Shown here one piece after another: positions 1 to 64,000 of a stretch of 64,000 nucleotides of DNA. How positions within the stretch are numbered: position 1 is the first letter of the stretch; each line of letters opens with the position of its first letter. Made by a program: the position numbers and the translations under genes. The notes under the pieces are model-generated. The model was given only the letters and a program-made list of their open reading frames with translations. It did not search any database and was not told the DNA's origin. This DNA is from Haloferax litoreum (GTDB lineage: Archaea; Halobacteriota; Halobacteria; Halobacteriales; Haloferacaceae), in NCBI RefSeq assembly GCF_009674605.1, contig NZ_WKJO01000001.1:620001-684000 (forward strand), read 5' to 3'.

Positions 1-161
1 TCTTTCTCGAATCCGGGCAGGTCGGCGACGACTTCGATGACGTCGTCGGACTCGACGACGTCGAGTGAGATGTCTTGGAATCGCGCGAGGCCAGAGTCCT
101 CGAAGGACCGGCCCATTCGGTCGAACAGGTCTTCAATCTCGTCGAATGGATTTCGTTGCAT
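1..161 (-). CDS. Hsp20/alpha-crystallin small heat shock protein, N-terminal part only
   Basis: The gene runs off the left edge, so only about the first 53 residues are present. It begins MQRNPFDEIEDLFDRMGRSF and continues into an acidic stretch that includes the segment EVVADLPGFEK, which matches the entry to the alpha-crystallin domain of archaeal Hsp20 chaperones. These are cytoplasmic oligomers that hold unfolding proteins. A TATA-like stretch on the minus strand near 190 is placed for a leaderless transcript starting at this ATG. The rest of the crystallin domain and the C-terminal I-x-I tail cannot be seen, so the family call rests on the N-terminal pattern. Confidence 0.8.
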   Translation of the reverse strand, partial: MQRNPFDEIEDLFDRMGRSFEDSGLARFQDISLDVVESDDVIEVVADLPGFEK

Positions 162-245
162 ACGTCTCACAGTTCGTCAGCGACGGCAATGAAAGATGTG
201 CCCGTCCTCACACGTTGGGAGTGAGGGCGCGTTCGGTATCGACCG

Positions 246-1052
246 TCAGTACAGGACGTGCCGTGTGTCGTACGACCCGAGGACGCGGACCCACCCGTTT
301 CGGGCGATACCTTCCACGTCGTCGAGTGCCCCTTGCATCCGTTCTTCGTAGAGTCCCGCGTCGGCGTCGATGTGGAAGAGGTAGTCACCGAGACGGTTCC
401 CACTCGGACGCGACTCGATGCGCGAGAGGTTGATGTCACGTTCGGCGAACGCTTCGAGCAGTTCGAGGAGGAGACCGGGGTAGTTCGCGTTCGGATAGAC
501 GACGAGTGACGTTTTTCCGCCGGCGTCCGAGCGTGCGGACTCGGGGGCGACGACGAGGAAGCGCGTGGCGTTCGAGGAACGGTCTTGGATGTCCTCGGCG
601 ATTATCTCTAAATCGTCACCCGCATTGTCCGGGTGCCCGATACCCGCCACAGACGGGTCGGCGCGGGCGCGTTCGACGCCGCGAGCGGTACTGGCAACCG
701 CTTCGAGCGTCACGTCGGGGTAGTTTTCGTCGAGGTACGTTCGACACTGGGCGAGTGCCTGCGAGTGACTGGCCACGATGTCGAAGTCGTCGCTCTGGGC
801 CAAGAGCGCGTGTCGAATCGGCGTGACAATCTCTTGGACGACGCTGACGTTCGAGTTGGCGACGGCGTCGAGACTCTCCGTGACGCTCCCTTCGATACTG
901 TTCTCGATGGGGACGACGCCACGTTCGAACGACCCGTCGGCGACGGCATCGACGATAGAGGTGACCGATTCTCGGAAGGCGACGTCGTCCGCGACGGCGC
1001 GGGCGGCGCGATGAGAGTAGGTGCCCGCCGGGCCGAGGGTGACTGCCTGCAT
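246..1052 (-). CDS. pheA: Prephenate dehydratase
   Basis: Converts prephenate to phenylpyruvate, the committed step to phenylalanine, in the cytoplasm. The product of 268 residues begins MQAVTLGPAGTYSH, the usual start of the periplasmic-binding-like catalytic domain, and carries the GVVPIENSIEGSV segment. After about residue 180 comes an ACT domain with an ESRP motif, the usual phenylalanine-binding regulatory site. The open frame extends 9 codons further upstream to 1079, but a TTTTGT element centred near 1080 fits a leaderless start at 1052, and homologues start with this sequence. It is a monofunctional enzyme with no chorismate mutase domain. hisH follows on the same strand. Confidence 0.95.
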   Translation of the reverse strand: MQAVTLGPAGTYSHRAARAVADDVAFRESVTSIVDAVADGSFERGVVPIENSIEGSVTESLDAVANSNVSVVQEIVTPIRHALLAQSDDFDIVASHSQALAQCRTYLDENYPDVTLEAVASTARGVERARADPSVAGIGHPDNAGDDLEIIAEDIQDRSSNATRFLVVAPESARSDAGGKTSLVVYPNANYPGLLLELLEAFAERDINLSRIESRPSGNRLGDYLFHIDADAGLYEERMQGALDDVEGIARNGWVRVLGSYDTRHVLY

Positions 1053-1134
1053 GACGCTCCCTTCACGCAGGGACGACAAAAGGGCGTCGGGGGTGGCAGA
1101 TTCGACCGATGGGCCACAGAGAAGCAGATGCGAC

Positions 1135-1794
1135 CTACCGGTCGGCGCAGAACTCGACGAAGTTTCGGAGGATAGTCAGTCCGGTCTCACCGGACTTCTC
1201 GGGGTGGAACTGGGTCCCGAAGACCGTTCCCTCCTCGTTGGCGACGACGGCCGGGAACTCCACGCCGTAGTCGGTAGTTGCGACGATAGCATCCTCGTCG
1301 TCCGGGTCGGCGTAGTAGGAGTGGACGAAGTAGGCGTACTCGCCGTCGACACCCTCGACGAGTGGGTGGTCACGCTGGACGTTCAGTTCGTTCCACCCCA
1401 TGTGCGGCACCTTCTGGCCCTCGTCGAAGCGGACGTTTCGTCCGGGGATGAAGTCGAGGCCCTCGACTTCGCCCTCGCCCGCGTGGTCTGCTTCTTCGGA
1501 CGAAGTGAGCAACATCTGCATCCCGAGACAGATACCGAATATCGGCGTCCCTGCGTCGGCGGCCTCTGCGAGCGGTTCGCGGAACGGCCCCGCGTTCTCC
1601 ATCCCTTCGGAGAAGGCACCGACACCGGGGAGGACGATTCCGTCTGCGTCTTCGAAGTCGGCCGGGTCGTCAGAGATGACGACGTTCGCACCCGCGCGTT
1701 CGAGGCCGCGCATGGCGCTCCGGAGGTTGCCGAGACCGTAGTCGACCATCACCACGTCGGCGAGCGTCTCCTCAGACGCCTGTGTCGTGCTCAT
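1135..1794 (-). CDS. hisH: Imidazole glycerol phosphate synthase glutaminase subunit
   Basis: Class I glutamine amidotransferase that supplies ammonia to HisF in histidine synthesis. The 219-residue product has the nucleophile elbow GICLGMQ (Cys89) and the FGTQFHPEKS segment carrying the catalytic His-Glu pair, plus the family signature LPGVGAF. About twelve residues precede the conserved VVMVDYGLGN start, which is common in halophiles. hisF is not in the window; the other his gene here is hisE, about 8 kb away, so the pathway is dispersed, as is usual in haloarchaea. Confidence 0.95.
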   Translation of the reverse strand: MSTTQASEETLADVVMVDYGLGNLRSAMRGLERAGANVVISDDPADFEDADGIVLPGVGAFSEGMENAGPFREPLAEAADAGTPIFGICLGMQMLLTSSEEADHAGEGEVEGLDFIPGRNVRFDEGQKVPHMGWNELNVQRDHPLVEGVDGEYAYFVHSYYADPDDEDAIVATTDYGVEFPAVVANEEGTVFGTQFHPEKSGETGLTILRNFVEFCADR

Positions 1795-1956
1795 ACTCTC
1801 TCTTCGAAGAGGGTGGGCAAGTGAGTTTCCGTCTCGGCGACCGTCGCGAAATTGGAGAATCGACAGACAGTTCTATGTTTTCTTCGGGAGACCGCAATAG
1901 AATATTGGATTTACGGATGGATACGTAGAAAAAATAGGAAGACTTAACCTCAATCT

Positions 1957-1971
1957 GTCTGAGTTTCAGAC
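1957..1971. promoter_or_regulatory. Inverted repeat in the phnD leader, possible operator
   Basis: The sequence GTCTGA GTT TCAGAC is a perfect 6+3+6 inverted repeat lying between a TATA-like GACTTAACC (about 1941-1949) and the phnD start codon at 1980. It sits where a bound repressor would block initiation. The A+T-rich stretch 1860-1950 just upstream forms the hisH-phnD divergent intergenic region. No second copy was noticed before the other genes inspected. Confidence 0.4.
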
Positions 1972-1979
1972 TGGAATAC

Positions 1980-2945
1980 ATGTCCTCTCGACGGAATTTC
2001 CTCAAAAAAGCCGGTGCTGCAGGGGCACTCGGCATGGCAGGCCTCAGTGGGTGTATCGGCAGCATCGGTGGCGGGTCGGACTCGGTGACGTTCCTCCTGA
2101 CACCATCGGAGTCGGACGTCGACATCAAACAGCAGTACCAACCGCTCTTCGAGTACCTCGAAAGTGAGGCGAGCGTCACGGTCGAATCAGAAGTCGCCGC
2201 TGACTACGCGGCAGTGTATCAGGCGTTCAAGTCAGGTCAGGCAGACCTCGCAGACTCGTCGCCGACCATCGCTATCCAGGGCGGTAACGAAGGCGTGACG
2301 GAAGTCATGGGCATCCGCGTCGCCTACGGCGCAGCGAAGTACTTCTCGCTCATGACGACGACGCCCGACAGCGGTATCGAAGAACTCGCCGACCTCGAAG
2401 GAGAGACAGTCGCCTTCGCGGACCGACTCTCGACGAGTGGGTCGCTCTTCCCCCTGTACATGCTGAAGCAGGCGGGTCTCGACACGGGTAACGCACCCGA
2501 CGGTGACCCGGTGGACTTCACGGGGCAGTGGTCCGACCACTCCACCGCACGCGAGACACTGGTCAACCGTGACGAAGTGATGGCCGCTGGGACCGGCGCG
2601 TTCTCCGTCGCCGCTCACGTCCCCGAAGACCAGTTCCCTCAACAGTTCCTCGACGTCTCCGCCGAGAACGACGGTGACCTCGGAACCGAAGACCCACAAC
2701 TCGACCTGCTCGCGGCGTCCGACCCGATTCCGCGCGCACCCATAATCGTCCGCTCGGAACTCGAATCGGGAATGAAGTCGTCGCTCACCGACGCCCTCAC
2801 GAGCGTCACACAGGACGACCTCATCAACGAGGACCTTGGCGACGACCAGCAACTCTGGTTCACCGGCGTCGAACCCGGCACGGTCGACGACTACGAACCG
2901 ATTCAGAACGTCATCGACACGCTGGGCATCTCGCTCGGGCAGTAG
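1980..2945 (+). CDS. phnD: Phosphate/phosphonate ABC transporter substrate-binding lipoprotein
   Basis: Extracellular binding protein of a phosphonate/phosphate-type importer. The N-terminus has a twin-arginine motif (SRRNFLKK), a short hydrophobic segment and a lipobox ending in Cys25 (LSGC), so it is predicted to be Tat-exported and lipid-anchored. The mature part fits the PhnD-like periplasmic-binding fold of about 300 residues, including a DSSPTIAIQGG stretch where the phosphoryl group is usually bound. It heads phnD-phnC-phnE, 85 bases before phnC. No C-P lyase genes are in the window, so the system may import phosphate, phosphite or phosphonate. Confidence 0.9.
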   Translation: MSSRRNFLKKAGAAGALGMAGLSGCIGSIGGGSDSVTFLLTPSESDVDIKQQYQPLFEYLESEASVTVESEVAADYAAVYQAFKSGQADLADSSPTIAIQGGNEGVTEVMGIRVAYGAAKYFSLMTTTPDSGIEELADLEGETVAFADRLSTSGSLFPLYMLKQAGLDTGNAPDGDPVDFTGQWSDHSTARETLVNRDEVMAAGTGAFSVAAHVPEDQFPQQFLDVSAENDGDLGTEDPQLDLLAASDPIPRAPIIVRSELESGMKSSLTDALTSVTQDDLINEDLGDDQQLWFTGVEPGTVDDYEPIQNVIDTLGISLGQ

Positions 2946-3030
2946 TCAACAGAACAGACATTCAATTGCAGTATTATTTTGGTGACTCCCCACCCACGAT
3001 GGGAGAACGCGGGAAGTCCGCCGACACACA

Positions 3031-3786
3031 ATGAGTACCATCGAAGTACGTAACCTCACGAAAGCGTTCGGCGACGTCCGAGCGTTGGACGACGTCTCCT
3101 TTACCATCGAAGACGGCGAGTTCGCCGTCCTCCTCGGACAATCTGGCGCAGGAAAGTCCACGCTCCTCCGTTGCCTGAACGGGATTACAAAGCCCACGTC
3201 GGGCGAAATCAGAATCGACGGTGAACCAGTTACTGGCCCGCGCGACGACGTTGCGATGATTTTCCAGCAACACTACGTCCTCGGGCAACTAAGCGCGTAC
3301 GGGAACGCGCTCACTGGTGCACTGAACCGCACTTCGTTCCTTCGCAGTCTCATCGGGTGGCACTCCCGTCCCGACAAACTGGAAGCGCTCAACGCACTGG
3401 AGACGGTTGGATTGCTGGACAAGGCCAACCAACGGACGCGGAACATGAGTGGTGGCCAACAACAACGCGTCGGCATCGCCCGCGCACTCGTCCAACAACC
3501 GAACCTCCTCCTCGCCGACGAACCCGTGGCCAGTCTCGACCCGGCGAGTGCCGAGACGGTGATGGGGTACATCCGAAGCGCCGCCAAAGAACGTGACCTC
3601 TCGACGCTGGCGAGTCTCCATCAGGTCAACCTCGCACGAGAGTTCGGCGAGCGATTCCTCGCTCTCCGTGACGGCGAACTCGTCTTCGACGGCTATCGCG
3701 AGGACCTGACAGTCGATATCATCGACCGAATCTACGGCGACGTACAGACACAGGACATCCGAGAAGGCACGGAGGCGCACGCATGA
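3031..3786 (+). CDS. phnC: Phosphonate/phosphate ABC transporter ATP-binding protein
   Basis: Cytoplasmic ATPase of the PhnCDE importer, 251 residues. Walker A is GQSGAGKST near residue 36, the ABC signature is MSGGQQQR near 143, and Walker B is followed by LLADEP. The Q-loop segment MIFQQHYVLGQLSAYGNAL is typical of PhnC. Its end overlaps the start of phnE by four bases (ATGA), pointing to translational coupling. An AT-rich tract at 2972-2978 gives a possible internal promoter, though co-transcription with phnD is likely. Confidence 0.93.
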   Translation: MSTIEVRNLTKAFGDVRALDDVSFTIEDGEFAVLLGQSGAGKSTLLRCLNGITKPTSGEIRIDGEPVTGPRDDVAMIFQQHYVLGQLSAYGNALTGALNRTSFLRSLIGWHSRPDKLEALNALETVGLLDKANQRTRNMSGGQQQRVGIARALVQQPNLLLADEPVASLDPASAETVMGYIRSAAKERDLSTLASLHQVNLAREFGERFLALRDGELVFDGYREDLTVDIIDRIYGDVQTQDIREGTEAHA

Positions 3787-4760
3787 GTGACCGAGACGCC
3801 GACTCCCCGGCGGTGCGACCCGACGGCGGAACAACGACAGGGAACCTCGAAGGTGCACTCAGCGACATCACGCTCACGAAGCGCATCAAGTGGGGGATGG
3901 CGTTCGTCCTCTCACTCGCCTTCGGATTCCTGTTCTTCCAAGCGCTCGCCGAAGTCGGGTTCTCGCTCGCCGAAATCGTCTACTACTGGCCGGAGTTTCA
4001 GGAGGCGCTCGGCGAGTTCTTCCCGCGCACGTCGCTCTTCGGTGTTCTGCCGTTCGTCGACGTCGGGTCGTACTGGCAGTTCATCCAGGAGCGCAACCTC
4101 TTCGGTGCGGCCATCGTCACGCTTGCGATGGGCTTTGCGGGGACGATTCTCGGCATCCCCGGCGCACTCCTCCTCGGCGTCCTCGGGTCCGAGCGCGTGA
4201 CGCCCTACCCGTTCAACTTCATCTTCCGCGGGACGATGAGCGTCATCCGCGCCATCCCGGCACTCGTCTGGGCGCTCATCTACATCCCGCTCGGCGGCGT
4301 CTCGCCGTTCACGGCGACGCTCGCCATCGGCACCGACACGATGGGGAACCTCGGCCGCCTGTTCACCGACGCACTCGAAGAAGTCGAAGACGGGCCAATC
4401 GAGGCCATCGAATCGACTGGCGCGAATCGCCGACAGACCGTCGTCTTCGGGATGCTCTCGCAGGTGTTCACGCCCTTCATCGCGTGGACGATGTACATCC
4501 TCGAAATCAACACCCGCATCGCCGTCACGATGGGCCTCATCGGCGGTGGCGGTATCGGCTACATCCTGCAGACCCAGCGGAGTCTGTTCAAGTACACGAA
4601 CATGATGGCGACGATTCTCGTCATCTTCCTCCTCGTCGTCTCCGTCGAGTTCGTGAGTCAGCGTGTCCGCTCGTACATCCGCGGCGAGGAAGAGGGACTG
4701 AGTTTCCTCAAACTCGTCGTGGAGTTCCCGCAACGGATGGCCCGTTCGCTCTGGGAGTAG
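3783..4760 (+). CDS. phnE: Phosphonate/phosphate ABC transporter permease
   Basis: Membrane channel of the importer, 325 residues. It has an N-terminal cytoplasmic segment of about 40 residues, a first membrane helix around residues 41-62, and the binding-protein-dependent transport core in the second half. The cytoplasmic coupling loop is visible in EEVEDGPIEAIESTGANRRQ, which matches the EAA loop contacting PhnC. The start overlaps the phnC stop. A single permease gene suggests it works as a homodimer. Confidence 0.92.
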   Translation: MSDRDADSPAVRPDGGTTTGNLEGALSDITLTKRIKWGMAFVLSLAFGFLFFQALAEVGFSLAEIVYYWPEFQEALGEFFPRTSLFGVLPFVDVGSYWQFIQERNLFGAAIVTLAMGFAGTILGIPGALLLGVLGSERVTPYPFNFIFRGTMSVIRAIPALVWALIYIPLGGVSPFTATLAIGTDTMGNLGRLFTDALEEVEDGPIEAIESTGANRRQTVVFGMLSQVFTPFIAWTMYILEINTRIAVTMGLIGGGGIGYILQTQRSLFKYTNMMATILVIFLLVVSVEFVSQRVRSYIRGEEEGLSFLKLVVEFPQRMARSLWE

Positions 4761-4832
4761 GTTCCCCACACTGCGGAACCCACCTCCGCTCCCGCGGTAC
4801 AGTTTTTGTCGGTGGGTCACGTTCCCGAGCGT

Positions 4833-5579
4833 ATGTCGTGGTCACCTCGTTCCGTCTCGTCTCCCTTCGCCCTCGCAGCGTTGGTGGCCGCGAACGCCGT
4901 CCCACTCGTCGGCGTGGTGTGGTTCGACTGGAGCCTCAAGGCGCTCTTGGTCGCGTATTGGCTCGAAAGCGGCGTCGTCGGACTGCTGAACGTCCCGAAG
5001 ATTCTGGCGGCCAGTGGGTCCGGTGACGGCGGGGCGACGATAACCGCGAGCATCAACGGCCAACAGGTCGACCTCTCGCCGCCCGAGGAACCCAGAGACG
5101 AGTTTCACGTCTACGCCTCGAACGTCCCCATCGCGGGCTTCTTCGCCATGCACTACGGCATCTTCTGGGTCGTCCACGGCGTGTTCGTCTGGACGTTCGA
5201 CGCTTTCGCCGTCGGCGACGTTGGCGGCGTTCCCCTCCTCCCCGTCGGCATCGCCGCGGGCGCGACGCTCCTCAGTCACGGTGGGTCGTTCGTCGTCAAC
5301 TTCGTTGGACGGGAGGAGTACCGAACAATCTCCCCCGGAAAACAGATGTCCGAACCGTATCGTCGGGTCATCGTCCTTCACCTGACGATTATCCTCGGCG
5401 CGTTCCTCGTCGCCTCCTCGGGCGCGCCCGCGGCGGCCCTCGTCGTCATGGTCGTCGTCAAGACGGTGCTGGACGTGGCCGCACACCTCAGAGAGCACGC
5501 ACGGGCAACACAGCGAGCGAAGAAGAGAGAGCGAGACGAGACACCACCCGAACTGGACGCGCGAGACGTGTCTACCTGA
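4833..5579 (+). CDS. DUF6498-type haloarchaeal membrane protein
   Basis: Predicted integral membrane protein of 248 residues with hydrophobic segments near the N-terminus (ALAALVAANAVPLVGVVW), around residue 110 (IAGFFAMHYGIFWVVHGVF), around 145-160 and near 195-220. The C-terminus is a charged cytoplasmic tail. The pattern resembles the DUF6498 family, whose function is unknown. The ATG at 4833 is preferred over an upstream start at 4806 because AGTTTTTGT at 4801-4809 fits a TATA box for a leaderless mRNA. It sits alone between phnE and the convergent uracil-DNA glycosylase gene. Confidence 0.7.
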   Translation: MSWSPRSVSSPFALAALVAANAVPLVGVVWFDWSLKALLVAYWLESGVVGLLNVPKILAASGSGDGGATITASINGQQVDLSPPEEPRDEFHVYASNVPIAGFFAMHYGIFWVVHGVFVWTFDAFAVGDVGGVPLLPVGIAAGATLLSHGGSFVVNFVGREEYRTISPGKQMSEPYRRVIVLHLTIILGAFLVASSGAPAAALVVMVVVKTVLDVAAHLREHARATQRAKKRERDETPPELDARDVST

Positions 5580-5591
5580 GGACAGACACCC

Positions 5592-6188
5592 TCAGAAGTC
5601 GCCGAGACTCGCTTGCCCCTCGGACGAATCCGCGAGGCCGGAGAGGTCGGCGGCCCGGGCGATGGTCTCGAAGAACCCCTCGCGTTGACTCCGGTCGTAG
5701 AGCGTCGCGGCGGGGTGGACGGAGAGGAGCACGCGGTACGAGTCGTCGCCGAGGCGGGCGTCGACGACGGACCCTGCCTCGTTCGTGATGGCGACACTCC
5801 GGTCGAGGAGGTGCTGTGACGGAACCTTTCCGAGCGTGACGACGAGTTCGGGGGCGACGAGTTCGAACTCGCTGGCGAGGTAGCCCTTGCAGTTGGCCAG
5901 TTCCTCCGTCGTCGGGTCGCGGTTGTCCGGCGGGCGACAGCGGACGCAGTTAGTGATGCGAACGTCGGCGCGGGCGAGTCCTGCTTCGCGGAGTGCGTCG
6001 TCGAGGACGGACCCGGAGCGTCCCACGAACGGTTCACCGCCTTCGTCTTCTTTCGCACCGGGTGCCTCGCCGAGGAAGAGCAGGTCGGCGTCGTCGGGGC
6101 CGACCCCGTTGACGATGCGACTCCGTGACTCGACGAGTTCGGGGCACTGCTCGCAGTCGGTCACGCAGAGGCCCTCCATGTGTTCCAT
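5592..6188 (-). CDS. Family 4 uracil-DNA glycosylase with C-terminal PIP-box-like tail
   Basis: Removes uracil from DNA, starting base-excision repair. The 198-residue protein has the family 4 active-site motif GEAPG (40-44) and the second motif HPAA (158-161). Four cysteines at 12, 15, 84 and 100 match the [4Fe-4S] ligand spacing of this family. The last seven residues, QASLGDF, fit the Q-x-x-hydrophobic-x-x-aromatic pattern of a PCNA-interacting peptide. A TTAA element at about 6212-6217 supports a leaderless start at 6188. It is convergent with the DUF6498 gene; DUF99 lies upstream on the same strand. Confidence 0.93.
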   Translation of the reverse strand: MEHMEGLCVTDCEQCPELVESRSRIVNGVGPDDADLLFLGEAPGAKEDEGGEPFVGRSGSVLDDALREAGLARADVRITNCVRCRPPDNRDPTTEELANCKGYLASEFELVAPELVVTLGKVPSQHLLDRSVAITNEAGSVVDARLGDDSYRVLLSVHPAATLYDRSQREGFFETIARAADLSGLADSSEGQASLGDF

Positions 6189-6212
6189 ACCCGCTTCGAG
6201 GAGGGCAACGGC

Positions 6213-6869
6213 TTAATTCCCAACGAACTGCCGCGCCGCACGGGCGGCCATCCGGGCCACGCGGAGTGGTTCTGGTCGGCCACCGGTCGGCGTGAACGCG
6301 CGGAGTACCCGAACCGCCTCGTCGTCGTCGCACCCGGCGGCACGGACGAAGACTCGTTCACCGTTCACCTCGACGGCACGACGGGGTGGGGCGTCGCGAT
6401 AGATTTCGAGACGGCGGGCGTGTTCGTCGCCAGCGAAGTGTTCGGAGAGTGCTGGTTCGAGGCCCTCGCTCTCCTCGAACGAGACGGAGAGTACCGGTCG
6501 GTCGAGGGTAGACGCGAGGCGGTCGATGTCGACGAGGTTGAACCACGCTGGAGCGATACCCGAGACGAGCACGTAGCGAACGTCTTCGCGGCCGAGCGAT
6601 TGGGACAGCGAGGCGATAGCGTCGGTGGCGTCGTCACCGCCGACGGTACACGTCTCGAACGCGAGTCCATCGACGACACGGTCCGCACGGACGACAGCGC
6701 CGCAGAGGACGCTCTCCGCGTGACCGTCGGGCGTCGCTGTCGTATCGGCGTCGCTGTCCGGAGACGGGACTGCCGAAGAATGTCGTGAGTCAGTGTGGTC
6801 CGCTGTGGGCGCGCGCGCTGTCCCGGAGTACGACTCCGCAATCCCGAGCGCGCGGGTCCCTGTCTTCAC
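6213..6869 (-). CDS. DUF99 (UPF0215) family protein
   Basis: 218 residues beginning with GTG (MKTGTRALGIAESY). The ALGIAES start and the LVSGIAPAWFNLVDI segment match DUF99, an archaeal family related in fold to endonuclease V and sometimes called endonuclease dU. A disordered, Ser/Thr/Asp-rich insert occupies residues 15-50, probably a halophile-specific addition. The GTG overlaps the stop codon of the small gene upstream (GTGA), so the two are likely translationally coupled. It lies 24 bases before the uracil-DNA glycosylase start, which fits a DNA-repair role, but biochemical function is not shown here. Confidence 0.82.
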   Translation of the reverse strand: MKTGTRALGIAESYSGTARAPTADHTDSRHSSAVPSPDSDADTTATPDGHAESVLCGAVVRADRVVDGLAFETCTVGGDDATDAIASLSQSLGREDVRYVLVSGIAPAWFNLVDIDRLASTLDRPVLSVSFEESEGLEPALSEHFAGDEHARRLEIYRDAPPRRAVEVNGERVFVRAAGCDDDEAVRVLRAFTPTGGRPEPLRVARMAARAARQFVGN

Positions 6870-7036
6870 TCTTCTTTGATTTCCTGCAGGCGGTCGAGTA
6901 ACTCGTCGTTCGACGCGCCAATCTCGAAGTCGACTTTGCCTTCGTGGTTCTCTTTGCTCGTCTCTACACCGTCTTCTTCGTCGAAATCGACGTTCTGGTC
7001 GCCCTGCTCAGACTCGTCGTAGCTCCCGAATCCCAT
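6866..7036 (-). CDS. Small acidic haloarchaeal protein (DUF5786-like)
   Basis: 56 residues starting MGFGSYDESEQGDQNVDF and ending in a short predicted helix, NDELLDRLQEIKEE. It is highly acidic with no membrane segment or cysteine. Similar 55-60 residue proteins with the MGFGSYDESEQ start are widespread in haloarchaea as DUF5786, function unknown. A TTTTTC element at about 7063-7068 gives a leaderless start. The stop overlaps the GTG start of DUF99 by four bases, so this is the first gene of a two-gene operon, possibly extending into the glycosylase gene. Confidence 0.85.
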   Translation of the reverse strand: MGFGSYDESEQGDQNVDFDEEDGVETSKENHEGKVDFEIGASNDELLDRLQEIKEE

Positions 7037-7208
7037 ACAGTCTCATATAGACGACCGACACTGAAAAATGGTTTGCCGCACGAATCCCGGTGTTTTTGGG
7101 CCGCTTTTCCGGCGACACCGTCGTTCTCGAACCAGAGCGCTCCAGTTCACGGCGGAGCAATGGGCCTGTGCCCACCGACTTTTTTCGTTCGGGCACGTAC
7201 ACGGTCGT

Positions 7209-7835
7209 ATGGAAGTCATCCCAGTCACCGCCGACGCCGACGTCTTCACCTGTAACGCCTATCTCGTCCTCGGCGACCGGACGGTGCTCGTCGACGCCGG
7301 GACGATGACCGGCGTCGAAGACGTGGTCGCAGAACACACAGACCACCTCGACGCCGTCGTGGTCACCCACCAACACTCGGACCACGTCGGCGAGTTGGAC
7401 GCCGTCGTGGACCGATTCGACCCGGACGTATACGCCTACGCAGACCACCCGCTTCGGACCCACGAACTCGAAGACGGCGACGAAGTCGTACTGGGTGACG
7501 AGTCGTTCGAAGTGGTCTACACACCGGGCCACGCCGACGACCACGTCTCGCTCGTGAGCGGCCGGTTACTGTTCTCCGGTGACGTGGTCGTGTACAACGA
7601 CGGCGCGTTCGACGACGGGAGTTTCGGCCGCACCGACCTTCCGGGGCAGTCGCGCGAACGCCTCATCGCCAGTCTGCAAACGCTCCACGACAGGTTGTCT
7701 GAGACGGTCGCGGCGATGTACGCTGGTCACGGTGACGTGTTCGAAAACGAGACTGGCGGCGACACCGTCCGCGACGTGGTCGCCCGCGCCCTCGAACGTG
7801 CCGAACGCCGGGAACCGAAGTACCCGGAGGAGTGA
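7209..7835 (+). CDS. Metallo-beta-lactamase-fold hydrolase
   Basis: 208 residues with the binuclear-metal motif THQHSDH (His54, His56, Asp58, His59), the later TPGHADDHVS histidine, and SGDVVV aspartate. The layout is that of glyoxalase II-like hydrolases that cleave thioesters or other small substrates; the actual substrate cannot be read from sequence. The start at 7209 is chosen because homologues begin here and a run of seven T at 7179-7185 lies about 27 bases before it; the open frame continues upstream without support. One base separates its stop from the next ATG, so the two form an operon. Confidence 0.88.
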   Translation: MEVIPVTADADVFTCNAYLVLGDRTVLVDAGTMTGVEDVVAEHTDHLDAVVVTHQHSDHVGELDAVVDRFDPDVYAYADHPLRTHELEDGDEVVLGDESFEVVYTPGHADDHVSLVSGRLLFSGDVVVYNDGAFDDGSFGRTDLPGQSRERLIASLQTLHDRLSETVAAMYAGHGDVFENETGGDTVRDVVARALERAERREPKYPEE

Positions 7836-7836
7836 G

Positions 7837-8208
7837 ATGGCTGCACCGACTGACCGTCCAGAACTGACGCGCCTCCACTATCTGGGTATCGTCCTCGCGG
7901 CTATCACCGGGGTCATCCACCTCGTCCTCGGCGCGGGCGCACTCGCGTCGAACCTCGCCGACCCACTCGGACTCGCCTTCGTCGGGGCGGCAGCAGGGTT
8001 CGCGGGGGGTATCGTCGCAGTCCTCCGTGGAGATAGACAGACACGCTCCCGGGCGATTCTCTTCGGGATTCCGTTCACCGCCGGGCAAATCGTCCTCTAC
8101 GTGGCTTTCAACTGGCCGGACGTCTTCGGCGTCGGTGGCGTCGTCGACAAAATCGCCCAGATAGCACTGGTCGCGGTGCTCGTCGTGCTGTACCGTCGAG
8201 AATCGTAG
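7837..8208 (+). CDS. Four-helix haloarchaeal membrane protein (DUF7475-like)
   Basis: 123 residues with four hydrophobic segments (about 13-33, 45-63, 72-90 and 98-118) and short polar loops, ending in LYRRES. Such proteins are common beside MBL-fold hydrolases in haloarchaea and are named DUF7475; no function is known to me. It starts one base after the hydrolase stop codon and is probably translated from the same mRNA. The neighbouring eL40 gene is convergent, 17 bases away. Confidence 0.75.
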   Translation: MAAPTDRPELTRLHYLGIVLAAITGVIHLVLGAGALASNLADPLGLAFVGAAAGFAGGIVAVLRGDRQTRSRAILFGIPFTAGQIVLYVAFNWPDVFGVGGVVDKIAQIALVAVLVVLYRRES

Positions 8209-8225
8209 AAGAAAGACGAGCGGTC

Positions 8226-8372
8226 TTACGCAGCGCGGCGCTCTTTCGACTTCGGACGGAGGTGTTTGTAACCGCACTTGCGGCACCGCTTCGCTTTCTT
8301 CGGGTTTCGCGCGTTGCAGCGCATGCAAATCTGCTTTTCGAGCGTCCGCTTCGTCGCAGCGTCACTAGCCAT
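8226..8372 (-). CDS. rpl40e: Ribosomal protein eL40
   Basis: 48-residue large-subunit protein, [20 protein letters not shown] and on, with a C2-C2 zinc ribbon (CMRC ... CRKC) and a basic tail [13 protein letters not shown]. In eukaryotes this protein is made fused to ubiquitin; here it stands alone as in other archaea. The high lysine/arginine content contrasts with the acidic neighbours, as expected for an rRNA-binding protein. GTTATAC near 8393-8399 supports the leaderless ATG at 8372 rather than the further open-frame extension to 8417. Confidence 0.95.
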
Positions 8373-8467
8373 GCATACGACTCCCGTCCCCGTCTGTATA
8401 ACGCTTGCGAGACACATCGCCGCCGCTCGCGGTCGATATGGGTAGTCGAAGAAACGCGTGTGTGCGC

Positions 8468-8734
8468 TTACGCGCCGGCCTGCTTCAGCGCTGCCTCGAT
8501 GTCCTCACGCTGGGTCACGCCGACGAACCGGTCGACGATGCCATCGTCGTTCTCGACGATGAGCGTGGGGAGCGAGCGCACCTGGTACTGGTTGGCCACG
8601 TCTTGTTCTTCGTCGACGTCGACCTTCTCGAACGCGACGCTCTCGTAGTCGTCTTCGAGGTCGTCGAGAATCGGGTCCTGCGTCTTACAAGGGCCGCACC
8701 AGTCCGCGTAAAAGTCCAAGAGTCGAACAGTCAT
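8468..8734 (-). CDS. trxA: Thioredoxin
   Basis: 88 residues with the redox-active site WCGPC at residues 12-16, the cis-proline segment SLPTLIV, and the usual beta-alpha layout of a minimal thioredoxin. It reduces protein disulfides in the cytoplasm with electrons from a thioredoxin reductase encoded elsewhere. The start at 8734 ([12 protein letters not shown]) is preferred to the upstream in-frame ATG at 8749. It is short compared with the 105-110 residue bacterial proteins, lacking the first helix, a pattern common in archaeal thioredoxins. It stands alone between eL40 and the divergent secG gene. Confidence 0.9.
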
Positions 8735-8885
8735 CGTATCCCGACGCACCTTGCTTGCCCCCGCGCATAAGGATTACTCATGCGGCGTCGTGACCCGCCA
8801 TTCGCGTGGGTCGCGGCGTCGGTTCCGCTCCGGTCGACGGCCCCGAGCCGAAACGTTTAGGCGGCGGACGCACGGACGATGGACC

Positions 8886-9050
8886 ATGAGCAAGGGCCAG
8901 AACAGTGGCGGTCTGATGTCGAGCGCAGGTCTCGTCCGCTACTTCGACGCGGAAGACCGCAACGCAATTCGAGTCGACCCGAAGACCATCGTGGCGTTAG
9001 GGACCCTGTTCGGCATCGGTATCCTGGTGCTGAACGCCCTCGCGTTCTGA
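8886..9050 (+). CDS. secG: Preprotein translocase subunit Sec61beta/SecG
   Basis: 54-residue tail-anchored subunit of the archaeal SecYE-beta translocon. It starts [20 protein letters not shown], a typical archaeal Sec61beta N-terminus, and ends with one membrane helix (about residues 34-53, [20 protein letters not shown]). CGTTTAGGC near 8852-8860 is placed for a leaderless start at 8886. Transcription runs on toward pdxT, which has its own TATA-like sequence. Confidence 0.93.
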
Positions 9051-9106
9051 CGACGGGCTACCGAACGAACGGTCGATTTTTGTCCTCGCATTCCCGAGAT
9101 TCGTCT

Positions 9107-9715
9107 ATGGATACGCTACGCGCCGGCGTCGTCGCCGTTCAGGGCGACGTCTCCGAGCACGCCGACGCCATCGAACGCGCCGCCGAGGCCCACGGCGTCG
9201 CCGCGGAAATCGTCGAGATTCGAAGTGCTGGACTCGTGCCCGACTGCGACGTGCTTCTCATGCCGGGCGGAGAGTCGACGACCATCTCGCGCCTCCTCGC
9301 ACGCGAGGGAATCGACGAGGAAATCGGGGCACACGTCGCCGCCGGAAAGCCTGTTCTCGCCACCTGTGCGGGTCTCATCGTCGCCTCCAGCGACGCGAAA
9401 GACGACCGCGTCGAGACGCTCGACCTCGTCGACGTGACCGTCGACCGCAACGCCTTCGGCCGGCAGGTCGACAGTTTCGAAGCGCCCCTCGACGTGGAGG
9501 GCCTCGACTCGCCGTTCCCGGCGGTGTTCATCCGCGCACCCCTCATCGACGACGTTGGAGACGGCGTCGAAGTCCTCGCCGAGTGGGACGGCACCCCCGT
9601 CGCCGTCCGCGACGGCCCCGTCGTCGGTACCTCGTTCCACCCGGAACTGACCGCAGACAGCCGAATTCACGACCTCGCGTTCTTCGACGAACTGGAAGTC
9701 GAAGCGCAGGCCTGA
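9107..9715 (+). CDS. pdxT: Pyridoxal 5'-phosphate synthase glutaminase subunit
   Basis: Supplies ammonia to PdxS for making vitamin B6 as pyridoxal phosphate. The 202-residue protein has the catalytic Cys87 (LATCAGLIV), the PGGESTT oxyanion strand near residues 53-59, and the SFHPEL segment carrying His and Glu. The start ATG at 9107 follows ATTTTTGT centred near 9078, fitting a leaderless transcript. The synthase partner PdxS is not in the window, which is frequent in haloarchaea where the two genes are unlinked. Confidence 0.95.
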   Translation: MDTLRAGVVAVQGDVSEHADAIERAAEAHGVAAEIVEIRSAGLVPDCDVLLMPGGESTTISRLLAREGIDEEIGAHVAAGKPVLATCAGLIVASSDAKDDRVETLDLVDVTVDRNAFGRQVDSFEAPLDVEGLDSPFPAVFIRAPLIDDVGDGVEVLAEWDGTPVAVRDGPVVGTSFHPELTADSRIHDLAFFDELEVEAQA

Positions 9716-9823
9716 GCGAGGCGAACACCGAGGTGTACCGAATCGACACCGACGGCGGACACCGACACGGCGACTGCCGCCGGAATCAGAGGGTCTTTTT
9801 CCGCTCCCGCCCGTCGTGCGACC

Positions 9824-10126
9824 ATGGACGCGGACACGCCGACCGACGAGGTTCTCGACGAGCTCTTCTCCACTATCGAGTCGCGGAAAGCCGAGTTACC
9901 CGAGGGGTCTTACACGACGACCCTGTTCACGCACGAGAAAGGCGAGAACTACGCCCTCGAAAAACTCGGCGAAGAGGTGACAGAGACCATCCTCGCGGCG
10001 AAGGACGACGACCGAGAGGAACTGCTCTACGAGAGCGCAGACCTCGTCTACCACCTGCTCGTCGTACTGGCGATGAACGACGCGTCGCTCGACGACCTGC
10101 GCGAAGAACTGAAGAGTCGATTCTGA
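9824..10126 (+). CDS. hisE: Phosphoribosyl-ATP pyrophosphohydrolase
   Basis: Second step of histidine biosynthesis, hydrolysing phosphoribosyl-ATP to phosphoribosyl-AMP. The 100-residue all-helical MazG-fold protein shows the metal-binding pattern E-K-L-G-E-E-V-T-E and, later, E-S-A-D-L-V-Y-H. It is a stand-alone HisE, not fused to HisI. A run of T at 9795-9799 acts as the likely TATA element. The gene is convergent with npdG, three bases apart. Confidence 0.95.
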   Translation: MDADTPTDEVLDELFSTIESRKAELPEGSYTTTLFTHEKGENYALEKLGEEVTETILAAKDDDREELLYESADLVYHLLVVLAMNDASLDDLREELKSRF

Positions 10127-10129
10127 GGG

Positions 10130-10798
10130 TTACTGGAACCGAACACCGAGGTCGTGGAGTCCCTCGTTGTGCTGGGCGACGTTGATGAGAAGCGGGGTGA
10201 CCGCCTCGATTTCCGCCGCGTTGGCGAGGGTGCCCCCGTCGAGGGCACGGAGTCCCTCGATACCTTCGGCGAGGAGTCGAACTGTCTCTTTCGCGTCGGA
10301 GTCGTCGGCGACGAGGAGTGTGTCGATGCCGAGGTCTGCGTCGAGGTCGGCGAGACGACCGGCCGCGAGGTTGTGGAACGCACCGACGACCGGGATTCCG
10401 TCGGGTGCCGCGTCGGCGACGAGCGCCGTCACACTCCCGGCTTTCGGCGGGTGGTAGTGGAATCCGTCGTCGTCGCGTTTGATGCCAGTCGCGGGAGTGA
10501 CGAGGATGTCTCCGTCGGCGAGTGAGTCAGAGACGGTCTCGATGGTGTCGGCGACGTGGTACGGCGGCACGGCGAGGACGACGACCGTCGCGCGGTCGGC
10601 GGCCATCTCGTTCGTGAAGCCGTTGACCTTCACGTCGAGTCCGCGACTGGAGAGTTCCGTCTCGTACTCGTCTGCCTTCGCGCGGGCTTTGTCAGGGTCG
10701 CGCGACCCGATGATGACTTCGTGGTCGGTGTGGTAGGCCCAGCGGAGGGCGAGTCCTTCGCCGATGTCGCCGGTCCCACCGAGGAGTGCGATTCGCAT
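10130..10798 (-). CDS. npdG: NADPH-dependent F420 reductase
   Basis: Transfers hydride between NADP and the deazaflavin coenzyme F420. The 222-residue Rossmann protein starts MRIALLGGTGDIGEGLA, with a second nucleotide-side motif IIGSRDPDKA where Ser/Arg accept the NADP 2'-phosphate. The segments VVLAVPPYH and TPATGIKR are typical of the NpdG family. TTTACG near 10823-10828 fits leaderless initiation at 10798; a GTG at 10804 is also possible. Its presence implies F420 synthesis in the host, known for haloarchaea. Confidence 0.9.
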   Translation of the reverse strand: MRIALLGGTGDIGEGLALRWAYHTDHEVIIGSRDPDKARAKADEYETELSSRGLDVKVNGFTNEMAADRATVVVLAVPPYHVADTIETVSDSLADGDILVTPATGIKRDDDGFHYHPPKAGSVTALVADAAPDGIPVVGAFHNLAAGRLADLDADLGIDTLLVADDSDAKETVRLLAEGIEGLRALDGGTLANAAEIEAVTPLLINVAQHNEGLHDLGVRFQ

Positions 10799-10857
10799 AC
10801 CCACATGTGCGGACTGGGGTGACGTAAAGGGTTACGCGTCCGGTGGGTTCTGCCTGA

Positions 10858-11070
10858 TTACGACTCGTCGTCAGGTTCGAACAGCGCCTGTATCTGTGCG
10901 AACCCGTCGCGGTAGACCAACCACCACGCCACCGCCGGCGCGAGCAGCAGTGCAGGACCGATGAGCAAGAGTTGCGTGAACGGGTCCGGCGGGGTGAGGT
11001 ACGCTCCGACGACGAAGACGACCATATCGAGTGCGAGGAGCGTGACGACGAACGCGCGGAAGTGCCCCAT
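10858..11070 (-). CDS. Small two-helix membrane protein (DUF5822-like)
   Basis: 70 residues with two membrane segments (about 6-26, and 34-52) separated by a short TPPDPFT loop, and an acidic C-terminus ending EPDDES. It is unique to haloarchaea as far as I recognise; a DUF5822-type assignment is tentative. The reading frame is open upstream (translating as ADETVEGWSL before the methionine) but has no start codon there, so the ATG at 11070 is used. It follows the HAD phosphatase by 40 bases on the same strand and may share its mRNA. Confidence 0.65.
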   Translation of the reverse strand: MGHFRAFVVTLLALDMVVFVVGAYLTPPDPFTQLLLIGPALLLAPAVAWWLVYRDGFAQIQALFEPDDES

Positions 11071-11110
11071 CAGCGACCACCCCTCGACCGTCTCGTCGGC
11101 GAACCCATCA

Positions 11111-11965
11111 TCAGTCGAGGAGGCCCGGAACGTCGTTCACGTCTTCGACGACGGCCGACGCGCCGATTTCGGCGAACTTCTGTCGTCCCTCGTCGCCGGT
11201 GAGGCCGCCCGAGAGGACGCCGATGCCGTAGTAGACGCGTTCGGCGTCGGCGGCGTCTGCGTTCAACGCCGTCTTCACGTCGTCGAGGGTGTCGCCGACG
11301 AAGACGACCGACCGAGCGCCGAGACGTTCGGCGACGGTGACGAGCGCCGCGGGGTGTGGTTTGCCGTCGTCCCAGTCGTCCATCGTGAATCGGTGGTCGT
11401 CGTCTACGTCGAGTGCGACCCGGTCGAGGGCGATGTCGGCCTCCGCGGACGGTCGGCCAGTGACGACGCCGACGTCTCTGTCGCCGAGTGCGTCGAGCGT
11501 CTCGGGACGGAGCAAGACGGGTTCGTCGTGGATGTAGCCGGACGCCTCGAACGGCGGGTCACCGCCTTCGAGGTCACGGTAGAGGTCAGCGCCGAGGTAG
11601 AGCGCCTGAAACGTCTCACGGAGGCCGTCCGTGTCCCACTGGTCGAAGACGATGGCAGGGTCGTCGAGCGTCGCTTCGACCACGGCCTCGGCCGCGTCGA
11701 GTCCGCCACCACGTTCGGCAATCTCGTCAGTGAACTCGGCGAGCGAGATATCGACTTCGCGGGCGGCGAGAACGTAGAGTGCCGCCGCGTATGTCAGTTC
11801 CCAGTCGTTGTTGAACCCGCCGGCGTCCTTGAACTGCTGGACGTCGTCACGGGTGATGGTCGTGCCGTAGGTTCGGTCGACAGACTCGACGATGGCGCGC
11901 CGGTAGGAGTCGGCGACGTCGACGAGTACCCCGTCGATGTCGAAGACGACAGCGTCCGCGTGCAT
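11111..11965 (-). CDS. HAD-superfamily phosphatase, TIGR01548-type
   Basis: 284 residues with the HAD motif [10 protein letters not shown] (nucleophile Asp9, acid Asp11), motif II VVTGRP, motif III lysine in DDGKPHPAA, and motif [11 protein letters not shown]. The long helical cap between residues 15 and 150 is typical of subfamily IA. The family TIGR01548 has no proven substrate; members in other organisms are linked to histidine synthesis genes, and hisE is about 1 kb away here, but that is only suggestive. Confidence 0.88.
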
Positions 11966-12043
11966 ACCTGAACGGTGTAACGGGGAGGCAAGTGCCTTAC
12001 TCTTGTCCGCGGGTCGTTCGCAGGAGGCGCGTGGCCTGCCAAG

Positions 12044-12487
12044 CTACCGCCGAGCGCCCGGTCCGTCGTCAGCGATATAGAGCGTGTCGCCCGGAATCGA
12101 CACTCTGCGAACCGGAATCGACGGTTCGTCGTAGCCGAGTGTGGTAAAACAGAACTCTGCGCCGGCGCGGCGAGCGACGCGGGCGGCCGGTTTGTGGAGT
12201 TCGACTGGGAAATTCAACGCGTAGATAGCATCGACGCCCTCGTACGGGCCGAGTGTGGGCGCATCAGCGCGTGCGACAACGTCGTCGCGGACGAACCGGA
12301 CACCGTCGGGAACGGGAACGTCGTACACGTCGATGGCGACCACATCGACACCGCGTTCGGCGAGTACGGCGGCAACGTCAGACGCCCGTCCAATACCAAC
12401 TTCGACCACTCGCTCGTAACCCACCAATCGAGTTACGAGAGCGTCGCGCAACGAATCTCTCACGTCGGGATATTTATGAAGCGCCAC
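12044..12487 (-). CDS. UPF0146 family protein, methyltransferase-like fold
   Basis: 147 residues. The VVEVGIGRASDVAAVLAERG segment is a Rossmann glycine loop as in SAM-dependent methyltransferases, followed by VVAIDVYD where a ribose-binding acid would sit; the later methyltransferase motifs are reduced, as in other UPF0146 proteins, and no activity is known. The GTG at 12487 is the longest start; a second GTG at 12463 (MRDSLRDAL) fits better with a GATTAAG element centred near 12493. The gene is divergent from archaemetzincin with their promoters overlapping. Confidence 0.8.
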   Translation of the reverse strand: MALHKYPDVRDSLRDALVTRLVGYERVVEVGIGRASDVAAVLAERGVDVVAIDVYDVPVPDGVRFVRDDVVARADAPTLGPYEGVDAIYALNFPVELHKPAARVARRAGAEFCFTTLGYDEPSIPVRRVSIPGDTLYIADDGPGARR

Positions 12488-12498
12488 CGCTTAATCCC
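12466..12498. promoter_or_regulatory. Overlapping divergent promoters for UPF0146 and archaemetzincin
   Basis: On the plus strand, ATTTATGAAG (about 12470-12479) lies 27-30 bases before the archaemetzincin ATG at 12503. On the minus strand, GATTAAG centred near 12493 lies about 30 bases before the GTG at 12463. The two TATA elements are only some 18 bases apart and point away from each other across one another, so both preinitiation complexes could not assemble together. Confidence 0.5.
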
Positions 12499-12502
12499 TC
12501 GC

Positions 12503-13024
12503 ATGCTTGTCGATATCGTGCCTATCGGGGATATCTCTGCCGCAGTCAAGCGGGAGGCATCCGCGGGGCTTCGGTCCGTCTACGATTGTGACGTGACCGT
12601 TCAGTCGAATCAAGCCATCCCCGAAGGCGCGTTCGATAGAAGCCGAAATCAGTACCGGGCAGAACAATTTATCGAACTGACGAGTCGGGTGGGGCGCGGC
12701 GAAAAGAACATCGGAATCACGGCACAGGACCTCTACTACCGTCGCCGAAACTACGTCTTCGGACTCGCGTATCTCAACGGCAACGGCTCTGTCATCTCGA
12801 CGTACCGTCTCCAGACCTCCTCAGACGGCGGTATCACGAACAAACCCGCCGACGAAGTCCTCTCGGACCGCGTTCGGAAGGAAGTCGTCCACGAAATCGG
12901 CCACACGCTCGGCCTCGAACACTGCGACAACAACAAGTGCGTGATGTCCTTCTCGCCGACGGTCCGCGAAGTCGACGTCAAAGAAGAGAACCTCTGCGGC
13001 ACCTGTAGTCGTCTCATCCACTAA
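12503..13024 (+). CDS. amzA: Archaemetzincin zinc protease
   Basis: 173-residue member of the archaemetzincins (AmzA). The catalytic zinc motif is HEIGHTLGLEH (His130, Glu131, His134, His140), followed by four cysteines at 141, 146, 165 and 168 that form the family's second structural zinc site, and a Met-turn at Met148. A leaderless start at 12503 follows TTTATG. The physiological substrate of archaemetzincins is unknown. The protein has no signal peptide, so it should act in the cytoplasm. Confidence 0.95.
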   Translation: MLVDIVPIGDISAAVKREASAGLRSVYDCDVTVQSNQAIPEGAFDRSRNQYRAEQFIELTSRVGRGEKNIGITAQDLYYRRRNYVFGLAYLNGNGSVISTYRLQTSSDGGITNKPADEVLSDRVRKEVVHEIGHTLGLEHCDNNKCVMSFSPTVREVDVKEENLCGTCSRLIH

Positions 13025-13083
13025 TTCTCCGGGCGCGATAGCTGTCTCCTCCTTTTTTCTCGTCACGGCACGTGTATTCATCC

Positions 13084-13533
13084 ATGAACTTCGTCGTTGC
13101 AGTAGATGGGTCTGAGGCCGCCGACCGTGCACTCGACTACGCACTCACCATGCTCGAACCGTTAGGAGCGACCATTACCATCGTCCACTCGGTCGAACCG
13201 CACGTCATCGTCGAAGGTGGAACCGAACCCGTGACCGGAATTGGTGACACGGGTGACCGACTCGCCGCCGAGAGTCTCGAAGACGCCGAAGCGCGCGGCG
13301 AGCGTATCCTCGAAGAGGCGCTCGAACACGTCACCGAGGCGGGCGTCGAAGCGACGACCGAACTCCTCTACGGCGACCCCGTCGAGGCGCTTCCGGCGTA
13401 CGCAGACGACGTCGGTGCCGACGGCCTCTTCGTCGGCCACCGCGGCATCTCGAAGCGGTACGAAGGCCTCGTCGGGAGCGTCGCCAAGGAAATCGTCGAA
13501 CGGGCGTCGTGCCCAGTCACCGTCGTCCGCTGA
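13084..13533 (+). CDS. Universal stress protein, UspA family
   Basis: 149 residues, single Usp domain. It starts MNFVVAVDGSEAADRALDYA and carries the ATP-binding pattern G-2x-G-9x-G-S in GHRGISKRYEGLVGS near the C-terminus, so it is an ATP-binding type. The C-terminus ends in the usual strand SCPVTVVR. A T-rich run (CCTTTTTTC) before 13060 fits the TATA position. Its stop codon is immediately followed by the rtcA start codon with no spacer, which suggests coupled expression of a stress protein and an RNA-end enzyme. Confidence 0.92.
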   Translation: MNFVVAVDGSEAADRALDYALTMLEPLGATITIVHSVEPHVIVEGGTEPVTGIGDTGDRLAAESLEDAEARGERILEEALEHVTEAGVEATTELLYGDPVEALPAYADDVGADGLFVGHRGISKRYEGLVGSVAKEIVERASCPVTVVR

Positions 13534-14550
13534 ATGCTGTACCTCGACGGAGGCGCAGGCGGCGGCCAACTCGTTCGAACAGCACTCTCGCTCTCGCTCG
13601 TGACCGGCGAGGCGTTCGAGATGGAGAACATTCGCGGCAACCGTTCACCGCCGGGGCTCAAAGCACAACACGTCGCGTGTGTCTCCGTCGCCGAATCAGT
13701 CGCAGACGCCGACGTAGACGGCGGATTCGAGGGCTCCGAGACGCTCCAGTTTGACCCCGGCGCGGTGACGAGCGACCCTGTCGACGTGTCGGTGGGGACG
13801 GCCGGAAGCACGACACTCGTCAGTGAGACACTCCTCCCTGTCGCCGTCGCCCTCGACGACCCGCTTACACTCACCGTCTCGGGCGGGACCGACGTTCGGT
13901 GGTCACCGCCCGCAGACTATCTTCGGTACGTGAAGCGCCCGCTGTGTTCGCGGTTCGGCGTCTCTTTCGACGTTGCCGTGAATCGACGTGGGTTCTACCC
14001 AGCAGGGGGCGGACAACTCACGGTTCGAATCGACCCATCCGACCCCGCCCCGCTCGACTTCCACAGTCACCCACCACTCGACGGTCTCGACGTGTACTCC
14101 GTCGCCAGCGACGCACTCGCCGACGCGTCGGTCGCCGACAGGCAGGTCGAAGGTGTCCGTGACGCCCTCGCCGACGCGGGAATCGACGTCCCGGTTCGGC
14201 CGTCCGTCACTTACGCCGAGAGTACCTCACCGGGGACGGCAGTGGTCCTCGCCGCACGGTGCGGAGACGTAGTCGCCGGGTTCGATGCCTACGGCGAGCG
14301 TGGTGTCCCCGCAGAGACGATTGGGGCACGAGCAGTCGAGGCGTTCACCGAGTGGTACCGGGGCGACGCGCCACTCGACCGGCACATGGCCGACCAGTTG
14401 CTCGTCTGGGTCGCTCTCGCCGGAGGGAACATCCGGATTCCGGCGGTGACCGAACACGTCCAGACGAATCTCGACGTGATTCGAGCCTTCGGCTACGACA
14501 CCGACGTGCGTGAGACTGACGATAGCGTCGTCGTCGAGCGTGCCGAATAG
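13534..14550 (+). CDS. rtcA: RNA 3'-terminal phosphate cyclase
   Basis: Uses ATP to convert RNA 3'-phosphates into 2',3'-cyclic phosphates; acts in RNA repair or processing. The 338-residue protein begins LDGGAGGGQLVRTALSLS, has RGNRSPPGLKAQH with the phosphate-contacting residues, the PRGGGQ-like segment FYPAGGGQLTV, and the catalytic histidine in DRHMADQLLVWVALAGG. The length matches the family. It directly abuts the Usp gene. RtcB ligase is not in the window. Confidence 0.94.
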   Translation: MLYLDGGAGGGQLVRTALSLSLVTGEAFEMENIRGNRSPPGLKAQHVACVSVAESVADADVDGGFEGSETLQFDPGAVTSDPVDVSVGTAGSTTLVSETLLPVAVALDDPLTLTVSGGTDVRWSPPADYLRYVKRPLCSRFGVSFDVAVNRRGFYPAGGGQLTVRIDPSDPAPLDFHSHPPLDGLDVYSVASDALADASVADRQVEGVRDALADAGIDVPVRPSVTYAESTSPGTAVVLAARCGDVVAGFDAYGERGVPAETIGARAVEAFTEWYRGDAPLDRHMADQLLVWVALAGGNIRIPAVTEHVQTNLDVIRAFGYDTDVRETDDSVVVERAE

Positions 14551-14568
14551 CGAACGGGCGCGTGTCCT

Positions 14569-15051
14569 TCAGGGTGCGTAGGTCCCGGTCAACCGTGCTT
14601 CACCCAATACGTGGCCGTCGATGGCGCGTTCGAGGTGCGACTTCGTCGCACCCGATTCGAGTGAGAGTTCCGTGTCGAGAGCGTACAGCACGAATCGGTA
14701 GGCGTGCTCGCCGTCGGGTGGGTTGGGGCCGCCGTATCCGCGACTGCCGTAACTGTTCGTCCCTTCGACGGCACCGGGCGGTGAATCACCTTCGGCAATT
14801 TCCGACGTGCCGGGGTCGATGTTCCAGACGGTCCAGTGGTCCCACACCTGCCCCGCCGGTTTCATCGCGTCGGGGTCGTCCATCACCAGCGCCAACGACT
14901 TCGCCTCCGCCGGGACGCCCTCGATTTCGAGCGGTGGACTGATGTTTTGCTTCGTGTAGCCGTACTCTCGTGGAATCGCTGTTCCGTCGTCGAACGCGGG
15001 ACTCCGCAGCGTGAGTCTCCCCGACGCGTCGCCCTGGTCGGCTGAGGCCAT
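14569..15051 (-). CDS. YbhB/YbcL-type phosphatidylethanolamine-binding-like protein
   Basis: 160 residues. The PEBP signature is visible as SLALVMDDPDA followed by VWDHWTVWNIDP, the conserved ligand-pocket DPD and the HW pair, and later NSYGSRGYGGPNPPDGEHAYRF, written here as the GPNPP-H motif region. Bacterial and archaeal members of this family are small cytoplasmic or secreted proteins of unclear ligand. No signal peptide is seen. The start at 15051 (MASADQGDASGR) is preferred to the upstream extension to 15078. It is convergent with rtcA, 18 bases apart. Confidence 0.88.
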   Translation of the reverse strand: MASADQGDASGRLTLRSPAFDDGTAIPREYGYTKQNISPPLEIEGVPAEAKSLALVMDDPDAMKPAGQVWDHWTVWNIDPGTSEIAEGDSPPGAVEGTNSYGSRGYGGPNPPDGEHAYRFVLYALDTELSLESGATKSHLERAIDGHVLGEARLTGTYAP

Positions 15052-15135
15052 GCGAACTACTTGGTGGACCAGTGACAAAACGGTTGGTTCGGTCGAAACG
15101 ACTGGTCTCAGGTGAGAGGGCCGTTCTACTGGGCA

Positions 15136-15993
15136 CTACGCCGAGACGGTCACACGTATCCCGATTCCGTCTGGGTCGGAGACGACGAGTGTGCCGTTCG
15201 ACTCCTCGACGGCGTGGCCGGCCTGTACCAGCGACTCGTGGACGACGTCGAGCGTGTCGGCGTCGGGGACGACGACTTCGAACCACGAGATGCCACGACT
15301 CTCACCGGCCGGCACGCTTCGTCCGTTCCAGCGGTTGAGTCCGACGTGGTGGTGGTACTCGCCTGCGGCGACGAAAGCGGCATCTGGATAGCCGTCGTCG
15401 CGGAGATTCATGCCGAGGGCGTCGATGTAGAAGGTGAGCGACTGCGCGAGGTCCGAAACTTCGAGGTGGACGTGTCCGAGGTCGGTTCCGGTCGGTGCGT
15501 GGTCGTCACCACGGGCATCCGCGAGGAGCGATTCGAGGTCCAACGGGAGCGTGTCCATCTTCACGCGACCATCGTCTGTCCGTGGCCATTCGTCTCGCGG
15601 CCGGTCACGGTAGATTTCGACGCCGTTTCCCTCCGGGTCGCGGAGGTACAGCGCCTCGCTCACGAGGTGGTCGGATGCGCCGGACAACGAGGCGTTGTCT
15701 CGGATTCGAGCGAGGGCGTCACCGAGTGCGCCCCGGTCGGGGACGCGAATCGCGAGGTGGAACAATCCGGTCTGCTCGCGTCTTCGTCTGGGCGCGTCCG
15801 GGTCTTCGTCGAGGACGACGAGTGGGTCGCCGCCGGCAGTGCAGACGGCTTGAGACCCTTCGCGTTCCACGTGGAGTCCGACGACGTCGCGGTAGAACGG
15901 AACGACAGAATCGAGCGACCCGACGCGGAGCGTGACCCGGCCGAGGTGGGTCGCATCCGTCAGCGAGGCGGATTCAGAAGTGGAGTTCGTCAT
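15136..15993 (-). CDS. Two-domain VOC dioxygenase-like protein (CatE-type)
   Basis: 285 residues made of two vicinal-oxygen-chelate domains (about 15-130 and 165-280). Putative metal ligands are a histidine in GLFHLAIRV-type strands, His in LGHVHLEVSDL, and Glu in DPEGNGVEIY. This resembles CatE, a catechol 2,3-dioxygenase-like family; the substrate in haloarchaea is not known. There are no aromatic catabolism genes nearby, so it may serve as a lyase or resistance protein instead. It stands alone between the PEBP gene and ABCE1. Confidence 0.82.
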   Translation of the reverse strand: MTNSTSESASLTDATHLGRVTLRVGSLDSVVPFYRDVVGLHVEREGSQAVCTAGGDPLVVLDEDPDAPRRRREQTGLFHLAIRVPDRGALGDALARIRDNASLSGASDHLVSEALYLRDPEGNGVEIYRDRPRDEWPRTDDGRVKMDTLPLDLESLLADARGDDHAPTGTDLGHVHLEVSDLAQSLTFYIDALGMNLRDDGYPDAAFVAAGEYHHHVGLNRWNGRSVPAGESRGISWFEVVVPDADTLDVVHESLVQAGHAVEESNGTLVVSDPDGIGIRVTVSA

Positions 15994-16149
15994 ACTCGCT
16001 GTTCGCCAGTAATCGAGAAAAATACTGTAGTATCACGGGTGTAACCAACGATGCCGAGTGTCACTGGGTCGGGGTCGGCAGACGGCGAGAGACACTCACT
16101 GCGCTCCGAAGAATCGACTGAGTGAGAAAGGCCGGAAACGCGAGACCGA

Positions 16150-17964
16150 CTACTCGGCGTAGTAGTATTCGCCAGACCGCTTCTGTTCGCGGTCGAGTTG
16201 CGAGTTCGGTTTGTTGATGCGCGGGCGCTGGGTGCGCTCGTCGCGGCGGAACGTGATGTCGAGGTCCGACAGGAAGTCGTTCATGCCGTCGCGCATCTCC
16301 TGCGGTTTCGAGGCGTGCCCTTCGATAGATGGCTCGCCGTCGAAGACCATCAGGCGGTCCGCGAGCAGGTCCATCATGTAGATGTCGTGGTCGATGACCA
16401 TGACCGTCGCGTCGTGATTCTCGGCGTAGCGGCGGATAGCCGACGTGGCCTGCACACGCTGTTCGACGTCGAGGTGGGCCGATGGTTCGTCGAGCAGGTA
16501 GAGGTCGGCGTTCTGCGAGAGGCACGCCGCGATGGCGACACGCTGGCGTTCACCGCCGGAGAGGTCGGTGAGGTTGCGCTCCATGATGCGGTTGAGTTGC
16601 AGCGGGTTCGCAATCTCGGTGTTCCAGTACGACGACCCGAACTGGTCGGTGATAGACGAGAGGAACGCGTCCACGCGCATCGGTTGGTCGATTTCGATGT
16701 ACTGCGGCTTGTACGAGATGTCGAGTGCGAAGTCGAGTTCGCCCACGTCGGGCGTCAGGTCGCCCGTGAATATCTGTGCGAGCGTCGACTTCCCAATCCC
16801 GTTGGGGCCGACGATACCGAGGACTTCACCGTTGTAGATGGTCCCAGGGTCCACGTCGAGGGAGAACTCGCCCTCGCCGTAGGACTTCCGGAGTTCGGGG
16901 TACTCGATGAGCGGTTCGGCTTTCGTCGTCTCACGCGGTGCGTGTTCCTCGAAGGTAATAGCCCCCGGGCGGATACGCATGTTCTCGTTCGTGAGGTAGC
17001 CCTTCAGGTACTCGTTGATGCCGTTTCTGACCGACTTGGGGTCGGTGACGACACCGTACGCCCCGGGTTCACCGTACGCGACGTGGAGCGTGTCGGCGAG
17101 CAAGTCGAGAATCGCCAGGTCGTGTTCGACCACGAGGACCGCCCGGTCTTCTTCTTCGGCGAGTTCGCGGATGAGACGCGCCGCGGTGACACGCTGGCCG
17201 ATGTCGAGGTACGGCGAAATCTCGTCGAGGAAGTAGAAGTCGCGGTCACGGGCGAGGGTCGCCGCGAGGGCGACGCGCTGGAGTTCACCGCCAGAGAGCG
17301 TGTCGATGTCGTTGTCGACGACGGGGCCGATGTCGAGACGCTCGATGTAGGAGTCGAGTGCGCCACGCTCGTCGGTCGCTTCGAGCAGTTCCCGTGCCTT
17401 CCCGTCGAACTGTTTGGGAATCTGGTCGACGTACTGCGGTTTCCGCGCGATGGTCACGTCACCGTCGCGGACTCGCTCGACGTAGTTCTGGAGTTCGGTG
17501 CCGCGGAAGCGGTCGAGGACCGCCTCCCACGTCGGCTCGTCGTCGTAGTTGCCGAGGTTCGGCACCATCTCGCCGGCGAGTGCACGGACGGCGGTGGTCT
17601 TACCGATACCGTTCGGTCCGAGGATACCCGTGACGGACCCCGCCTCGGGGACCGGCAGACCATACAGCGAGAAGGCGTTCTCCCCGTAGCGGTGGGTCGG
17701 GTCTTCGTCGAGTTCAGACGGGAGGTTGATAATTTCGATGGCGTCGAACGGGCACTTCTCGACGCAGATACCACACGTCTCACCGAGACAGATTTCCTCG
17801 GAAATTCGGACCTGGTCCGGGCCTCCTTGTTCGGCGTCCTCGCCGCGGAGCGTGATGCACTCTTTTCCCGTCCGGTTCGGCGGACAGAAGTTCGAACACT
17901 CGTAGCTACAGCGGTCCGGAGAACACCGGTCTAAGTCGACGACTGCGATACTATCGTCTGCCAT
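16150..17964 (-). CDS. ABCE1/Rli1 ribosome-recycling ATPase
   Basis: Splits 70S ribosomes after termination together with aRF1/Pelota. The 604-residue protein has two N-terminal [4Fe-4S] clusters (CSPDRCSYECSNFC, then CLGETCGICVEKC), and twin ABC domains with Walker A GPNGIGKTT and GPNGIGKST and signatures LSGGELQR and LSGGERQR, in the expected order. The real start is the ATG at 17964 (MADDSIAVVDLDRC); the longer open frame to 18366 merely reads through the upstream gene. It begins two bases after the stop of the EMC6-like gene, so both are made from one mRNA. Confidence 0.96.
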   Translation of the reverse strand: MADDSIAVVDLDRCSPDRCSYECSNFCPPNRTGKECITLRGEDAEQGGPDQVRISEEICLGETCGICVEKCPFDAIEIINLPSELDEDPTHRYGENAFSLYGLPVPEAGSVTGILGPNGIGKTTAVRALAGEMVPNLGNYDDEPTWEAVLDRFRGTELQNYVERVRDGDVTIARKPQYVDQIPKQFDGKARELLEATDERGALDSYIERLDIGPVVDNDIDTLSGGELQRVALAATLARDRDFYFLDEISPYLDIGQRVTAARLIRELAEEEDRAVLVVEHDLAILDLLADTLHVAYGEPGAYGVVTDPKSVRNGINEYLKGYLTNENMRIRPGAITFEEHAPRETTKAEPLIEYPELRKSYGEGEFSLDVDPGTIYNGEVLGIVGPNGIGKSTLAQIFTGDLTPDVGELDFALDISYKPQYIEIDQPMRVDAFLSSITDQFGSSYWNTEIANPLQLNRIMERNLTDLSGGERQRVAIAACLSQNADLYLLDEPSAHLDVEQRVQATSAIRRYAENHDATVMVIDHDIYMMDLLADRLMVFDGEPSIEGHASKPQEMRDGMNDFLSDLDITFRRDERTQRPRINKPNSQLDREQKRSGEYYYAE

Positions 17965-17966
17965 GA

Positions 17967-18275
17967 TTAGAGCTGAACACCCGAGGTCAGCAGGATGGCG
18001 AACGAGATGAACCAGAGCGCGAACGTCATGAACACGACGTAGAGGTAGTCTTTCGCCCCGGAGATGTCGATGCCGATGACGCGAAGCACCGGAAGCTGGA
18101 CGAGGATGAACGCGCCGAGGATACCAACCGCCAACTGATTGGTCGCGGCCTCGACCGTCGTCCCTACCACCACGCCGGATATCACCGCCGCGGCGATGCC
18201 AGCGAGGCAGGCGAGTGTTGTGACCGTTACTCCGCGAAGGTGGCCGGAGAGTTCGGTCTGCGTTTCCGTGGCCAT
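17967..18275 (-). CDS. EMC6-like three-helix membrane protein
   Basis: 102 residues with three predicted membrane helices (about 17-38, 47-66, 78-98), a short polar N-terminus and no cleavable signal. Size and topology match the archaeal EMC6-like family, relatives of subunit 6 of the ER membrane protein complex, an insertase. CTTTTGATG near 18299-18305 (minus strand) fits a leaderless start at 18275. It is the first gene of an operon with ABCE1, two bases apart, a link between membrane insertion and ribosome recycling that is inferred from position only. Confidence 0.75.
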   Translation of the reverse strand: MATETQTELSGHLRGVTVTTLACLAGIAAAVISGVVVGTTVEAATNQLAVGILGAFILVQLPVLRVIGIDISGAKDYLYVVFMTFALWFISFAILLTSGVQL

Positions 18276-18400
18276 GTGTTCTCCTGCGATAGCCGGCATC
18301 AAAAGGCGTTCGTTCCTCCGGCAGCGTCTGTCGATAAAGCGTTGTCGGCCAATCGCAACCCAACAAGGTTTATGCTGGTCGCGCGTCTGGATTCGTAACG

Positions 18401-18694
18401 ATGGCTGGAACAGAAGAGGAGAGTCTAGACGACCTCCCACCGAGTGCGAAGCTCGTTTTCAAAGTACTCGAATACAACGGCCCACTCACCCAGAAAGGCA
18501 TCGTACAGGAGTCTATGCTCTCTGCGCGAACTGTTCGATACGCACTCGAACGACTGGAAGGGATTGGAATCGTCGACGAGGACGTCTACTTTGCTGACGC
18601 TCGCCAGAATCTCTATCAACTGACCGACCTCGCGCCCCAGCAAGCGCAGGCGAAAGCCGACGGCGGTAAAGAGAAGGCCTGCTGCGCCGAGTAA
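18401..18694 (+). CDS. Winged-helix transcription regulator, MarR-like
   Basis: 97 residues. Residues 13-75 form a winged helix: LPPSAKLVFKVLEYNGPLT, recognition helix around ARTVRYALERLEGIGIV, then a wing DVYFADARQNLYQL. The C-terminus is a charged tail ending KEKACCAE, with adjacent cysteines that could sense redox or metal. A clear TATA (GTTTATG near 18368-18374) precedes the ATG by 27 bases. It is divergent from the EMC6-ABCE1 operon and could regulate it or itself; the target is unknown. Confidence 0.85.
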   Translation: MAGTEEESLDDLPPSAKLVFKVLEYNGPLTQKGIVQESMLSARTVRYALERLEGIGIVDEDVYFADARQNLYQLTDLAPQQAQAKADGGKEKACCAE

Positions 18695-18794
18695 GCGCGA
18701 ACCGCTCACCGCTTCGCAGTCGGTGCCTCTCGCCGACGTGTTGTGACGTGTCGAAACCAGTCGAAACAGCCGACGATTCGGCCGCGGGCCGACG

Positions 18795-20660
18795 TCAGGC
18801 CGGGACGACCGTTATTTGCTGCTTTTTGTCTATCGCGTCTTCGAGTTCCTCGGCGATAGCGCTGCCGCGTGAGACCTGAATGTCACCGCCGCGACCGACC
18901 GTCGCGGTGAAGAGGTACTGGTCGTTGGCGCGGACTTCGACCGTCTCGCCGACGTGGCCGTCCATCCGGACGATGACGTGCCGAGAGGTCACTTCGGGCG
19001 TGACGACGACGCCTTCGTTCGACTGGCCGCCGGACGACTGGCCGCCGGTGGATTGACTAGCAGGTGCACCCTGCGACGGTTTCTCGTCGTGCGTCCGAAC
19101 GTCGATGTCGATGCCGAGGCGGTCTTCCACGTCGGAGATGCGTCCGCCGCCCTTCCCGATGACGTACGAGATGTCGTCGTCTTCGACGTAGACGACGGCG
19201 CGGTTCTGTCCCTTCAGGTCGACTTCGACGTGACCGCGAGCGATAGACCGAATCTCGCGCTCGATTTCCTGTTTGGCGAGACGGGAGACGCCGCTTTCTT
19301 TCTCCTTGCCTTCCTTCCCGAGTGGGACGGTGACGACCTGTCGGTTGAACGTGTAAATCTCGTACTTCGGCGTGCCCGTCTCGAAGTCTCGAATCTGGAT
19401 GACGGGGCGCGCGAGGTCCTCGGCGAAGAGACCCTCGGGGACCTTCACCTCGGTACTCACGTCGTAGACTGTGTGGACCGCACCGTCTTCGATGTAGACG
19501 ACGGTGTCCACCACCTGTGGAATCATGCCGAGTTCGACCCGACCGACGAGACGCTGAAGGGCGTCGATGGCGCGCGTCGCGTGGACGACGCCGACCATGC
19601 CGACGCCGGCGAGACGCATGTCGGAGAAGACGGAGAAGTCCTCGGTCTTTCTGACCTCGTCGTAGATGGTGTAGTCGGGGCGGACGAGGAGGAGCGAGTC
19701 GGCCGTCTTGGCCATGTCGCCGCCGAGGGCGGTGTACTGCGTGATGTGCGGGCCGACCTGCAAGTCGCGCGGTTTCTCCATGGTCTTGACCGCGTAGTCG
19801 CTGTCGTTGAGGAACTCCGCGACGGCCTGCGCGAACGTGGACTTCCCGGCACCGGGCGACCCGGCGATGAGAACGCCGCGCTGACGTTCGGCGAGTCGCT
19901 CTCGGAGTTCGTCGGCGAACTCGTAGTCGTCGAGTTCGGTCTTGACGATGGGGCGAACCGCGGTAATCTCGATGCCGTCGGCGAACGGCGGGCGGGCGAC
20001 GGCGATACGGTAGTCGCGGAACTGGACGATGTTCATCCCCGGTTCGGAGAGTTCGATGAACCCGTCTGGTGAGGCGCGTGCAGAGTTGACGATGTCGTCG
20101 GCCCACTCGTTCATCGTCGCCTCGTCTGTCACCTCGTCGTCGATGGTCTGGTAGTGCATCTCGCCGATTGCGCCGCGTTTGGCTTTCGGCTTGGTGTCCG
20201 TCTTGAGGTGGACAGACATCGTCTGGTCGTCGAAGAACCGCTCGATGATGAGGCCACCAGACCCGCGAACGACGGGTTCGACGTACTCGACGGACAGGCC
20301 TTTCGCTTTGGCGACTTCGGCTTGCACCACGTCGCTCGTGAGGAGTTTCGCAGACCGCTCGGCGGCGATGTCGCGGATGAGCGCGTCGATGTCACCTTCG
20401 TGTGCGCCTTTCGTCTCGCCGGCACTCGGGCGGCGACCGACGTATTTGAGTTCGATGACGCCGTCGTCGGCGAACTCGGCGAGGCGCTGGAGTTCAGAGA
20501 GACCCTCCCACCCCGTATCGCGGCCATCGTTGGCCTGCGATTCGAGTTCGCTCACGACTGCCTCGGGGACGAGAACGTCGGCACCGTCGAAGGTTCCGTC
20601 GTCGACTCGCTCGGACACACGGCCATCGATGACCGCGCTCGTGTCCGGCACTATCTTCAT
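18795..20660 (-). CDS. PIN-ATPase-KH protein (PINA family)
   Basis: 621 residues in three parts: an N-terminal PIN nuclease domain (VPDTSAVIDGRV with Asp6; later acids in HEGDIDALIRD and LLTSDVV), a central secretion-type ATPase with Walker A GSPGAGKST near residue 270 and Walker B region LLLVRPDYTIYDEVR, and a C-terminal KH RNA-binding domain (VIGKGGGRISDVEDRLG) followed by a Ser/Gln/Gly linker and a last beta-rich segment. In Sulfolobus the homologue PINA drives Holliday junction migration with Hjc. A role in RNA processing is also possible given PIN and KH. Confidence 0.9.
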   Translation of the reverse strand: MKIVPDTSAVIDGRVSERVDDGTFDGADVLVPEAVVSELESQANDGRDTGWEGLSELQRLAEFADDGVIELKYVGRRPSAGETKGAHEGDIDALIRDIAAERSAKLLTSDVVQAEVAKAKGLSVEYVEPVVRGSGGLIIERFFDDQTMSVHLKTDTKPKAKRGAIGEMHYQTIDDEVTDEATMNEWADDIVNSARASPDGFIELSEPGMNIVQFRDYRIAVARPPFADGIEITAVRPIVKTELDDYEFADELRERLAERQRGVLIAGSPGAGKSTFAQAVAEFLNDSDYAVKTMEKPRDLQVGPHITQYTALGGDMAKTADSLLLVRPDYTIYDEVRKTEDFSVFSDMRLAGVGMVGVVHATRAIDALQRLVGRVELGMIPQVVDTVVYIEDGAVHTVYDVSTEVKVPEGLFAEDLARPVIQIRDFETGTPKYEIYTFNRQVVTVPLGKEGKEKESGVSRLAKQEIEREIRSIARGHVEVDLKGQNRAVVYVEDDDISYVIGKGGGRISDVEDRLGIDIDVRTHDEKPSQGAPASQSTGGQSSGGQSNEGVVVTPEVTSRHVIVRMDGHVGETVEVRANDQYLFTATVGRGGDIQVSRGSAIAEELEDAIDKKQQITVVPA

Positions 20661-20744
20661 GCGCGGATTTTCGCGGTGGGGACGGATAAGGGTATAGATG
20701 GAGAGGGTCGTTCGGGAGGGCGAATTGAGGGGGTGTCGAGATGG

Positions 20745-22382
20745 TCAGTCGTCTGCCGGTGAAGTGCGTTGTCGCTCGTCTTCGTCGATGACCTCGAACG
20801 ACCCGACGAGTCCTTCGAGGTTTGCCGCCCGCGACGAGAGGACCGCCGCTTGTTCGGAGAGGTCACCGATAGACTCGGACTGGGAGTCCGCCGTCTCGAC
20901 GACGGTCTGCGATTGGCCTGCCGTCTCTTCGGAGATGTTCGCCACGTCGTCCACCCGGACGGCGATGTCCTGTGCCGACTGCGCCTGCTGGTCCGTCGCG
21001 TCGCTCACTTCGGCCACGCTGGCGTCGATATCGGTCACCATGTCCACGATGGTCTCGAACTCCTCGATTGCCTCGCTGACCGTGTCGAGACTGTCGGTGA
21101 CTTGCTGGTTCATGTCGCGGACGTCTGCCAGCGTCTCTTCGGAGTGGTCGGTGATGTCGGCGATGAGCGTGGACACTTCGTCGGCCGAGTCTCGGGTCTC
21201 CTCGGCGAGCGATTTGACCTCCTGTGCGACGACACCGAATCCGTCGCCTGCCTCACCAGCGTGGGCCGCCTCGATTGCCGCGTTGATAGCCAGCAGGTCG
21301 GTCTGCGACCCGACGTGGTCGATGAACGCGGCGATTTCGTCTATCTTCTCGATGCCGTCAGCGAGTTCTGCCACCGCTTCTGCGGTGTCGTCGATGCGGG
21401 CCTCCACGGCGTCTAACTCCTTCATCGCCGCCGTGGCGGCATCGCGTCCGACTTCGCCCCGTTCAGACGCAGTCTCCGCCGTTCTGGCCACCTCGTCGGC
21501 CGACGCAGCAATCTCTTCGACCGTCGCCGAGAGCGTGTTGAGTTCGTCGGCGACCGTCTGGAGGTGGGTCGTCTGCGTACTCGCACCGTCGGAGATTTCG
21601 TTGACCGCCGCGGCGACTTCCTCGCTCGCGGCGTTCGCCTGTTCGACGTGTTGCTGTGCGGACGCACTCATCTCCGAGACTTCCTCGGCGAACGTCTGCA
21701 CTTCGCCGAGCGTCGTCGAGAGCGTGTAGACGAGGTCGTTGTACGTCTCGGCGACGGCCTCGTAGCGTTCGTCGTCGACGCCCCACTCGCTCGTGTCGAT
21801 AGTGGCCGTCAAGTCGCCGGTCTGCGCCCGGGCAGTGGCCTCGGCGAACGCTTCGACCAGGTGTTGCAGGTTTCGCGTGTAGTCCGCGAGGTCACGTTGC
21901 ATCCGGTCCAACGCCTCGCCGAACTCACCCGGCATCTCCTCGTCGAACGACGGGTGGTCGAAGTCTTGGTCTGCGAGGGCAGTCGCCTGTGCCGAGACGA
22001 TACAGAGGTGGTCGTGCATCGACCCGAAGTCGGCGGCGAGGCGGGCGACTTCGTCGTCGCCCTCGACGGTCGGCGGCGTCGCCGAGAGGTCGCCCGAAGC
22101 GACACCGGCGGCCGATTCAGAGATTCGCTCGATTGGTGCGACGATATCTTTGCGAGTGATGTAGACGGTGTTCACGAACGCGAGGGTCGCGCCGAAGAAG
22201 AGGACGGCCGAGAGGACGAGGCGAGTCGTTCCCGTCGCGACCCACGGCAACGCGGCCTGCCCGACAGACACCACGAATTGGATGCCGACTGCCGCGACGA
22301 TTTTTCGTTCGACCGAGTCCGAGACACCGAGTGCGTCCATGCTTCCCCAGAGCAACCGTTCGTATGCCGAGGCGATGCGCAT
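20745..22382 (-). CDS. Methyl-accepting chemotaxis transducer
   Basis: 545 residues. Two closely spaced membrane helices lie near residues 27-46 and 50-72, followed by a HAMP domain ([19 protein letters not shown]-like) and a long coiled coil. The signalling hairpin, around residues 350-385, reads [19 protein letters not shown], a halophile version of the MCP tip that binds CheA/CheW. There is almost no extracellular loop, so it likely senses a membrane, cytoplasmic or energy signal rather than an external ligand. GATTATACC near 22407-22415 supports the start at 22382. No che genes are nearby. Confidence 0.93.
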
Positions 22383-22498
22383 ACACGAACATTCACAGAT
22401 TCTGGTATAATCCTGGTCCCGTATTCCCGAGGATTGAGAACACGGTGTGTCCTGCCGCCACGGCGCATACTTTTGCGGTGGTGCCGCGACACGACGGC

Positions 22499-23593
22499 AT
22501 GGACGAACTCGACGCGTTGACGACCGACCTCGTCTCGATTCCGAGCCACGAAGATGAGACTGCTGCCGGCGACTTCATCGAGACGTGGCTTCGAGACGAG
22601 ACGGACGCAGACGTGACCAGAGACGACGCGGGGAACGTCGTCGCGCGCGTCAACGCCGGCGTCGGCGAGTCGCTCGCACTCGTCGGCCATCACGACGTCG
22701 TTCCGCCAGCACCCCGGCAACTGACCGGCGACGGCGACTACGTCGTCGAATCGGATGGCGGGCGACTCTACGGACGCGGGTCGGCAGATATGAAGGGTGC
22801 CGTCGCCGCGTCGATGCTCGCCTTCCGAGATGCGGCCGAGTCAGCGACGAACGAAGTCGTCTTCGCGTCGTTCGTCGGCGAGGAAATCGGTGGGACGGGC
22901 GTCCGTGCGGCCCTCGACGCCGGTCTCTCGCTCGACTACGCCATCGTCGCCGAAGGCTCGACGAACTACTCGGGACCGGACCGGACCGACGTGGTGGTCG
23001 CCCACCGTGGTCGCCGGGCGAGCACGCTGGTCGTGAGCGGAACGGCCTGCCACGCGAGCGAACCCGAGCGAGGTGAGAACGCCGTCTATCGCGCGTGCGA
23101 CGCGGTGGATATCGTCCGCGAATCGACCTTCCCCGAGACAGAGGTACTCGGACACACCGTCTCGGGAAGCATCGCCGTCACCGAGATAGACGGTGGGAGC
23201 GCGTGGAACGTCATCCCCGACCACTGCGAGGTGACTATCGACGAACGAACTGTCCCCGGCGGGTACGCCGACCTCTCGCAGACAGAGACCATCGACGGCG
23301 TCGAGTGGGTGGTCGAACAGGACCTTCCTCCGATGGCGTGCGACGACGCCGAGTTCGCCGACAGCGTGCTCGAAACCGCCCGTCGAGTTCACGAACAGCG
23401 CGGTGACAGCACCCCCGAACAGGTGACGAAACCGCACGCGACGGACGCAGGGTGGTTGGCACAGGAAGGCACGACGTGCCTCGTCTACGGAGCGTCGGAA
23501 CCGGGAGAAGCGCACACGAAGAACGAGAGTGTCTCGTTGGACGTGCTAGAGCGGTGTTACGAGACGTATCGGGAGGTAGCGGCGGAGTGGTGA
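22499..23593 (+). CDS. M20-family amidohydrolase (DapE/ArgE-like)
   Basis: 364 residues with the di-zinc M20 pattern: VGHHDVVPP (first His-x-Asp), [10 protein letters not shown] (bridging Asp), VGEEIGGTG (catalytic Glu and ligand Glu), and a C-terminal EAHTKNE histidine. The dimerisation domain lies between about residues 165 and 275. Substrates in the family are N-acyl amino acids, such as succinyl-diaminopimelate or acetylornithine; archaea lack DAP in walls, so a peptide or acyl amino acid is more likely. ATACTTTTG near 22468-22476 supports the ATG at 22499. Divergent from the transducer. Confidence 0.9.
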
Positions 23594-23700
23594 AACAAGA
23601 GTAGTTGACAGGGAGGACAGCCGACGCCGATACGTCAGGAATCCCACTGAAATCCTCATCTCCTGCGATTTAATACGACGCCGACCCGACCCGATACCAT

Positions 23701-25209
23701 ATGGCACAATCCTCCACGGAAGAGGCGTCGGCGTACGACCAACTCCTGACGAAGTACAACCGAATCGCCAACGTCGAGAACGCTGGCGGTATCCTCTCGT
23801 GGGACCAGCAGGTCATGATGCCCGACGCGGGGACACCCGCGCGGTCCCAGCAGATGTCTGCACTGTCGGCACTCAGCCACGAACTCCTCACCGACGACGA
23901 GTTCGGGGAACTCCTCGAAGCGGCCGAGGCCGACGACCCGACCGACGAGCAATCAGACGTGCTCCGCGAACTCCGCCGCGACTACGAACGCGCCGTGCGC
24001 GTCCCCAACGACCTGGTCGAACAGATTTCGGCGGCGGCGTCCGAGGCGATTCCGGCGTGGAAGGAAGCGAAGGCCAACGACGACTTCGAGACGTTCGCAC
24101 CGCACCTGGAGAAGCACGTCGAACTGAAGCGCCAGTACGCCGAGCACATCGACCCGGACCGCGACCCCTACGAAGTGCTGTTCGAGGACTACGAACCGTG
24201 CCTCCCGCTCGAACAGGCAGAAGAGATTCTCGACGAGGTACGCGAAGTCCTCGTCGAGATGATTGCGGACATCCGCGAGTCGGACGTCGAACTCGCCGTC
24301 GACGCCTTCGAAGGCGAGTTCCCGGCCGACGAACAGGAGGAACTGGTCCGCGACGCCCTCTCGACGCTCGGCTATCCGTGGGACCGTGGCCGTCTCGACA
24401 CTGCACCCCACCCGTTCTCGTCGGGGACGCAGTTCGACGCCCGCGTGACCACCCGCTACGACGAATCCGACCCGCTCGGGTCGCTCTTTTCGACCATTCA
24501 CGAGTTCGGCCACGCCCTCTACACGCTCGGCCTGCCGGACGAACACTACGCGACCCCGCTCGGTGAGGACCGGAACCTCTCGGTCCACGAGTCACAGTCG
24601 CGCCTGTGGGAGAACCACGTCGGTCGGTCGCGCGCCTTCTGGCAGCACTTCCTGCCGACGTTCACCGAACACTTCTCGGACGTGGATGCAACCGTCGAAG
24701 AGGCCTACGAGGCGGCGAATCAAGTGTACGAGGACAACCTCATCCGCGTCGAAGCGGACGAACTGACCTACCACCTGCACATCGTCATTCGGTTCGAACT
24801 CGAACGCGCACTCATCTCGGGTGACCTCGCCGTCGCGGACGTGCCGGAGGCGTGGAACGAAAAGTACGAAGAGTACCTCGGTATCCGTCCCGAGACGGAT
24901 TCTGAAGGCTGTCTGCAGGACATCCACTGGGCGTACGGGAACTTCGGCTACTTCCCGACGTACTCGCTCGGGTCCATCATGTCCGCGCAGTTGTTCGCCG
25001 CGGCAGAAGACGACATCGAGAACCTCGACGAGAAGATTTCGAACGGCGAGTTCGCCGATCTGCGCGAGTGGCTTCGCGAGAACGTCCACCAGCACGGCCG
25101 TCGCTACGAGACGAACGACCTCGTGAAACGCGCGACTGGCGCGGACTTCACTGCCGACGACTTCCTCGACTACGTCGAGTCGAAGTACGAATCACTGTAC
25201 GACCTGTAA
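23701..25209 (+). CDS. Carboxypeptidase Taq (M32 family)
   Basis: 502-residue cytoplasmic metallo-carboxypeptidase. The zinc motif HEFGH lies near residue 268, with the third ligand Glu in the helix VHESQSRLWENHVGRS. The preceding HPFSSG segment and the IRFELERAL segment are conserved in M32. It trims C-terminal residues from peptides with broad specificity. TTTAATACG near 23670-23678 fits the leaderless start at 23701. It follows the M20 hydrolase on the same strand, 107 bases downstream, so two peptide-degrading enzymes are adjacent but with separate promoters. Confidence 0.95.
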   Translation: MAQSSTEEASAYDQLLTKYNRIANVENAGGILSWDQQVMMPDAGTPARSQQMSALSALSHELLTDDEFGELLEAAEADDPTDEQSDVLRELRRDYERAVRVPNDLVEQISAAASEAIPAWKEAKANDDFETFAPHLEKHVELKRQYAEHIDPDRDPYEVLFEDYEPCLPLEQAEEILDEVREVLVEMIADIRESDVELAVDAFEGEFPADEQEELVRDALSTLGYPWDRGRLDTAPHPFSSGTQFDARVTTRYDESDPLGSLFSTIHEFGHALYTLGLPDEHYATPLGEDRNLSVHESQSRLWENHVGRSRAFWQHFLPTFTEHFSDVDATVEEAYEAANQVYEDNLIRVEADELTYHLHIVIRFELERALISGDLAVADVPEAWNEKYEEYLGIRPETDSEGCLQDIHWAYGNFGYFPTYSLGSIMSAQLFAAAEDDIENLDEKISNGEFADLREWLRENVHQHGRRYETNDLVKRATGADFTADDFLDYVESKYESLYDL

Positions 25210-25295
25210 GTAGTCGAGACAGTCTGAAACCCCTATTTTCGCGGATTCACAATCGCCGCAGGAACTAAATACAGCCATGTCATAGCATACCATGT

Positions 25296-25472
25296 ATGGC
25301 CTCAGCACCCAGTGACGACTTGTTCGACCAGTTTTTGGCCGACCGCGGTCACGAGACAGAACCGGCACGCTGGGACCGATCCTATAACAAACTGCAGTGC
25401 CCCGATTGCGGGGCGCTACACGACATGGGCGCGGCGACATGCTCCGTATGCGGGTGGTCGCCGGAGGCCTAA
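25296..25472 (+). CDS. Zinc-finger micro-protein (HVO_0416-type)
   Basis: 58 residues, MASAPSDDLFDQFLADRGHE then a zinc ribbon with CPDC and CSVC separated by 11 residues, ending WSPEA. Its size and CPxC/CxxC pattern place it with the haloarchaeal zinc-finger micro-proteins; the sequence resembles the family named after HVO_0416 in my memory. ACTAAATAC near 25264-25272 gives a leaderless start at 25296; an out-of-frame ATG four bases upstream is a decoy. It lies before the helicase gene, with a small inverted repeat (CACCCC...GGGGTG near 25515-25536) between them. Confidence 0.85.
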   Translation: MASAPSDDLFDQFLADRGHETEPARWDRSYNKLQCPDCGALHDMGAATCSVCGWSPEA

Positions 25473-25631
25473 CGCGTCCGACTACCTGACCAAGCCACAG
25501 CACCTGTTCTCGCCGCACCCCCACTATGCGGGGTGTGTCCGCGAACGCCCGGCACGTCGAATCGACTCCGGGCGCGTTCGCCCTCGTCGGAAGCACGTCG
25601 CTTATCACGCATAAGGCCGTGAACGTGCACA

Positions 25632-27482
25632 ATGAGCGAATCCGACGTGACCGTCACCCGACTGTTTGGGGGTCCGGGGAGCGGTAAGACCACGGCCTTA
25701 CTCAACAAGGTCGAGGCGATTCTCGAACAAGACGACGTCAGTATCCGAGACATCCTCGTCGTCTCGTACACACGAGCAGCGGCGTCCGAGGTCCGTGACC
25801 GACTCGCCGAACGACTCGACATCAACCCGCGGTCGCTGAAGGGCAACGTCTCCACGATGCACGCGAAGGCGTACGAACTGCTCGGCCTCTCGCGCAACGA
25901 CGTGGTCGGCGAGAAGGACAAACAGGAGTTCTGTGAAGAGTACGGTCTGGAGTTCCAAGACGAGTACAGTGGTGCCGGCCGGCGGACGGCCCGTTCGACG
26001 ACCATCGGAAACAAGATTATCGCGACCAGTCAGTGGTTACAGCGGACGCGCCGCGACGTGGCCGATTGGTACGACGTGCCCTTCCAGTGGAACGTCGAAG
26101 AAGTTCGCCTGCCGCCGGAAATCGACCCCAACGCGCAGGAAGGGAACAAGTACACGCCGACGTGGCCCTCTGACGACGACCGAATCGACATCCCCGAGGC
26201 AATTCGCGCGTGGCGTGCCTACAAAGGTGAGAACGGACTCGTCGGATTCGCGGACATGCTCGAACGCGTCAAACAGCGTGCCCTCGTCCCCAACGTCGAC
26301 TACCTCGTCATCGACGAGTTCCAGGACATCACGACGCTCCAGTACGACGTGTACGAAGAGTGGAAGCCCCACATGAAGGGCGTCCTCATCGCCGGCGACG
26401 ACGACCAGGTCGTCTACGCGTGGCAGGGTGCGGACCCGAACCTGCTCCTCGACGCCGAACGCGACAACGACGAGGTTCTCCCGAACTCCTACCGTCTCCC
26501 GTCGAACGTCCTCAACGTCGTCAACCGCGAGATTCGGCACATCGACAAGCGACAGGAGAAAGACCTCAAACCCCGCAAAGAGGGCGGTGCCGTCGAGGCA
26601 GTCGAGAGCCCGTCGATGCTCGAACTCGCGCGGAACGTCCGATACACCGTCGAACAGGACGACGGGACCATCATGGTGCTGTTCCGTGCGCGCTACCAGA
26701 TGTTCCAGTTCATCGATGAGTTCCTCCCGTCTGGCATCCCCTTCTCCACGCTCACGGACCAGCGGATGTGGACCGACCGCCTCACGCAGTACGTCCGCGC
26801 CATCGAGGCCATGGAGGCCGACGACCCGGTCGATGGGTTGCAGGCCCGCCGCCTCGCGGACATGCTGCAGGACTCAGCGTTCGGGACGAACGAGCGAGAC
26901 GACCTGTTCGACGCCATCGACGACCGGCAGGAAGAAGCGGGCGTCGAAGACATCACGAACATCGAGTTCACGCCGAAGGAAATCAAGAACTTCGCACCGT
27001 TCGCGCCGAACGGAAGCGCCGCCTCGGACATGGTCCGCAAGGTGACGAGTTTCCAGCGGAAGTCCGTCGACGCGTACTTCTCCGGCGACTACGCCGGCAT
27101 GGACCCCTCGCGCGTCCGCGTCGGGACCATCCACTCCGCGAAGGGTCGCGAAGCAGACCACGTCTTCATGGCGACGGACCTGACCGAGAAAGTGGTCGAG
27201 CAGATGGCCGCGTCCGTCTCCGAGGACGAACTCGAAGCGCGCGGCATCGAAGAGTTCACCGCGTCCACCAGTCCGGTTCCCCTCATCACGGACAACGAAC
27301 GGCGTGTCTTCTACGTCGGTATGTCCCGCGCACGCGAGCGTCTCATCATCCTCGAAAACCTCGTCAATGGGGCACCGACGCTCCCGATAAGCGTCCTCCT
27401 CCACAACGAGATTCGCGACGAGGACACCCAAGAACTCGTGGCAGAGGCACAGGAACCACCTGCGCCCGAACCCGAGGCGTAA
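25632..27482 (+). CDS. UvrD/Rep-type superfamily 1 DNA helicase
   Basis: 616 residues with the SF1A motifs in order: I GGPGSGKTTAL near residue 15, Ia VSYTRAAASEV, II YLVIDEFQD near 222, III IAGDDDQVVYAWQGADP, IV SYRLPSNV, V VGTIHSAKGREADHVF near 500, VI RRVFYVGMSRARERLI near 560. It translocates 3' to 5' on single strands using ATP and probably acts in repair or replication restart. It ends with a proline/glutamate tail. The 2B region is compact compared with bacterial UvrD (about 720 residues). The M24-like gene starts 7 bases after its stop. Confidence 0.92.
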   Translation: MSESDVTVTRLFGGPGSGKTTALLNKVEAILEQDDVSIRDILVVSYTRAAASEVRDRLAERLDINPRSLKGNVSTMHAKAYELLGLSRNDVVGEKDKQEFCEEYGLEFQDEYSGAGRRTARSTTIGNKIIATSQWLQRTRRDVADWYDVPFQWNVEEVRLPPEIDPNAQEGNKYTPTWPSDDDRIDIPEAIRAWRAYKGENGLVGFADMLERVKQRALVPNVDYLVIDEFQDITTLQYDVYEEWKPHMKGVLIAGDDDQVVYAWQGADPNLLLDAERDNDEVLPNSYRLPSNVLNVVNREIRHIDKRQEKDLKPRKEGGAVEAVESPSMLELARNVRYTVEQDDGTIMVLFRARYQMFQFIDEFLPSGIPFSTLTDQRMWTDRLTQYVRAIEAMEADDPVDGLQARRLADMLQDSAFGTNERDDLFDAIDDRQEEAGVEDITNIEFTPKEIKNFAPFAPNGSAASDMVRKVTSFQRKSVDAYFSGDYAGMDPSRVRVGTIHSAKGREADHVFMATDLTEKVVEQMAASVSEDELEARGIEEFTASTSPVPLITDNERRVFYVGMSRARERLIILENLVNGAPTLPISVLLHNEIRDEDTQELVAEAQEPPAPEPEA

Positions 27483-27489
27483 TCCACTC

Positions 27490-28593
27490 GTGCCGTCCGG
27501 TCCCCGTGGCGGTTCGGCCATCGACGCCGCCATCGACGACAGCGATGCAGTCGGATTCGTCGCCATCGTTCGCGGTGACGACCCGATGGGCCGATATCTG
27601 ACCGGCCTCGGACTCGACGTCGAGGCAGTGTACGTTCGCGTCGCCGGCGAGACGCATCTTCGCGTCCCGTCCACAGTCGATGTTCCCGACGTGTCGGGGG
27701 CGTCGGTCCGTGTGGACGACAAACCGGTTGGCAAAGCCGCGGCGGCGATTCTCGCCGAGTACGCCGAAGAGGGGACTGTGCTCGCGCCACGGACGATTCC
27801 GCACGACGCCGCACTCCACCTCGAATCGGCAGGCTACGAACTCGCGTCGACGACGACAGTTCGAGACGCACGCGCCGTGAAGGACGCCGACGAGCGTGAG
27901 GCTATCGAAGGCGTCCAACGGGCCGCCACGCGCGGTATCGAACGCGCCGCGTCGATACTGGCGGACGCGACAGTCGAAGACGATGCGCTCGTCTGGAACG
28001 ATGCGCCCCTTTCGACCGAGCGCCTTCGCCGACAGGTGAACGCGAGGCTCGCAATCGAAGGCGTGGACGCCGTGGGAGCGACGGACGTGACGGCGGGCAC
28101 ACGCGGGAAAGCGGGCGAGGCAGTCGAACTCGCACCCGGCGAACCACTCGTCGTCTCGGTCACGCCGCGTGGCCCCGCAGGCTATCGAGGTGCCCTCGCG
28201 CGAACCTTCGTCGTCGACGCTGACGGTGGATGGGAACGCCGGGCCCACGTCGCGTGCGACGCCGCCCGCGACGTCGCACTCGTCGAGGCGAACGTCGGCG
28301 CAGACGCCGGGTTCCTCGGGAGTGAGATTCGCGCAGAGACGGCGGCGTTCGGGTTCTCGATGGCCGACGAAGTGACGAGAGACGTGGGCGGAGGCATCGG
28401 CCTCGCTGTCCGTGAAGCCCCCGAACTCGACGGCGATATCGAACTCGTCGCAGGAAACGTCCTCAGAATTCGCGCGGCTATCACACACGACGACCACGGA
28501 CGAGTCGAACTGACCGACGTGCTCGTCGTCGGCGACGACGGGCCGCAGTTCGTCGGTGACGCGCCGACCGGTCTGGACCCGTCTCGCTGGTAG
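27490..28593 (+). CDS. M24 peptidase-fold protein lacking metal ligands
   Basis: 367 residues, GTG start. The N-terminal half resembles a creatinase/prolidase N-domain and the C-terminal half the pita-bread fold (helix AVKDADEREAIEGVQRAA is the typical domain entry). The canonical metal sites are changed: the Asp-x10-Asp strand reads PRGPAGYRGALART, the His of GHGIG is Gly (GGGIGLAVREAPEL), and the Glu of the IEP strand is Arg (LRIRAA). It should therefore not be an active peptidase. It follows the helicase by 7 bases, so it is likely co-expressed; it may bind peptides or proteins. Confidence 0.8.
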   Translation: MPSGPRGGSAIDAAIDDSDAVGFVAIVRGDDPMGRYLTGLGLDVEAVYVRVAGETHLRVPSTVDVPDVSGASVRVDDKPVGKAAAAILAEYAEEGTVLAPRTIPHDAALHLESAGYELASTTTVRDARAVKDADEREAIEGVQRAATRGIERAASILADATVEDDALVWNDAPLSTERLRRQVNARLAIEGVDAVGATDVTAGTRGKAGEAVELAPGEPLVVSVTPRGPAGYRGALARTFVVDADGGWERRAHVACDAARDVALVEANVGADAGFLGSEIRAETAAFGFSMADEVTRDVGGGIGLAVREAPELDGDIELVAGNVLRIRAAITHDDHGRVELTDVLVVGDDGPQFVGDAPTGLDPSRW

Positions 28594-28836
28594 TTACTCG
28601 TCTTCGTCTGGGTCTTTCGCGACGCCACCGACGACTTTCTCAGCCGCGAGCATCGGAATGTCCTGCGGTGTGGTGAGGTACTTCGGGAGGGCGACCATGA
28701 GCACGGCGAGGACGACCATCCCTGCCCCGAAGGCGGTTCGGCCGTCCATCAGAAGTGTCAGACCGAAGACGCCGATAGGTATCGCGAAGATGAGTGACGC
28801 CCCGAGTCCAATCATTTCCAAGATTCCGAGTCGCAT
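28594..28836 (-). CDS. Small two-helix membrane protein (DUF7533-like)
   Basis: 80 residues. Two hydrophobic helices (about 8-28 and 33-52) separated by a short LLMDGRTAFG loop, then a conserved-looking segment LPKYLTTPQDIPMLAAEKVV and an acidic end DPDEDE. Similar haloarchaeal proteins are grouped as DUF7533; function unknown. The start ATG at 28836 (MRLGILEMIG) is preferred to the in-frame extension to 28881. It abuts the M24-like gene tail to tail without spacer. Confidence 0.7.
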   Translation of the reverse strand: MRLGILEMIGLGASLIFAIPIGVFGLTLLMDGRTAFGAGMVVLAVLMVALPKYLTTPQDIPMLAAEKVVGGVAKDPDEDE

Positions 28837-28974
28837 CGAGCGCGGATAGTCTGTGTGCGGACAAAAGGGTCGCGGCATCACCCACAGAGGAGGAACGAGC
28901 AGTGGTCGCTATCGTCTCTGTGACGTGACAGTCACCCGAGGAACCATTAAGCGGTCTCCGAATCGAGGGTCAGT

Positions 28975-30801
28975 ATGGTCGCGGTCACGCCCGGCATGCT
29001 CGTCGTCTTCGCCCTCGTGGTCGTCACGATGGCACTGTTCGTGACAGAGGCGGCACCGCCAGACGTGACCGCTATCGGTGTCATCGTCGCACTCGTCGTC
29101 CTCGAACCGTGGACGCAGGTCGACCTCCAGACCGGACTCTCTGGGTTCTCGAACGCGGCGACCATCACGATTCTCGCGATGTACGCACTCAGCGAAGGCG
29201 TCCGACAGACGGGTGCGATTCGCGTCCTCGGTGACGCACTCGCCCGGTTCACTCGCGGGAGCGAGGACCGACTCCTCGGTGCCCTCGTCGGTCTCACCGG
29301 TCCAATCGCGGGCGTCGTCAACAACACCCCCGTCGTGGCGGTGTTCATCCCGATGGTCTCGGACCTCGCAGACCAGACAAACGTCTCGCCGTCGAAACTC
29401 CTCATCCCGCTCTCGTACGCGTCGATGCTCGGGGGGACGCTCACCCTCATCGGCACCGCCACGAACCTCGTCGCCAGTGAAGCGTACGCCACCGCCACCG
29501 GCAACCCGCCGTTTTCGATGTTCGTGTTCACGCCGCTCGGAATCGTCGTGTTCGGCGTCGGTGCAGTCTACTTGTTGACCATCGCGCCACGCCTCCTCCC
29601 CGAACGCATCCAAGCGGGCAACCGAACGGCGAGCTACGGCGTCCAACCGTTTCTCGCCCGCGTGTTGGTTCCGTCGCGCTCACCACTCGTCGGCAACCCC
29701 GCCAGAGACGTCGCCGACGACGCGCACCGTGACCTCAACATCGACATCCTCGACGTGCTCCGCGGCGGCGAACACTTCATCGCCGCCGACACAGACCGTG
29801 ACATCGAGGGCCGCGACATCCTCACGGTCCGCGGCGACCCCGGGACTATCAAACAGTTCTGTGAACTCGCCGACCTCCGATATCTCCCGCGAGCAGCCGT
29901 CACGGACGTGGAACTCGACCAACCCGAGCGCGTGGCACTGCTCGAACTCGTCGTCCCGCGAGCGTCTGGCCTCGTTGGAGACACCATCGGCGAGACACGA
30001 CTGCGGGAACGGTACGACGCGACAGTCCTCGCAGTTCGTCGCCGAGGTGGTGAACTCATCCGTGAACACTTCAGAGACGTTGACCTTCGTGCCGGTGACT
30101 CGCTACTCCTCCAGACGACGAGTGAGACGGCCAAATATCTCAGAGAGACGGGCGATTTCGTCGTGACGAGCGAGGTGTCCGAGAAAGTGATGGAACAGAA
30201 CGGCGGGTTGTCGCCGACGGCGCTTCAGGCGTTCGCTATCGTCGCACTGGTCATCGGATTGGCCGCCCTCGGTGTCGTCCCCATCGCAGTGGCCGCCCTC
30301 GGTGGTGTCGTCGCGATGGTTGCGACGGACTGCCTCTCTGCGAGTGACGCGTACGACGCGGTGAGTTGGAACGTCATCTTCCTACTCGCGGGCGTGATTC
30401 CGCTGGGGCAAGCACTCCAACTCACCGGCGGTGTGGCACTCATCGCGGACCTCGTGGGCCAAGCCACCGTCTTCCTCCCCATCATCGCGGTGCTGGCCGC
30501 GTTCTACCTCCTCACGGGCCTCTTGGCGAACGTCATCACGCCCGTCGCGAGCGTCGTCCTCGTCATCCCCATCGCCATCGACACGGCCCAGCAACTCGGT
30601 GCGGACCCGTTCGGATTTGCCATCGCCGTCACCTTCGCCGGGAGCACCGCGTTCATGACGCCCATCGGGTACCAGACGAACCTCATGGTGTACGGCCCGG
30701 GAGGGTACAAATTCGCGGACTACCTCCGCGTCGGTGGTCCGCTCCAACTCCTCTTGACGGTGGTCACCACGTTCGGAATCGTCTTTCTGTGGGGCCTCTG
30801 A
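28975..30801 (+). CDS. SLC13/DASS-type anion permease with RCK_C domains
   Basis: 608 residues. Membrane helices fill residues 1-205 and 410-608; between them lie two TrkA-C (RCK_C) regulatory domains (about 215-300 and 305-395), cytoplasmic modules that often bind nucleotides. The conserved motifs NNTPVVAVFIPM and GTATNLV in the first half, and TPVASVVLVIPIAI and MTPIGYQTNLMV in the second, are the repeated substrate and sodium hairpins of the family. Substrates include sulfate, dicarboxylates or similar anions; which one cannot be told. ACCATTAAGC at 28943-28952 supports the start. Confidence 0.9.
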   Translation: MVAVTPGMLVVFALVVVTMALFVTEAAPPDVTAIGVIVALVVLEPWTQVDLQTGLSGFSNAATITILAMYALSEGVRQTGAIRVLGDALARFTRGSEDRLLGALVGLTGPIAGVVNNTPVVAVFIPMVSDLADQTNVSPSKLLIPLSYASMLGGTLTLIGTATNLVASEAYATATGNPPFSMFVFTPLGIVVFGVGAVYLLTIAPRLLPERIQAGNRTASYGVQPFLARVLVPSRSPLVGNPARDVADDAHRDLNIDILDVLRGGEHFIAADTDRDIEGRDILTVRGDPGTIKQFCELADLRYLPRAAVTDVELDQPERVALLELVVPRASGLVGDTIGETRLRERYDATVLAVRRRGGELIREHFRDVDLRAGDSLLLQTTSETAKYLRETGDFVVTSEVSEKVMEQNGGLSPTALQAFAIVALVIGLAALGVVPIAVAALGGVVAMVATDCLSASDAYDAVSWNVIFLLAGVIPLGQALQLTGGVALIADLVGQATVFLPIIAVLAAFYLLTGLLANVITPVASVVLVIPIAIDTAQQLGADPFGFAIAVTFAGSTAFMTPIGYQTNLMVYGPGGYKFADYLRVGGPLQLLLTVVTTFGIVFLWGL

Positions 30802-30827
30802 GGCCGAGAAGACCGGATGAAGCAGTG

Positions 30828-31526
30828 TTACTCTGGATTCTTCTCCATGTCTACAGAGTTGCCCGGTGTGTAGCCCGCAGGCCCGGACGGTAGCGTTTCG
30901 GGGTCGTCCACGCTCAGTCCTGTCGTGACGAGGAGACGGAGGCCACGGCTGACCGGCATGTCGAGCTCTTTGACCTCGTCACTGGAGACGACGATGAGTG
31001 CCCCCGCCGTCGGGTTCGGACTGTGCGGGAGGAACACGGTGTAGGCGTCTTCACCCGCTGCCTCCTTCATCGACCGAGGGGCCTCGTTGGTGACGAAGCC
31101 AATCGAGTGGACACCTTTCCGTGGGTACTCGACGAGGACGACCCGGTCGTACCCGGCAGTCGGTTCCGTGAGCGATTCGGAGACCTGTCGAACACCGAAG
31201 TAGATGGTACGGACGAGTGGGAGGAGTTGGACACCGCGCTCGAAACTCCCGAAGAGACGCTGCCCGAGACTCATCGAGGCGAGGTACCCGATGAGGGATA
31301 TCGCCACCGCGATGATGAGGGCCGCCAGCGTCTGTGAGACGAGAACGATGTCTCCAGACGTGTTCAACGCCTGCGCGAGGAACGGGTTTATCTCTCGAAC
31401 CAACGGACGAAGTGCCGCCGCGACTCGGTTGAACACGAACTGGAGGACGAATACGGTTACGGCGAGCGGTGTGACGAGAATGAGTCCCGTGAAGAAACTG
31501 CTTCGAAGCCGAGCGAGTACGTCCAT
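30828..31526 (-). CDS. DUF502 family membrane protein
   Basis: 232 residues with two membrane helices (about 10-33 and 57-80) and a C-terminal soluble domain containing VVLVEYPRKGVHSIGFVTNE and VFLPHSPNPTAG, the two DUF502 signatures. The family occurs in bacteria, archaea and plants (COV-like proteins) and has no proven function; membrane trafficking or regulation is suggested in plants. ACAATTTTG near 31549-31557 (minus strand) fits leaderless initiation at 31526. Tail to tail with the SLC13 permease. Confidence 0.88.
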   Translation of the reverse strand: MDVLARLRSSFFTGLILVTPLAVTVFVLQFVFNRVAAALRPLVREINPFLAQALNTSGDIVLVSQTLAALIIAVAISLIGYLASMSLGQRLFGSFERGVQLLPLVRTIYFGVRQVSESLTEPTAGYDRVVLVEYPRKGVHSIGFVTNEAPRSMKEAAGEDAYTVFLPHSPNPTAGALIVVSSDEVKELDMPVSRGLRLLVTTGLSVDDPETLPSGPAGYTPGNSVDMEKNPE

Positions 31527-31639
31527 ACGGGCCGTGAGGCCGACGGCGACAAAATTGTATGGGCGACGGAAAGCGTCACGAAAACGTGATGGTAAACAGA
31601 AACGATAGCCATTAAGGGACACCCTCCGAAGCCGTCGGT

Positions 31640-32251
31640 ATGTTCACTGGCATCGTGGAAGGGCCGGGCGAAATCGTCGGTGTGACCGACACCGAGGGAG
31701 GCCGCCGCCTCCGCATCCGAACCGACCTCGCGTTCGACGACCTGCATCACGGCCAATCGATTGCCGTCTCCGGCGTCTGTCTGACCGTCGAGGAGTTCGG
31801 CGACGACTGGTTCGAAGTCTTTCTCGCCGCAGAGACCGTCGAGAAGACGTACCTCGGCGAGGTAGAAGAAGGCGACAAAGTCAACCTCGAGCGGGCACTC
31901 GCGGCGAGTGACCGCTTCGACGGTCACATCGTCCAGGGGCACGTCGACGGCACGACCACCGTCACCAACGTCGAACAGGTCGGTGACGACTGGTTCTTCG
32001 AGTTCGACCTCCCCGAGTCGCTGGCGAGGTACGTCGTTCAGAAAGGCTCGGTCTGTCTCGACGGTATCAGCCTCACCGTCGCAGACCGCCGCCACGACTC
32101 GTTCGCAGTGGCCATCATCCCGACGACGTACGACCTGACGACGCTCTCCGAGAAGGAACCCGGCGACCCGATTCACGTCGAAGTCGACGTGGTGGCGAAG
32201 TACGTCGAGTCGATGCTTGACGGATACGTGGACGGATTACGAGCGGAGTAG
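31640..32251 (+). CDS. ribE: Riboflavin synthase, bacterial (alpha-chain) type
   Basis: Dismutates two 6,7-dimethyl-8-ribityllumazine molecules to riboflavin. The 203-residue protein has two tandem lumazine-binding barrels: the first starts MFTGIVEGPGEI with GVCLTVE; the second starts GHIVQGHVDG with KGSVCLDGISLTV. This is the bacterial trimeric type, not the unrelated pentameric archaeal RibC, pointing to an old transfer into haloarchaea. CCATTAAGG at 31609-31617 is the likely TATA element. Other rib genes are not in the window. Confidence 0.95.
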   Translation: MFTGIVEGPGEIVGVTDTEGGRRLRIRTDLAFDDLHHGQSIAVSGVCLTVEEFGDDWFEVFLAAETVEKTYLGEVEEGDKVNLERALAASDRFDGHIVQGHVDGTTTVTNVEQVGDDWFFEFDLPESLARYVVQKGSVCLDGISLTVADRRHDSFAVAIIPTTYDLTTLSEKEPGDPIHVEVDVVAKYVESMLDGYVDGLRAE

Positions 32252-32310
32252 AACAGACACGACACGCGCGACGCAATGGTCGGTCTTCGAACTCGACTGC
32301 GTCTCGGGTT

Positions 32311-33354
32311 TTAGTCTTCGAACTCGGTCGGTTCCGAAGAGAACGACGAAGCAGGTGCGCTCGGTGCGTTGGCCGTGTGGTACGCGGTACTGTAGCGACG
32401 AATCTTCCCGATGAGGTAGAGGCCGAAGATGCCGTCGTAGATGAGGACGTAGACGAGGAACGATGGGAGCGACCCGAGACCCGTCAACGACGAGACGGTA
32501 GCCGCGCCGATGCCGACCGTCGAGTTGTACGTCGCGTGGACGAGTGACGCGAGGATGAGGCCCTTGATGACGATTGGGCCGGCGTTCTCCTTGTTGAACT
32601 TCGCCAGTCCGAGGTAGTACCCCGCGATGGCGGAGTAGATGACGTGGCCCGGACCCGCGAGTGCGCGGACCGCAGTAATCGTGCTGCCAGCGCCGATGAT
32701 GCCGACGCCGCCAGCGGTTCCGAGGTCGAGCCCCGAGGTCATGAGATTCCGCGTGATGTAGAGCGCGTTCTCGATGGTGGCGAATCCGAGTCCCGCCATC
32801 GCGCCGTAGACGGCACCGTCGACGACGGCGTTGAAACTGCTGTGCGAGTACGCGTACAATCTGACCGCGAGCAACTTCACCGTCTCTTCGACGGGGCCGA
32901 CCACGAGGTAGAAGAAGATAATCGACCCGAGGAACCCGATACTGAGCGACAGTTCGGAGGCAATCGTCTGGCCGACGTTGTTCATCAGTGAGTTGAGTAC
33001 CGCAGCGAACGTGGCCGTGAGGACGCCGAGCAAGAACGTCACGACGAGCATCGACAGTGGTTCGTTGTCGGTGACGTCGGTGTAGTAGACGTACCCCGCG
33101 AGACCGAGTGCAGGCAGCGCAGACAGCAGCGTCAGTGCACCAATCTGTGGGTCGGTGATAGCCGTGAGACCGCCGATACCAACGAGGATGAGGAACGCGG
33201 CGGCGATGACCACAGCACGAGTCGAGGCGACCAGCAGTCGGTAGAGCGCGACGGATAATCCATCGACGGAGGTTCGTTCCTCCCACGTCGCGATGTCGTA
33301 GAGGTCGGTCTCTCCATCGGACGCCCGTTCGACTGGGTCTCGACTCTGGTCCAT
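32311..33354 (-). CDS. PrsW-family intramembrane metalloprotease
   Basis: 347 residues with about eight membrane helices. The conserved PrsW/CAAX-like motifs are present within helices: VEETVK (EExxK), GFATIENALY (FxxxE), PGHVIYSA (HxxxS) and VHATYNS. In Bacillus, PrsW cleaves an anti-sigma factor; the archaeal substrate is unknown. The N-terminal 45 residues are a polar cytoplasmic segment. TATTACC near 33381-33388 supports the ATG at 33354; the longer frame to 33684 overlaps the divergent neighbour's promoter and is unlikely. Confidence 0.88.
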   Translation of the reverse strand: MDQSRDPVERASDGETDLYDIATWEERTSVDGLSVALYRLLVASTRAVVIAAAFLILVGIGGLTAITDPQIGALTLLSALPALGLAGYVYYTDVTDNEPLSMLVVTFLLGVLTATFAAVLNSLMNNVGQTIASELSLSIGFLGSIIFFYLVVGPVEETVKLLAVRLYAYSHSSFNAVVDGAVYGAMAGLGFATIENALYITRNLMTSGLDLGTAGGVGIIGAGSTITAVRALAGPGHVIYSAIAGYYLGLAKFNKENAGPIVIKGLILASLVHATYNSTVGIGAATVSSLTGLGSLPSFLVYVLIYDGIFGLYLIGKIRRYSTAYHTANAPSAPASSFSSEPTEFED

Positions 33355-33452
33355 CACCTGACGTAAGGACTGCACGGTGGGTAATACCTTCGGCAACGGG
33401 AAGCACTGCGCCCGACCGAGTGAGGTTAAAACCCTCGCACCGAAGGGCGAAT

Positions 33453-33827
33453 ATGCACTTCGACCCACGCGAACAGGCGGCGCTTCGGGCAGTCGGTCTC
33501 GACACCGACGACCTCCGAGCGGCGTCCGAACACGTCCGGGAGTCAGTCGAAGCAGACGCCGACCACCTCGCGACGTTCTTCGGTGACGGTGGCACGTTCT
33601 ACTCGGATATGGAGATGGCACACAGCGCGAGCGACGTACAAGAACACACCGTGGACCACGTCGACCTCTACACCCACGGCGCATCGCTACGTGGATATCT
33701 CAAGTTCGACTCGTGGGGCGTCCCAATCGAAGGTGGTCGTATCCTCTCCGACGACACGGTCGAACTCACACTCGGACCGACTGTCGACGGACGGGTCACG
33801 TTCGCCCGCGACCCCGACGACCTATGA
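33453..33827 (+). CDS. DUF7532-like haloarchaeal protein
   Basis: 124 residues, MHFDPREQAALRAVGLDTDD and on. It has an N-terminal helical part (to about residue 50), then a beta-rich half with HVDLYTHGASLRGYLKFDSW and a strongly acidic surface. No catalytic motif is apparent. The ATG at 33453 follows GGTTAAAACC by 27 bases. Its stop codon overlaps the start of the FAU-1 gene (ATGA), so the two are coupled; a role beside an RNA-processing enzyme is likely but unproven. The family assignment is tentative. Confidence 0.72.
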   Translation: MHFDPREQAALRAVGLDTDDLRAASEHVRESVEADADHLATFFGDGGTFYSDMEMAHSASDVQEHTVDHVDLYTHGASLRGYLKFDSWGVPIEGGRILSDDTVELTLGPTVDGRVTFARDPDDL

Positions 33828-35230
33828 ACGTTCGCGTCCGCGGCATCTACACCACGGCAGTGACTCGGTTGTTCCTCGAAGCGGGGCACGACGTGGTACA
33901 GGCGTCCGGCCCTATCCGAGAGCGATTCGACGCCGAGTTCGACGCCGCCGACCACGACGTGGCCATCGAGACGACCCGCGACCGGCAGGGCGTCGGCGTG
34001 GCCGGGTCGCCCCGCGCAGTCGAACAGGCGACCGACCTCCTCTCCGACCTCGGTCTGGACACGTTCGACTGGGACGACCCCGCGCCGACCGGTGCAGTCT
34101 TCGACGCCCGCGTGACCGAGACGCTCGGTGGCGGCGCACTCTGTGACCTCGGCGAGACCGACGGCTATCTCTCCTATGGCGACATCGACGGTCGAGTCGA
34201 AGTCGGCGACGAGGTACGAGTACAGGTCGCCGAGTCGGCCCCGCCGTGGGCGGACCGCCGCCACGACCTGACGGGAGAGATTCGAGCCATCGCTGGTCTG
34301 GCCACGCTCGAACCGGATGCAGAGGGCGTCCGCGTGGATACGAGAGACGAGGCCGCAGCACGGGAACTCGCTGGCATGACCGACCTCCTCGGCGGCGACC
34401 CGCCGGAGGGGTGGGGCATCCGCTGGCACCGCGACGCCGTCGACGCCGACATGGGTGCACTGAACGACGCCCTCGACCGGGCGGCGACCATCGCCGCCGA
34501 ACTCGACGCAGTCCTCGACGAACCGGTCGATGGACCCCGACAGGTCGCCGCACCGACGGAGACGACGTGGCTCTGGTTCGGGCGCGAGACGCGCTTCGAA
34601 CTCGACGACCACCGCCGGGCCGTCGAGACGACGATGCCCGGCCACCACCGCACGAAGGCGGCGTCGCCGAAGGCGTCCGCAGGTGTAGACCTCGCGGAAG
34701 CACTCTGCTCGTCGGCCGAAGAAGGCGAATTCCCCTTCGACGTGGTAACCGCCCAGTTCGGTCCCCTCGAAGGCGACGACGTGGGTATCGGCCACGGAAA
34801 GCCCGACGGCCGACTCATCGAACTCGGGTCGGGCGAAGTGACCGAGCGAGACCCGGACGGAACCGTCGAGATTCGCCGCCAGATGAGCGGTGGCGGCACC
34901 TACGACGCCCTCGACGTGGACCGAGAATCGGGCGACGTCGCAGTCACAAAATTCCGCGAAGGCCGCTGGTGGTACCCGACGGTGTACCGAGACTCCGAAG
35001 GACAGGTCAAAGGCACCTACGTCAACATCTGCACGCCGGTCGAGTGCTTCCCCGACCAGATTCGGTACGTGGACCTGCACGTCGACGTGGTGAAACACGC
35101 CGACGGAACCGTCGAGCGCGTGGACGACGACGAGTTAGACGAGGCAGTCGGCGCGGGGAACATCTCCGAAGAACTCGCCGAGAAAGCGCGGTCGGTAGCG
35201 TCGAGTCTGGAGTCGGCGCTGTCGGGGTGA
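33824..35230 (+). CDS. FAU-1-type RNA-binding ribonuclease
   Basis: 468 residues. Residues 1-170 contain an RNase E/G-like N-terminal part with an S1-like strand set (GYLSYGDIDGRVEVGDEVRV), and the C-terminal part holds a DUF402 domain (GTYVNICTPVECFPDQIRYV, DLHVDVV). This layout is FAU-1, an archaeal protein that binds AU-rich RNA and has been tied to rRNA precursor processing. Translation is coupled to the upstream small gene by an ATGA overlap. A hairpin followed by a T-run lies 26 bases after its stop. Confidence 0.9.
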   Translation: MNVRVRGIYTTAVTRLFLEAGHDVVQASGPIRERFDAEFDAADHDVAIETTRDRQGVGVAGSPRAVEQATDLLSDLGLDTFDWDDPAPTGAVFDARVTETLGGGALCDLGETDGYLSYGDIDGRVEVGDEVRVQVAESAPPWADRRHDLTGEIRAIAGLATLEPDAEGVRVDTRDEAAARELAGMTDLLGGDPPEGWGIRWHRDAVDADMGALNDALDRAATIAAELDAVLDEPVDGPRQVAAPTETTWLWFGRETRFELDDHRRAVETTMPGHHRTKAASPKASAGVDLAEALCSSAEEGEFPFDVVTAQFGPLEGDDVGIGHGKPDGRLIELGSGEVTERDPDGTVEIRRQMSGGGTYDALDVDRESGDVAVTKFREGRWWYPTVYRDSEGQVKGTYVNICTPVECFPDQIRYVDLHVDVVKHADGTVERVDDDELDEAVGAGNISEELAEKARSVASSLESALSG

Positions 35231-35255
35231 GAGATAGGGGACGCAAGCTACCCAA

Positions 35256-35288
35256 CCGAACCGAGCGAAGCGAGGTTCGGCCTTTTTT
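35256..35288 (+). terminator. Hairpin plus T-run terminator after FAU-1
   Basis: Seven-base perfect stem CCGAACC (35256-35262) and GGTTCGG (35274-35280) with an 11-base loop, followed by TTTTTT at 35283-35288. It lies just after the FAU-1 stop. A second short hairpin, GTGAGACG/CGTCTCAC (about 35296-35316), follows. Confidence 0.65.
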
Positions 35289-35350
35289 CCTCCACCGTGA
35301 GACGCACTTCGTCTCACGAGCCTTCGTTCGCTACCGCTCACGAAGACAGG

Positions 35351-35397
35351 TTTTTACGGTTCGGGGGTCGCCTCCGGCGACTCACTCTCCGTAAAAA
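35351..35397. terminator. Stem-loop between FAU-1 and NifU-like genes
   Basis: A nine-base perfect stem pairs TTTTTACGG (35351-35359) with CCGTAAAAA (35389-35397); a second six-base stem GTCGCC/GGCGAC lies inside at 35367-35381. The eight A at 35393-35400 are T on the minus strand, directly after the NifU-like stop codon, so the element probably ends that transcript and may also stop readthrough from FAU-1. Confidence 0.55.
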
Positions 35398-35405
35398 AAA
35401 GTGGG

Positions 35406-35738
35406 TCAGAAGTGCCCGGGGCCTTCGTCACCGAACTGCAATTCGCCGCCGCGGCCACCTTCGACGGTGCTGCTCCCGTGGTCACCAGAACTGGGGACTT
35501 TCACCTGTACGTCCTCTATCTCTGGGAACTCCATGATGAGGTCCGACTGGATGTTCTGGGCGGTGATGTTGCTGATACCGCACCCTGCACACGCACCCCC
35601 GAGTTCGACGACGACTTCCCCCGACTCGGCATCGGCCTTTCGCACGACACTGTTGCCGCCGTGCATCTGGATGATTGGCATCTGGCCGACCATCCACGTC
35701 TCGACGCGCTCTTTGAGACTCTCCGACTCGTCGCTCAT
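35406..35738 (-). CDS. NifU-type Fe-S scaffold domain protein
   Basis: 110 residues, a single NifU C-terminal domain. The cluster-binding motif CAGCG ([16 protein letters not shown], here residues near 48-60) matches Nfu proteins that pass [4Fe-4S] clusters to target enzymes. An N-terminal helix and a Gly-rich, disordered acidic C-terminus flank the domain. TTCTAATCC near 35762-35770 (minus strand) fits the start at 35738. ABCE1, the family 4 glycosylase and others in the window need Fe-S clusters, but no specific link is visible. Confidence 0.92.
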
Positions 35739-35858
35739 ACCTCGACGGTTCGGGGGCCACGGATTAGAATGGAACGGTTCTCCCCACGCATCGGCGGGCG
35801 AGAGAAAGGCTGTCGCGGTCGTTCGTGATAGATTCGGCTCGGGAGGGTGACGTCGCCT

Positions 35859-37319
35859 TCAGTCCCGACGGACGCGGCGACGGTACCACCACCCGGCGGC
35901 ACCGAGCGCAGCAGCACCGACGCCGATACCGAATCCCGGAACGTCGGTTCGTGACGAACCGTCAGATACCGCTGTCTCGGCCACTGGACTGCTCGAATCG
36001 GTCGGCGTCGGCGTGTTGACGAGGGATTCGGTCGTCGTCTCCGGACCGAGTGTCGGTGCGTTCTGTTGTTCGCCGGCGTGGTCCGGGAACGTGTAAAGTG
36101 CGCCAGAAACGTCGTCGAATCCCCAACTCGACGCGACGAAGACGCCCTCGTCGGCGAACGGGTAGGCGAACTGCGCGGTCCAGAAGTTGGTCCGTTCTGG
36201 GTCGCGCCACCACGCGAGTTCGACCGGGTCCGTCGGGTCCGAGACGTCGTGCCGTTTGACGCCGCCGCGGTACCACGAGGTGTAGAGTCTGCCGTCGTGG
36301 AAGTCGAAGTTGTGCGCGGTAGTCCAGACGCCGCTGACCGTCGGGTCGGGACTGGTCGGCGGGTCGATGGTCGACAGATGGGTCGGGTTCGCCGGGTCCG
36401 AGATGTCCCACAGTTCGACACCACTCGGGCCACCGACGAGGTCCGTCGTCTCGTCGTCGCGTTCGACTTCGACACCCCACGACTCGATGCCGATGCCGAG
36501 GAGGTCACCGGACTCGTCAGTCGCCGCAGAGTGGTGGTTGCCGGGCGGTGTTCGCCCTGCGACAGACCGCTCTCGGCCGGAGAGTTCTGCGAGAGCATCT
36601 GGGTCGCCCGGTTCGATAGCACCGATGACTGAGGGCGATTCGGGGTCGGTGAAATCGACAATCCACGTCCCGCCGTCCCACATCGAGATGTAGGCGATGC
36701 TGTCGCGCACAAACACGTCGTGGACGGCCCGAAGCGACGAGCGAACGTCCGCCCACCGGTCGTCCACCGAGACGAGCGACCAGCGCCCGAGTTCTGTCCC
36801 AGACTCCACGTCGAGGACGACGAGTGGGTTCTCGTCGCCGTCGTTGGCGGTCAAATACGCGCGGCCATCGGCGGCGAAGCAGTTGTGTATCGGATAGGTT
36901 GTCTCGTGGAAGGTGAGTTCGGTCGGCGCAGCGGGGTCCGACACGTCCACGACGAGAACGCCCGCAGGAGAACCCGGAAGCGGATTCGCCGGGCCGACGG
37001 CGAGGAGTGTGTCGCCATCGAGTTTCACGTCGTAGATGTTTCGGAAGGGACCGTCTTCGTGGTCCGAGAGGAGGCCACGTCGTTCGGCGAGGATTTCTGG
37101 GCGGTCCGGTGACGAGATATCGACGGTCGCGTACCCACTCGTCGCGGCGACGAACGCCGTCTGTCCGTCAGGAGAGAGGACTGCCTCCTTCGCCCCTTCG
37201 ATATCGACGCGACCGAGTGGTTCGAAGGGACCGGGATGCGCGACGGAGGTGCGAGATGTGCCGACGACACCGGCGAGTGCGGTGCCACCGACGACACGGA
37301 GGAACTGGCGACGGTCCAC
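35859..37319 (-). CDS. Tat-exported LVIVD-repeat surface protein with PGF-CTERM-like anchor
   Basis: 486 residues, GTG start at 37319 ([20 protein letters not shown]), a Tat signal with DRRQFLR. The mature part is a beta-propeller of LVIVD repeats, each with pieces such as [23 protein letters not shown] and HDVSDPTDP. After a Thr/Ser/Pro linker comes PGF at residues 461-463, a hydrophobic segment and the basic end YRRRVRRD, the layout of a PGF-CTERM signal processed by archaeosortase A. AAAAGTC near 37344-37350 supports the start. It is presumably a cell-surface binding protein of unknown ligand. Confidence 0.85.
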
Positions 37320-37389
37320 GTTCGTACTCGGTGGGGAGAGGTGAAAAGTCGGACGGCGTCGCTCACCAGCGAGTCGCGTGAGAACGAAA

Positions 37390-37632
37390 GTGACGCCGAA
37401 TGGGGAATTCGGGTGGGTGGGTGGTGGGAGATTCCCCATCGGCGTCGACGGACGAAGTCCGTCTGCCCGCCGAAGAGACTTCGGCGGGGTCGGACGGTCG
37501 GTAATGGTGGTGGGGGGGTACCGACCAAGTTCCCGTTCGTAGCTTCCGGTGGAACGCCCGTGCACCGTTCGAGTCGACGGGAACGGGACACGTCGACCGA
37601 CGCACCCAGTAAGTGGGCGCCGCCGGGTGCAC
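37390..37632 (-). ncRNA. Candidate structured non-coding RNA
   Basis: No good protein frame is seen between the LVIVD gene and the ROK gene. The segment holds six consecutive perfect or near-perfect stems: 37392-37406 with 37433-37446; 37447-37453 with 37457-37463 (7 bp, GAA loop); 37466-37475 with 37479-37488 (10 bp); 37496-37503 with 37519-37526 (8 bp); 37529-37536 with 37577-37584 (8 bp); 37602-37607 with 37625-37630 (6 bp). A TTATAA at 37656-37661 is 27 bases upstream of 37631 on the minus strand, just where the first stem begins. It does not show RNase P or SRP RNA signatures. Strand and ends are inferred. Confidence 0.4.
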
Positions 37633-37652
37633 GTCATCGGATTTTCTGAGGA

Positions 37653-37664
37653 CCATTATAAGAG
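37653..37664. promoter_or_regulatory. Palindromic TATA element in the 37.3-37.8 kb gap
   Basis: The sequence CCATTATAAGAG contains TTATAA, which reads the same on both strands. On the minus strand it would start a transcript near 37631, at the first stem of the candidate RNA. On the plus strand it would start near 37686 and run antisense into the 3' end of the ROK gene. The stretch 37665-37821 otherwise holds only the direct repeat described separately. Confidence 0.4.
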
Positions 37665-37765
37665 TACGCCGCCAAATATCACACGAGATAACCAAAGAAG
37701 GAGTCGAGAGTATTCCCGACGGCGTCTCCGAAACTCGAACTATCGGGTCAGTATCGTGTGTACGA

Positions 37766-37850
37766 ACAGTCGCGACCGGTCGCCGGTTCCAGAGCGCTGC
37801 AACCATCGAATCCTCGCGACCTTACAGTCGCGACCGGTCACCGGTTCCAG
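37766..37850. repeat. 27-base direct repeat at the 3' end of the ROK gene
   Basis: Copy one (37766-37792) and copy two (37824-37850) share 26 of 27 bases (ACAGTCGCGACCGGTC, then A or G, then CCGGTTCCAG). Starts are 58 bases apart. Copy two covers the last codons of the ROK gene plus one base of its stop codon; copy one lies beyond the gene. This looks like a small tandem duplication of the gene end. Confidence 0.75.
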
Positions 37851-38790
37851 CGGTCATCGCACTCGCGAGTGCGCCCTCGACGACGACTTCGTCGCCGAGT
37901 GTCGTGAGTTGAATCTCGGGGATGTTCGACATCACCATGTCGCTCATCTGCTCACGGATTGGGTCGAGAATCAACTCTGGATTGTTGAGTGCCACGGCAC
38001 CGCCGACGTAGATGATGAGTGGAGCGTACGCGTGGACGATGTTGGCGACACCCATCGCGTTCCAGTGTCCCACCTGGTCGACGACGTGGTCGGCGAACTC
38101 GTCGTCGCCGGCGTGTTCGAACACGTCGACCGCAGAAAAGTCGGGGTCGTCGATGGGGAGTGCGGTCTCGACTGGGTCTTCTTGGTGGAGTTCGCGTGCG
38201 TATTTCGGGATGTTGTTCCCCGAGCAGTACCCCTCCCAGTGGCCGTCGTGACCACACCCACAGGTCATGAACCCGTTCGGGTCGAGCGTCATGTGACCGA
38301 CTTCACCGGCGTTACCGTCCCACCCGGCGAGGACGTGCCCGTCCACACAGACGCCCGCGCCGACACCCGAGGAGATAGTGAGATAGACCATGTCGTCGGG
38401 GTTCCGGTCGGAGTGGAATCGTTCGCCGATGACGCCGGCGTTCGTGTCGTTGTGGAGGTACACGTTGTCCGTGTCCAAGAGGACAGAGAGTGGCCCAGTC
38501 AACGGAATTCGGTCGATGGTGTCCGGCAGGTTTGCCGGGTTCTCGACTGCGCCCTCGGCCAAATCGAGGGGACCAATCGCACCGATACCACACGCAACTG
38601 CGTCACTCGGGTCGATACCTGCTTCCGCACATGCCCGCCTGACGACGCCGAGAACCGCCTCGGTGACCGCGATACCGGTCGGCCCACGGGGCGTTCCATC
38701 ACGGGCCTGTCCGAGGATTTCTCCCTCGTCGTCGGCGACGACTGAGCGAACGTTCGTCGCCCCAAGGTCGACACCCACGTAGTACGCCAT
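37822..38790 (-). CDS. ROK-family sugar kinase
   Basis: 322 residues. The ATP-binding start is YYVGVDLGATNVRSVV, the second phosphate motif is SSGVGAGVCVDG, and the sugar-binding helices include NDTNAGVIGE and GEVGHMTLDPNG. The zinc motif of ROK kinases, usually C-x-C-G-x-x-G-C, here reads CGCGHDGHWE, with His in place of the last Cys. It may be a glucokinase; archaeal ROK glucokinases are of this size. TTAAGT near 38813-38818 (minus strand) supports the ATG at 38790 over 38799 or 38811. The stop codon touches a direct repeat. Confidence 0.85.
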   Translation of the reverse strand: MAYYVGVDLGATNVRSVVADDEGEILGQARDGTPRGPTGIAVTEAVLGVVRRACAEAGIDPSDAVACGIGAIGPLDLAEGAVENPANLPDTIDRIPLTGPLSVLLDTDNVYLHNDTNAGVIGERFHSDRNPDDMVYLTISSGVGAGVCVDGHVLAGWDGNAGEVGHMTLDPNGFMTCGCGHDGHWEGYCSGNNIPKYARELHQEDPVETALPIDDPDFSAVDVFEHAGDDEFADHVVDQVGHWNAMGVANIVHAYAPLIIYVGGAVALNNPELILDPIREQMSDMVMSNIPEIQLTTLGDEVVVEGALASAMTAGTGDRSRL

Positions 38791-38874
38791 TGTCACCATA
38801 GGGATGCGCACGCCACTTAACTAAGCGGGATTTCGCGTCGATTTACTCGCGAGACGGTAGCGATTCCCACGTCA

Positions 38875-39552
38875 CTACGCCGTGTTCGTGCTCGGGAGTT
38901 TCGGGATGAGCCACGAGAGGAACGAGTCCATACTACGCGACTGGAGCCAGACGGTTCCGGGTCCCGTGAAGGTACAGACGAGTCCTTCGCCGCTGAACAG
39001 TGTGGATTTGAGGCCGCCGACACGTTCGACCGAGAAGGTGGCCGTGCCGTCGAAGGCGACGATGTGGCCGGTGTCGACAGTGTAGTGTTCGCCGTCGCTC
39101 AGTTCGACTTCGTGGATGGCACCGTAACTCGACAGGAAACTGTCGCCAGTCCCCTCCAACTTCAGGAGAAACAGGCCTTCGCTGCCGAAGAACGTCTTCG
39201 CACCGCCGAACGAGGTGTCGAGGTCGAGTGCGACGTCGGACGCGAGGTACGACCCCGACTGGACGTACATCGTCTCGTCTTCGAGACGCTGGTGGACGAT
39301 GTCACCGGGAAGCGGTGGGGCGAGCGAAACGTCACCCGCGGTCCGTGCGTGGAACGTGTTCTGGAAGAACGACTCGCCGCCGAGGACGCTCCGTTTGAGC
39401 GACCCGAAGAGGCCTCCGTTGGCGTTCGTCTCGATGTCGATACCGTCAGCGAAACTCACCATAGAACCGGCTTCTGAGCGTATCGACTCGCCCTCGTCGA
39501 GTGAGACGGTCAGGAGGGCGAATGCTGGACGATAGTCGATAGTGTGGTCCAT
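38875..39552 (-). CDS. AIM24/TIGR00266 family protein
   Basis: 225 residues, a beta-rich protein of the AIM24 family with repeats such as GGLFGSLKRSVLGGESFF and the glycine-rich GPGTVWLQSRS near the C-terminus, both typical. Yeast Aim24 acts at the mitochondrial inner membrane; prokaryotic members are uncharacterised. No signal peptide or membrane helix is seen. GTACATACC near 39574-39582 (minus strand) fits the ATG at 39552. A Usp gene lies upstream on the same strand, 63 bases away. Confidence 0.9.
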   Translation of the reverse strand: MDHTIDYRPAFALLTVSLDEGESIRSEAGSMVSFADGIDIETNANGGLFGSLKRSVLGGESFFQNTFHARTAGDVSLAPPLPGDIVHQRLEDETMYVQSGSYLASDVALDLDTSFGGAKTFFGSEGLFLLKLEGTGDSFLSSYGAIHEVELSDGEHYTVDTGHIVAFDGTATFSVERVGGLKSTLFSGEGLVCTFTGPGTVWLQSRSMDSFLSWLIPKLPSTNTA

Positions 39553-39615
39553 GGGGGGTATGACGACGCACCACGGTATGTACGTATCCCCGGACAGAAA
39601 GCGCGTGACTGGAAG

Positions 39616-40074
39616 CTACTTCGTATCTGCACGGACGAACGTCACGGGGCACGGCGATTCGAGCATGACCTCTTGTGCGAGGCTTCCGAAGACGGCCTTC
39701 CCCGCCGGCGAGCGTTTGCGGCCGCCGACGATGAGGCGGTCGGCGTCGACTTCGCCCGCGAGTTCGACGAGTTTCTTTCCGTGGTCGCCGACTGGCCCAC
39801 GAATCTCGTACGAGATGTCTTCGTCTTCGAACTTCGAGACGAGTTCGCGGACCGTCGCGTGTCGGCGCGCGACGTCGTCACCCGAAACCTCCTCGGCTGT
39901 GATATCGAAGTCGAGGTTGTCGAGTGCCTCGTTGTACTCCTCTTTGGTGAAGACGTGCCCGACGACGACTGTCGCACCTGTCGGCCCGGCAATATCTATC
40001 GTCTCTTCTGCGAGTCGGTCGATTCGGTCCGCATCGCCCGCGCCGACGGCGAGCAAGATGGTTTCGATGGCCAT
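39616..40074 (-). CDS. Universal stress protein, UspA family
   Basis: 152 residues, single Usp domain: MAIETILLAVGAGDADRIDR at the start, ATP-binding-like loop GGRKRSPAGKAVFGS, and closing strand PCPVTFVRADTK. Compared with the other Usp at 13084 it has a longer EEYNEALDNLDFDITAEEVS-type insert rich in acids. GTTAAGTGATATC near 40094-40106 (minus strand) is a good TATA match 27 bases before the start. Confidence 0.92.
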   Translation of the reverse strand: MAIETILLAVGAGDADRIDRLAEETIDIAGPTGATVVVGHVFTKEEYNEALDNLDFDITAEEVSGDDVARRHATVRELVSKFEDEDISYEIRGPVGDHGKKLVELAGEVDADRLIVGGRKRSPAGKAVFGSLAQEVMLESPCPVTFVRADTK

Positions 40075-40310
40075 ACCACGCCGTTCGACCCGATATCACT
40101 TAACCGTGGCGGGAGTTTTTACTCACTTTAGAAAAAATATTTTGTCCATTGCCGTCTACCGCCGCTCGTGTGTCACGTCACGCCGTATCACTATGTATGT
40201 TCTGTCGGCGTCGCTCGCGTCGGTGGCGTCCGCTCTGCCCGCCGCGTCGAGTGAGCGTGACGCTCGGCAGTGACGGTGTGCAAGAGAATTCGAATCCGAG
40301 GCGGACTCGT
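40075..40310. other. Intergenic stretch between two minus-strand genes
   Basis: About 235 bases without a convincing gene. It includes the Usp promoter (40094-40106) and an A+T-rich island, TTTAGAAAAAATATTTTGTCC (40130-40150 region), unusual against the GC-rich background. Nothing else with support is seen. Confidence 0.5.
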
Positions 40311-40691
40311 CTAGTAGTCCGGTGCGTCGTCTTCGACAGCGCGCTTCATCGAGTCACGGCGCGACTTCGCGTCGCGGCCCGTCGCTTCGAGCAGGAACTC
40401 GTTTTTCGCGTTGACGGCTTCACCGGCCGCTTCGAGGTCGTCGGGAGAGAGGTCGGTCGGGTCCGCCTCTTCGAAGTTGACCGCGAGGCGGTCCTTCTTC
40501 CCGCTGTACTTGACGGCACCGACGACGACACGCTTGAACACGGGGTTCTTCGGTTCGCCGACGACGTACAGGTCGCTCCCTTTGAAATCCTCGGTCCCCG
40601 TGATGGGGCCGAAGTAGTCTTCGACGGTCGCTTCCATGTCAGGTATTCGCTCTTCGAGCGTCTCCCCACGACGCATCTTGTACTCCTTCAT
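40311..40691 (-). CDS. DUF5611-type haloarchaeal protein
   Basis: 126 residues starting MKEYKMRRGETLEERIPDME. An N-terminal alpha/beta part with VEDYFGPITG and the strand set SDLYVVGEP and KRVVVGAVKYSGKKDRLAVN is followed by a C-terminal helix with LSPDDLEAAGEAVNAKNEFL. It resembles DUF5611, a haloarchaeal family without known function; I see no catalytic motif. GGTAAACC near 40711-40719 (minus strand) supports the ATG. It precedes the Usp gene by about 240 bases. Confidence 0.72.
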   Translation of the reverse strand: MKEYKMRRGETLEERIPDMEATVEDYFGPITGTEDFKGSDLYVVGEPKNPVFKRVVVGAVKYSGKKDRLAVNFEEADPTDLSPDDLEAAGEAVNAKNEFLLEATGRDAKSRRDSMKRAVEDDAPDY

Positions 40692-40761
40692 GCGGCCACT
40701 TTCGAGAGGGGATGGTTTACCTGTTTCGCGACTCTACGACGCCTGTGATGGCGTGGCGGGG

Positions 40762-41730
40762 TCAGGCCTCGCGCTCTGCGATGTAGCCCTTTTTACACTC
40801 GGGGCAGATGTCGCCTGCCCGCATCGACGACGCGGAGGCCGCGCGCGAGTGTCCGCAGTTCGGACAGTAGTACTCGATTGCCTGGTCTGGCGCCTCGAGG
40901 TTGGTCTCTTCTGCTCGAACGAACTCGTCGGCGTCGTCCGCTTCGACGTACTCGCCGTTGGACGCCGGATTCACGGACCCGTTCACTTCGGGCGTGAGAC
41001 CGCCGCCGAACGAGACAGAGGCCGGTTCGCCGTCGTCGGGTTTCGCGTCCCATCCCTCGTCTTCACCCGGTGCTTCGGGCCACGCACCGTGCTCGCGCGT
41101 CGGTTTCGGTGCGTCGCCAGCGGTGTCCGCTTCCGCGTCGGCGTCGATGAACTCGGCGTCGTCGCCGTCTGGGGCCGGTGCAGGTGCCGACTCGTCGGTG
41201 TCGACGTCCGAAACCTCGTCGGGCCACTGCGTCCGGTCACGCTGGGCCTCGTCGTCGTGCTCGTCGTCGAGGATGATGGCGTCGTCGGTGACTGGCGGTT
41301 CGGCCTCCTCAGGTGCCTCGTCGGCCTCGACTGTCTCGTCGACCGCCGGATGGTCCGGCGTCGATTGGGCGTCCGCGACTGCTTCGGTCTCCGGGTCTGG
41401 CGCCGTCTCGATGTCGGGCGCAGTATCGGTCTCCGACGGTGCCTCTGCTTCGGCGTCCGGACCGCTGGCCTCGGAAGTTCCCGGCTTTGGGTTGGCCGGT
41501 TCGAACCCCGCCGCCGCCGTCTCGACTTCGCCTTCCGTCATCCCGACTTCCTCGGGCGTCCGAATAGCTGTGACCTCTTTGTTCTCGCTGATGACCTGTT
41601 CGTGCCCGCATCGGCTACACACTTGCAGTTCTCTAATCGACACAACCACCTCGTCGCCGCGTTCCTCGCGCTCCCGTTCCGTCTCGGGGTCACCGTACGA
41701 GTGCCCGAGAAGACGGCAAGTAAGTCCCAT
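40762..41730 (-). CDS. Acidic protein with two zinc ribbons
   Basis: 322 residues. The N-terminal module has Cys5, His10, Cys38, Cys41 (and His43), likely one zinc site; the C-terminal module is a CPNC (289-292) and CPEC (309-312) ribbon. The 230 residues between them are almost entirely Glu, Asp, Ala, Pro and Thr with no predicted fold. Zinc ribbons of this kind bind nucleic acids or partner proteins. It is a haloarchaeal protein (DUF7093-like at the N-terminus); function unknown. TTTTTGT near 41755-41761 (minus strand) supports the start. Confidence 0.75.
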   Translation of the reverse strand: MGLTCRLLGHSYGDPETEREREERGDEVVVSIRELQVCSRCGHEQVISENKEVTAIRTPEEVGMTEGEVETAAAGFEPANPKPGTSEASGPDAEAEAPSETDTAPDIETAPDPETEAVADAQSTPDHPAVDETVEADEAPEEAEPPVTDDAIILDDEHDDEAQRDRTQWPDEVSDVDTDESAPAPAPDGDDAEFIDADAEADTAGDAPKPTREHGAWPEAPGEDEGWDAKPDDGEPASVSFGGGLTPEVNGSVNPASNGEYVEADDADEFVRAEETNLEAPDQAIEYYCPNCGHSRAASASSMRAGDICPECKKGYIAEREA

Positions 41731-41776
41731 TACGCGAGGATTCCGGTGTTCGGGAACAAAAAGCTACCCCCTGACA

Positions 41777-41795
41777 GTCAGACGAGTGTCAGACG
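41777..41795. promoter_or_regulatory. Two direct repeats upstream of the DUF6432 gene
   Basis: GTCAGACG occurs at 41777-41784 and 41788-41795, starts 11 bases apart (about one helix turn), just before the TATA-like AGGTAAACG (41804-41812) of the winged-helix gene at 41835. The position and spacing suit binding by a dimeric regulator. Confidence 0.4.
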
Positions 41796-41834
41796 GTCGG
41801 TACAGGTAAACGGGAGGCGAACGATGTATCGGCT

Positions 41835-42134
41835 ATGAGAGCGAGGCGGGAGTTTCGGAACCGCCGCGACATCGAAGTCGCGGTACTCGATGCGCTCGTC
41901 GACCGCCACGACGAAGGGATGACGGTATTCGAACTCCGAGCTGCCGTCGACGCCGACATCGACACCATCGAAGACGCGCTGTCGGCGTTGAAGTCGGAAA
42001 ACCTCATCGTGGTCGAGGAGGCGCAGCAACGCGTCCTCATCCACCCAGACGAGCGAGTCGTTCCAGACCCGAGTGAAGAGATGAAGAACGACGCGACGCT
42101 GTTGGACCGCCTGCGCAAACGCCTCGGGTTGTAG
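41835..42134 (+). CDS. Winged-helix DNA-binding protein (DUF6432-like)
   Basis: 99 residues. After a basic start, MRARREFRNRRDIEVAVLDA, a winged helix follows: MTVFELRAAVDADIDTIEDA with the recognition helix, and a wing NLIVVEEAQQRVLIHP. A C-terminal helix rich in Leu and Arg (DATLLDRLRKRLGL) could dimerise or contact the membrane. Haloarchaeal homologues are listed as DUF6432. The upstream direct repeats suggest autoregulation. Confidence 0.8.
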   Translation: MRARREFRNRRDIEVAVLDALVDRHDEGMTVFELRAAVDADIDTIEDALSALKSENLIVVEEAQQRVLIHPDERVVPDPSEEMKNDATLLDRLRKRLGL

Positions 42135-42209
42135 TCGAAACCCGAGTCTCGTCGCGACGAACGACCGCGGAGTGTGAGGGTTTTACCCGCTGAGGCCAAA
42201 CGGGGAGTC

Positions 42210-43319
42210 ATGACACTCGTCGCCGACATCCACGAGGCCCACGGTGCGACGTTCGAGACGCGCGGTGGAGTCGAGGTTGTGAGCCACTACGGCCGACCGG
42301 ACCGGACACACCGTGCCGTCCGCAACGGTGTCGGAGTCATCGAACACGGATACGGCGTCGTCGCCGTCGAAGGAGACGACCGCGTCGAGTACGTCGACAA
42401 CGCGGTCACGAACAACGTCCCGACAGAAGACGGCGAAGGCGTCTACGCGCTCCTCCTCGACCCAGACGGCCGTATCGAGACGGAGATGTACGTCTACAAC
42501 GCCGGCGAGCGACTCCTCATTTTCACCCCGCCGGACCGCGCGGAACCGCTCGTCGAAGAGTGGCGTTCGAAGACGTTCCTCCAACGCGTCCGCATCCGCG
42601 ACGCCTCCGAGGAGTTCGCCGTCTTCGGCGTCCACGGGTCGAAGTCGACCGAGAAGGTGGCGAGCATCCTCTCGGGCGCCGGCGCACCCGAACCAGAACT
42701 GACCTTCGTCCGCGGGTCTATCGGCGGTGAGTACGGTGTGACGGTCATCGCCTCGGACAACCCTACCGGCGAAGAGGGCTACGACCTCATCTGCCGGGCG
42801 AAAGACGCCGAAGACGTGTTCGACGCCCTCCTGTTCTACGGCAACCCCGCAGTGCCCGTCGGCTACCAGACGTGGGAGAGCCTCACCGCCGAGGCCGGGA
42901 CACCGCTGTTCGAGACGGAACTCCGAGGGAACATCCCCAACGTCGTCGGCGTCCGCAACGCCCTCGACTTCGACAAGGGCTGCTTCGTGGGCCAAGAAGT
43001 CGTCTCGAAGGTCGAAAACCGCGGTCAGCCGTCGCGTCGACTCGTCGGGTTCCGGGCCGAGTCCCGTCCCGATGCGGGTATCGACGCGTTCGGCGGGTCC
43101 AACGTACTCGTCGACGGCACCTCCGTTGGGTCCGTGACCCGCGCCGTCGAGAGTCCGAACCTCGGGTCGCCCATCGGGTTCGCACTCGTGAACTACGACA
43201 TCGACACCGACGAACTCACCATCAGCGTCGACGACGAACAGGTCTCGGCCACCGTCGAATCGCTCCCGTTCGTCGAGGGGAGCGCTCGCTCGGCACGGAT
43301 TCCAACGTACCCGGAGTGA
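42210..43319 (+). CDS. YgfZ/GcvT-like folate-binding protein
   Basis: 369 residues. The fold is that of aminomethyltransferase GcvT, but the conserved signature KGCFVGQEVVSKVENRG (K-G-C-F-x-G-Q-E) is that of YgfZ/IBA57, folate-dependent proteins needed for some Fe-S enzymes. The C-terminal barrel domain starts around residue 280. Glycine-cleavage partners are absent nearby, which also favours YgfZ-like. The ATG at 42210 follows GTTTTACC (about 42179-42186) by some 27 bases, while the open frame extends upstream without support. Confidence 0.85.
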   Translation: MTLVADIHEAHGATFETRGGVEVVSHYGRPDRTHRAVRNGVGVIEHGYGVVAVEGDDRVEYVDNAVTNNVPTEDGEGVYALLLDPDGRIETEMYVYNAGERLLIFTPPDRAEPLVEEWRSKTFLQRVRIRDASEEFAVFGVHGSKSTEKVASILSGAGAPEPELTFVRGSIGGEYGVTVIASDNPTGEEGYDLICRAKDAEDVFDALLFYGNPAVPVGYQTWESLTAEAGTPLFETELRGNIPNVVGVRNALDFDKGCFVGQEVVSKVENRGQPSRRLVGFRAESRPDAGIDAFGGSNVLVDGTSVGSVTRAVESPNLGSPIGFALVNYDIDTDELTISVDDEQVSATVESLPFVEGSARSARIPTYPE

Positions 43320-43364
43320 AGTAGAGACCCGGGACACCGAGCGAGCCACCGCCGGTTTCGCCGG

Positions 43365-44447
43365 TCAGAACAACTTCTTCAGGTGTTCGCGCGAGAAGAA
43401 CGAACTCGGCTTGTCCATGTGAACACCGATTTCTCCGGAGAGCGACCACAGACCGACGTGTTGGAGCCATTCGGGGAACGAGTAGCACTTCCGCACGAGG
43501 TGACCGAGTCGAATCTCCGTCGAGAGTTCGTCTCGCCACGCGGACTCGTAGTCGGCCAGCGTCTCGGGGTCATCCGGGTCGATAGTCTCGGCGGCCACGT
43601 CGGCGGCGGTCATCCCGTAGAGAATCCCGCCACCGGTGAACGGTTTCGTCTGCGCGGCGGCGTCGCCGACGAGGAACGCACGTCGCGTCGTCGTGCGCTT
43701 CGGCGGGCCGATTGGAATCGCCCCCGAACAAAAGTGCTCTGTCTCCACGTCGTAGGTGTCGGTGAGGGCTTCGAACATCTCGTTGACCTCCGCACCCGGT
43801 GGGGCGGCGAGTCCGTACTCGACACCGGCGTCGCCGCGGGGGATGCGCCACGCGAAGAACCGCGGAACCGTGAGGTGAACGTCGACGAAGTCTCCGTCGT
43901 CCGGTTCCGGGTCGAACGCGAGGACGCCGTGGAGCGTCTCTGCCGGTTCGGGGAGGTCCAGTGACCGGCGGACCCGCGAGGTGGGGCCGTCGCACCCGGC
44001 GACCATCTTCGCGTCGAACGAAACAGTTCCAGCCTCGCCGGCGACGCTGACAGTCAGTTCGACCTTGTCGTCGAACTCCTCGATTGCAGTGACGGTGTGG
44101 CCTTCACGAACGTCGGCACCGGCCTCGCGGGCACAGTCGGCGAGCGTTCGGTCGAGTTCGACGCGGTCGATGACGTTCGAGACTTCCGTCTGTTTGTAGA
44201 AGGGATACGCCTTCGAGTTCGGGCCGCCGACGTGGAAATCGGCTCCGTAGATGCGGTTCTGAAAGAGGTGGTCGCGGGCCTCGTCGGGGACGTACTCCCA
44301 GATATCGGTGCTTACGTGCCCGGAGCACGCGAGCGGCGTGCCGACCTCACCTTTCTCCAGTGCGAGGACGTCGTATCCGGCCTCGGCCGCACGACGGGCG
44401 AACCGCGCGCCGGCAGGACCAACGCCGACGACGGCGAAATCGTACAT
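43365..44447 (-). CDS. Geranylgeranyl reductase family flavoprotein
   Basis: 360 residues. FAD-binding start YDFAVVGVGPAGARFARRAA, mid-protein VAGCDGPTSRVRR, and the third FAD motif FLVGDAAAQTKPFTGGGI. This family saturates the geranylgeranyl chains of archaeal lipids or of quinones. The ACSGHVS segment holds the active-site-region cysteine found in digeranylgeranylglycerophospholipid reductases. Haloarchaea carry several paralogues, so which substrate this copy uses is uncertain. It is tail to tail with the YgfZ-like gene. Confidence 0.85.
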   Translation of the reverse strand: MYDFAVVGVGPAGARFARRAAEAGYDVLALEKGEVGTPLACSGHVSTDIWEYVPDEARDHLFQNRIYGADFHVGGPNSKAYPFYKQTEVSNVIDRVELDRTLADCAREAGADVREGHTVTAIEEFDDKVELTVSVAGEAGTVSFDAKMVAGCDGPTSRVRRSLDLPEPAETLHGVLAFDPEPDDGDFVDVHLTVPRFFAWRIPRGDAGVEYGLAAPPGAEVNEMFEALTDTYDVETEHFCSGAIPIGPPKRTTTRRAFLVGDAAAQTKPFTGGGILYGMTAADVAAETIDPDDPETLADYESAWRDELSTEIRLGHLVRKCYSFPEWLQHVGLWSLSGEIGVHMDKPSSFFSREHLKKLF

Positions 44448-44514
44448 ACACGGGCGTTGACGCGACGACCAATGAATCTTCTCGCTTTGGTCGAACAGTC
44501 TCGGGGGACCGCAC

Positions 44515-45507
44515 TCACCCGACGATGGCGAGGCCAGACGCCGTCCGTCGCTCGTCGCGCCACGGGATGTCGAGACGTGTCCACGAGTCGCCGAAATCGG
44601 TCGTCCGGTAGAGGCCGTGGTCGTTGGTCGCGTAGCACTCGCCAGCGGAGACGCCCGCTGTTAAGACCGCACGAGTGACGCCAGACCCAGTCGGCAAGCC
44701 AGTGTCGTCGAGGCGTTCCCATGGCCCGCCGCCGCGAGCACGGTACAGATAGCTCTCGGCGGACCCCGTCGAGTGCGCACGCATCGGACTTCGCGCCGCG
44801 GTCAAGAGCGTCGAGTACGGGTCCGCCGGGTCGACGACGACGCTCCAACAGTAGCCGTGTTCGAGGCCCTCGGTCGGCGTCGTCCACGTCTCGCCGCCGT
44901 CGTCGCTCTCGGCGTATCCGTCGCCAGCGGCGTCCCAGACGTGTCCGGGGCGGTCCGGGTGCGTCGTCATCGAGTGGGTGTCGCGTTTACTGGTCGGGAC
45001 GCGGTCACGCCACGTCTCACCACCGTCGAGTGAGCGGACGAGTGCACCGGCTTCGACGGCGACGAAGAGTCTGTCCGGGTCCGACGCGTCGACTTCTATC
45101 CAGCGGACGTGGTGTGTACTCGGCCGCGGTGGGAACGCCCACGACGACGCCGACGGAAGGTCGGAAAGCGGCGGGAGTTCGGTCCACGTCTCCCCGCCGT
45201 CCAGTGACCGGAACACCGCCGACGGTTCTGTTCCGGCGTAGACGACGTTCGGGTCTGCCGGCGAAACGGCGAGACTCGTCACCGACTCGGGGAGTACGTC
45301 TGTCCCGACAGCGTGCCACGTCTCGCCACCGTCCGTGGTTCGGAAGAGACCGGCGTCGAAGGTGCCGCAGAGTGCTCGTTCAGGAACGCGCCGGTCTGCC
45401 GCGACACACTCGATTCGGTGGTCGTCGAGGTGACGGCGCGTGTGCGCGTCGTCCGGCGTCCCCGAGACGGAGAGCACTGCGCCGTCTGCTGCCGCGTAGA
45501 GGTGCAT
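44515..45507 (-). CDS. BNR/WD40-like repeat protein (HCF136-like propeller)
   Basis: 330 residues with repeated sialidase-type boxes, S-x-D-x-G-x-T-W, seen as TTDGGETW, SLDGGETW (twice), SDDGGETW and TTDFGDSW. These build a beta-propeller like the photosystem assembly factor HCF136 or glycosyl hydrolase-related proteins. No signal peptide is present, so it is probably cytoplasmic. TCTTTTCC near 45531-45538 (minus strand) supports the start at 45507. Its role is unknown. Confidence 0.85.
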   Translation of the reverse strand: MHLYAAADGAVLSVSGTPDDAHTRRHLDDHRIECVAADRRVPERALCGTFDAGLFRTTDGGETWHAVGTDVLPESVTSLAVSPADPNVVYAGTEPSAVFRSLDGGETWTELPPLSDLPSASSWAFPPRPSTHHVRWIEVDASDPDRLFVAVEAGALVRSLDGGETWRDRVPTSKRDTHSMTTHPDRPGHVWDAAGDGYAESDDGGETWTTPTEGLEHGYCWSVVVDPADPYSTLLTAARSPMRAHSTGSAESYLYRARGGGPWERLDDTGLPTGSGVTRAVLTAGVSAGECYATNDHGLYRTTDFGDSWTRLDIPWRDERRTASGLAIVG

Positions 45508-45560
45508 ACGAGAGATAGGTTGTCTACCGGGAAAAGACAGTAAGCCAGCGTGGTGGCCGC

Positions 45561-46364
45561 TCAGGACAAGTCGCGGCGTTCGAACACCTCGGCCGCGAGA
45601 ACCACGAGAACGCACGTGGTGACGAGCAAGACGGCTACGCCGCCCCAGTCGACGTCGCCAGCGACGAGGAGTTCGCCGGGGTCGATGTACCGTGTGAGAG
45701 AGAGCGAACCGAGGAACTCGTAGTCGGTGTCCATCGTCAGCGAGTCGAGGAGGAACGTCCCGAAGACGATGCCGATGGCGGCACCCTGTGCCCGCCGGAC
45801 TCGCTGGAAGAACGCCGAGGTGAGGAGTCCGATGGCGACACAGTCCACGAGGTAGAGGCCACCGACGGCGTGGACCAGAACGAGCCGAGAGATTCGAATC
45901 TCCTCGTCGATGAGACCGGCACCGAGGATGACGGCCACGAAGACGACGATATCGACGAGGACGACCGCAGGGAGCATCGCGAGGAACTTCCCGACGACGA
46001 ACCGGGTGCGCGACACCGGGCGGACGAGTATCAGTTCTACCGACTGCCGGTCGACTTCACCGGCGATGAGTGACCCCGCCGCGTAGGCGAAGTAACTCCC
46101 GACGATGAGCAACCAGACGAGTTGGTAGAGTTCGACGACGAGGTAGCCTTCGAGCGACGAGATGTCGGTGACGCTCCCGACGAACGCGGACCGGAACTCT
46201 TCGGGATACGACTCCAGCAGTTCGTTGAAGTCCACGTCCGCCTGCCCGAACGAGGGGAAGACGGCGATAGTGAGGCCGACTGTCGCCACGAGTAACGCGG
46301 TGACGATGAGGATTCCACGCCGTCGCTGGTCGAACTCGAACAGGGCGATGTCGAGTTCACGCAT
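45561..46364 (-). CDS. ABC-2 type transporter permease
   Basis: 267 residues, MRELDIALFEFDQRRRGILI and on, with six hydrophobic segments (about 18-38, 75-95, 120-145, 150-172, 185-205, 240-260) in ABC-2 order. The segment ELILVRPVSRTRFVVGKFLA is the coupling region conserved in this family. It overlaps the end of the ATPase gene by 8 bases. Together they form an exporter whose substrate (lipid, drug or bacteriocin-like) is unknown. Confidence 0.88.
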   Translation of the reverse strand: MRELDIALFEFDQRRRGILIVTALLVATVGLTIAVFPSFGQADVDFNELLESYPEEFRSAFVGSVTDISSLEGYLVVELYQLVWLLIVGSYFAYAAGSLIAGEVDRQSVELILVRPVSRTRFVVGKFLAMLPAVVLVDIVVFVAVILGAGLIDEEIRISRLVLVHAVGGLYLVDCVAIGLLTSAFFQRVRRAQGAAIGIVFGTFLLDSLTMDTDYEFLGSLSLTRYIDPGELLVAGDVDWGGVAVLLVTTCVLVVLAAEVFERRDLS

Positions 46365-47346
46365 CGGCGACTTCCTCCGCGTCTTCGGGTTCGGAATCGT
46401 CTCCGACAGGGTGGACCTCGTCGTCGGCCCCCCCACGCGCACCTTCAGATTCGTCCCCGTCCTCGGCGTCGTAGAAGTGCATGAACACGTCCTCGATGGC
46501 CGTCTCGCGGACTTCGAGGTCCTCGATGTCGTATCGTTCGAGGGCGTCTACGAGGCCATCGTAGTTCCCAGAGATGACGAGTCGGAGCGACCCGTCGGGT
46601 TCTATCCGAGCGTCGATGGTCTCCTCGAAGTCGAAGTCCGCGATGTCGATGGTGTCCGGTGTCTGGAGCGTGACGACCTTCCCACTCCGTTCGAGGAGGT
46701 CGTCGATGTGTTCGACGGCCACGAGTCGTCCCTTCCGGATGATGGCGACCTGGTCGCATACTTCGCGGACTTCACTGAGGATGTGTGTCGAGAAGAACAC
46801 CGAGACACCCCGGTCGCGTTCCTCGCGGAGGAACTCGTAGAACTCCTGTTGGACGAGGGGGTCTAGCCCCGACGTCGGTTCGTCCATCACGACCAGTCGC
46901 GGTTCGTGCATGAACGCCTGGACGATGGCGAGTTTCTGGCGGTTGCCTCGCGAGTACCCACGGACCGGCCGGTCGAGCGGAACCGGAAACCGTTCGAGCA
47001 GTTCGTCTCGGCGTTCGTCGCCGGAGAGACTCGCGAGGTAGTCGAGGGTCTTCCGCCCCGTCACGTCGTCGTAGAACTGCGGGTCACCGGGGATGTGACC
47101 GATGTCGCTTCGCACGTCGAGGAAGGCCTCTCGGTCGTCGATAGGGACGCCGAGGACGTTCGCAGTCCCCTCGGTCGGTTTGAGGAAGCCCAAGATGAGT
47201 CGAATAGTCGTCGACTTGCCAGCACCGTTCGGGCCGAGAAAGCCGAACAGTTCGCCTTCTGGAACCGTGAGGTCGAGGTCCTCGACGCCGCGTACGTCCC
47301 CGTAGAACTTGGTCAGGCCTTCGATGTCGATGGCGGGGACGGTCAT
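46357..47346 (-). CDS. ABC-2 type transporter ATP-binding protein
   Basis: 329 residues. Walker A GPNGAGKST near residue 38, signature RGYSRGNRQKL (a variant of LSGGQ used by exporters of this class), Walker B LVVMDEPTSGLDP. The C-terminal 40 residues are an acidic low-complexity tail (about DGDESEGARGGADDEVHP) not needed for the fold. A TATA-like AATAGGTTTG near 47367-47376 (minus strand) supports the start. Divergent from the COG1361 surface protein. Confidence 0.93.
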   Translation of the reverse strand: MTVPAIDIEGLTKFYGDVRGVEDLDLTVPEGELFGFLGPNGAGKSTTIRLILGFLKPTEGTANVLGVPIDDREAFLDVRSDIGHIPGDPQFYDDVTGRKTLDYLASLSGDERRDELLERFPVPLDRPVRGYSRGNRQKLAIVQAFMHEPRLVVMDEPTSGLDPLVQQEFYEFLREERDRGVSVFFSTHILSEVREVCDQVAIIRKGRLVAVEHIDDLLERSGKVVTLQTPDTIDIADFDFEETIDARIEPDGSLRLVISGNYDGLVDALERYDIEDLEVRETAIEDVFMHFYDAEDGDESEGARGGADDEVHPVGDDSEPEDAEEVADA

Positions 47347-47412
47347 AGTACGACGTAGGTGTGCGGCAAACCTATTCCTTGCGCGACGTTTCCACCTCGT
47401 GAGAGTTGGAGT

Positions 47413-47428
47413 GGGTGTTAATATTACA
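47413..47428. promoter_or_regulatory. AT-rich palindrome in the ABC/COG1361 divergent region
   Basis: GGTGTTAATATTACAC contains the perfect palindrome TAATATTA (47417-47424) flanked by GTGT and CAC, and a second TAATAT follows at 47435-47440. It lies in the 138-base gap between divergent genes and may be a TATA element, an operator, or both. Confidence 0.35.
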
Positions 47429-47484
47429 CCTGACTAATATGAATCGACCGAGCGCGGGTGCCGCCCCGCCGGTTGGTACCCATC

Positions 47485-49437
47485 ATGATTCGACGTACAC
47501 AGCGACTGAGCGTCGCACTCCTCGCCGCCCTCGTAGTGTTGTCCACCCTCGTGGGTGCGACCGGAAGTGCCGCGGCCGTAACGCGCGTTTCGGGGAGCCC
47601 CGACCTCTCTCTCGTCGCACCGGAGAACCGCCTCGTCGCCGGCAGTGAATCCGTCGTCGAGGTGTTCGTCGTCAACACGGGCACCATCACCGAAGACGGC
47701 CCCGAAGAGTACGAAGCACTCGTCCAGACCGCCCGTGCACTGACGTTCGAAGCCGAATCGGAAGGGCCGATAACCGTCGCCAGCGGTGAGATACCGGTGG
47801 GGACCGTTCCCGAGGGCGTCTCCGGCCCCGTATCGCTCAGACTCCGTGTCGCAGAAGGAGCAAAGCCGGGTACCTACGAGATTCCGGTCGAGTTCTCCTA
47901 CGACTACACCTCGACCGTCCGCGTGGACGGCGAGAACGTCCAGACCACGCACCGAAGTCGAAGCATCACGCGCGAACTCGAAGTCGTCGTCGAACGCCGC
48001 CCCGCGTTCGGCGTGGAGACGGTCGATTCGACGCTCGCCGTCGGCGACACCGGCACCATCGCGTTCGACCTGACGAACGTCGGTCCAGTCGATGCCGAAG
48101 ACGCCACCGTGACCGTCACCTCGACAGACCCCGAGGTTACCTTCGGTGACGGCGTGCCGTCCGCACAGAGTTTCGTCGGCGACTGGGACGCGGGTGCGAC
48201 CGAACGCGTCGAGTTCCGAACGCGCGTCGCCGAGGACGCCATCGTCCGTAACTACTCGGTCGAGTTGACGGTGACCTACCGAGACCAAGACGGGCAGCAA
48301 CGGACCTCGCGAACAATCGTCGCCGGTGTCCGTCCGACTCGCGGTGCCGCCTTCGAACTCGTCGACGTCGATTCGGCAGTCGCCGTCGGAGACACTGGGA
48401 CGTTGACACTCGAACTCCAGAACGTCGGCGACGCGACGGCCTCCGGGACCACCGTCGCCCTCGAATCGACCGACTCCGAGATTACCTTCGGTGCGGGTGC
48501 ACCTGCCGCGGAGGCGTACGTCGGCGCGTGGGAACCCGGTGAGACCAAACGGGTGAGTTTCCGAACGCGCGTCGCCGACGACGCCCTCGACCGACCGTAC
48601 TCGCTCGACGTGGGCGTCACGTTCCGCAATCCCGGCGGTGGCCGAAAGACCGAGACACTCGTCGCTGGCCTCGACCCCGGTGCCGGCCCGGCGTTCAGCG
48701 TCTCCATCGAAGAGAGTACCCTTCGTGTCGGCGGGGTGGGCCGCGTGACCGGTACCGTCGAGAACGTCGGCGAGAGCGAGGCCCGCGACGTGGTGCTTCG
48801 CCTCGACGCCAACGGCACGGCGATGACGCCGACCGACCTCGAAGTTACAGTTGGGACGCTCGGACCCGGTGAATCCGCCGAGTTCGAGTACGCTATCGGC
48901 CTCGCCGAAGGGGCGACACCGGGTCCACGCCGACTGCCGTTCGTCGTCGAGTACCGGCCACCGGGCGACGAGATGCGAGCGTTCGACCGGACCGACGTCC
49001 TCGCGGAGGCGAGTGCACGCAACCCCACCATCACCGTCGAACCGCGGAACGCGACGTTCGAAGTCGACTCCACCGGGCGACTCGTCCTCGCGGTGACGAA
49101 CACCGAGGACACGCCGCAGACCGACGTGACGGTTCGACTCGTCGCCGAAGAACCACTCTCCAGTGAGGACGCTGTGGCGTTCATCCCGCGACTGGAGGGA
49201 GGTGAGACGAGACTGGTCGTCTTCGACCTCGAAGTGAGCGACGACGCAGTTCCGAAGACGCAGGCCGTCGGGGTGGGTGTGAATTACACTGACGACGCCG
49301 GGCGACAACTGACGACTGGAACGCAGCAAGTAGCCGTCGAAGTGGTCGAACCGGCCACGTCGTTCCCCATCCTCCCGGCCGCCGTCGCCGTCCTCGCTCT
49401 CGCTGGCGTGGGATACTGGTGGTACCGGCGGCGGTGA
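47485..49437 (+). CDS. COG1361-type surface protein with four CARDB-like repeats
   Basis: 650 residues. A Sec-type signal (RLSVALLAALVVLSTLVGAT) is followed by a first beta domain (35-170), then four related beta-sandwich repeats (about 172-282, 288-395, 403-503, 513-620), recognisable by a V-G-D-T-G-T motif and N-V-G turn, and a C-terminal membrane helix (628-645) ending YRRR. It has no PGF motif. COG1361 proteins often lie near RND-type or ABC exporters; here it is divergent from an ABC exporter, suggesting an external partner. Confidence 0.85.
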   Translation: MIRRTQRLSVALLAALVVLSTLVGATGSAAAVTRVSGSPDLSLVAPENRLVAGSESVVEVFVVNTGTITEDGPEEYEALVQTARALTFEAESEGPITVASGEIPVGTVPEGVSGPVSLRLRVAEGAKPGTYEIPVEFSYDYTSTVRVDGENVQTTHRSRSITRELEVVVERRPAFGVETVDSTLAVGDTGTIAFDLTNVGPVDAEDATVTVTSTDPEVTFGDGVPSAQSFVGDWDAGATERVEFRTRVAEDAIVRNYSVELTVTYRDQDGQQRTSRTIVAGVRPTRGAAFELVDVDSAVAVGDTGTLTLELQNVGDATASGTTVALESTDSEITFGAGAPAAEAYVGAWEPGETKRVSFRTRVADDALDRPYSLDVGVTFRNPGGGRKTETLVAGLDPGAGPAFSVSIEESTLRVGGVGRVTGTVENVGESEARDVVLRLDANGTAMTPTDLEVTVGTLGPGESAEFEYAIGLAEGATPGPRRLPFVVEYRPPGDEMRAFDRTDVLAEASARNPTITVEPRNATFEVDSTGRLVLAVTNTEDTPQTDVTVRLVAEEPLSSEDAVAFIPRLEGGETRLVVFDLEVSDDAVPKTQAVGVGVNYTDDAGRQLTTGTQQVAVEVVEPATSFPILPAAVAVLALAGVGYWWYRRR

Positions 49438-49537
49438 AGAGGCACTGCCGTCGCTGCGGGAGTTCCGTCGGCGATAAAAGGAAATCCGAACCGAGACGAC
49501 GGGCGATTCGAACGGTGTTCGAACGGCGCGTCCGGTC

Positions 49538-52486
49538 TCAGTCGTCGTTCGGGACTTTCGCCGGTTTGCGACGGTCCGAACGCGGCCCTTCTTTGTCCAC
49601 GTCCGGCAGGTAGTCACGGAGGTACCGCCCGGTGTGCGAATCCGGGTTCGTCGCAACCTCCTCGGGCGTCCCGCTGGCGACGATGGTGCCGCCGTTCTCG
49701 CCACCTTCGGGACCGAGGTCGATGATGTGGTCGGCGTTCTTCACGAGGTCCAGTTCGTGTTCGACCACGAGGACCGTGTTCCCGTTGTCGACGAGGCGTT
49801 GGAGCACGTCGATGAGTTTCCGCTCGTCTTCTTTGTGGAGACCCGTCGTCGGTTCGTCCAGCAGGTAGAGCGTGTCGCCGGTCTGTTTCTTCCCGAGTTC
49901 TTCGGCGAGTTTGACGCGTTGGGCTTCACCGCCGGAGAGCGTCGTCGATGGCTGACCGAGTTGCATGTAGCCGAGGCCAACGTCGTGGAGCAGTTGGAGG
50001 CGGCGGCGAATCTGCGAGTTCGCCTCGAAGAACTCCAGTGCTTCGTCGACTTCCATCTGGAGCACGTCCGAGATGGTCTTGCCCTTGTAGCGAACGTCGA
50101 GCGTCTCGGCGTTGTAGCGCGCGCCGTTACACTCCTCACACGGGACGTACACGTCCGAGAGGAAGTTCATCTCGATTTTGACGTTTCCCTGTCCCTTACA
50201 GGCCGCACAGCGGCCGCCCTTGACGTTGAACGAGAAGCGACCCTTCTCGTAGCCGCGCTGTTTGGAGAGTTTCGTCGACGCGAACAGTTCGCGGACGTAG
50301 TCGAAGACGCCGGTGTACGTCGCGGGGTTCGACCGCGGGGTGCGCCCGATGGGTGACTGGTCGATGAGACGGACCGTCTCGATTTCGTCGTAGCCGTCGA
50401 TGCCGTCGTGTTCGCCGGGGTCGACCGACGTGTTGTCGTTCATCCGGCGGGCGAGTCCCTTGTAGAGAATCTCGTGCATCAGCGTTGACTTGCCCGACCC
50501 GGAGACGCCGGTGATGGCCGTGAACGTCCCGAGCGGGATGGGCACGTCGAGGTCCTTGAGGTTGTGCTGGCGCGCGCCGCGGACGACGAGTTCGCCGTCG
50601 CCGTCGCGTCGTACCTCGGGCACGTCGATGTCCTTTCGCCCGGAGAGGTAGTCGGCGGTGATGGAGTTGTCCGCCGCGACGATATCGTCGAACGTACCCT
50701 GTGCGACGACTTCGCCGCCGCGTTTGCCCGGACCGGGGCCCATGTCGATAATCTCGTCTGCCCGGCGCATCGTCTCCTCGTCGTGTTCGACGACGATGAG
50801 CGTGTTCCCGAGGTCACGCAGGCCTTCGAGGGTGTTGAGGAGTTTGTCGTTGTCGCGCTGGTGGAGGCCGATGGAGGGTTCGTCGAGGACGTAGAGGACG
50901 CCCACGAGACCCGACCCGACCTGCGTGGCGAGGCGAATACGCTGTGACTCCCCGCCCGAGAGTGTCGCCGCCTCACGGTCCAAGGTGAGGTATTCGAGGC
51001 CGACTTCGGTCATGAACCCGAGACGGGCGCGAATCTCCTTGAGAATCTCCTGTGCGATAGTTCGCTCGCGGTCCGTGAGTTCGGTTTCGAGTCCCTCGAA
51101 GTGAGAGAGGGCGTCGGCGATACTGAGACGGTTGACCTCGGGGAGCGTCGTGCCGCCGACACGGACGTGGCGAGACTGCTCTTTGAGGCGTGACCCGTGG
51201 CAGTCGGGACACGTCGTGACAGCCATGTACTCCTCGATGTGGTCGCGCGTCCGGTCGGAGTCCGTCTCGACGTGCCGGCGTTCGAGGTTCTCCACGACGC
51301 CCTCGAAGGGGTGTTCCTTGTGGCGCGTGCCGTTCTTGGTCGTCCACTCGAACACCACGTCCTCGGTGGTGCCGAAGAGGAACGCGTGCTGAATTTCCTC
51401 GTCTAAGTCCTCGAAGGGCGTGTTCACGCTGACGCCGAAGTGGTCGGCGACGCAGTCGATTTGTCGGCGGTAGTAGGTCCGGTTGTAACTCCACGGTTCG
51501 AAGACGTGCTTCAGCGGTTTCGCGGGGTCGGTGACGACGAGGTCCGGGTCGACCTCTTTCGCCTTGCCGAGACCCTCACACTCCGGACAGGCCCCGTGGG
51601 GACTGTTGAACGAGAACGACCGCGTCTCGATTTCGGAGAAGCGGAACGAGGAGTTCGGGTTGCCGAGTTCCTCGGAGAACTCGACGACGAGTCGGTCGTC
51701 GCCGTCGCCCGCGAGCGACCCGGTGGAGCGCGTGTTGGACGCGAAGGGAAGGTCTTCCGGCGGGTCCGGGACGATGAGTTTGAGGACGCCCCCTGCCTCT
51801 TCGAGGGCCGTCTCGACGGAGTCGGCGATGCGGGACCGCGCGTCCGGTGAGACTTTCACCCGGTCGACGACCACGTCGATGGTGTGGTCGTAGTTCTTGT
51901 CGAGTTCCGGCGTCTCGAACGACAGGTCGTACTCCTCACCGTCGACTTCGACGCGGGCGTACCCGTCGGAGACGAGGTCCGAAAAGAGGTCTTTGAACTC
52001 GCCTTTCTGGTCGCGGACGACGGGGGCGACGACTTTCGCTTTCGTCCCCTCGGGGAGTTCGAGAATCTGTTCGACCATGTCCTGTGCGGACTGCTCGCCG
52101 ACTTCCTCGCCCGTGATGGGGTCGTACTGCGTGCCGACCCGCGCGTACAGGAGACGGAGGTAGTCGTGGAGTTCGGTGACCGTTCCGACGGTCGAACGGG
52201 GGTTGTTCGCGCCGTTCTTCTGGTCGATGGAGATGGCCGGCGAGAGACCCTCGACGGCCTCGACTTTCGGCTTGTCCATCTGGCCGAGGAAGTTCCGGGC
52301 GTACGCCGACAGCGACTCGATGTAGCGGCGTTGGCCCTCCGCGTAGATGGTGTCGAACGCGAGGGAGGACTTGCCCGACCCCGACAGGCCGGTGACGACA
52401 GTGAACGTCTCGCGAGGGATGCGGACGTCGAGGTCCTTGAGGTTGTGCTCTTCGGCACCGCGAACCTCGATGTGGTCCTTGCTCAT
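49538..52486 (-). CDS. uvrA: UvrABC excinuclease subunit A
   Basis: Damage-recognition ATPase of bacterial-type nucleotide excision repair. 982 residues with two ABC modules (Walker A GLSGSGKSS and GVSGSGKST, signatures LSGGESQR and LSGGEAQR) and the zinc modules CPEC...CPDC and CAACKG...CEEC, in the expected order. ABC sub-halves are normal in length for UvrA. GCCTATTCGG near 52511-52520 (minus strand) supports the ATG at 52486. uvrB and uvrC are not in the window. Haloarchaea are known to carry this bacterial system. Confidence 0.97.
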   Translation of the reverse strand: MSKDHIEVRGAEEHNLKDLDVRIPRETFTVVTGLSGSGKSSLAFDTIYAEGQRRYIESLSAYARNFLGQMDKPKVEAVEGLSPAISIDQKNGANNPRSTVGTVTELHDYLRLLYARVGTQYDPITGEEVGEQSAQDMVEQILELPEGTKAKVVAPVVRDQKGEFKDLFSDLVSDGYARVEVDGEEYDLSFETPELDKNYDHTIDVVVDRVKVSPDARSRIADSVETALEEAGGVLKLIVPDPPEDLPFASNTRSTGSLAGDGDDRLVVEFSEELGNPNSSFRFSEIETRSFSFNSPHGACPECEGLGKAKEVDPDLVVTDPAKPLKHVFEPWSYNRTYYRRQIDCVADHFGVSVNTPFEDLDEEIQHAFLFGTTEDVVFEWTTKNGTRHKEHPFEGVVENLERRHVETDSDRTRDHIEEYMAVTTCPDCHGSRLKEQSRHVRVGGTTLPEVNRLSIADALSHFEGLETELTDRERTIAQEILKEIRARLGFMTEVGLEYLTLDREAATLSGGESQRIRLATQVGSGLVGVLYVLDEPSIGLHQRDNDKLLNTLEGLRDLGNTLIVVEHDEETMRRADEIIDMGPGPGKRGGEVVAQGTFDDIVAADNSITADYLSGRKDIDVPEVRRDGDGELVVRGARQHNLKDLDVPIPLGTFTAITGVSGSGKSTLMHEILYKGLARRMNDNTSVDPGEHDGIDGYDEIETVRLIDQSPIGRTPRSNPATYTGVFDYVRELFASTKLSKQRGYEKGRFSFNVKGGRCAACKGQGNVKIEMNFLSDVYVPCEECNGARYNAETLDVRYKGKTISDVLQMEVDEALEFFEANSQIRRRLQLLHDVGLGYMQLGQPSTTLSGGEAQRVKLAEELGKKQTGDTLYLLDEPTTGLHKEDERKLIDVLQRLVDNGNTVLVVEHELDLVKNADHIIDLGPEGGENGGTIVASGTPEEVATNPDSHTGRYLRDYLPDVDKEGPRSDRRKPAKVPNDD

Positions 52487-52582
52487 TCGGACGACTCTAG
52501 GCACGAGGGGACCGAATAGGCATCGGTTCGGGTCATCCGAACCGCATGTTGCGGGCCTCCCACCCGCGATAAAAGGGTCAGT

Positions 52583-52939
52583 TCAGGAGTTGAGTTTGCG
52601 ACGCGCGACGGAGACGTTCGTCGGGGTGATGATAATCTGGTCGTCACCCTTCTGGACGATGTCGCCGTCGACTTCGCGCGCGACCTGTCGAAGGTCGTCG
52701 ATGATGTGTTCCATCGTGCTGTCCTGCGTCGTGTGACGCGTGATGTCCGCGATGACCATGTCGCCATCGTAGACGGCGTCTTTGATGGCGATGACGTCCT
52801 GTTGGCCGCCGATATCCGCGATGTGGACCGAGATGCCGGCCTCCCCGCGGGCGGTATCGAAGTCGTCGAGGTCGAGTTCGACGTAGTCCTCGGTAGTTCT
52901 CGAGCCACCACCACCGAGAATCTTGCTCATGATGCCCAT
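52583..52939 (-). CDS. sepF: Cell division protein SepF
   Basis: 118 residues. The N-terminal MGIMSKILGGG segment forms the membrane-binding amphipathic helix, and the SepF core includes DYVELDLDDF, AIKDAVYDGDMVIADI and GDIVQKGDDQIIITP. SepF anchors FtsZ rings (FtsZ1/FtsZ2 in haloarchaea) to the membrane; it is essential in Haloferax. The ATG at 52939 follows a TAAGAAC stretch (about 52966-52972, minus strand); a second methionine at 52930 is possible. It is followed by uvrA on the same strand. Confidence 0.92.
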   Translation of the reverse strand: MGIMSKILGGGGSRTTEDYVELDLDDFDTARGEAGISVHIADIGGQQDVIAIKDAVYDGDMVIADITRHTTQDSTMEHIIDDLRQVAREVDGDIVQKGDDQIIITPTNVSVARRKLNS

Positions 52940-53095
52940 AGGACGTAGAGAGGCCACGACAGGGTTAGTTCTTACGTCAGACGACTATCAGGCATCAGAT
53001 ACGTTCTCGGTGATGAGACGGAGCACGCCCCCGGACAACCGGCGTCGTCGGCCGATTCCATCGGGTGTTTTACCCCAGTTATCCTCTGAAATACC

Positions 53096-53773
53096 ATGAC
53101 CTTCAGCATCTGCGTCCGCGAGGCGTACGTCGACGACGACGGAATCGACCAGCACCGCTTCGGCGTCGCGGTGACGACCCGACTACCCGGCGTGGGAGCG
53201 CTCTGCCCGTTCGCGAGCGAACACGGCGCGATTGCGACGCAGGCGTTGACGAACGTCGAACTCGGCCAAAAGGGGTTGTCGTACCTCGCGGATGGCCTCG
53301 CCGTCGACGACGCGCTTCAGGCGCTCTTGAACGCCGACGACGGGCGCGCACAGCGCCAACTCCACGGCGTCGATGCCGACGGGACGTTCGCGTTCACCGG
53401 CGACGAGTGCCACGAGTGGGCCGGGCACCGCGTGGGCGACGAGTACACCGTCGCGGGCAACTTACTCACGGGAGAGTCAGTCGTCGATGCCGTCGCCGAG
53501 TCGTACGAGAAGGGAGGCCGCGACGCCCCCTTGGCGAAACGCCTCATCGACGCACTGGGCGCTGGCCACGCCGCGGGCGGCGACAAGCGCGAAGACCTGC
53601 CGATTCAGAGTGCCGCAGTCGTCGTCAAGACGACCGAAGACCGGGAGATGGACCCGTACTACGACGACCTGCGCGTGGACGCGACGGAGACGCCGCTTCG
53701 GGACCTCCGCGAGACGTTCGCACTGGCGCGCGAGGGCTACGAAGCGGCCCTCGAAAAGTACGCCGAGGAGTGA
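53096..53773 (+). CDS. DUF1028 family protein
   Basis: 225 residues. The Ntn-hydrolase-like start MTFSICVRE, the SEHGAIATQALTNVELG segment and the AGNLLTGESVVDAV region are typical of DUF1028, which is found in bacteria and archaea without a proven activity; some members neighbour peptidases. The usual Ser/Thr/Cys after the initial strand is present as Ser4/Cys6. TTTTACC near 53068-53074 supports the start. Confidence 0.88.
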   Translation: MTFSICVREAYVDDDGIDQHRFGVAVTTRLPGVGALCPFASEHGAIATQALTNVELGQKGLSYLADGLAVDDALQALLNADDGRAQRQLHGVDADGTFAFTGDECHEWAGHRVGDEYTVAGNLLTGESVVDAVAESYEKGGRDAPLAKRLIDALGAGHAAGGDKREDLPIQSAAVVVKTTEDREMDPYYDDLRVDATETPLRDLRETFALAREGYEAALEKYAEE

Positions 53774-53801
53774 GGGAGCGTGGCAGACGCCGACGCGTGA
53801 G

Positions 53802-54281
53802 TTAGACCGAGAAGTCGAACAGGTCGTCGCCGACGTGGTGGATGGACTCGACCACCTTTCCGGAGTCGCCGACGAGGTCCGACCCGTCTTCGAGTGCGCG
53901 CCCGATTGCGAGGATTTTGCCGTGGGTCTCTTCCGCGATAGCGACGAGGTCGCCCGCGTCGATGCTCTCGTCGGCCTCGGTGATACCGGGGCGCATCACG
54001 TCGGCACCGCTGGAGACGAACGAGACGGCACCCGCATCGACCGTGACGACGTTCTTCGTCGGTGGGAACTGGTTCGCACCCTTGACGGTCAGGAAGGGTT
54101 CGTCGTCGACGTACATGACGGCCGGTTCGCCGTCGACGAGGACGACTTCGTAGTCCGCGTCCGCGAACTCGACTGCCTCGAACGCGTCGCCGTCGATTTC
54201 GACGCCGAGGAGCGACTCGACGGACGATTTGACCGCTTGGATTTCGTCGTTGCGGAGATGGTGGCGAGACTTGACCTTCAT
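53802..54281 (-). CDS. PUA-domain RNA-binding protein (MCT-1-like)
   Basis: 159 residues: an N-terminal DUF1947 domain, then a PUA domain (about 75-155) containing VTVDAGAVSFVSSGADVMRP and GDLVAIAEETHGKILAIGRA. This architecture matches the archaeal MCT-1/DENR-related proteins that bind the ribosome or tRNA. ATTTATCGG near 54304-54313 (minus strand) supports the ATG. It may aid translation initiation or recycling. Confidence 0.85.
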   Translation of the reverse strand: MKVKSRHHLRNDEIQAVKSSVESLLGVEIDGDAFEAVEFADADYEVVLVDGEPAVMYVDDEPFLTVKGANQFPPTKNVVTVDAGAVSFVSSGADVMRPGITEADESIDAGDLVAIAEETHGKILAIGRALEDGSDLVGDSGKVVESIHHVGDDLFDFSV

Positions 54282-54481
54282 ATCGGGTCGTGGACGCTCA
54301 CGGCCGATAAATCGACCGCTCCGCGACGAGCAACTGCGTCACGTCGTCGGGAAGACGCGCAGTCGGCCGCGGTGAGTGTGGCACCACGGCGAGCGACGGC
54401 AGATACAACAGCAGTAGTCGTGCGACGTCCGTCGGACGAACCGGAACAACAGATAAGTACGGTTGGGCCCACCTCACCCGT

Positions 54482-54784
54482 ATGTGGCGCTCCCGGACCA
54501 ACCGGGACCGGAAGACGGTCGTGTGCATCGCATGTGGCGATTCGGTACTCCGGTCGGCGGCGCGTGAGTACGACAAAGAGGGGAACCGCTGGGAACGGCA
54601 CGGCAAGCGGTTCGAACACCTCTGTAAGGAGTGTTATCGAGAACTCTGTCACCAACCGCGCGAGGAACTCGAAGACCTCTTGGTCGACATCGAGGAACAC
54701 GGCATCTCGTCAGACGAGTTCCTCACACGGTACTTCGCCGCCGTCACGGAACGGTACGAGTCGCCGGATGAACGCGGACAGTAA
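54482..54784 (+). CDS. Small zinc-binding protein (DUF7562-like)
   Basis: 100 residues. Cysteines in CIACGD (near 15-18) and CKEC (near 48-51) form a likely zinc site around a basic loop AAREYDKEGNRWERHGKRFE. The C-terminal half is helical. Haloarchaeal homologues carry the DUF7562 name as I recall. AGATAAGTACGG near 54451-54462 precedes the ATG at 54482 by about 27 bases. It stands between a PUA protein and RNase R, perhaps in an RNA-related context. Confidence 0.72.
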   Translation: MWRSRTNRDRKTVVCIACGDSVLRSAAREYDKEGNRWERHGKRFEHLCKECYRELCHQPREELEDLLVDIEEHGISSDEFLTRYFAAVTERYESPDERGQ

Positions 54785-54870
54785 GGAAGACCCACGTCCC
54801 GTCGCGTCCGGGCGGCGAGTGACTTCGTTTTTCGATACCACCGCCTCGGCCCCGACACGCATTTCTCCCT

Positions 54871-54888
54871 GCCCCGTTTAGACGGGGC
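54871..54888 (+). promoter_or_regulatory. Hairpin touching the RNase R start codon
   Basis: GCCCCGT TTAG ACGGGGC is a perfect 7-base stem with a 4-base loop ending one base before the ATG at 54890. GTTTTTCGATACC (about 54827-54839) would place the transcript start near 54860, so the hairpin would occupy a leader of about 30 bases and hide the region where a ribosome would bind. Confidence 0.5.
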
Positions 54889-54889
54889 C

Positions 54890-56209
54890 ATGTCAGACGA
54901 CGCGCAGGCGTACGCCGGAACCGCCGAAGGGCAAGGCCCGGTCGAAATCGACGCCGAACTCGCGCGACACCTCCAGAACAAGCGCGAGGAACTGTTCGAG
55001 GAGTTCGAGATTCGCGACAAATTCCCGCCGGAAGTCCTCTCGGAGGCGCGCGCCCGCACCGAAGGCGTCCACGAGGAGATAGAAGACGAACTGGAACATC
55101 GTCAGGACCTCCGTGACCTAACGACGTGGACGACCGACCCCGTGGACGCGCAGGACTTCGACGACGCCATCAGCATCCGCGAGAACGAGGAGACGTACAC
55201 GCTGTGGGTCCACATCGCCGACGTGACCCACTACGTCCACCCCGGGTCGGAGATGTGGGCCGAGGCCGTCAAGCGCGGGAACACCGTCTACCTTCCCGCC
55301 TACACGATTCACATGCTCCCACCGGTCCTCGCCGAGACGGTCTGTTCGCTCGTTCCGAACGAGGACCGCTTGGCGCACACCGTCGAGATGGAGATAAAGA
55401 AGGACACGCTCTCGTTCGAATCTATCGACATCTACAAGTCCGTCATCCACTCCGACGAACGCCTCACCTACACGCAGTGTGAGAACCGCCTCGACGACCC
55501 GGAACTCCCACTCCACGACGAGAACGCCCTCGTCTACGAACTCGCCGACCAACTCCACGAACAGCGCAAAGAAGACGGGTCGCTCGTCCTCAACCCGAGT
55601 CGTGACCGCGCGCACACCATCATCGAAGAGTGCATGCTGAAGGCCAACAAGGCCGTCACGCACGAACTCATGTGGAGTCGCGGCGTCGAGGCCATGTACC
55701 GCGTCCACCCGCAACCCACGCCCGACCAGTGGGACAAGGCGCTCCGCGAGATTACCGAACTCGACGGCGTGAGCATCAAGTCCACGTCGTGGGACGAACC
55801 TCGCAAGGCCGTCAACGACGCGCTCGAAAGTGCGAACTCCCGCACGCTCAACAAGATTCAGCGCGCCGTGCTGAAGGTCATGCCCCGCGCGAAGTACATG
55901 AACGACCCCTTCGGCGGCCACTACGCGCTCAACTTCGACATCTACGGGCACTTCACCTCGCCCATCCGCCGCCTGTCGGACCTCATCAACCACTGGATCG
56001 TCCACGAGAACGACGTTCCCGAGGACCTCGTCGAACTCTGTGACCGCGCGTCTGACCGCCAGAAAGACGCCGAGACGGCCGAACGACTCTACAAGCAGTT
56101 CCTCCAAGAAGTCGGCCTCGACCCCTACGCCGTGAACAATCGCGGCATCGTCACCGTCGACGACGAAGGCGAGGTCATCGACGAAAACGGCCTCCCGCCG
56201 CGCGAGTAA
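54890..56209 (+). CDS. rnr: Ribonuclease R-like RNB exonuclease
   Basis: 439 residues, essentially a bare RNB catalytic domain. The magnesium motif TTDPVDAQDFDDAIS (about residues 80-95) carries the conserved aspartates, and the later HYALNFDIYGHFTSPIRR matches the RNB signature. Cold-shock and S1 domains that flank bacterial RNase R are missing, as in other haloarchaea, where this 3'-5' exonuclease replaces the exosome that they lack. The 5' leader carries a hairpin next to the start codon. Confidence 0.93.
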   Translation: MSDDAQAYAGTAEGQGPVEIDAELARHLQNKREELFEEFEIRDKFPPEVLSEARARTEGVHEEIEDELEHRQDLRDLTTWTTDPVDAQDFDDAISIRENEETYTLWVHIADVTHYVHPGSEMWAEAVKRGNTVYLPAYTIHMLPPVLAETVCSLVPNEDRLAHTVEMEIKKDTLSFESIDIYKSVIHSDERLTYTQCENRLDDPELPLHDENALVYELADQLHEQRKEDGSLVLNPSRDRAHTIIEECMLKANKAVTHELMWSRGVEAMYRVHPQPTPDQWDKALREITELDGVSIKSTSWDEPRKAVNDALESANSRTLNKIQRAVLKVMPRAKYMNDPFGGHYALNFDIYGHFTSPIRRLSDLINHWIVHENDVPEDLVELCDRASDRQKDAETAERLYKQFLQEVGLDPYAVNNRGIVTVDDEGEVIDENGLPPRE

Positions 56210-56263
56210 CCGCTGACACCCACTCTCGATTACACTTTTTATCTCACGCTGCGTCGTGAACGT

Positions 56264-56482
56264 ATGAACAGAACACAAACGACCGTCGTAGACGGCTTCT
56301 TCGCGTTCGTCGTCGGGTTCCTCGTCGGCACAGTCACCGGTGGATGGCGAGATGGCCTCCGCGCGGGTGTGACTGCCGCCGTCGTCTCGGCAGTCGTGAC
56401 GTGGGTCGTCTACGGTGTCCTCGAAGTGGAGATGCTCGTCGAAGAGACGACTATCGACGCCGAACGCGTCGCCGCGGAGTAA
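56264..56482 (+). CDS. Small two-helix membrane protein
   Basis: 72 residues with hydrophobic segments around residues 9-27 (VDGFFAFVVGFLVGTVTGGW) and 33-52, then an acidic tail. No family recognised with confidence. TTTTTAT near 56235-56241 is placed for leaderless initiation at 56264. It follows RNase R by 54 bases on the same strand but has its own promoter. Confidence 0.65.
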   Translation: MNRTQTTVVDGFFAFVVGFLVGTVTGGWRDGLRAGVTAAVVSAVVTWVVYGVLEVEMLVEETTIDAERVAAE

Positions 56483-56559
56483 GTGGCTCACCTCCCCGCG
56501 AGTGGTGTCGCCGTTGCTGTGAGTCGTGTCGCGACTGCCACGAGGCGTGTCGTGTCTGC

Positions 56560-56793
56560 TTACTGCTTGTGCGTGAACAGCAGCACGTCGTCGTCGTGCG
56601 TGGTCACACACAGGTCGAGCATCATGCTCAGTTCGAGACTGTTGTAGTCGTCTTCGCAGACGACCAGGTCGTCGAAGGGTTCCTGACAGGCAGGGCAGGC
56701 GATGGCGACCGTGTTCTGGTAGGTGGTGACGCCGCCACTGGATTCGTACGGCGTGAGCGACGACCGAAGTTCGTCGAGTTCCTCGTCGTTCAT
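56560..56793 (-). CDS. Small zinc-site protein (DUF7385-like)
   Basis: 77 residues, MNDEELDELRSSLTPYESSG then a CPAC motif and a later lone Cys pair (CEDD, LCVTTHDDD), which could bind one zinc. I recall haloarchaeal relatives labelled DUF7385 or flagella cluster proteins; no archaellum genes are near, so the name says little. The start at 56793 is chosen because the frame upstream lies within the neighbouring gene's terminator region. Confidence 0.68.
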   Translation of the reverse strand: MNDEELDELRSSLTPYESSGGVTTYQNTVAIACPACQEPFDDLVVCEDDYNSLELSMMLDLCVTTHDDDVLLFTHKQ

Positions 56794-56827
56794 GAGAGTG
56801 TGGTGTGCAGGGCTGGCGTATAATTCT

Positions 56828-57205
56828 TCACGGTTGGACACCCCGCTCGTCCAGTCCGCACGCCCAGCGGAAGTGCGGGTGGACCCACGCGAGCACCGCC
56901 ACGTTCGCTTCGACCCACGACGCCGGGTCGCTCAACTGCCGTGAGAGGACTTCGGCGTCGTCTTCGTGCGTCCCGTCGCGGTCGAACGGGACCGATTCGA
57001 GCGTCCGCGATGCGGGATTGAAGAAGACTGCTCGCTCGGTGTCCTCGTCGAGCGCGACCAAGCGCGAGCCGCGGGCGTCCTTCTGGAGGAGGGCTTGCGC
57101 CATTCGGTGCTGGTAGACCCCACGACGCGTCTCGCGGAGGGTGGAGACGACGTCTCGGAAGAGGGCGGTTGGGTCCGACGGCGGGGTTCCCTGTCCTGTT
57201 TCCAT
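56828..57205 (-). CDS. Unknown haloarchaeal protein
   Basis: 125 residues from METGQGTPPSD at 57205. It has an N-terminal helix FRDVVSTLRETRRGVYQHRM, a central beta stretch with SRLVALDEDTERAVFFNP, and a Trp-rich end. I do not recognise a family. CTTTACACC near 57226-57234 (minus strand) fits leaderless initiation. The downstream DUF7385-like gene starts 34 bases after its stop, so the two may be co-transcribed. Confidence 0.65.
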   Translation of the reverse strand: METGQGTPPSDPTALFRDVVSTLRETRRGVYQHRMAQALLQKDARGSRLVALDEDTERAVFFNPASRTLESVPFDRDGTHEDDAEVLSRQLSDPASWVEANVAVLAWVHPHFRWACGLDERGVQP

Positions 57206-57290
57206 ATCCCACCGGTCGGAGTACGGTGTAAAGAGGGTCCGCCAAGGGCGGAGTGAAAGTGGTTGGTTTAGCGGAAGTAGAACCGCCGGA

Positions 57291-57500
57291 CTAGTCGGTC
57301 CCCGGAGCATATCGGCTGAAGAGTGGGACGAACGCCTCGACGAGGAGGAGTGCGACGGCGACGAAGACGTAGAGCGTCCACTTACCGGGCATCCCGAGTG
57401 CGCGAAGCGCGAGTGTGATGCCGAGCGTGAGGAGGACGTAGACCCAGAACACGGCGACGACTGGGACGTATCCGTGTGTAGAAGACGGGGTTTCGAACAC
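57291..57500 (-). CDS. Small two-helix membrane protein
   Basis: 69 residues from a GTG at 57500. Two membrane segments (about 15-33 and 42-60), a Tyr-rich first loop and a C-terminus SRYAPGTD. Family not recognised. There is no ATG in frame near the start, so the GTG is the best choice. It sits between the unknown gene at 56828 and the sensor gene, on the same strand. Confidence 0.55.
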   Translation of the reverse strand: MFETPSSTHGYVPVVAVFWVYVLLTLGITLALRALGMPGKWTLYVFVAVALLLVEAFVPLFSRYAPGTD

Positions 57501-57584
57501 ACTCGCTCTTCGCGCCGAGTCGAAGAAGTCGTTTTGGGGCCGACAAGTAGACGACTACTCTGGCGTGTGTCGGGGGGTCAGTAC

Positions 57585-59189
57585 TTACTCACGACGCTCG
57601 TCGCGGCCGTCGAGTTGCGTCAACTTCACCCGCGCGTGGTCGACGAGGAGTTCTGCGAACTCCTGGTCGTACTCGTCGAACGCTCCGACTTCGCTGAACA
57701 CCGCCTGGAACGTGCCGAACGTCCCGATGGGGACGGTCATCGCCGACCGATAGTCGGAATCGGCCGGAGTGGTGTCGGCCTCTCTGAGGTCGTCGACGAT
57801 GATGGTCTCTTGACGGTTGTACGCCCGGACCGCGAACGTGTCGTTCGAGTCGAGTGAGGTTCGCGGGAAGTACCCGCTCTCGTCGCCGCGGAGTTCCCAC
57901 GCTTCTTGGACGAGGTAGCCGTCCTGTTCGACGTCGACTGCGACGAGGTCGAAGTCCAGTACGTTCTCGGCCGTCTCGACGAGCGTCTCGTAGACCGTCT
58001 GCGCGTCGTCGGACTGCTCTATCGTCTGGGCGGCGCTGTGGAGCGCGGTCAGCGTGCGCTCTCGTTCTTTGCGTGCAGTGATGTCGACTGCGGCCCCGGC
58101 CGTCGCGAATATGTCGCCATCGTCGTCGAACAGCGGTGTAATCCGCGAGAGGTACACTCTCGTTCCACGGGTCGTCTCGAGTTCTTCTTCGATTTCGACG
58201 GGCTTGCCGGCGGACAACACCTGTCTGTCGTTCGCCCTGAACTGGTCGGCGAGTTCCGGGTCGAAGAGGTCGTCGAGGGGTTTCCCAACCACGTCGGCGT
58301 CGTGGTCGATACCGAGGAGCTCCCGGTAGTTCTGGTTCATCAGCGTGAACTGGTGGTCCGTGTCCCGCATCCAGAGTGCCGCCTGCACACTGTCGAGGAT
58401 GCCCTGGAGTTGCCGTGTTTGCGTCTGGAGTTGCTGTTCCCGTCGTTTCCGCTCAGTGATGTCTGTGAAGTAGACGTAGATGTTCTCGTCGGTCTTCGAC
58501 GGGAAGATTCGTTCTTCTATCCAGCGGTCCGGGTTGATGTCAGACTGGCCCACGATTCGGCGCGGTTCGCCCGTTTCGAGTACGTCGTTGTATCCCTCGA
58601 TAGATGCGTCGGAGTCGCCTTCGACGACGAGTTCCCGGTAGTTCATCCCGACGAGTTCCTCGCGGGGCAGGCCGCTCAGTTCGACCGTCTGCTCGTTCAC
58701 GTCCGTGACCGTGAGGTCGGCGTCCATCTCGACGAATCCGTCGGTGATTCGAGTGAGCGTCTGGCGACGCCGGCGGTTGGCGCGTTCCGAGTGGCGGCGC
58801 GCGCGGTGTTGTCCGACGGTGTTCGTGATTCGGTTGGCGAGAACGGTGTACTGACTGGTCCCGGTCTCTTTCTGGATGTAATCGGTCGCACCGGCCGAAA
58901 TCGCGTCGGCGGCGACTTCCTCTGACCCCTTGCCAGTGAAGAGGATGAACGGGAGTTCGGGGTACTCCTCGCGAACCGCCTTCAGGAAGTCGATGCCTGT
59001 CTGGCCGGGCATGTCGTAGTCGCTGACGATACAGTCGACGGCACCCTCGTCGAGGCGCGTGAGGCCGTGGTCGGCACTGCTCGCCCACACGACGTCGAGT
59101 CGTGCGTTCTCCCGTTCGAGGAACGTCGCCGTCAAGTCCGCGAACCCTGGGTCGTCGTCGACGTGCAACACCCGTATCGGACCAGCCAT
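57585..59189 (-). CDS. Receiver-PAS-PAS-GAF sensor protein without output domain
   Basis: 534 residues: an N-terminal response-regulator receiver (acids in HVDDDPG, phospho-acceptor Asp57 in VSDYDMPG, Lys87 in FTGKG), two PAS domains (about 145-255 and 265-375; the second ends in FATAGAAVDITARK), and a GAF domain (about 390-525). It ends eight residues after the GAF helix at DERRE with no histidine kinase, HalX or HTH output. TATAGTAACC near 59209-59218 (minus strand) supports the ATG at 59189. It could act by binding a partner protein. Confidence 0.88.
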   Translation of the reverse strand: MAGPIRVLHVDDDPGFADLTATFLERENARLDVVWASSADHGLTRLDEGAVDCIVSDYDMPGQTGIDFLKAVREEYPELPFILFTGKGSEEVAADAISAGATDYIQKETGTSQYTVLANRITNTVGQHRARRHSERANRRRRQTLTRITDGFVEMDADLTVTDVNEQTVELSGLPREELVGMNYRELVVEGDSDASIEGYNDVLETGEPRRIVGQSDINPDRWIEERIFPSKTDENIYVYFTDITERKRREQQLQTQTRQLQGILDSVQAALWMRDTDHQFTLMNQNYRELLGIDHDADVVGKPLDDLFDPELADQFRANDRQVLSAGKPVEIEEELETTRGTRVYLSRITPLFDDDGDIFATAGAAVDITARKERERTLTALHSAAQTIEQSDDAQTVYETLVETAENVLDFDLVAVDVEQDGYLVQEAWELRGDESGYFPRTSLDSNDTFAVRAYNRQETIIVDDLREADTTPADSDYRSAMTVPIGTFGTFQAVFSEVGAFDEYDQEFAELLVDHARVKLTQLDGRDERRE

Positions 59190-59353
59190 CTACCCCTCTC
59201 TTCAGAGGAGGTTACTATAGTAATTCTGCTCTCACTGCTCGAAGTGTCTCACACCCGGTATCCACCGTAATCAGGTCTCTCCCAGTAGATTTTCGTAGAA
59301 GATGACGTGATCCACAACGAATATAATATCTAAGTGACACAAGTTTCGTGAGT

Positions 59354-59519
59354 ATGCCCTCCAACTGGCCTGCCCTCATTGCCGTCTGTCTCGTCTTCCT
59401 CGCAGGTGTGCGGGCCGTGGGTCGGGTCCGACGACACCGACGATGCGTTCACCGCCTGCGACGACAGCGAGTGTGACTCCGACGGCGACGGAGATGACAA
59501 CGATTGGGAATGGTGGTGA
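59354..59519 (+). pseudogene. Frameshifted small lipoprotein gene
   Basis: From the ATG at 59354 the frame gives MPSNWPALIAVCLVFLAG, a lipoprotein signal. One extra G at 59408 breaks the frame; skipping it restores a lipobox LAG-C and the acidic peptide CGPWVGSDDTDDAFTACDDS with end DNDWEWW, stop at 59517-59519. Read without a shift, the frame ends at 59474 after a nonsense-like basic run. ATAATATCT near 59320-59328 gives the promoter. The stop overlaps the ATG of the next gene (TGATG). It may be a pseudogene, a sequencing error or a programmed shift. Confidence 0.6.
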
Positions 59520-59776
59520 TGCACCGGTATGGGACCGAGTTCGTTTCCGTGTCGCCACTGGAGAATCAGAGTCGGGACACCGAGTGGCCAGACAACCAGT
59601 CAGTCCACTTCGAGAATCTGTCGCAGTCGCAGCAGGCGGTGTTTCTGGATGCGCTCGATAAACAGGTGGAGGTTGGACCCGACGAGGAGAACCCGTTTGT
59701 GTTCAACGACGAGACACGACCGCAGGTTGTTCGGTACGAGGGGACGTGGTACTTCGTTCGGGTCGCGATCGTGTGA
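59519..59776 (+). CDS. DUF7979-like domain protein, possibly the downstream half of a broken lipoprotein
   Basis: 85 residues from the ATG at 59519 (MHRYGTEFVSVSPLENQ). The body contains VHFENLSQSQQAVFLDALDK and the end PFVFNDETRPQVVRYEGTWY-type strands, resembling the haloarchaeal DUF7979 domain that is normally carried on lipoproteins. In-frame ATG at 59510 is also possible. It has no signal of its own, so the lipoprotein start just upstream, though frameshifted, may once have been joined to it. Confidence 0.65.
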   Translation: MHRYGTEFVSVSPLENQSRDTEWPDNQSVHFENLSQSQQAVFLDALDKQVEVGPDEENPFVFNDETRPQVVRYEGTWYFVRVAIV

Positions 59777-59787
59777 GATGTGTGTCA

Positions 59788-59842
59788 GGGAGGTTTGAAC
59801 TCACTCGCAACCATTCGGGTTGCTCCCTGCTCAAATCCCCCC
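59788..59842. repeat. Nested inverted repeat before the tRNA-Ala gene
   Basis: An outer imperfect stem pairs GGGAGGTTTGA (59788-59798) with TCAAATCCCCC (59831-59841), and an inner hairpin pairs GCAACC with GGTTGC (59807-59822). It sits between the lipoprotein locus and the 3' side of the tRNA. It may be a terminator for either neighbour. The rest of the 157-base gap shows nothing else. Confidence 0.4.
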
Positions 59843-59933
59843 TCGAACAGGCACTACATTACGCGCCGCTGTAGGTACTCGTCGGACTCCTGACGGAGTC
59901 ACGACTCGTTGGGTAGCGTCGCGAAAATGGTAG

Positions 59934-60005
59934 TGGACTCGCGGGGATTTGAACCCCGGGCCTCTTCCTTGCGAAGGAAGCGATCTGCCACTGATCTACG
60001 AGCCC
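59934..60005 (-). tRNA. tRNA-Ala (anticodon CGC)
   Basis: 72 bases forming a full cloverleaf on the minus strand. Acceptor GGGCTCG pairs with CGAGTCC (one G-T pair), discriminator A. The anticodon loop TTCGCAA sits on stem CTTCC/GGAAG, giving anticodon CGC. The T-arm is CCGGG GTTCAAA TCCCCG-like (GGGGTTCAAATCCCC). CCA is not encoded. TATAAG at about 60031-60036 on the minus strand is upstream in the right place for transcription. Confidence 0.93.
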
Positions 60006-60204
60006 TCACTCCCACGGAGTCGTGGGATACACTTATACCCTATGTTTCTGCGGTCGTCGGATATGCGTTAGCATCCCGAGCCGTCGGGCGATTGCGTTGT
60101 CACGTCTGTCGGGCGTGTCGAATCGAAGTGAGATGACACGCGCCTTAGCGCTGAGACCAGCTCGGAGGCAGTCCTCCGGGACGCGCGCCTCGACAGCCGC
60201 GAAA

Positions 60205-60223
60205 CGTGACGAAGTGCGTCACG
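60205..60223 (-). terminator. Hairpin downstream of rps10
   Basis: CGTGACG AAGTG CGTCACG, a perfect 7-base stem with a 5-base loop, about 34 bases after the rps10 stop on the minus strand. On that strand it is followed by TTTCGC. It is likely the end of the str-type operon transcript before the tRNA gene. Confidence 0.55.
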
Positions 60224-60256
60224 AACGGTGTGTCCGAAGTGGACGGACCGTGTGGC

Positions 60257-60565
60257 TTAGTCTTCGAGGACGATCTCGATGCTGACGTCGTTAGGAACCT
60301 GGACGCGCATCAGCTGGCGCAGCGCGCGTTCGTCAGCGTCGAGGTCGATCAGACGCTTGTGGACGCGCATCTCCCAGTGCTCCCACGTCGCCGTTCCCTC
60401 GCCGTCAGGCGATTTGCGGGAGGGAACTTCGAGCGTCTTCGTGGGCAGCGGGATCGGCCCGCTGAGGTTGACGCCCGTCTTGTTCGCAATCTCGCGGACG
60501 TCGTCGCAGATTTCGTCGAGGTCTTCCGGACTCGTGCCGGCGAGCCGAACGCGTGCCTGTTGCAT
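60257..60565 (-). CDS. rps10: Ribosomal protein uS10
   Basis: 102 residues of the small-subunit head protein S10: [20 protein letters not shown], the central loop segment [20 protein letters not shown] and the conserved [13 protein letters not shown]. It follows EF-1alpha by two bases, as in many archaea, where rps10 ends the str-like operon. It is acidic compared with bacterial S10, as expected for a halophile. Confidence 0.96.
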
Positions 60566-60567
60566 CG

Positions 60568-61833
60568 TTATCGCTCGTTGACTTCGAGCACCTTGCCGGC
60601 CGCGATGGTCTGACCCATGTCACGGACAGCGAAGCTGCCGAGTTCCGGAATCTCGGAGGACGGCTCGATGCTGAGCGGCTTCTGCGGACGGACCGTCACG
60701 ATTGCAGCGTCGCCGGACTTGATGAAGTCCGGGTTCTCCTCAGCGACCTCACCCGACGCGGGGTCGAGCTTCTGGTCGATGGACTCGATGGTACACGCGA
60801 CCTGCGCCGTGTGGGCGTGGAAGACCGGCGTGTAGCCAGCGGTGATGACCGAGGGGTGCTGCATGACGACGACCTGCGCCTTGAACGTCTCGGCGACCTT
60901 CGGCGGGTCGTCAGCCGGGCCACAGACGTCGCCGCGGCGGATGTCGTCCTTGCCGACGCCACGAACGTTGAAACCAACGTTGTCGCCAGGACCAGCCTGG
61001 GCGACTTCTTCGTGGTGCATCTCGACAGTCTTGACCTCGCCGCCAACGTCAGACGGCTGGAAGCTGACGTTGTCGCCAGCGCTCATCGTACCGGTCTCGA
61101 TACGTCCGACAGGGACGGTACCGATGCCCGAGATGGTGTAGACGTCCTGGATGGGCAGGCGCAGCGGCGCGTCCGTCGGCGGCTGCGGTGCCGGCAGGTT
61201 GTTGAGGGCCTCGAGGAGGATGTCGCCATCGTACCAGGAGGTGTTGTCGGAGCGCTCTGCGATGTTGTCGCCCTCGAATGCCGAGATGGGGACGAACGTC
61301 GCGTTGTCGGCGTCGAAGCGGACCTGCTTGAGGAGGTTGCCGACCTGCTCTTTGACTTCCTTGTACGAGTCTTCGCTGTAGTCGACGACGTCCATCTTGT
61401 TGACCGCGATGATGAGTTCGCCGATACCGAGCGTACGTGCGAGGAAGACGTGCTCGCGGGTCTGAGGTGCGACACCGTCGTCAGCAGCGACGACGAGGAC
61501 CGCGTTGTCAGCCTGCGAGGCACCGGTGATCATGTTCTTGACGAAGTCGCGGTGGCCAGGACAGTCGACGATGGTGAAGTAGTATTCGTCCGTGTCGAAT
61601 TCCTGGTGGGCGATGTCGATCGTTACACCGCGCTCACGCTCTTCTGCGAGGTTGTCCATGACGTAGGCGAATTCGAATCCGCCCTTGCCTTTCTCCTCGG
61701 CCTCTTCTCGGTGCTGCTCGATGACGTGTTCCGGGACGGAACCGGTTTCGAACAGGAGTCGGCCGACGAGCGTACTCTTACCGTGGTCGACGTGGCCGAT
61801 GATGGCCAGATTCTGGTGGGGTTTGTCGCTCAT
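60568..61833 (-). CDS. tef1A: Translation elongation factor 1-alpha
   Basis: Delivers aminoacyl-tRNA to the ribosome using GTP. 421 residues with G1 [10 protein letters not shown]3 DCPGH, G4 NKMD and G5 ISAFEG (SAF), then two beta-barrel domains. The start at 61833 ([10 protein letters not shown]) is preferred to the upstream frame. TTTTAGGGG near 61886-61894 (minus strand) suggests a promoter with a leader of roughly 30 bases, so this gene can be transcribed apart from hom upstream. Confidence 0.97.
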
Positions 61834-62000
61834 TGGTGTATTCACGCGCTAAGGCGCTCTGTGGGGAGTGTTTTTGTTGAAACCCCTAAAACGATTTCGA
61901 TACGGTCTACGGGCCGTCTAAGCGCCGTACTGCGATTTGCGGAACCATACCACAGTCACAGATGGGTGAATATCTCTCATCGGGTGAAATGCCGCTGAGT

Positions 62001-62014
62001 GGCCCATTCGGGCC
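62001..62014 (-). terminator. Small hairpin after hom
   Basis: GGCCC ATTC GGGCC, a perfect 5-base stem, ends 10 bases after the hom stop codon on the minus strand. The T-run is weak, so it may be only a partial terminator ahead of EF-1alpha. The remaining 160 bases to the EF-1alpha start hold that gene's promoter. Confidence 0.4.
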
Positions 62015-62024
62015 TGAAAGCGGG

Positions 62025-62978
62025 TTATTCGAGACGCGAAACGTCGGACAGGACCGCCGTCGCAGTCTCTGGACCACCCGCACCGCGGCCACTAACATTC
62101 AGCTGACCAGCATGTTCTGTCTCCAACTGGACGATGTTCTGCGTGCCCGTGACCGCCAGCGCGGCCCCCTGTGGGACCAACCGCGGTGCCACGCGCACAC
62201 CGTCGGCAGTCGCCTCACCGATGAGACGAACGGTGCGTCCGTCTTCCGCCGCGAGGTCGAGTGCCGTACCGGGGACGTTTCTGATTCCCTCGACGTCCGC
62301 GTCGTCGAGTCGGTACTCGGCGTCACCGTCGCTCAGGACGTTCGCGAGGATGACGAACTTCAGCGCGGCGTCGATGCCGTCCACGTCGAACGTCGGGTCC
62401 GCCTCGGCCACACCGAGGTCCTGCGCCTCCGCGAGGACGTGCTCGTAGTCGAGTCCTTCCGCGGCCATGCGCGAGAGGATGAAGTTAGCGGTGCCGTTGA
62501 GGACGCCGCGCGCAGCAGTCACGTGCTCAGCCCCGAGGTCCGAGATGGTCGAGAGGACCGGAATCGCACCACCGACGGTCGCTTCGAACTGGACGCGCCC
62601 CGCACTCTCTGCTTCGAGTGCGCGTAACTCGGCGTAGCGTTCGGCGACCGGCCCCTTGTTCGCGAGGACGACGTGTTTGTCGTCGGCCAGCGCGCGTTCG
62701 ACGTGCGAGAAGCCCGGTTCGGCGTCGCCGAGTGTGGTCGGCGTCGCCTCCACGAGCACGTCGTAGTCGGCGTCGAACAGTGCCTCGGGGTCGTCGTCGC
62801 CGACGACGCCTTCGCGCTCTTTTCGGTCGTGGACCACTGCCGGGTCGAGACCTGCGTTGTCCGTGACCGACGACGACGAGTCGGCGAACGCGACGACTTC
62901 GTGGCCGTACTCACCGGCGAGGTCCAAGACGGACCCGCCGACTGCACCCGCGCCGAGGACAGCGAGTCGAAGCGTCAT
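62025..62978 (-). CDS. hom: Homoserine dehydrogenase
   Basis: Reduces aspartate semialdehyde to homoserine on the way to threonine and methionine. 317 residues: Rossmann start RLAVLGAGAVGGSVLDLAGE, ANKGPVAERYAEL with the catalytic-region lysine, GGAIPVL, and the substrate segment NFILSRMAAEG. The protein lacks the C-terminal ACT domain of many bacterial enzymes; a separate ACT gene overlaps its start by four bases, so the regulatory part is split off. Lying between EF-2 and EF-1alpha genes is notable. Confidence 0.93.
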   Translation of the reverse strand: MTLRLAVLGAGAVGGSVLDLAGEYGHEVVAFADSSSSVTDNAGLDPAVVHDRKEREGVVGDDDPEALFDADYDVLVEATPTTLGDAEPGFSHVERALADDKHVVLANKGPVAERYAELRALEAESAGRVQFEATVGGAIPVLSTISDLGAEHVTAARGVLNGTANFILSRMAAEGLDYEHVLAEAQDLGVAEADPTFDVDGIDAALKFVILANVLSDGDAEYRLDDADVEGIRNVPGTALDLAAEDGRTVRLIGEATADGVRVAPRLVPQGAALAVTGTQNIVQLETEHAGQLNVSGRGAGGPETATAVLSDVSRLE

Positions 62979-63550
62979 GCTGCGTCCTCCGTGAGCGGTT
63001 CGATGACGTGCAAGTCTTTCTCCGCCGCGATGTCACGGACGACGGTGAGTGCCTCGTCGGCTTTGCCTGCTCGTGCAGCGAGCCTGAGGCGCGCGCTGGA
63101 CGATTCTTGCGTCCCGTCGGGGGCAGACAACGAGAGGTCCTTCACCGTCGCGTCAGCGGACGCCTCGACTCTGTGGAGCGTGTCCGAGAGGTCGGAGTCG
63201 ACGAGGTCGCCGACGAGGATGAGCGTCACCTCTTCGCCGAAGTGCTCGGCACCGGCGCGGATGACGTTGACACCGGCCTCGCGGAGGGCCTCGACGATGC
63301 CCTCGAACCGGTCCGGCGGACATTCGAGGTCTACTTCGACCGGGATGTGTCCGCGGGGCGTGAGGTTCCCGCGTTCGTGGAAGATGGAGAGCAGGTTCCC
63401 GCCGTTTTCGGCGATGGGTTGGAGCGCGGCGAGGAGTTGACCGGGTTCGTCGACGAGTTCCAGCCGAACCGTGTGTGGTTTCGGCATCTGACCGCCGCCG
63501 TCGGTCTCTGCGTCGGCATCGGCGTCGCTGTCGACGTCTTGTGCGCTCAT
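62975..63550 (-). CDS. ACT-domain amino-acid-binding protein
   Basis: 191 residues: an acidic, disordered start, then two ACT-type modules, the first with VRLELVDEPGQLLAALQPI and the second with VTLILVGDLVDSDLSDTL. Such modules bind amino acids and regulate enzymes. It overlaps hom by an ATGA, so it is probably the threonine-sensing partner of that dehydrogenase; this is inference from position and domain. The start could instead be the later MPKPHTVRL methionine. A 35-codon leader ORF ends on its start codon. Confidence 0.85.
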   Translation of the reverse strand: MSAQDVDSDADADAETDGGGQMPKPHTVRLELVDEPGQLLAALQPIAENGGNLLSIFHERGNLTPRGHIPVEVDLECPPDRFEGIVEALREAGVNVIRAGAEHFGEEVTLILVGDLVDSDLSDTLHRVEASADATVKDLSLSAPDGTQESSSARLRLAARAGKADEALTVVRDIAAEKDLHVIEPLTEDAA

Positions 63551-63654
63551 CGCCCCACCTCCGTGGGCCGTCCCGACGATGTTGTCGGCGACGCGTGGCT
63601 CAGCCGTGGTTCCGCGTCGACGCGACAGGAGTCGGGAGACGTACCCGTACGCAT
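63547..63654 (-). CDS. 35-residue leader ORF of the ACT-hom operon
   Basis: Encodes MRTGTSPDSCRVDAEPRLSH followed by ASPTTSSGRPTEVGR. CTTATA at about 63680-63685 (minus strand) lies 27-30 bases before its ATG at 63654, so the mRNA is expected to start on this ORF and not on the ACT gene. Its TGA overlaps the ACT start codon (ATGA), so translation of the leader would deliver ribosomes to the ACT gene. Thr and Ser make up nearly a third of it. Whether the peptide matters, or only the coupling, is unknown. Confidence 0.5.
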   Translation of the reverse strand: MRTGTSPDSCRVDAEPRLSHASPTTSSGRPTEVGR

Positions 63655-63863
63655 ATGTGTTCGTGATTCGGCCACGAGGTATAAGCCTTCGCAGGTGACA
63701 CGGCTTGCCGATATCGCCCGCGTGGTGGCACGTGACACGGAGAGACGGGAGATGAGTGACTGCGACGACGAGAGGGAGATGGCCGCGCAGCAAACAGACG
63801 ACGGCGCATCCGAGCACTGTCGCTGGTGGGCCGATAAACGAAAGAAGGCGCTGAGGTGCGCGC

Positions 63864-64000
63864 TTAGATGTAGTCGATAGCCTGCGAGAGTTCGAGCTTC
63901 ATGCCCTTGCGCTCGCGAATCTCCATAATCTTCTCGCGCTGGAGGTTGTCCGAGAGGACGCGGAAGCCAGCGTTCTCCGTGTTCCAGGAGGCGCGGCCTT
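63864..64000 (-). CDS. fusA: Translation elongation factor EF-2, C-terminal end only
   Basis: The last 45 or so residues before a [23 protein letters not shown] followed by [20 protein letters not shown] and IDYI. The I-R-x-R-K-G-M pattern and the closing xxYI match the end of domain V of archaeal EF-2, the translocase GTPase. The rest lies beyond the right edge. It completes the str-like order EF-2, (ACT-hom), EF-1alpha, uS10 on the minus strand. 209 bases separate it from the leader ORF. Confidence 0.85.

Follow-up and report, generated by a model that had tools for sequence, protein, structure and literature searches.

A predicted structured RNA gene of the genus Haloferax with a CsmR-type operator at its promoter

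The window analyzed here is a stretch of 64 kb (C1:620001-684000) from a Haloferax genome of 3.56 Mb. We predict that a segment of its minus strand (37380-37633) is a gene in its own right for a structured non-coding RNA, whose transcription we infer from sequence features. Upstream of this segment lies a gene for a ROK-family kinase (37822-38811, Pfam PF00480), and downstream one for a protein with LVIVD repeats and a twin-arginine-like start (35859-37319, Pfam PF08309), both on the minus strand. The kinase gene is the neighbor of the RNA at all 15 loci that were compared, the LVIVD gene at 13 of them. Of the remaining two, locus L013 ends at a contig edge, and in H. massiliensis (L007) no LVIVD gene is found within the fetched flank. 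The LVIVD gene is preceded by a promoter-like element (CGTCCGACTTTTC, 37343-37355, minus strand), which appears to be separate from the RNA and for which a similar box is present at the other loci that reach this position. The T-run of this element begins 28 bases before the GTG start codon at 37319. On the upstream side, a sequence of 26 bases, CAGTCGCGACCGGTCrCCGGTTCCAG, is directly repeated with a single mismatch (read by eye) at 37767-37792 and 37825-37850. One of the two copies overlaps the kinase gene at its 3' end, and the other lies between this gene and the promoter of the RNA.

When the 15 loci are aligned, a conserved block extends from the operator (see below) onward, and the RNA has a sharp start at GTGCACCCG in all of them. 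The transcript would begin about 25-29 bases after the TATA box. The predicted length is about 250 nt in this genome and about 200 nt in most other species (overall about 200-255 nt), with the ends placed according to these features. The interpretation as an RNA is based on covarying stems, an invariant core of 25 bases and loop indels that ignore the reading frame. In our judgement, it is close to certain that the segment is a real RNA gene.

Unusually strong folding of this segment had been claimed by a sequence-only reading of the same DNA, and this is confirmed. The minus strand of 37390-37632 folds with -117.7 kcal/mol (z = -5.28), and none of 200 dinucleotide shuffles is as low; the plus strand folds less strongly (z = -2.84). 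When 265 stretches of 243 bases from the window are compared (264 on the minus strand and one on the plus strand, with 10 shuffles each), the segment has rank 1 by folding energy (z = -5.31). The runner-up is a minus-strand stretch starting at 59779 that holds a tRNA gene (z = -4.26).

The predicted structure (all coordinates on the minus strand) starts with helix P1 (37560-37632), formed by GUGCACC (37626-37632) with GGUGCAC (37560-37566), which closes the 5' domain and is invariant (100% paired). Two hairpins lie inside this domain, P2 (37601-37622, two pairs that change on both sides, 95.5% of cells paired) and P3 (37574-37596, one such pair, 97.6% paired), and both covary. Then follows hairpin P4 (37542-37557), which is part of an invariant core of 25 bases (GGTGCACGGGCGTTCCACCGGAAGC, 37542-37566) that is identical in 15 of 15 Haloferax genomes. 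The loop of P3 can serve as the 5' strand of a possible pseudoknot: a helix of eight pairs links UCCCGUUC in this loop (37581-37588) with GAACGGGA in the stretch after P4 (37531-37538), the whole feature spanning 37531-37588 with 99.1% of cells paired. Hairpin P5 (37495-37527) also covaries, with three double-sided pairs and 94.4% of cells paired. It bears a C-rich loop that reads CCCCACCACCA in most species and differs slightly from this in L003.

The structure ends with stem P6 (37392-37446), which has a (CCCA)n loop and is found at 13 of the 13 loci aligned over the full length, a count that leaves out L007 and L013. Its outer pairs, GACGCC/GGCGUC, are replaced by GACACC/GGUGUC in L015. P6 is followed by a pyrimidine-rich tail (ACUUUCGUUCUC, 37380-37391), which may be a terminator. 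The copy number of the C-rich repeat in the P6 loop varies among species. On the plus (template) strand, the P6 loop (37411-37429) reads GGGTGGGTGGGTGGTGGG, a potential DNA G-quadruplex. In H. massiliensis, the promoter, the operator and P1 to P5 are kept, while the sequence beyond P5 differs and no P6 is seen.

Covariation was tested with six helices defined on 15 sequences (14 distinct ones) and with 500 shuffles. Across the six helices, 97.6% of 614 cells are paired. Changes on both sides of a pair occur in 19 cells, distributed over six pairs (shuffled mean 4.9), and the covariation score is 0.137 (shuffled 0.082). None of the 500 shuffles reaches the observed number of double-sided pairs, of double-sided cells or the covariation score. 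When the helices are slid as a control, 29-41% of cells are paired and scores are 0.010-0.059, although the control slid by -3 also has two double-sided pairs in six cells. One measure, "further pair types", does not rise above the shuffles, of which 481 of 500 score as high. There is no variation at all in P1 and P4, and in the P3-loop helix it amounts to one unpaired and two gapped cells. As there is no compensatory change in these three helices, they have no covariation support, and it is their invariance that speaks for them. In nested folds of 13 sequences with either P1 or the P3-loop helix imposed, the latter gave the lower energy in ten and P1 in three, with a gap of 0.6-4.2 kcal/mol. 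The two helices could possibly form an H-type pseudoknot or act as a two-state switch.

The sequence-only reading had proposed an unannotated minus-strand RNA with its own TATA box, and this is supported by the occurrence in 15 of 15 genomes, by covariation and by a TATA box at every locus. Compensatory base changes among Haloferax relatives, which it had suggested looking for, do exist, and P2, P3 and P5 are conserved as covarying stems across the 15 genomes. Other parts need revision. The perfect stem of 10 pairs was correctly located (37466-37488), but it is not part of the conserved structure. Together with a second perfect hairpin (37447-37463), it makes up an insertion between P5 and P6 (37447-37488) that is restricted to L001-L004, the four nearest species. 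The limits given for the segment, 37390-37632, also shift: the conserved core is 37488-37632, and the structure extends beyond 37390 to the tail at 37380-37391. What that reading had missed are the CsmR-type operator, the possible pseudoknot, the two C-rich loops and the lineage-specificity of the showiest stem.

A BLASTN search with the intergenic stretch gave a match in 15 of 15 Haloferax genomes, and the core is present as a single copy in each. Model R1 was positive in 15 of 148 genomes of the family and in 13 of 392 genomes of the order, all of them from Haloferax. With up to three mismatches, the core was found in 15 of the 148 family genomes and in 16 of 391 genomes of the class. The sole foreign match in the class scan (G297, two mismatches) is on the opposite strand inside an ORF of 330 codons and scores 18.4 bits; it is probably a chance match. 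A laxer search covered 39 genomes, including 24 from outside Haloferax, and the best foreign E-value among the matches listed was 0.015. The four best foreign places among these lack the operator on both strands and differ from the 25-base core by nine mismatches or more. An exact 19-base scan of genome contigs returned 13 stretches, 12 from Haloferax and one from Microbacterium. The latter, a stretch of 62 bases that scores 18.9 bits with R1 and is devoid of TTATA, was likewise attributed to chance. Neither the plasmids nor the viral contigs searched contained a match. As far as seen, the RNA thus appears to be confined to the genus Haloferax, with no convincing relative outside.

The RNA does not correspond to any family that we compared. 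At the gathering cut-off, Rfam 15 reports only tRNA in the window. There is no family match at the locus, where the best weak match has 16.7 bits against a cut-off of 100. Archaeal RNase P RNA and SRP RNA are similar in size range and multi-helix fold, but neither matches here. As the sequence-only reading had concluded from missing signatures, the segment is not one of these RNAs, both of which are found above cut-off elsewhere in the same genome (RF00373 at C1:1178468-1178882 and RF01857 at C1:1348-1659). An HDV-like ribozyme was considered because P1 is at the 5' end with a possible pseudoknot after it. This was rejected: the 5' strand of the pseudoknot is within the P3 loop, the junction base after P4 varies, and Rfam has no such match. 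The (CCCA)n loop suggested the template of a telomerase-like or DRT-like reverse transcriptase, but no such gene is among the eight neighbors scanned.

The promoter region is conserved, too. The TATA box TTATAA (37656-37661, minus strand) is at the position previously given for it and, as had also been claimed, precedes the first stem: its first base is 29 bases before the first paired base, and the distance from the start of TTATA to GTGCACC is 29 bases in all 15 genomes. Fifteen bases upstream of TTATA, again with identical spacing in all 15, is the palindrome TATC-N6-GATA (37677-37690, minus strand), a predicted CsmR operator. Its six middle bases vary among the genomes. At the sequence level, the RNA has the features of an independent transcription unit, with its own TATA box and operator conserved at each of the 15 loci. 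The pattern TATC-N6-GATA-N13-19-TWTA has a single match in the window; 100 shuffles yielded none. A scan of the whole source genome for TATC-N6-GATA plus TATA gave 18 rows. They correspond to 16 distinct palindromes, since L081/L082 and L088/L089 are in each case one palindrome listed twice. No row came from the reversed pattern, a control that may be somewhat too low because TAG-like words are rare in such genomes.

In the source genome, palindromes of this type with a TATA box precede many motility and signaling genes (L076-L093, L094/L095), and the spacing between palindrome and TATA box at the motility genes is similar to that at the RNA. Behind one palindrome is a gene for CheY (NF041367, above cut-off), and behind another one for an ArlD/E-type protein (PF04659). 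Others precede genes for transducers (L079, L083 and L090; PF00015 or HAMP), a Cache-domain sensor (L076), two KaiC-like ATPases (L084, L091) and a response-regulator/GAF protein (L085). The palindrome at L081 is about 55 bases before rdfA (PF21811), where the TATA of the pattern points the opposite way; the gene next after rdfA is SMC-related (NF045487, below cut-off, a fragment that is cut off). At L087, the palindrome precedes a gene for a protein of 211 residues (L087:806-1438, minus strand) without a Pfam or NCBIfam family, which is a candidate for a new gene of the motility regulon. Four of the 16 palindromes have no assigned gene (L077, L080, L086 and L088/L089). The last of these (C1:2594911-2594924) is flanked by two TATA-like boxes, one to each side, and neither flank has an assigned gene. 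One further palindrome, which has no correctly placed TWTA, is located before two archaellin-like ORFs, of which the second was tested (PF01917).

The palindrome had been spotted before the corresponding motif was found in the literature. CsmR is an Lrp-like regulator of motility and cell shape in H. volcanii. According to the available part of its description (PMC13286277, PLoS Genet 2026), ChIP-seq identified the motif TATCA(N4)TGATA in 50 of 65 peaks, close to a TATA box, with peaks at archaellum and chemotaxis promoters. Upon csmR deletion, transcripts of rdfA, sph3 and archaellum genes rise, and motility is nevertheless abolished. The operator of the RNA is a near match to this motif rather than a letter-for-letter one. 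The half-sites TATC and GATA and the distance N6 are present in 15 of 15 genomes, but at the fifth position all of them have T or C where the motif has A, and L004 has one further difference. The situation resembles the CsmR regulon as reported there in that TATC-N6-GATA is just upstream of a TATA box in the same genus, and in that the palindrome occurs at archaellum, chemotaxis, kaiC-like and rdfA genes of the source genome. It differs in that the operator of the RNA is one base off the consensus (two in L004) and is a predicted binding site. The available part of the paper, which refers to 65 genes with CsmR peaks, makes no mention of the RNA described here. Because the palindrome resembles the CsmR motif and the genes downstream of its other copies match the CsmR regulon, we consider it highly probable that the RNA gene belongs to this regulon.

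Our preferred explanation is that this is a structured RNA gene of the CsmR regulon that acts in trans on motility or cell shape, and we assign it a probability of about 0.6. CsmR would control the RNA promoter by binding to the palindrome just upstream of BRE and TATA, so that the RNA would be made together with archaellum, chemotaxis and cell-shape genes. Its placement in a CsmR-type regulon is also the reason why we lean towards a role in the post-transcriptional regulation of motility or cell shape. In the RNA itself, a rigid core (P1, P4 and the P3-loop pseudoknot or switch helix) may carry P5 and P6, which would display their C-rich single-stranded loops. These loops are the main conserved unpaired parts of the molecule, and they might pair with G-rich stretches of mRNAs or be bound by a protein.

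In acting in trans, the RNA would resemble small RNAs encoded in bacterial flagellar regulons. These are RNA genes under the control of a motility-gene regulator and are thought to feed back; an example reportedly exists in Campylobacter. The likeness is one of regulon logic, while the regulator, the domain of life and the structure differ and there is no homology.

The mode of action is the weak part of this explanation. Duplexes of the C-rich loops with 21 start regions (from the regulon and from the archaellum/chemotaxis cluster) showed no preference over 45 control ORFs. Mean energies were -10.6 against -11.6 kcal/mol for P5 and -14.5 against -15.0 kcal/mol for P6, with gene starts that were partly guessed and controls that were mechanical ORFs of the window. 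Removing the two controls with an overlap to the RNA gene does not create a preference either (43 controls; P5 -11.3, P6 -14.7 kcal/mol). An 11-base complement, TGGGTGGGTGG, occurs twice in the source genome, once in the gene itself and once within an ORF, on the antisense strand.

Two other readings seem improbable to us, to a similar degree. The RNA might be a cis-acting, riboswitch-like leader of the LVIVD gene, in which the core senses while P6 and the pyrimidine tail are the terminator. It is indeed directly upstream of this gene in the same orientation at 13 of 15 loci, and a pyrimidine-rich tail follows P6. When forced, P1 and the alternative helix are at most 4.2 kcal/mol apart, as would be the case in a switch. 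However, the LVIVD gene has a promoter-like box of its own (CGTCCGAYTTTT, about 28 bases before its start), and H. massiliensis keeps the promoter and P1 to P5 without an LVIVD gene found beside them. These two points make the leader less likely. In addition, LVIVD is not an obvious motility gene, and the part of the literature available to us describes structured leaders as untypical of H. volcanii (PMC4983044).

Alternatively, the RNA might be a housekeeping or scaffold RNA of a ribonucleoprotein, with the C-rich loops as protein sites and an incidental co-expression with motility genes. The lack of a target-pairing signal in the duplex comparison would fit, as would the 25-base core, which is invariant in sequence beyond what pairing alone would require. 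On the other hand, no such RNA was found outside the genus, which would be odd for a housekeeping function, and the operator ties the RNA to an optional program.

Very unlikely is a small leaderless protein translated from the GTG with which the predicted transcript begins in all 15 genomes. A similar frame of 31 codons exists in eight of the 15, but loop indels of one or two bases shift the frame between clades, so that the products differ in length and sequence. There is no conserved open reading frame from this GTG among the 15 genomes, and the covariation fits an RNA structure. That the stems arose by chance in GC-rich intergenic DNA, which folds strongly in general and does so here on the plus strand too, if more weakly, is refuted by the covariation and conservation tests, given rank 1 of 265 and a core, TATA box and operator conserved at 15 of 15 loci.

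To our knowledge, only few intergenic RNAs of archaea have been assigned to a regulatory circuit, and we are not aware of an assigned function for most intergenic sRNAs of H. volcanii. Here, sequence alone places a genus-wide structured RNA into a defined regulon, and the genus is well amenable to genetics. We also speculate, at rather low odds, that the RNA is the missing post-transcriptional arm of the CsmR motility switch; in that case, it would represent a new class of archaeal regulatory RNA, either pseudoknotted or bistable. If it is a CsmR target and rises with the others, it could block the translation or assembly of archaella via its C-rich loops or a bound protein. This would explain why csmR deletion, as reported in the available part of PMC13286277, leads to more archaellum transcript but no swimming, and the RNA offers a direct test of this paradox.

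In the literature searched, no report is identifiable as the RNA described here, although supplementary tables may list it. None of the published sRNAs of H. volcanii or H. mediterranei could be linked to the locus by coordinates or neighbor names. Hundreds of intergenic sRNAs have been reported for H. volcanii (PMC4983044 and PMC3956466, in their available parts), and the H. volcanii ortholog may already be listed as a transcript. HVO_2213s (161 nt, present in 18 other genomes) was considered as a published counterpart. A search of the literature with 12-mers from the core had no match, and the available parts of the papers covered, which include PMC12482152, PMC5852579, PMC5892119, PMC10927574 and PMC12542753, do not describe a structured family with its regulatory context.

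Two characterized RNAs invite a closer comparison, as far as they are described in the available parts of the respective papers. sRNA63 and other intergenic sRNAs of H. volcanii (PMC3956466) are similar in their intergenic location, and many are about 100-200 nt long. Deletion of sRNA63 raises archaellin transcripts and swarming. However, sRNA63 is encoded on pHV3 and has no homologs in other haloarchaea (Table 5 of that paper), whereas the RNA reported here is genus-wide and, in the source genome, located on the main contig. hvo_1211s (PMC13286277) is likewise a Haloferax RNA in the network of motility and cell shape. It has about 420 nt, overlaps cirA, to which it is complementary, and is under the control of RosR. 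In contrast, the RNA described here lies between two genes, is predicted to be strongly structured and is preceded by an operator of the CsmR type.
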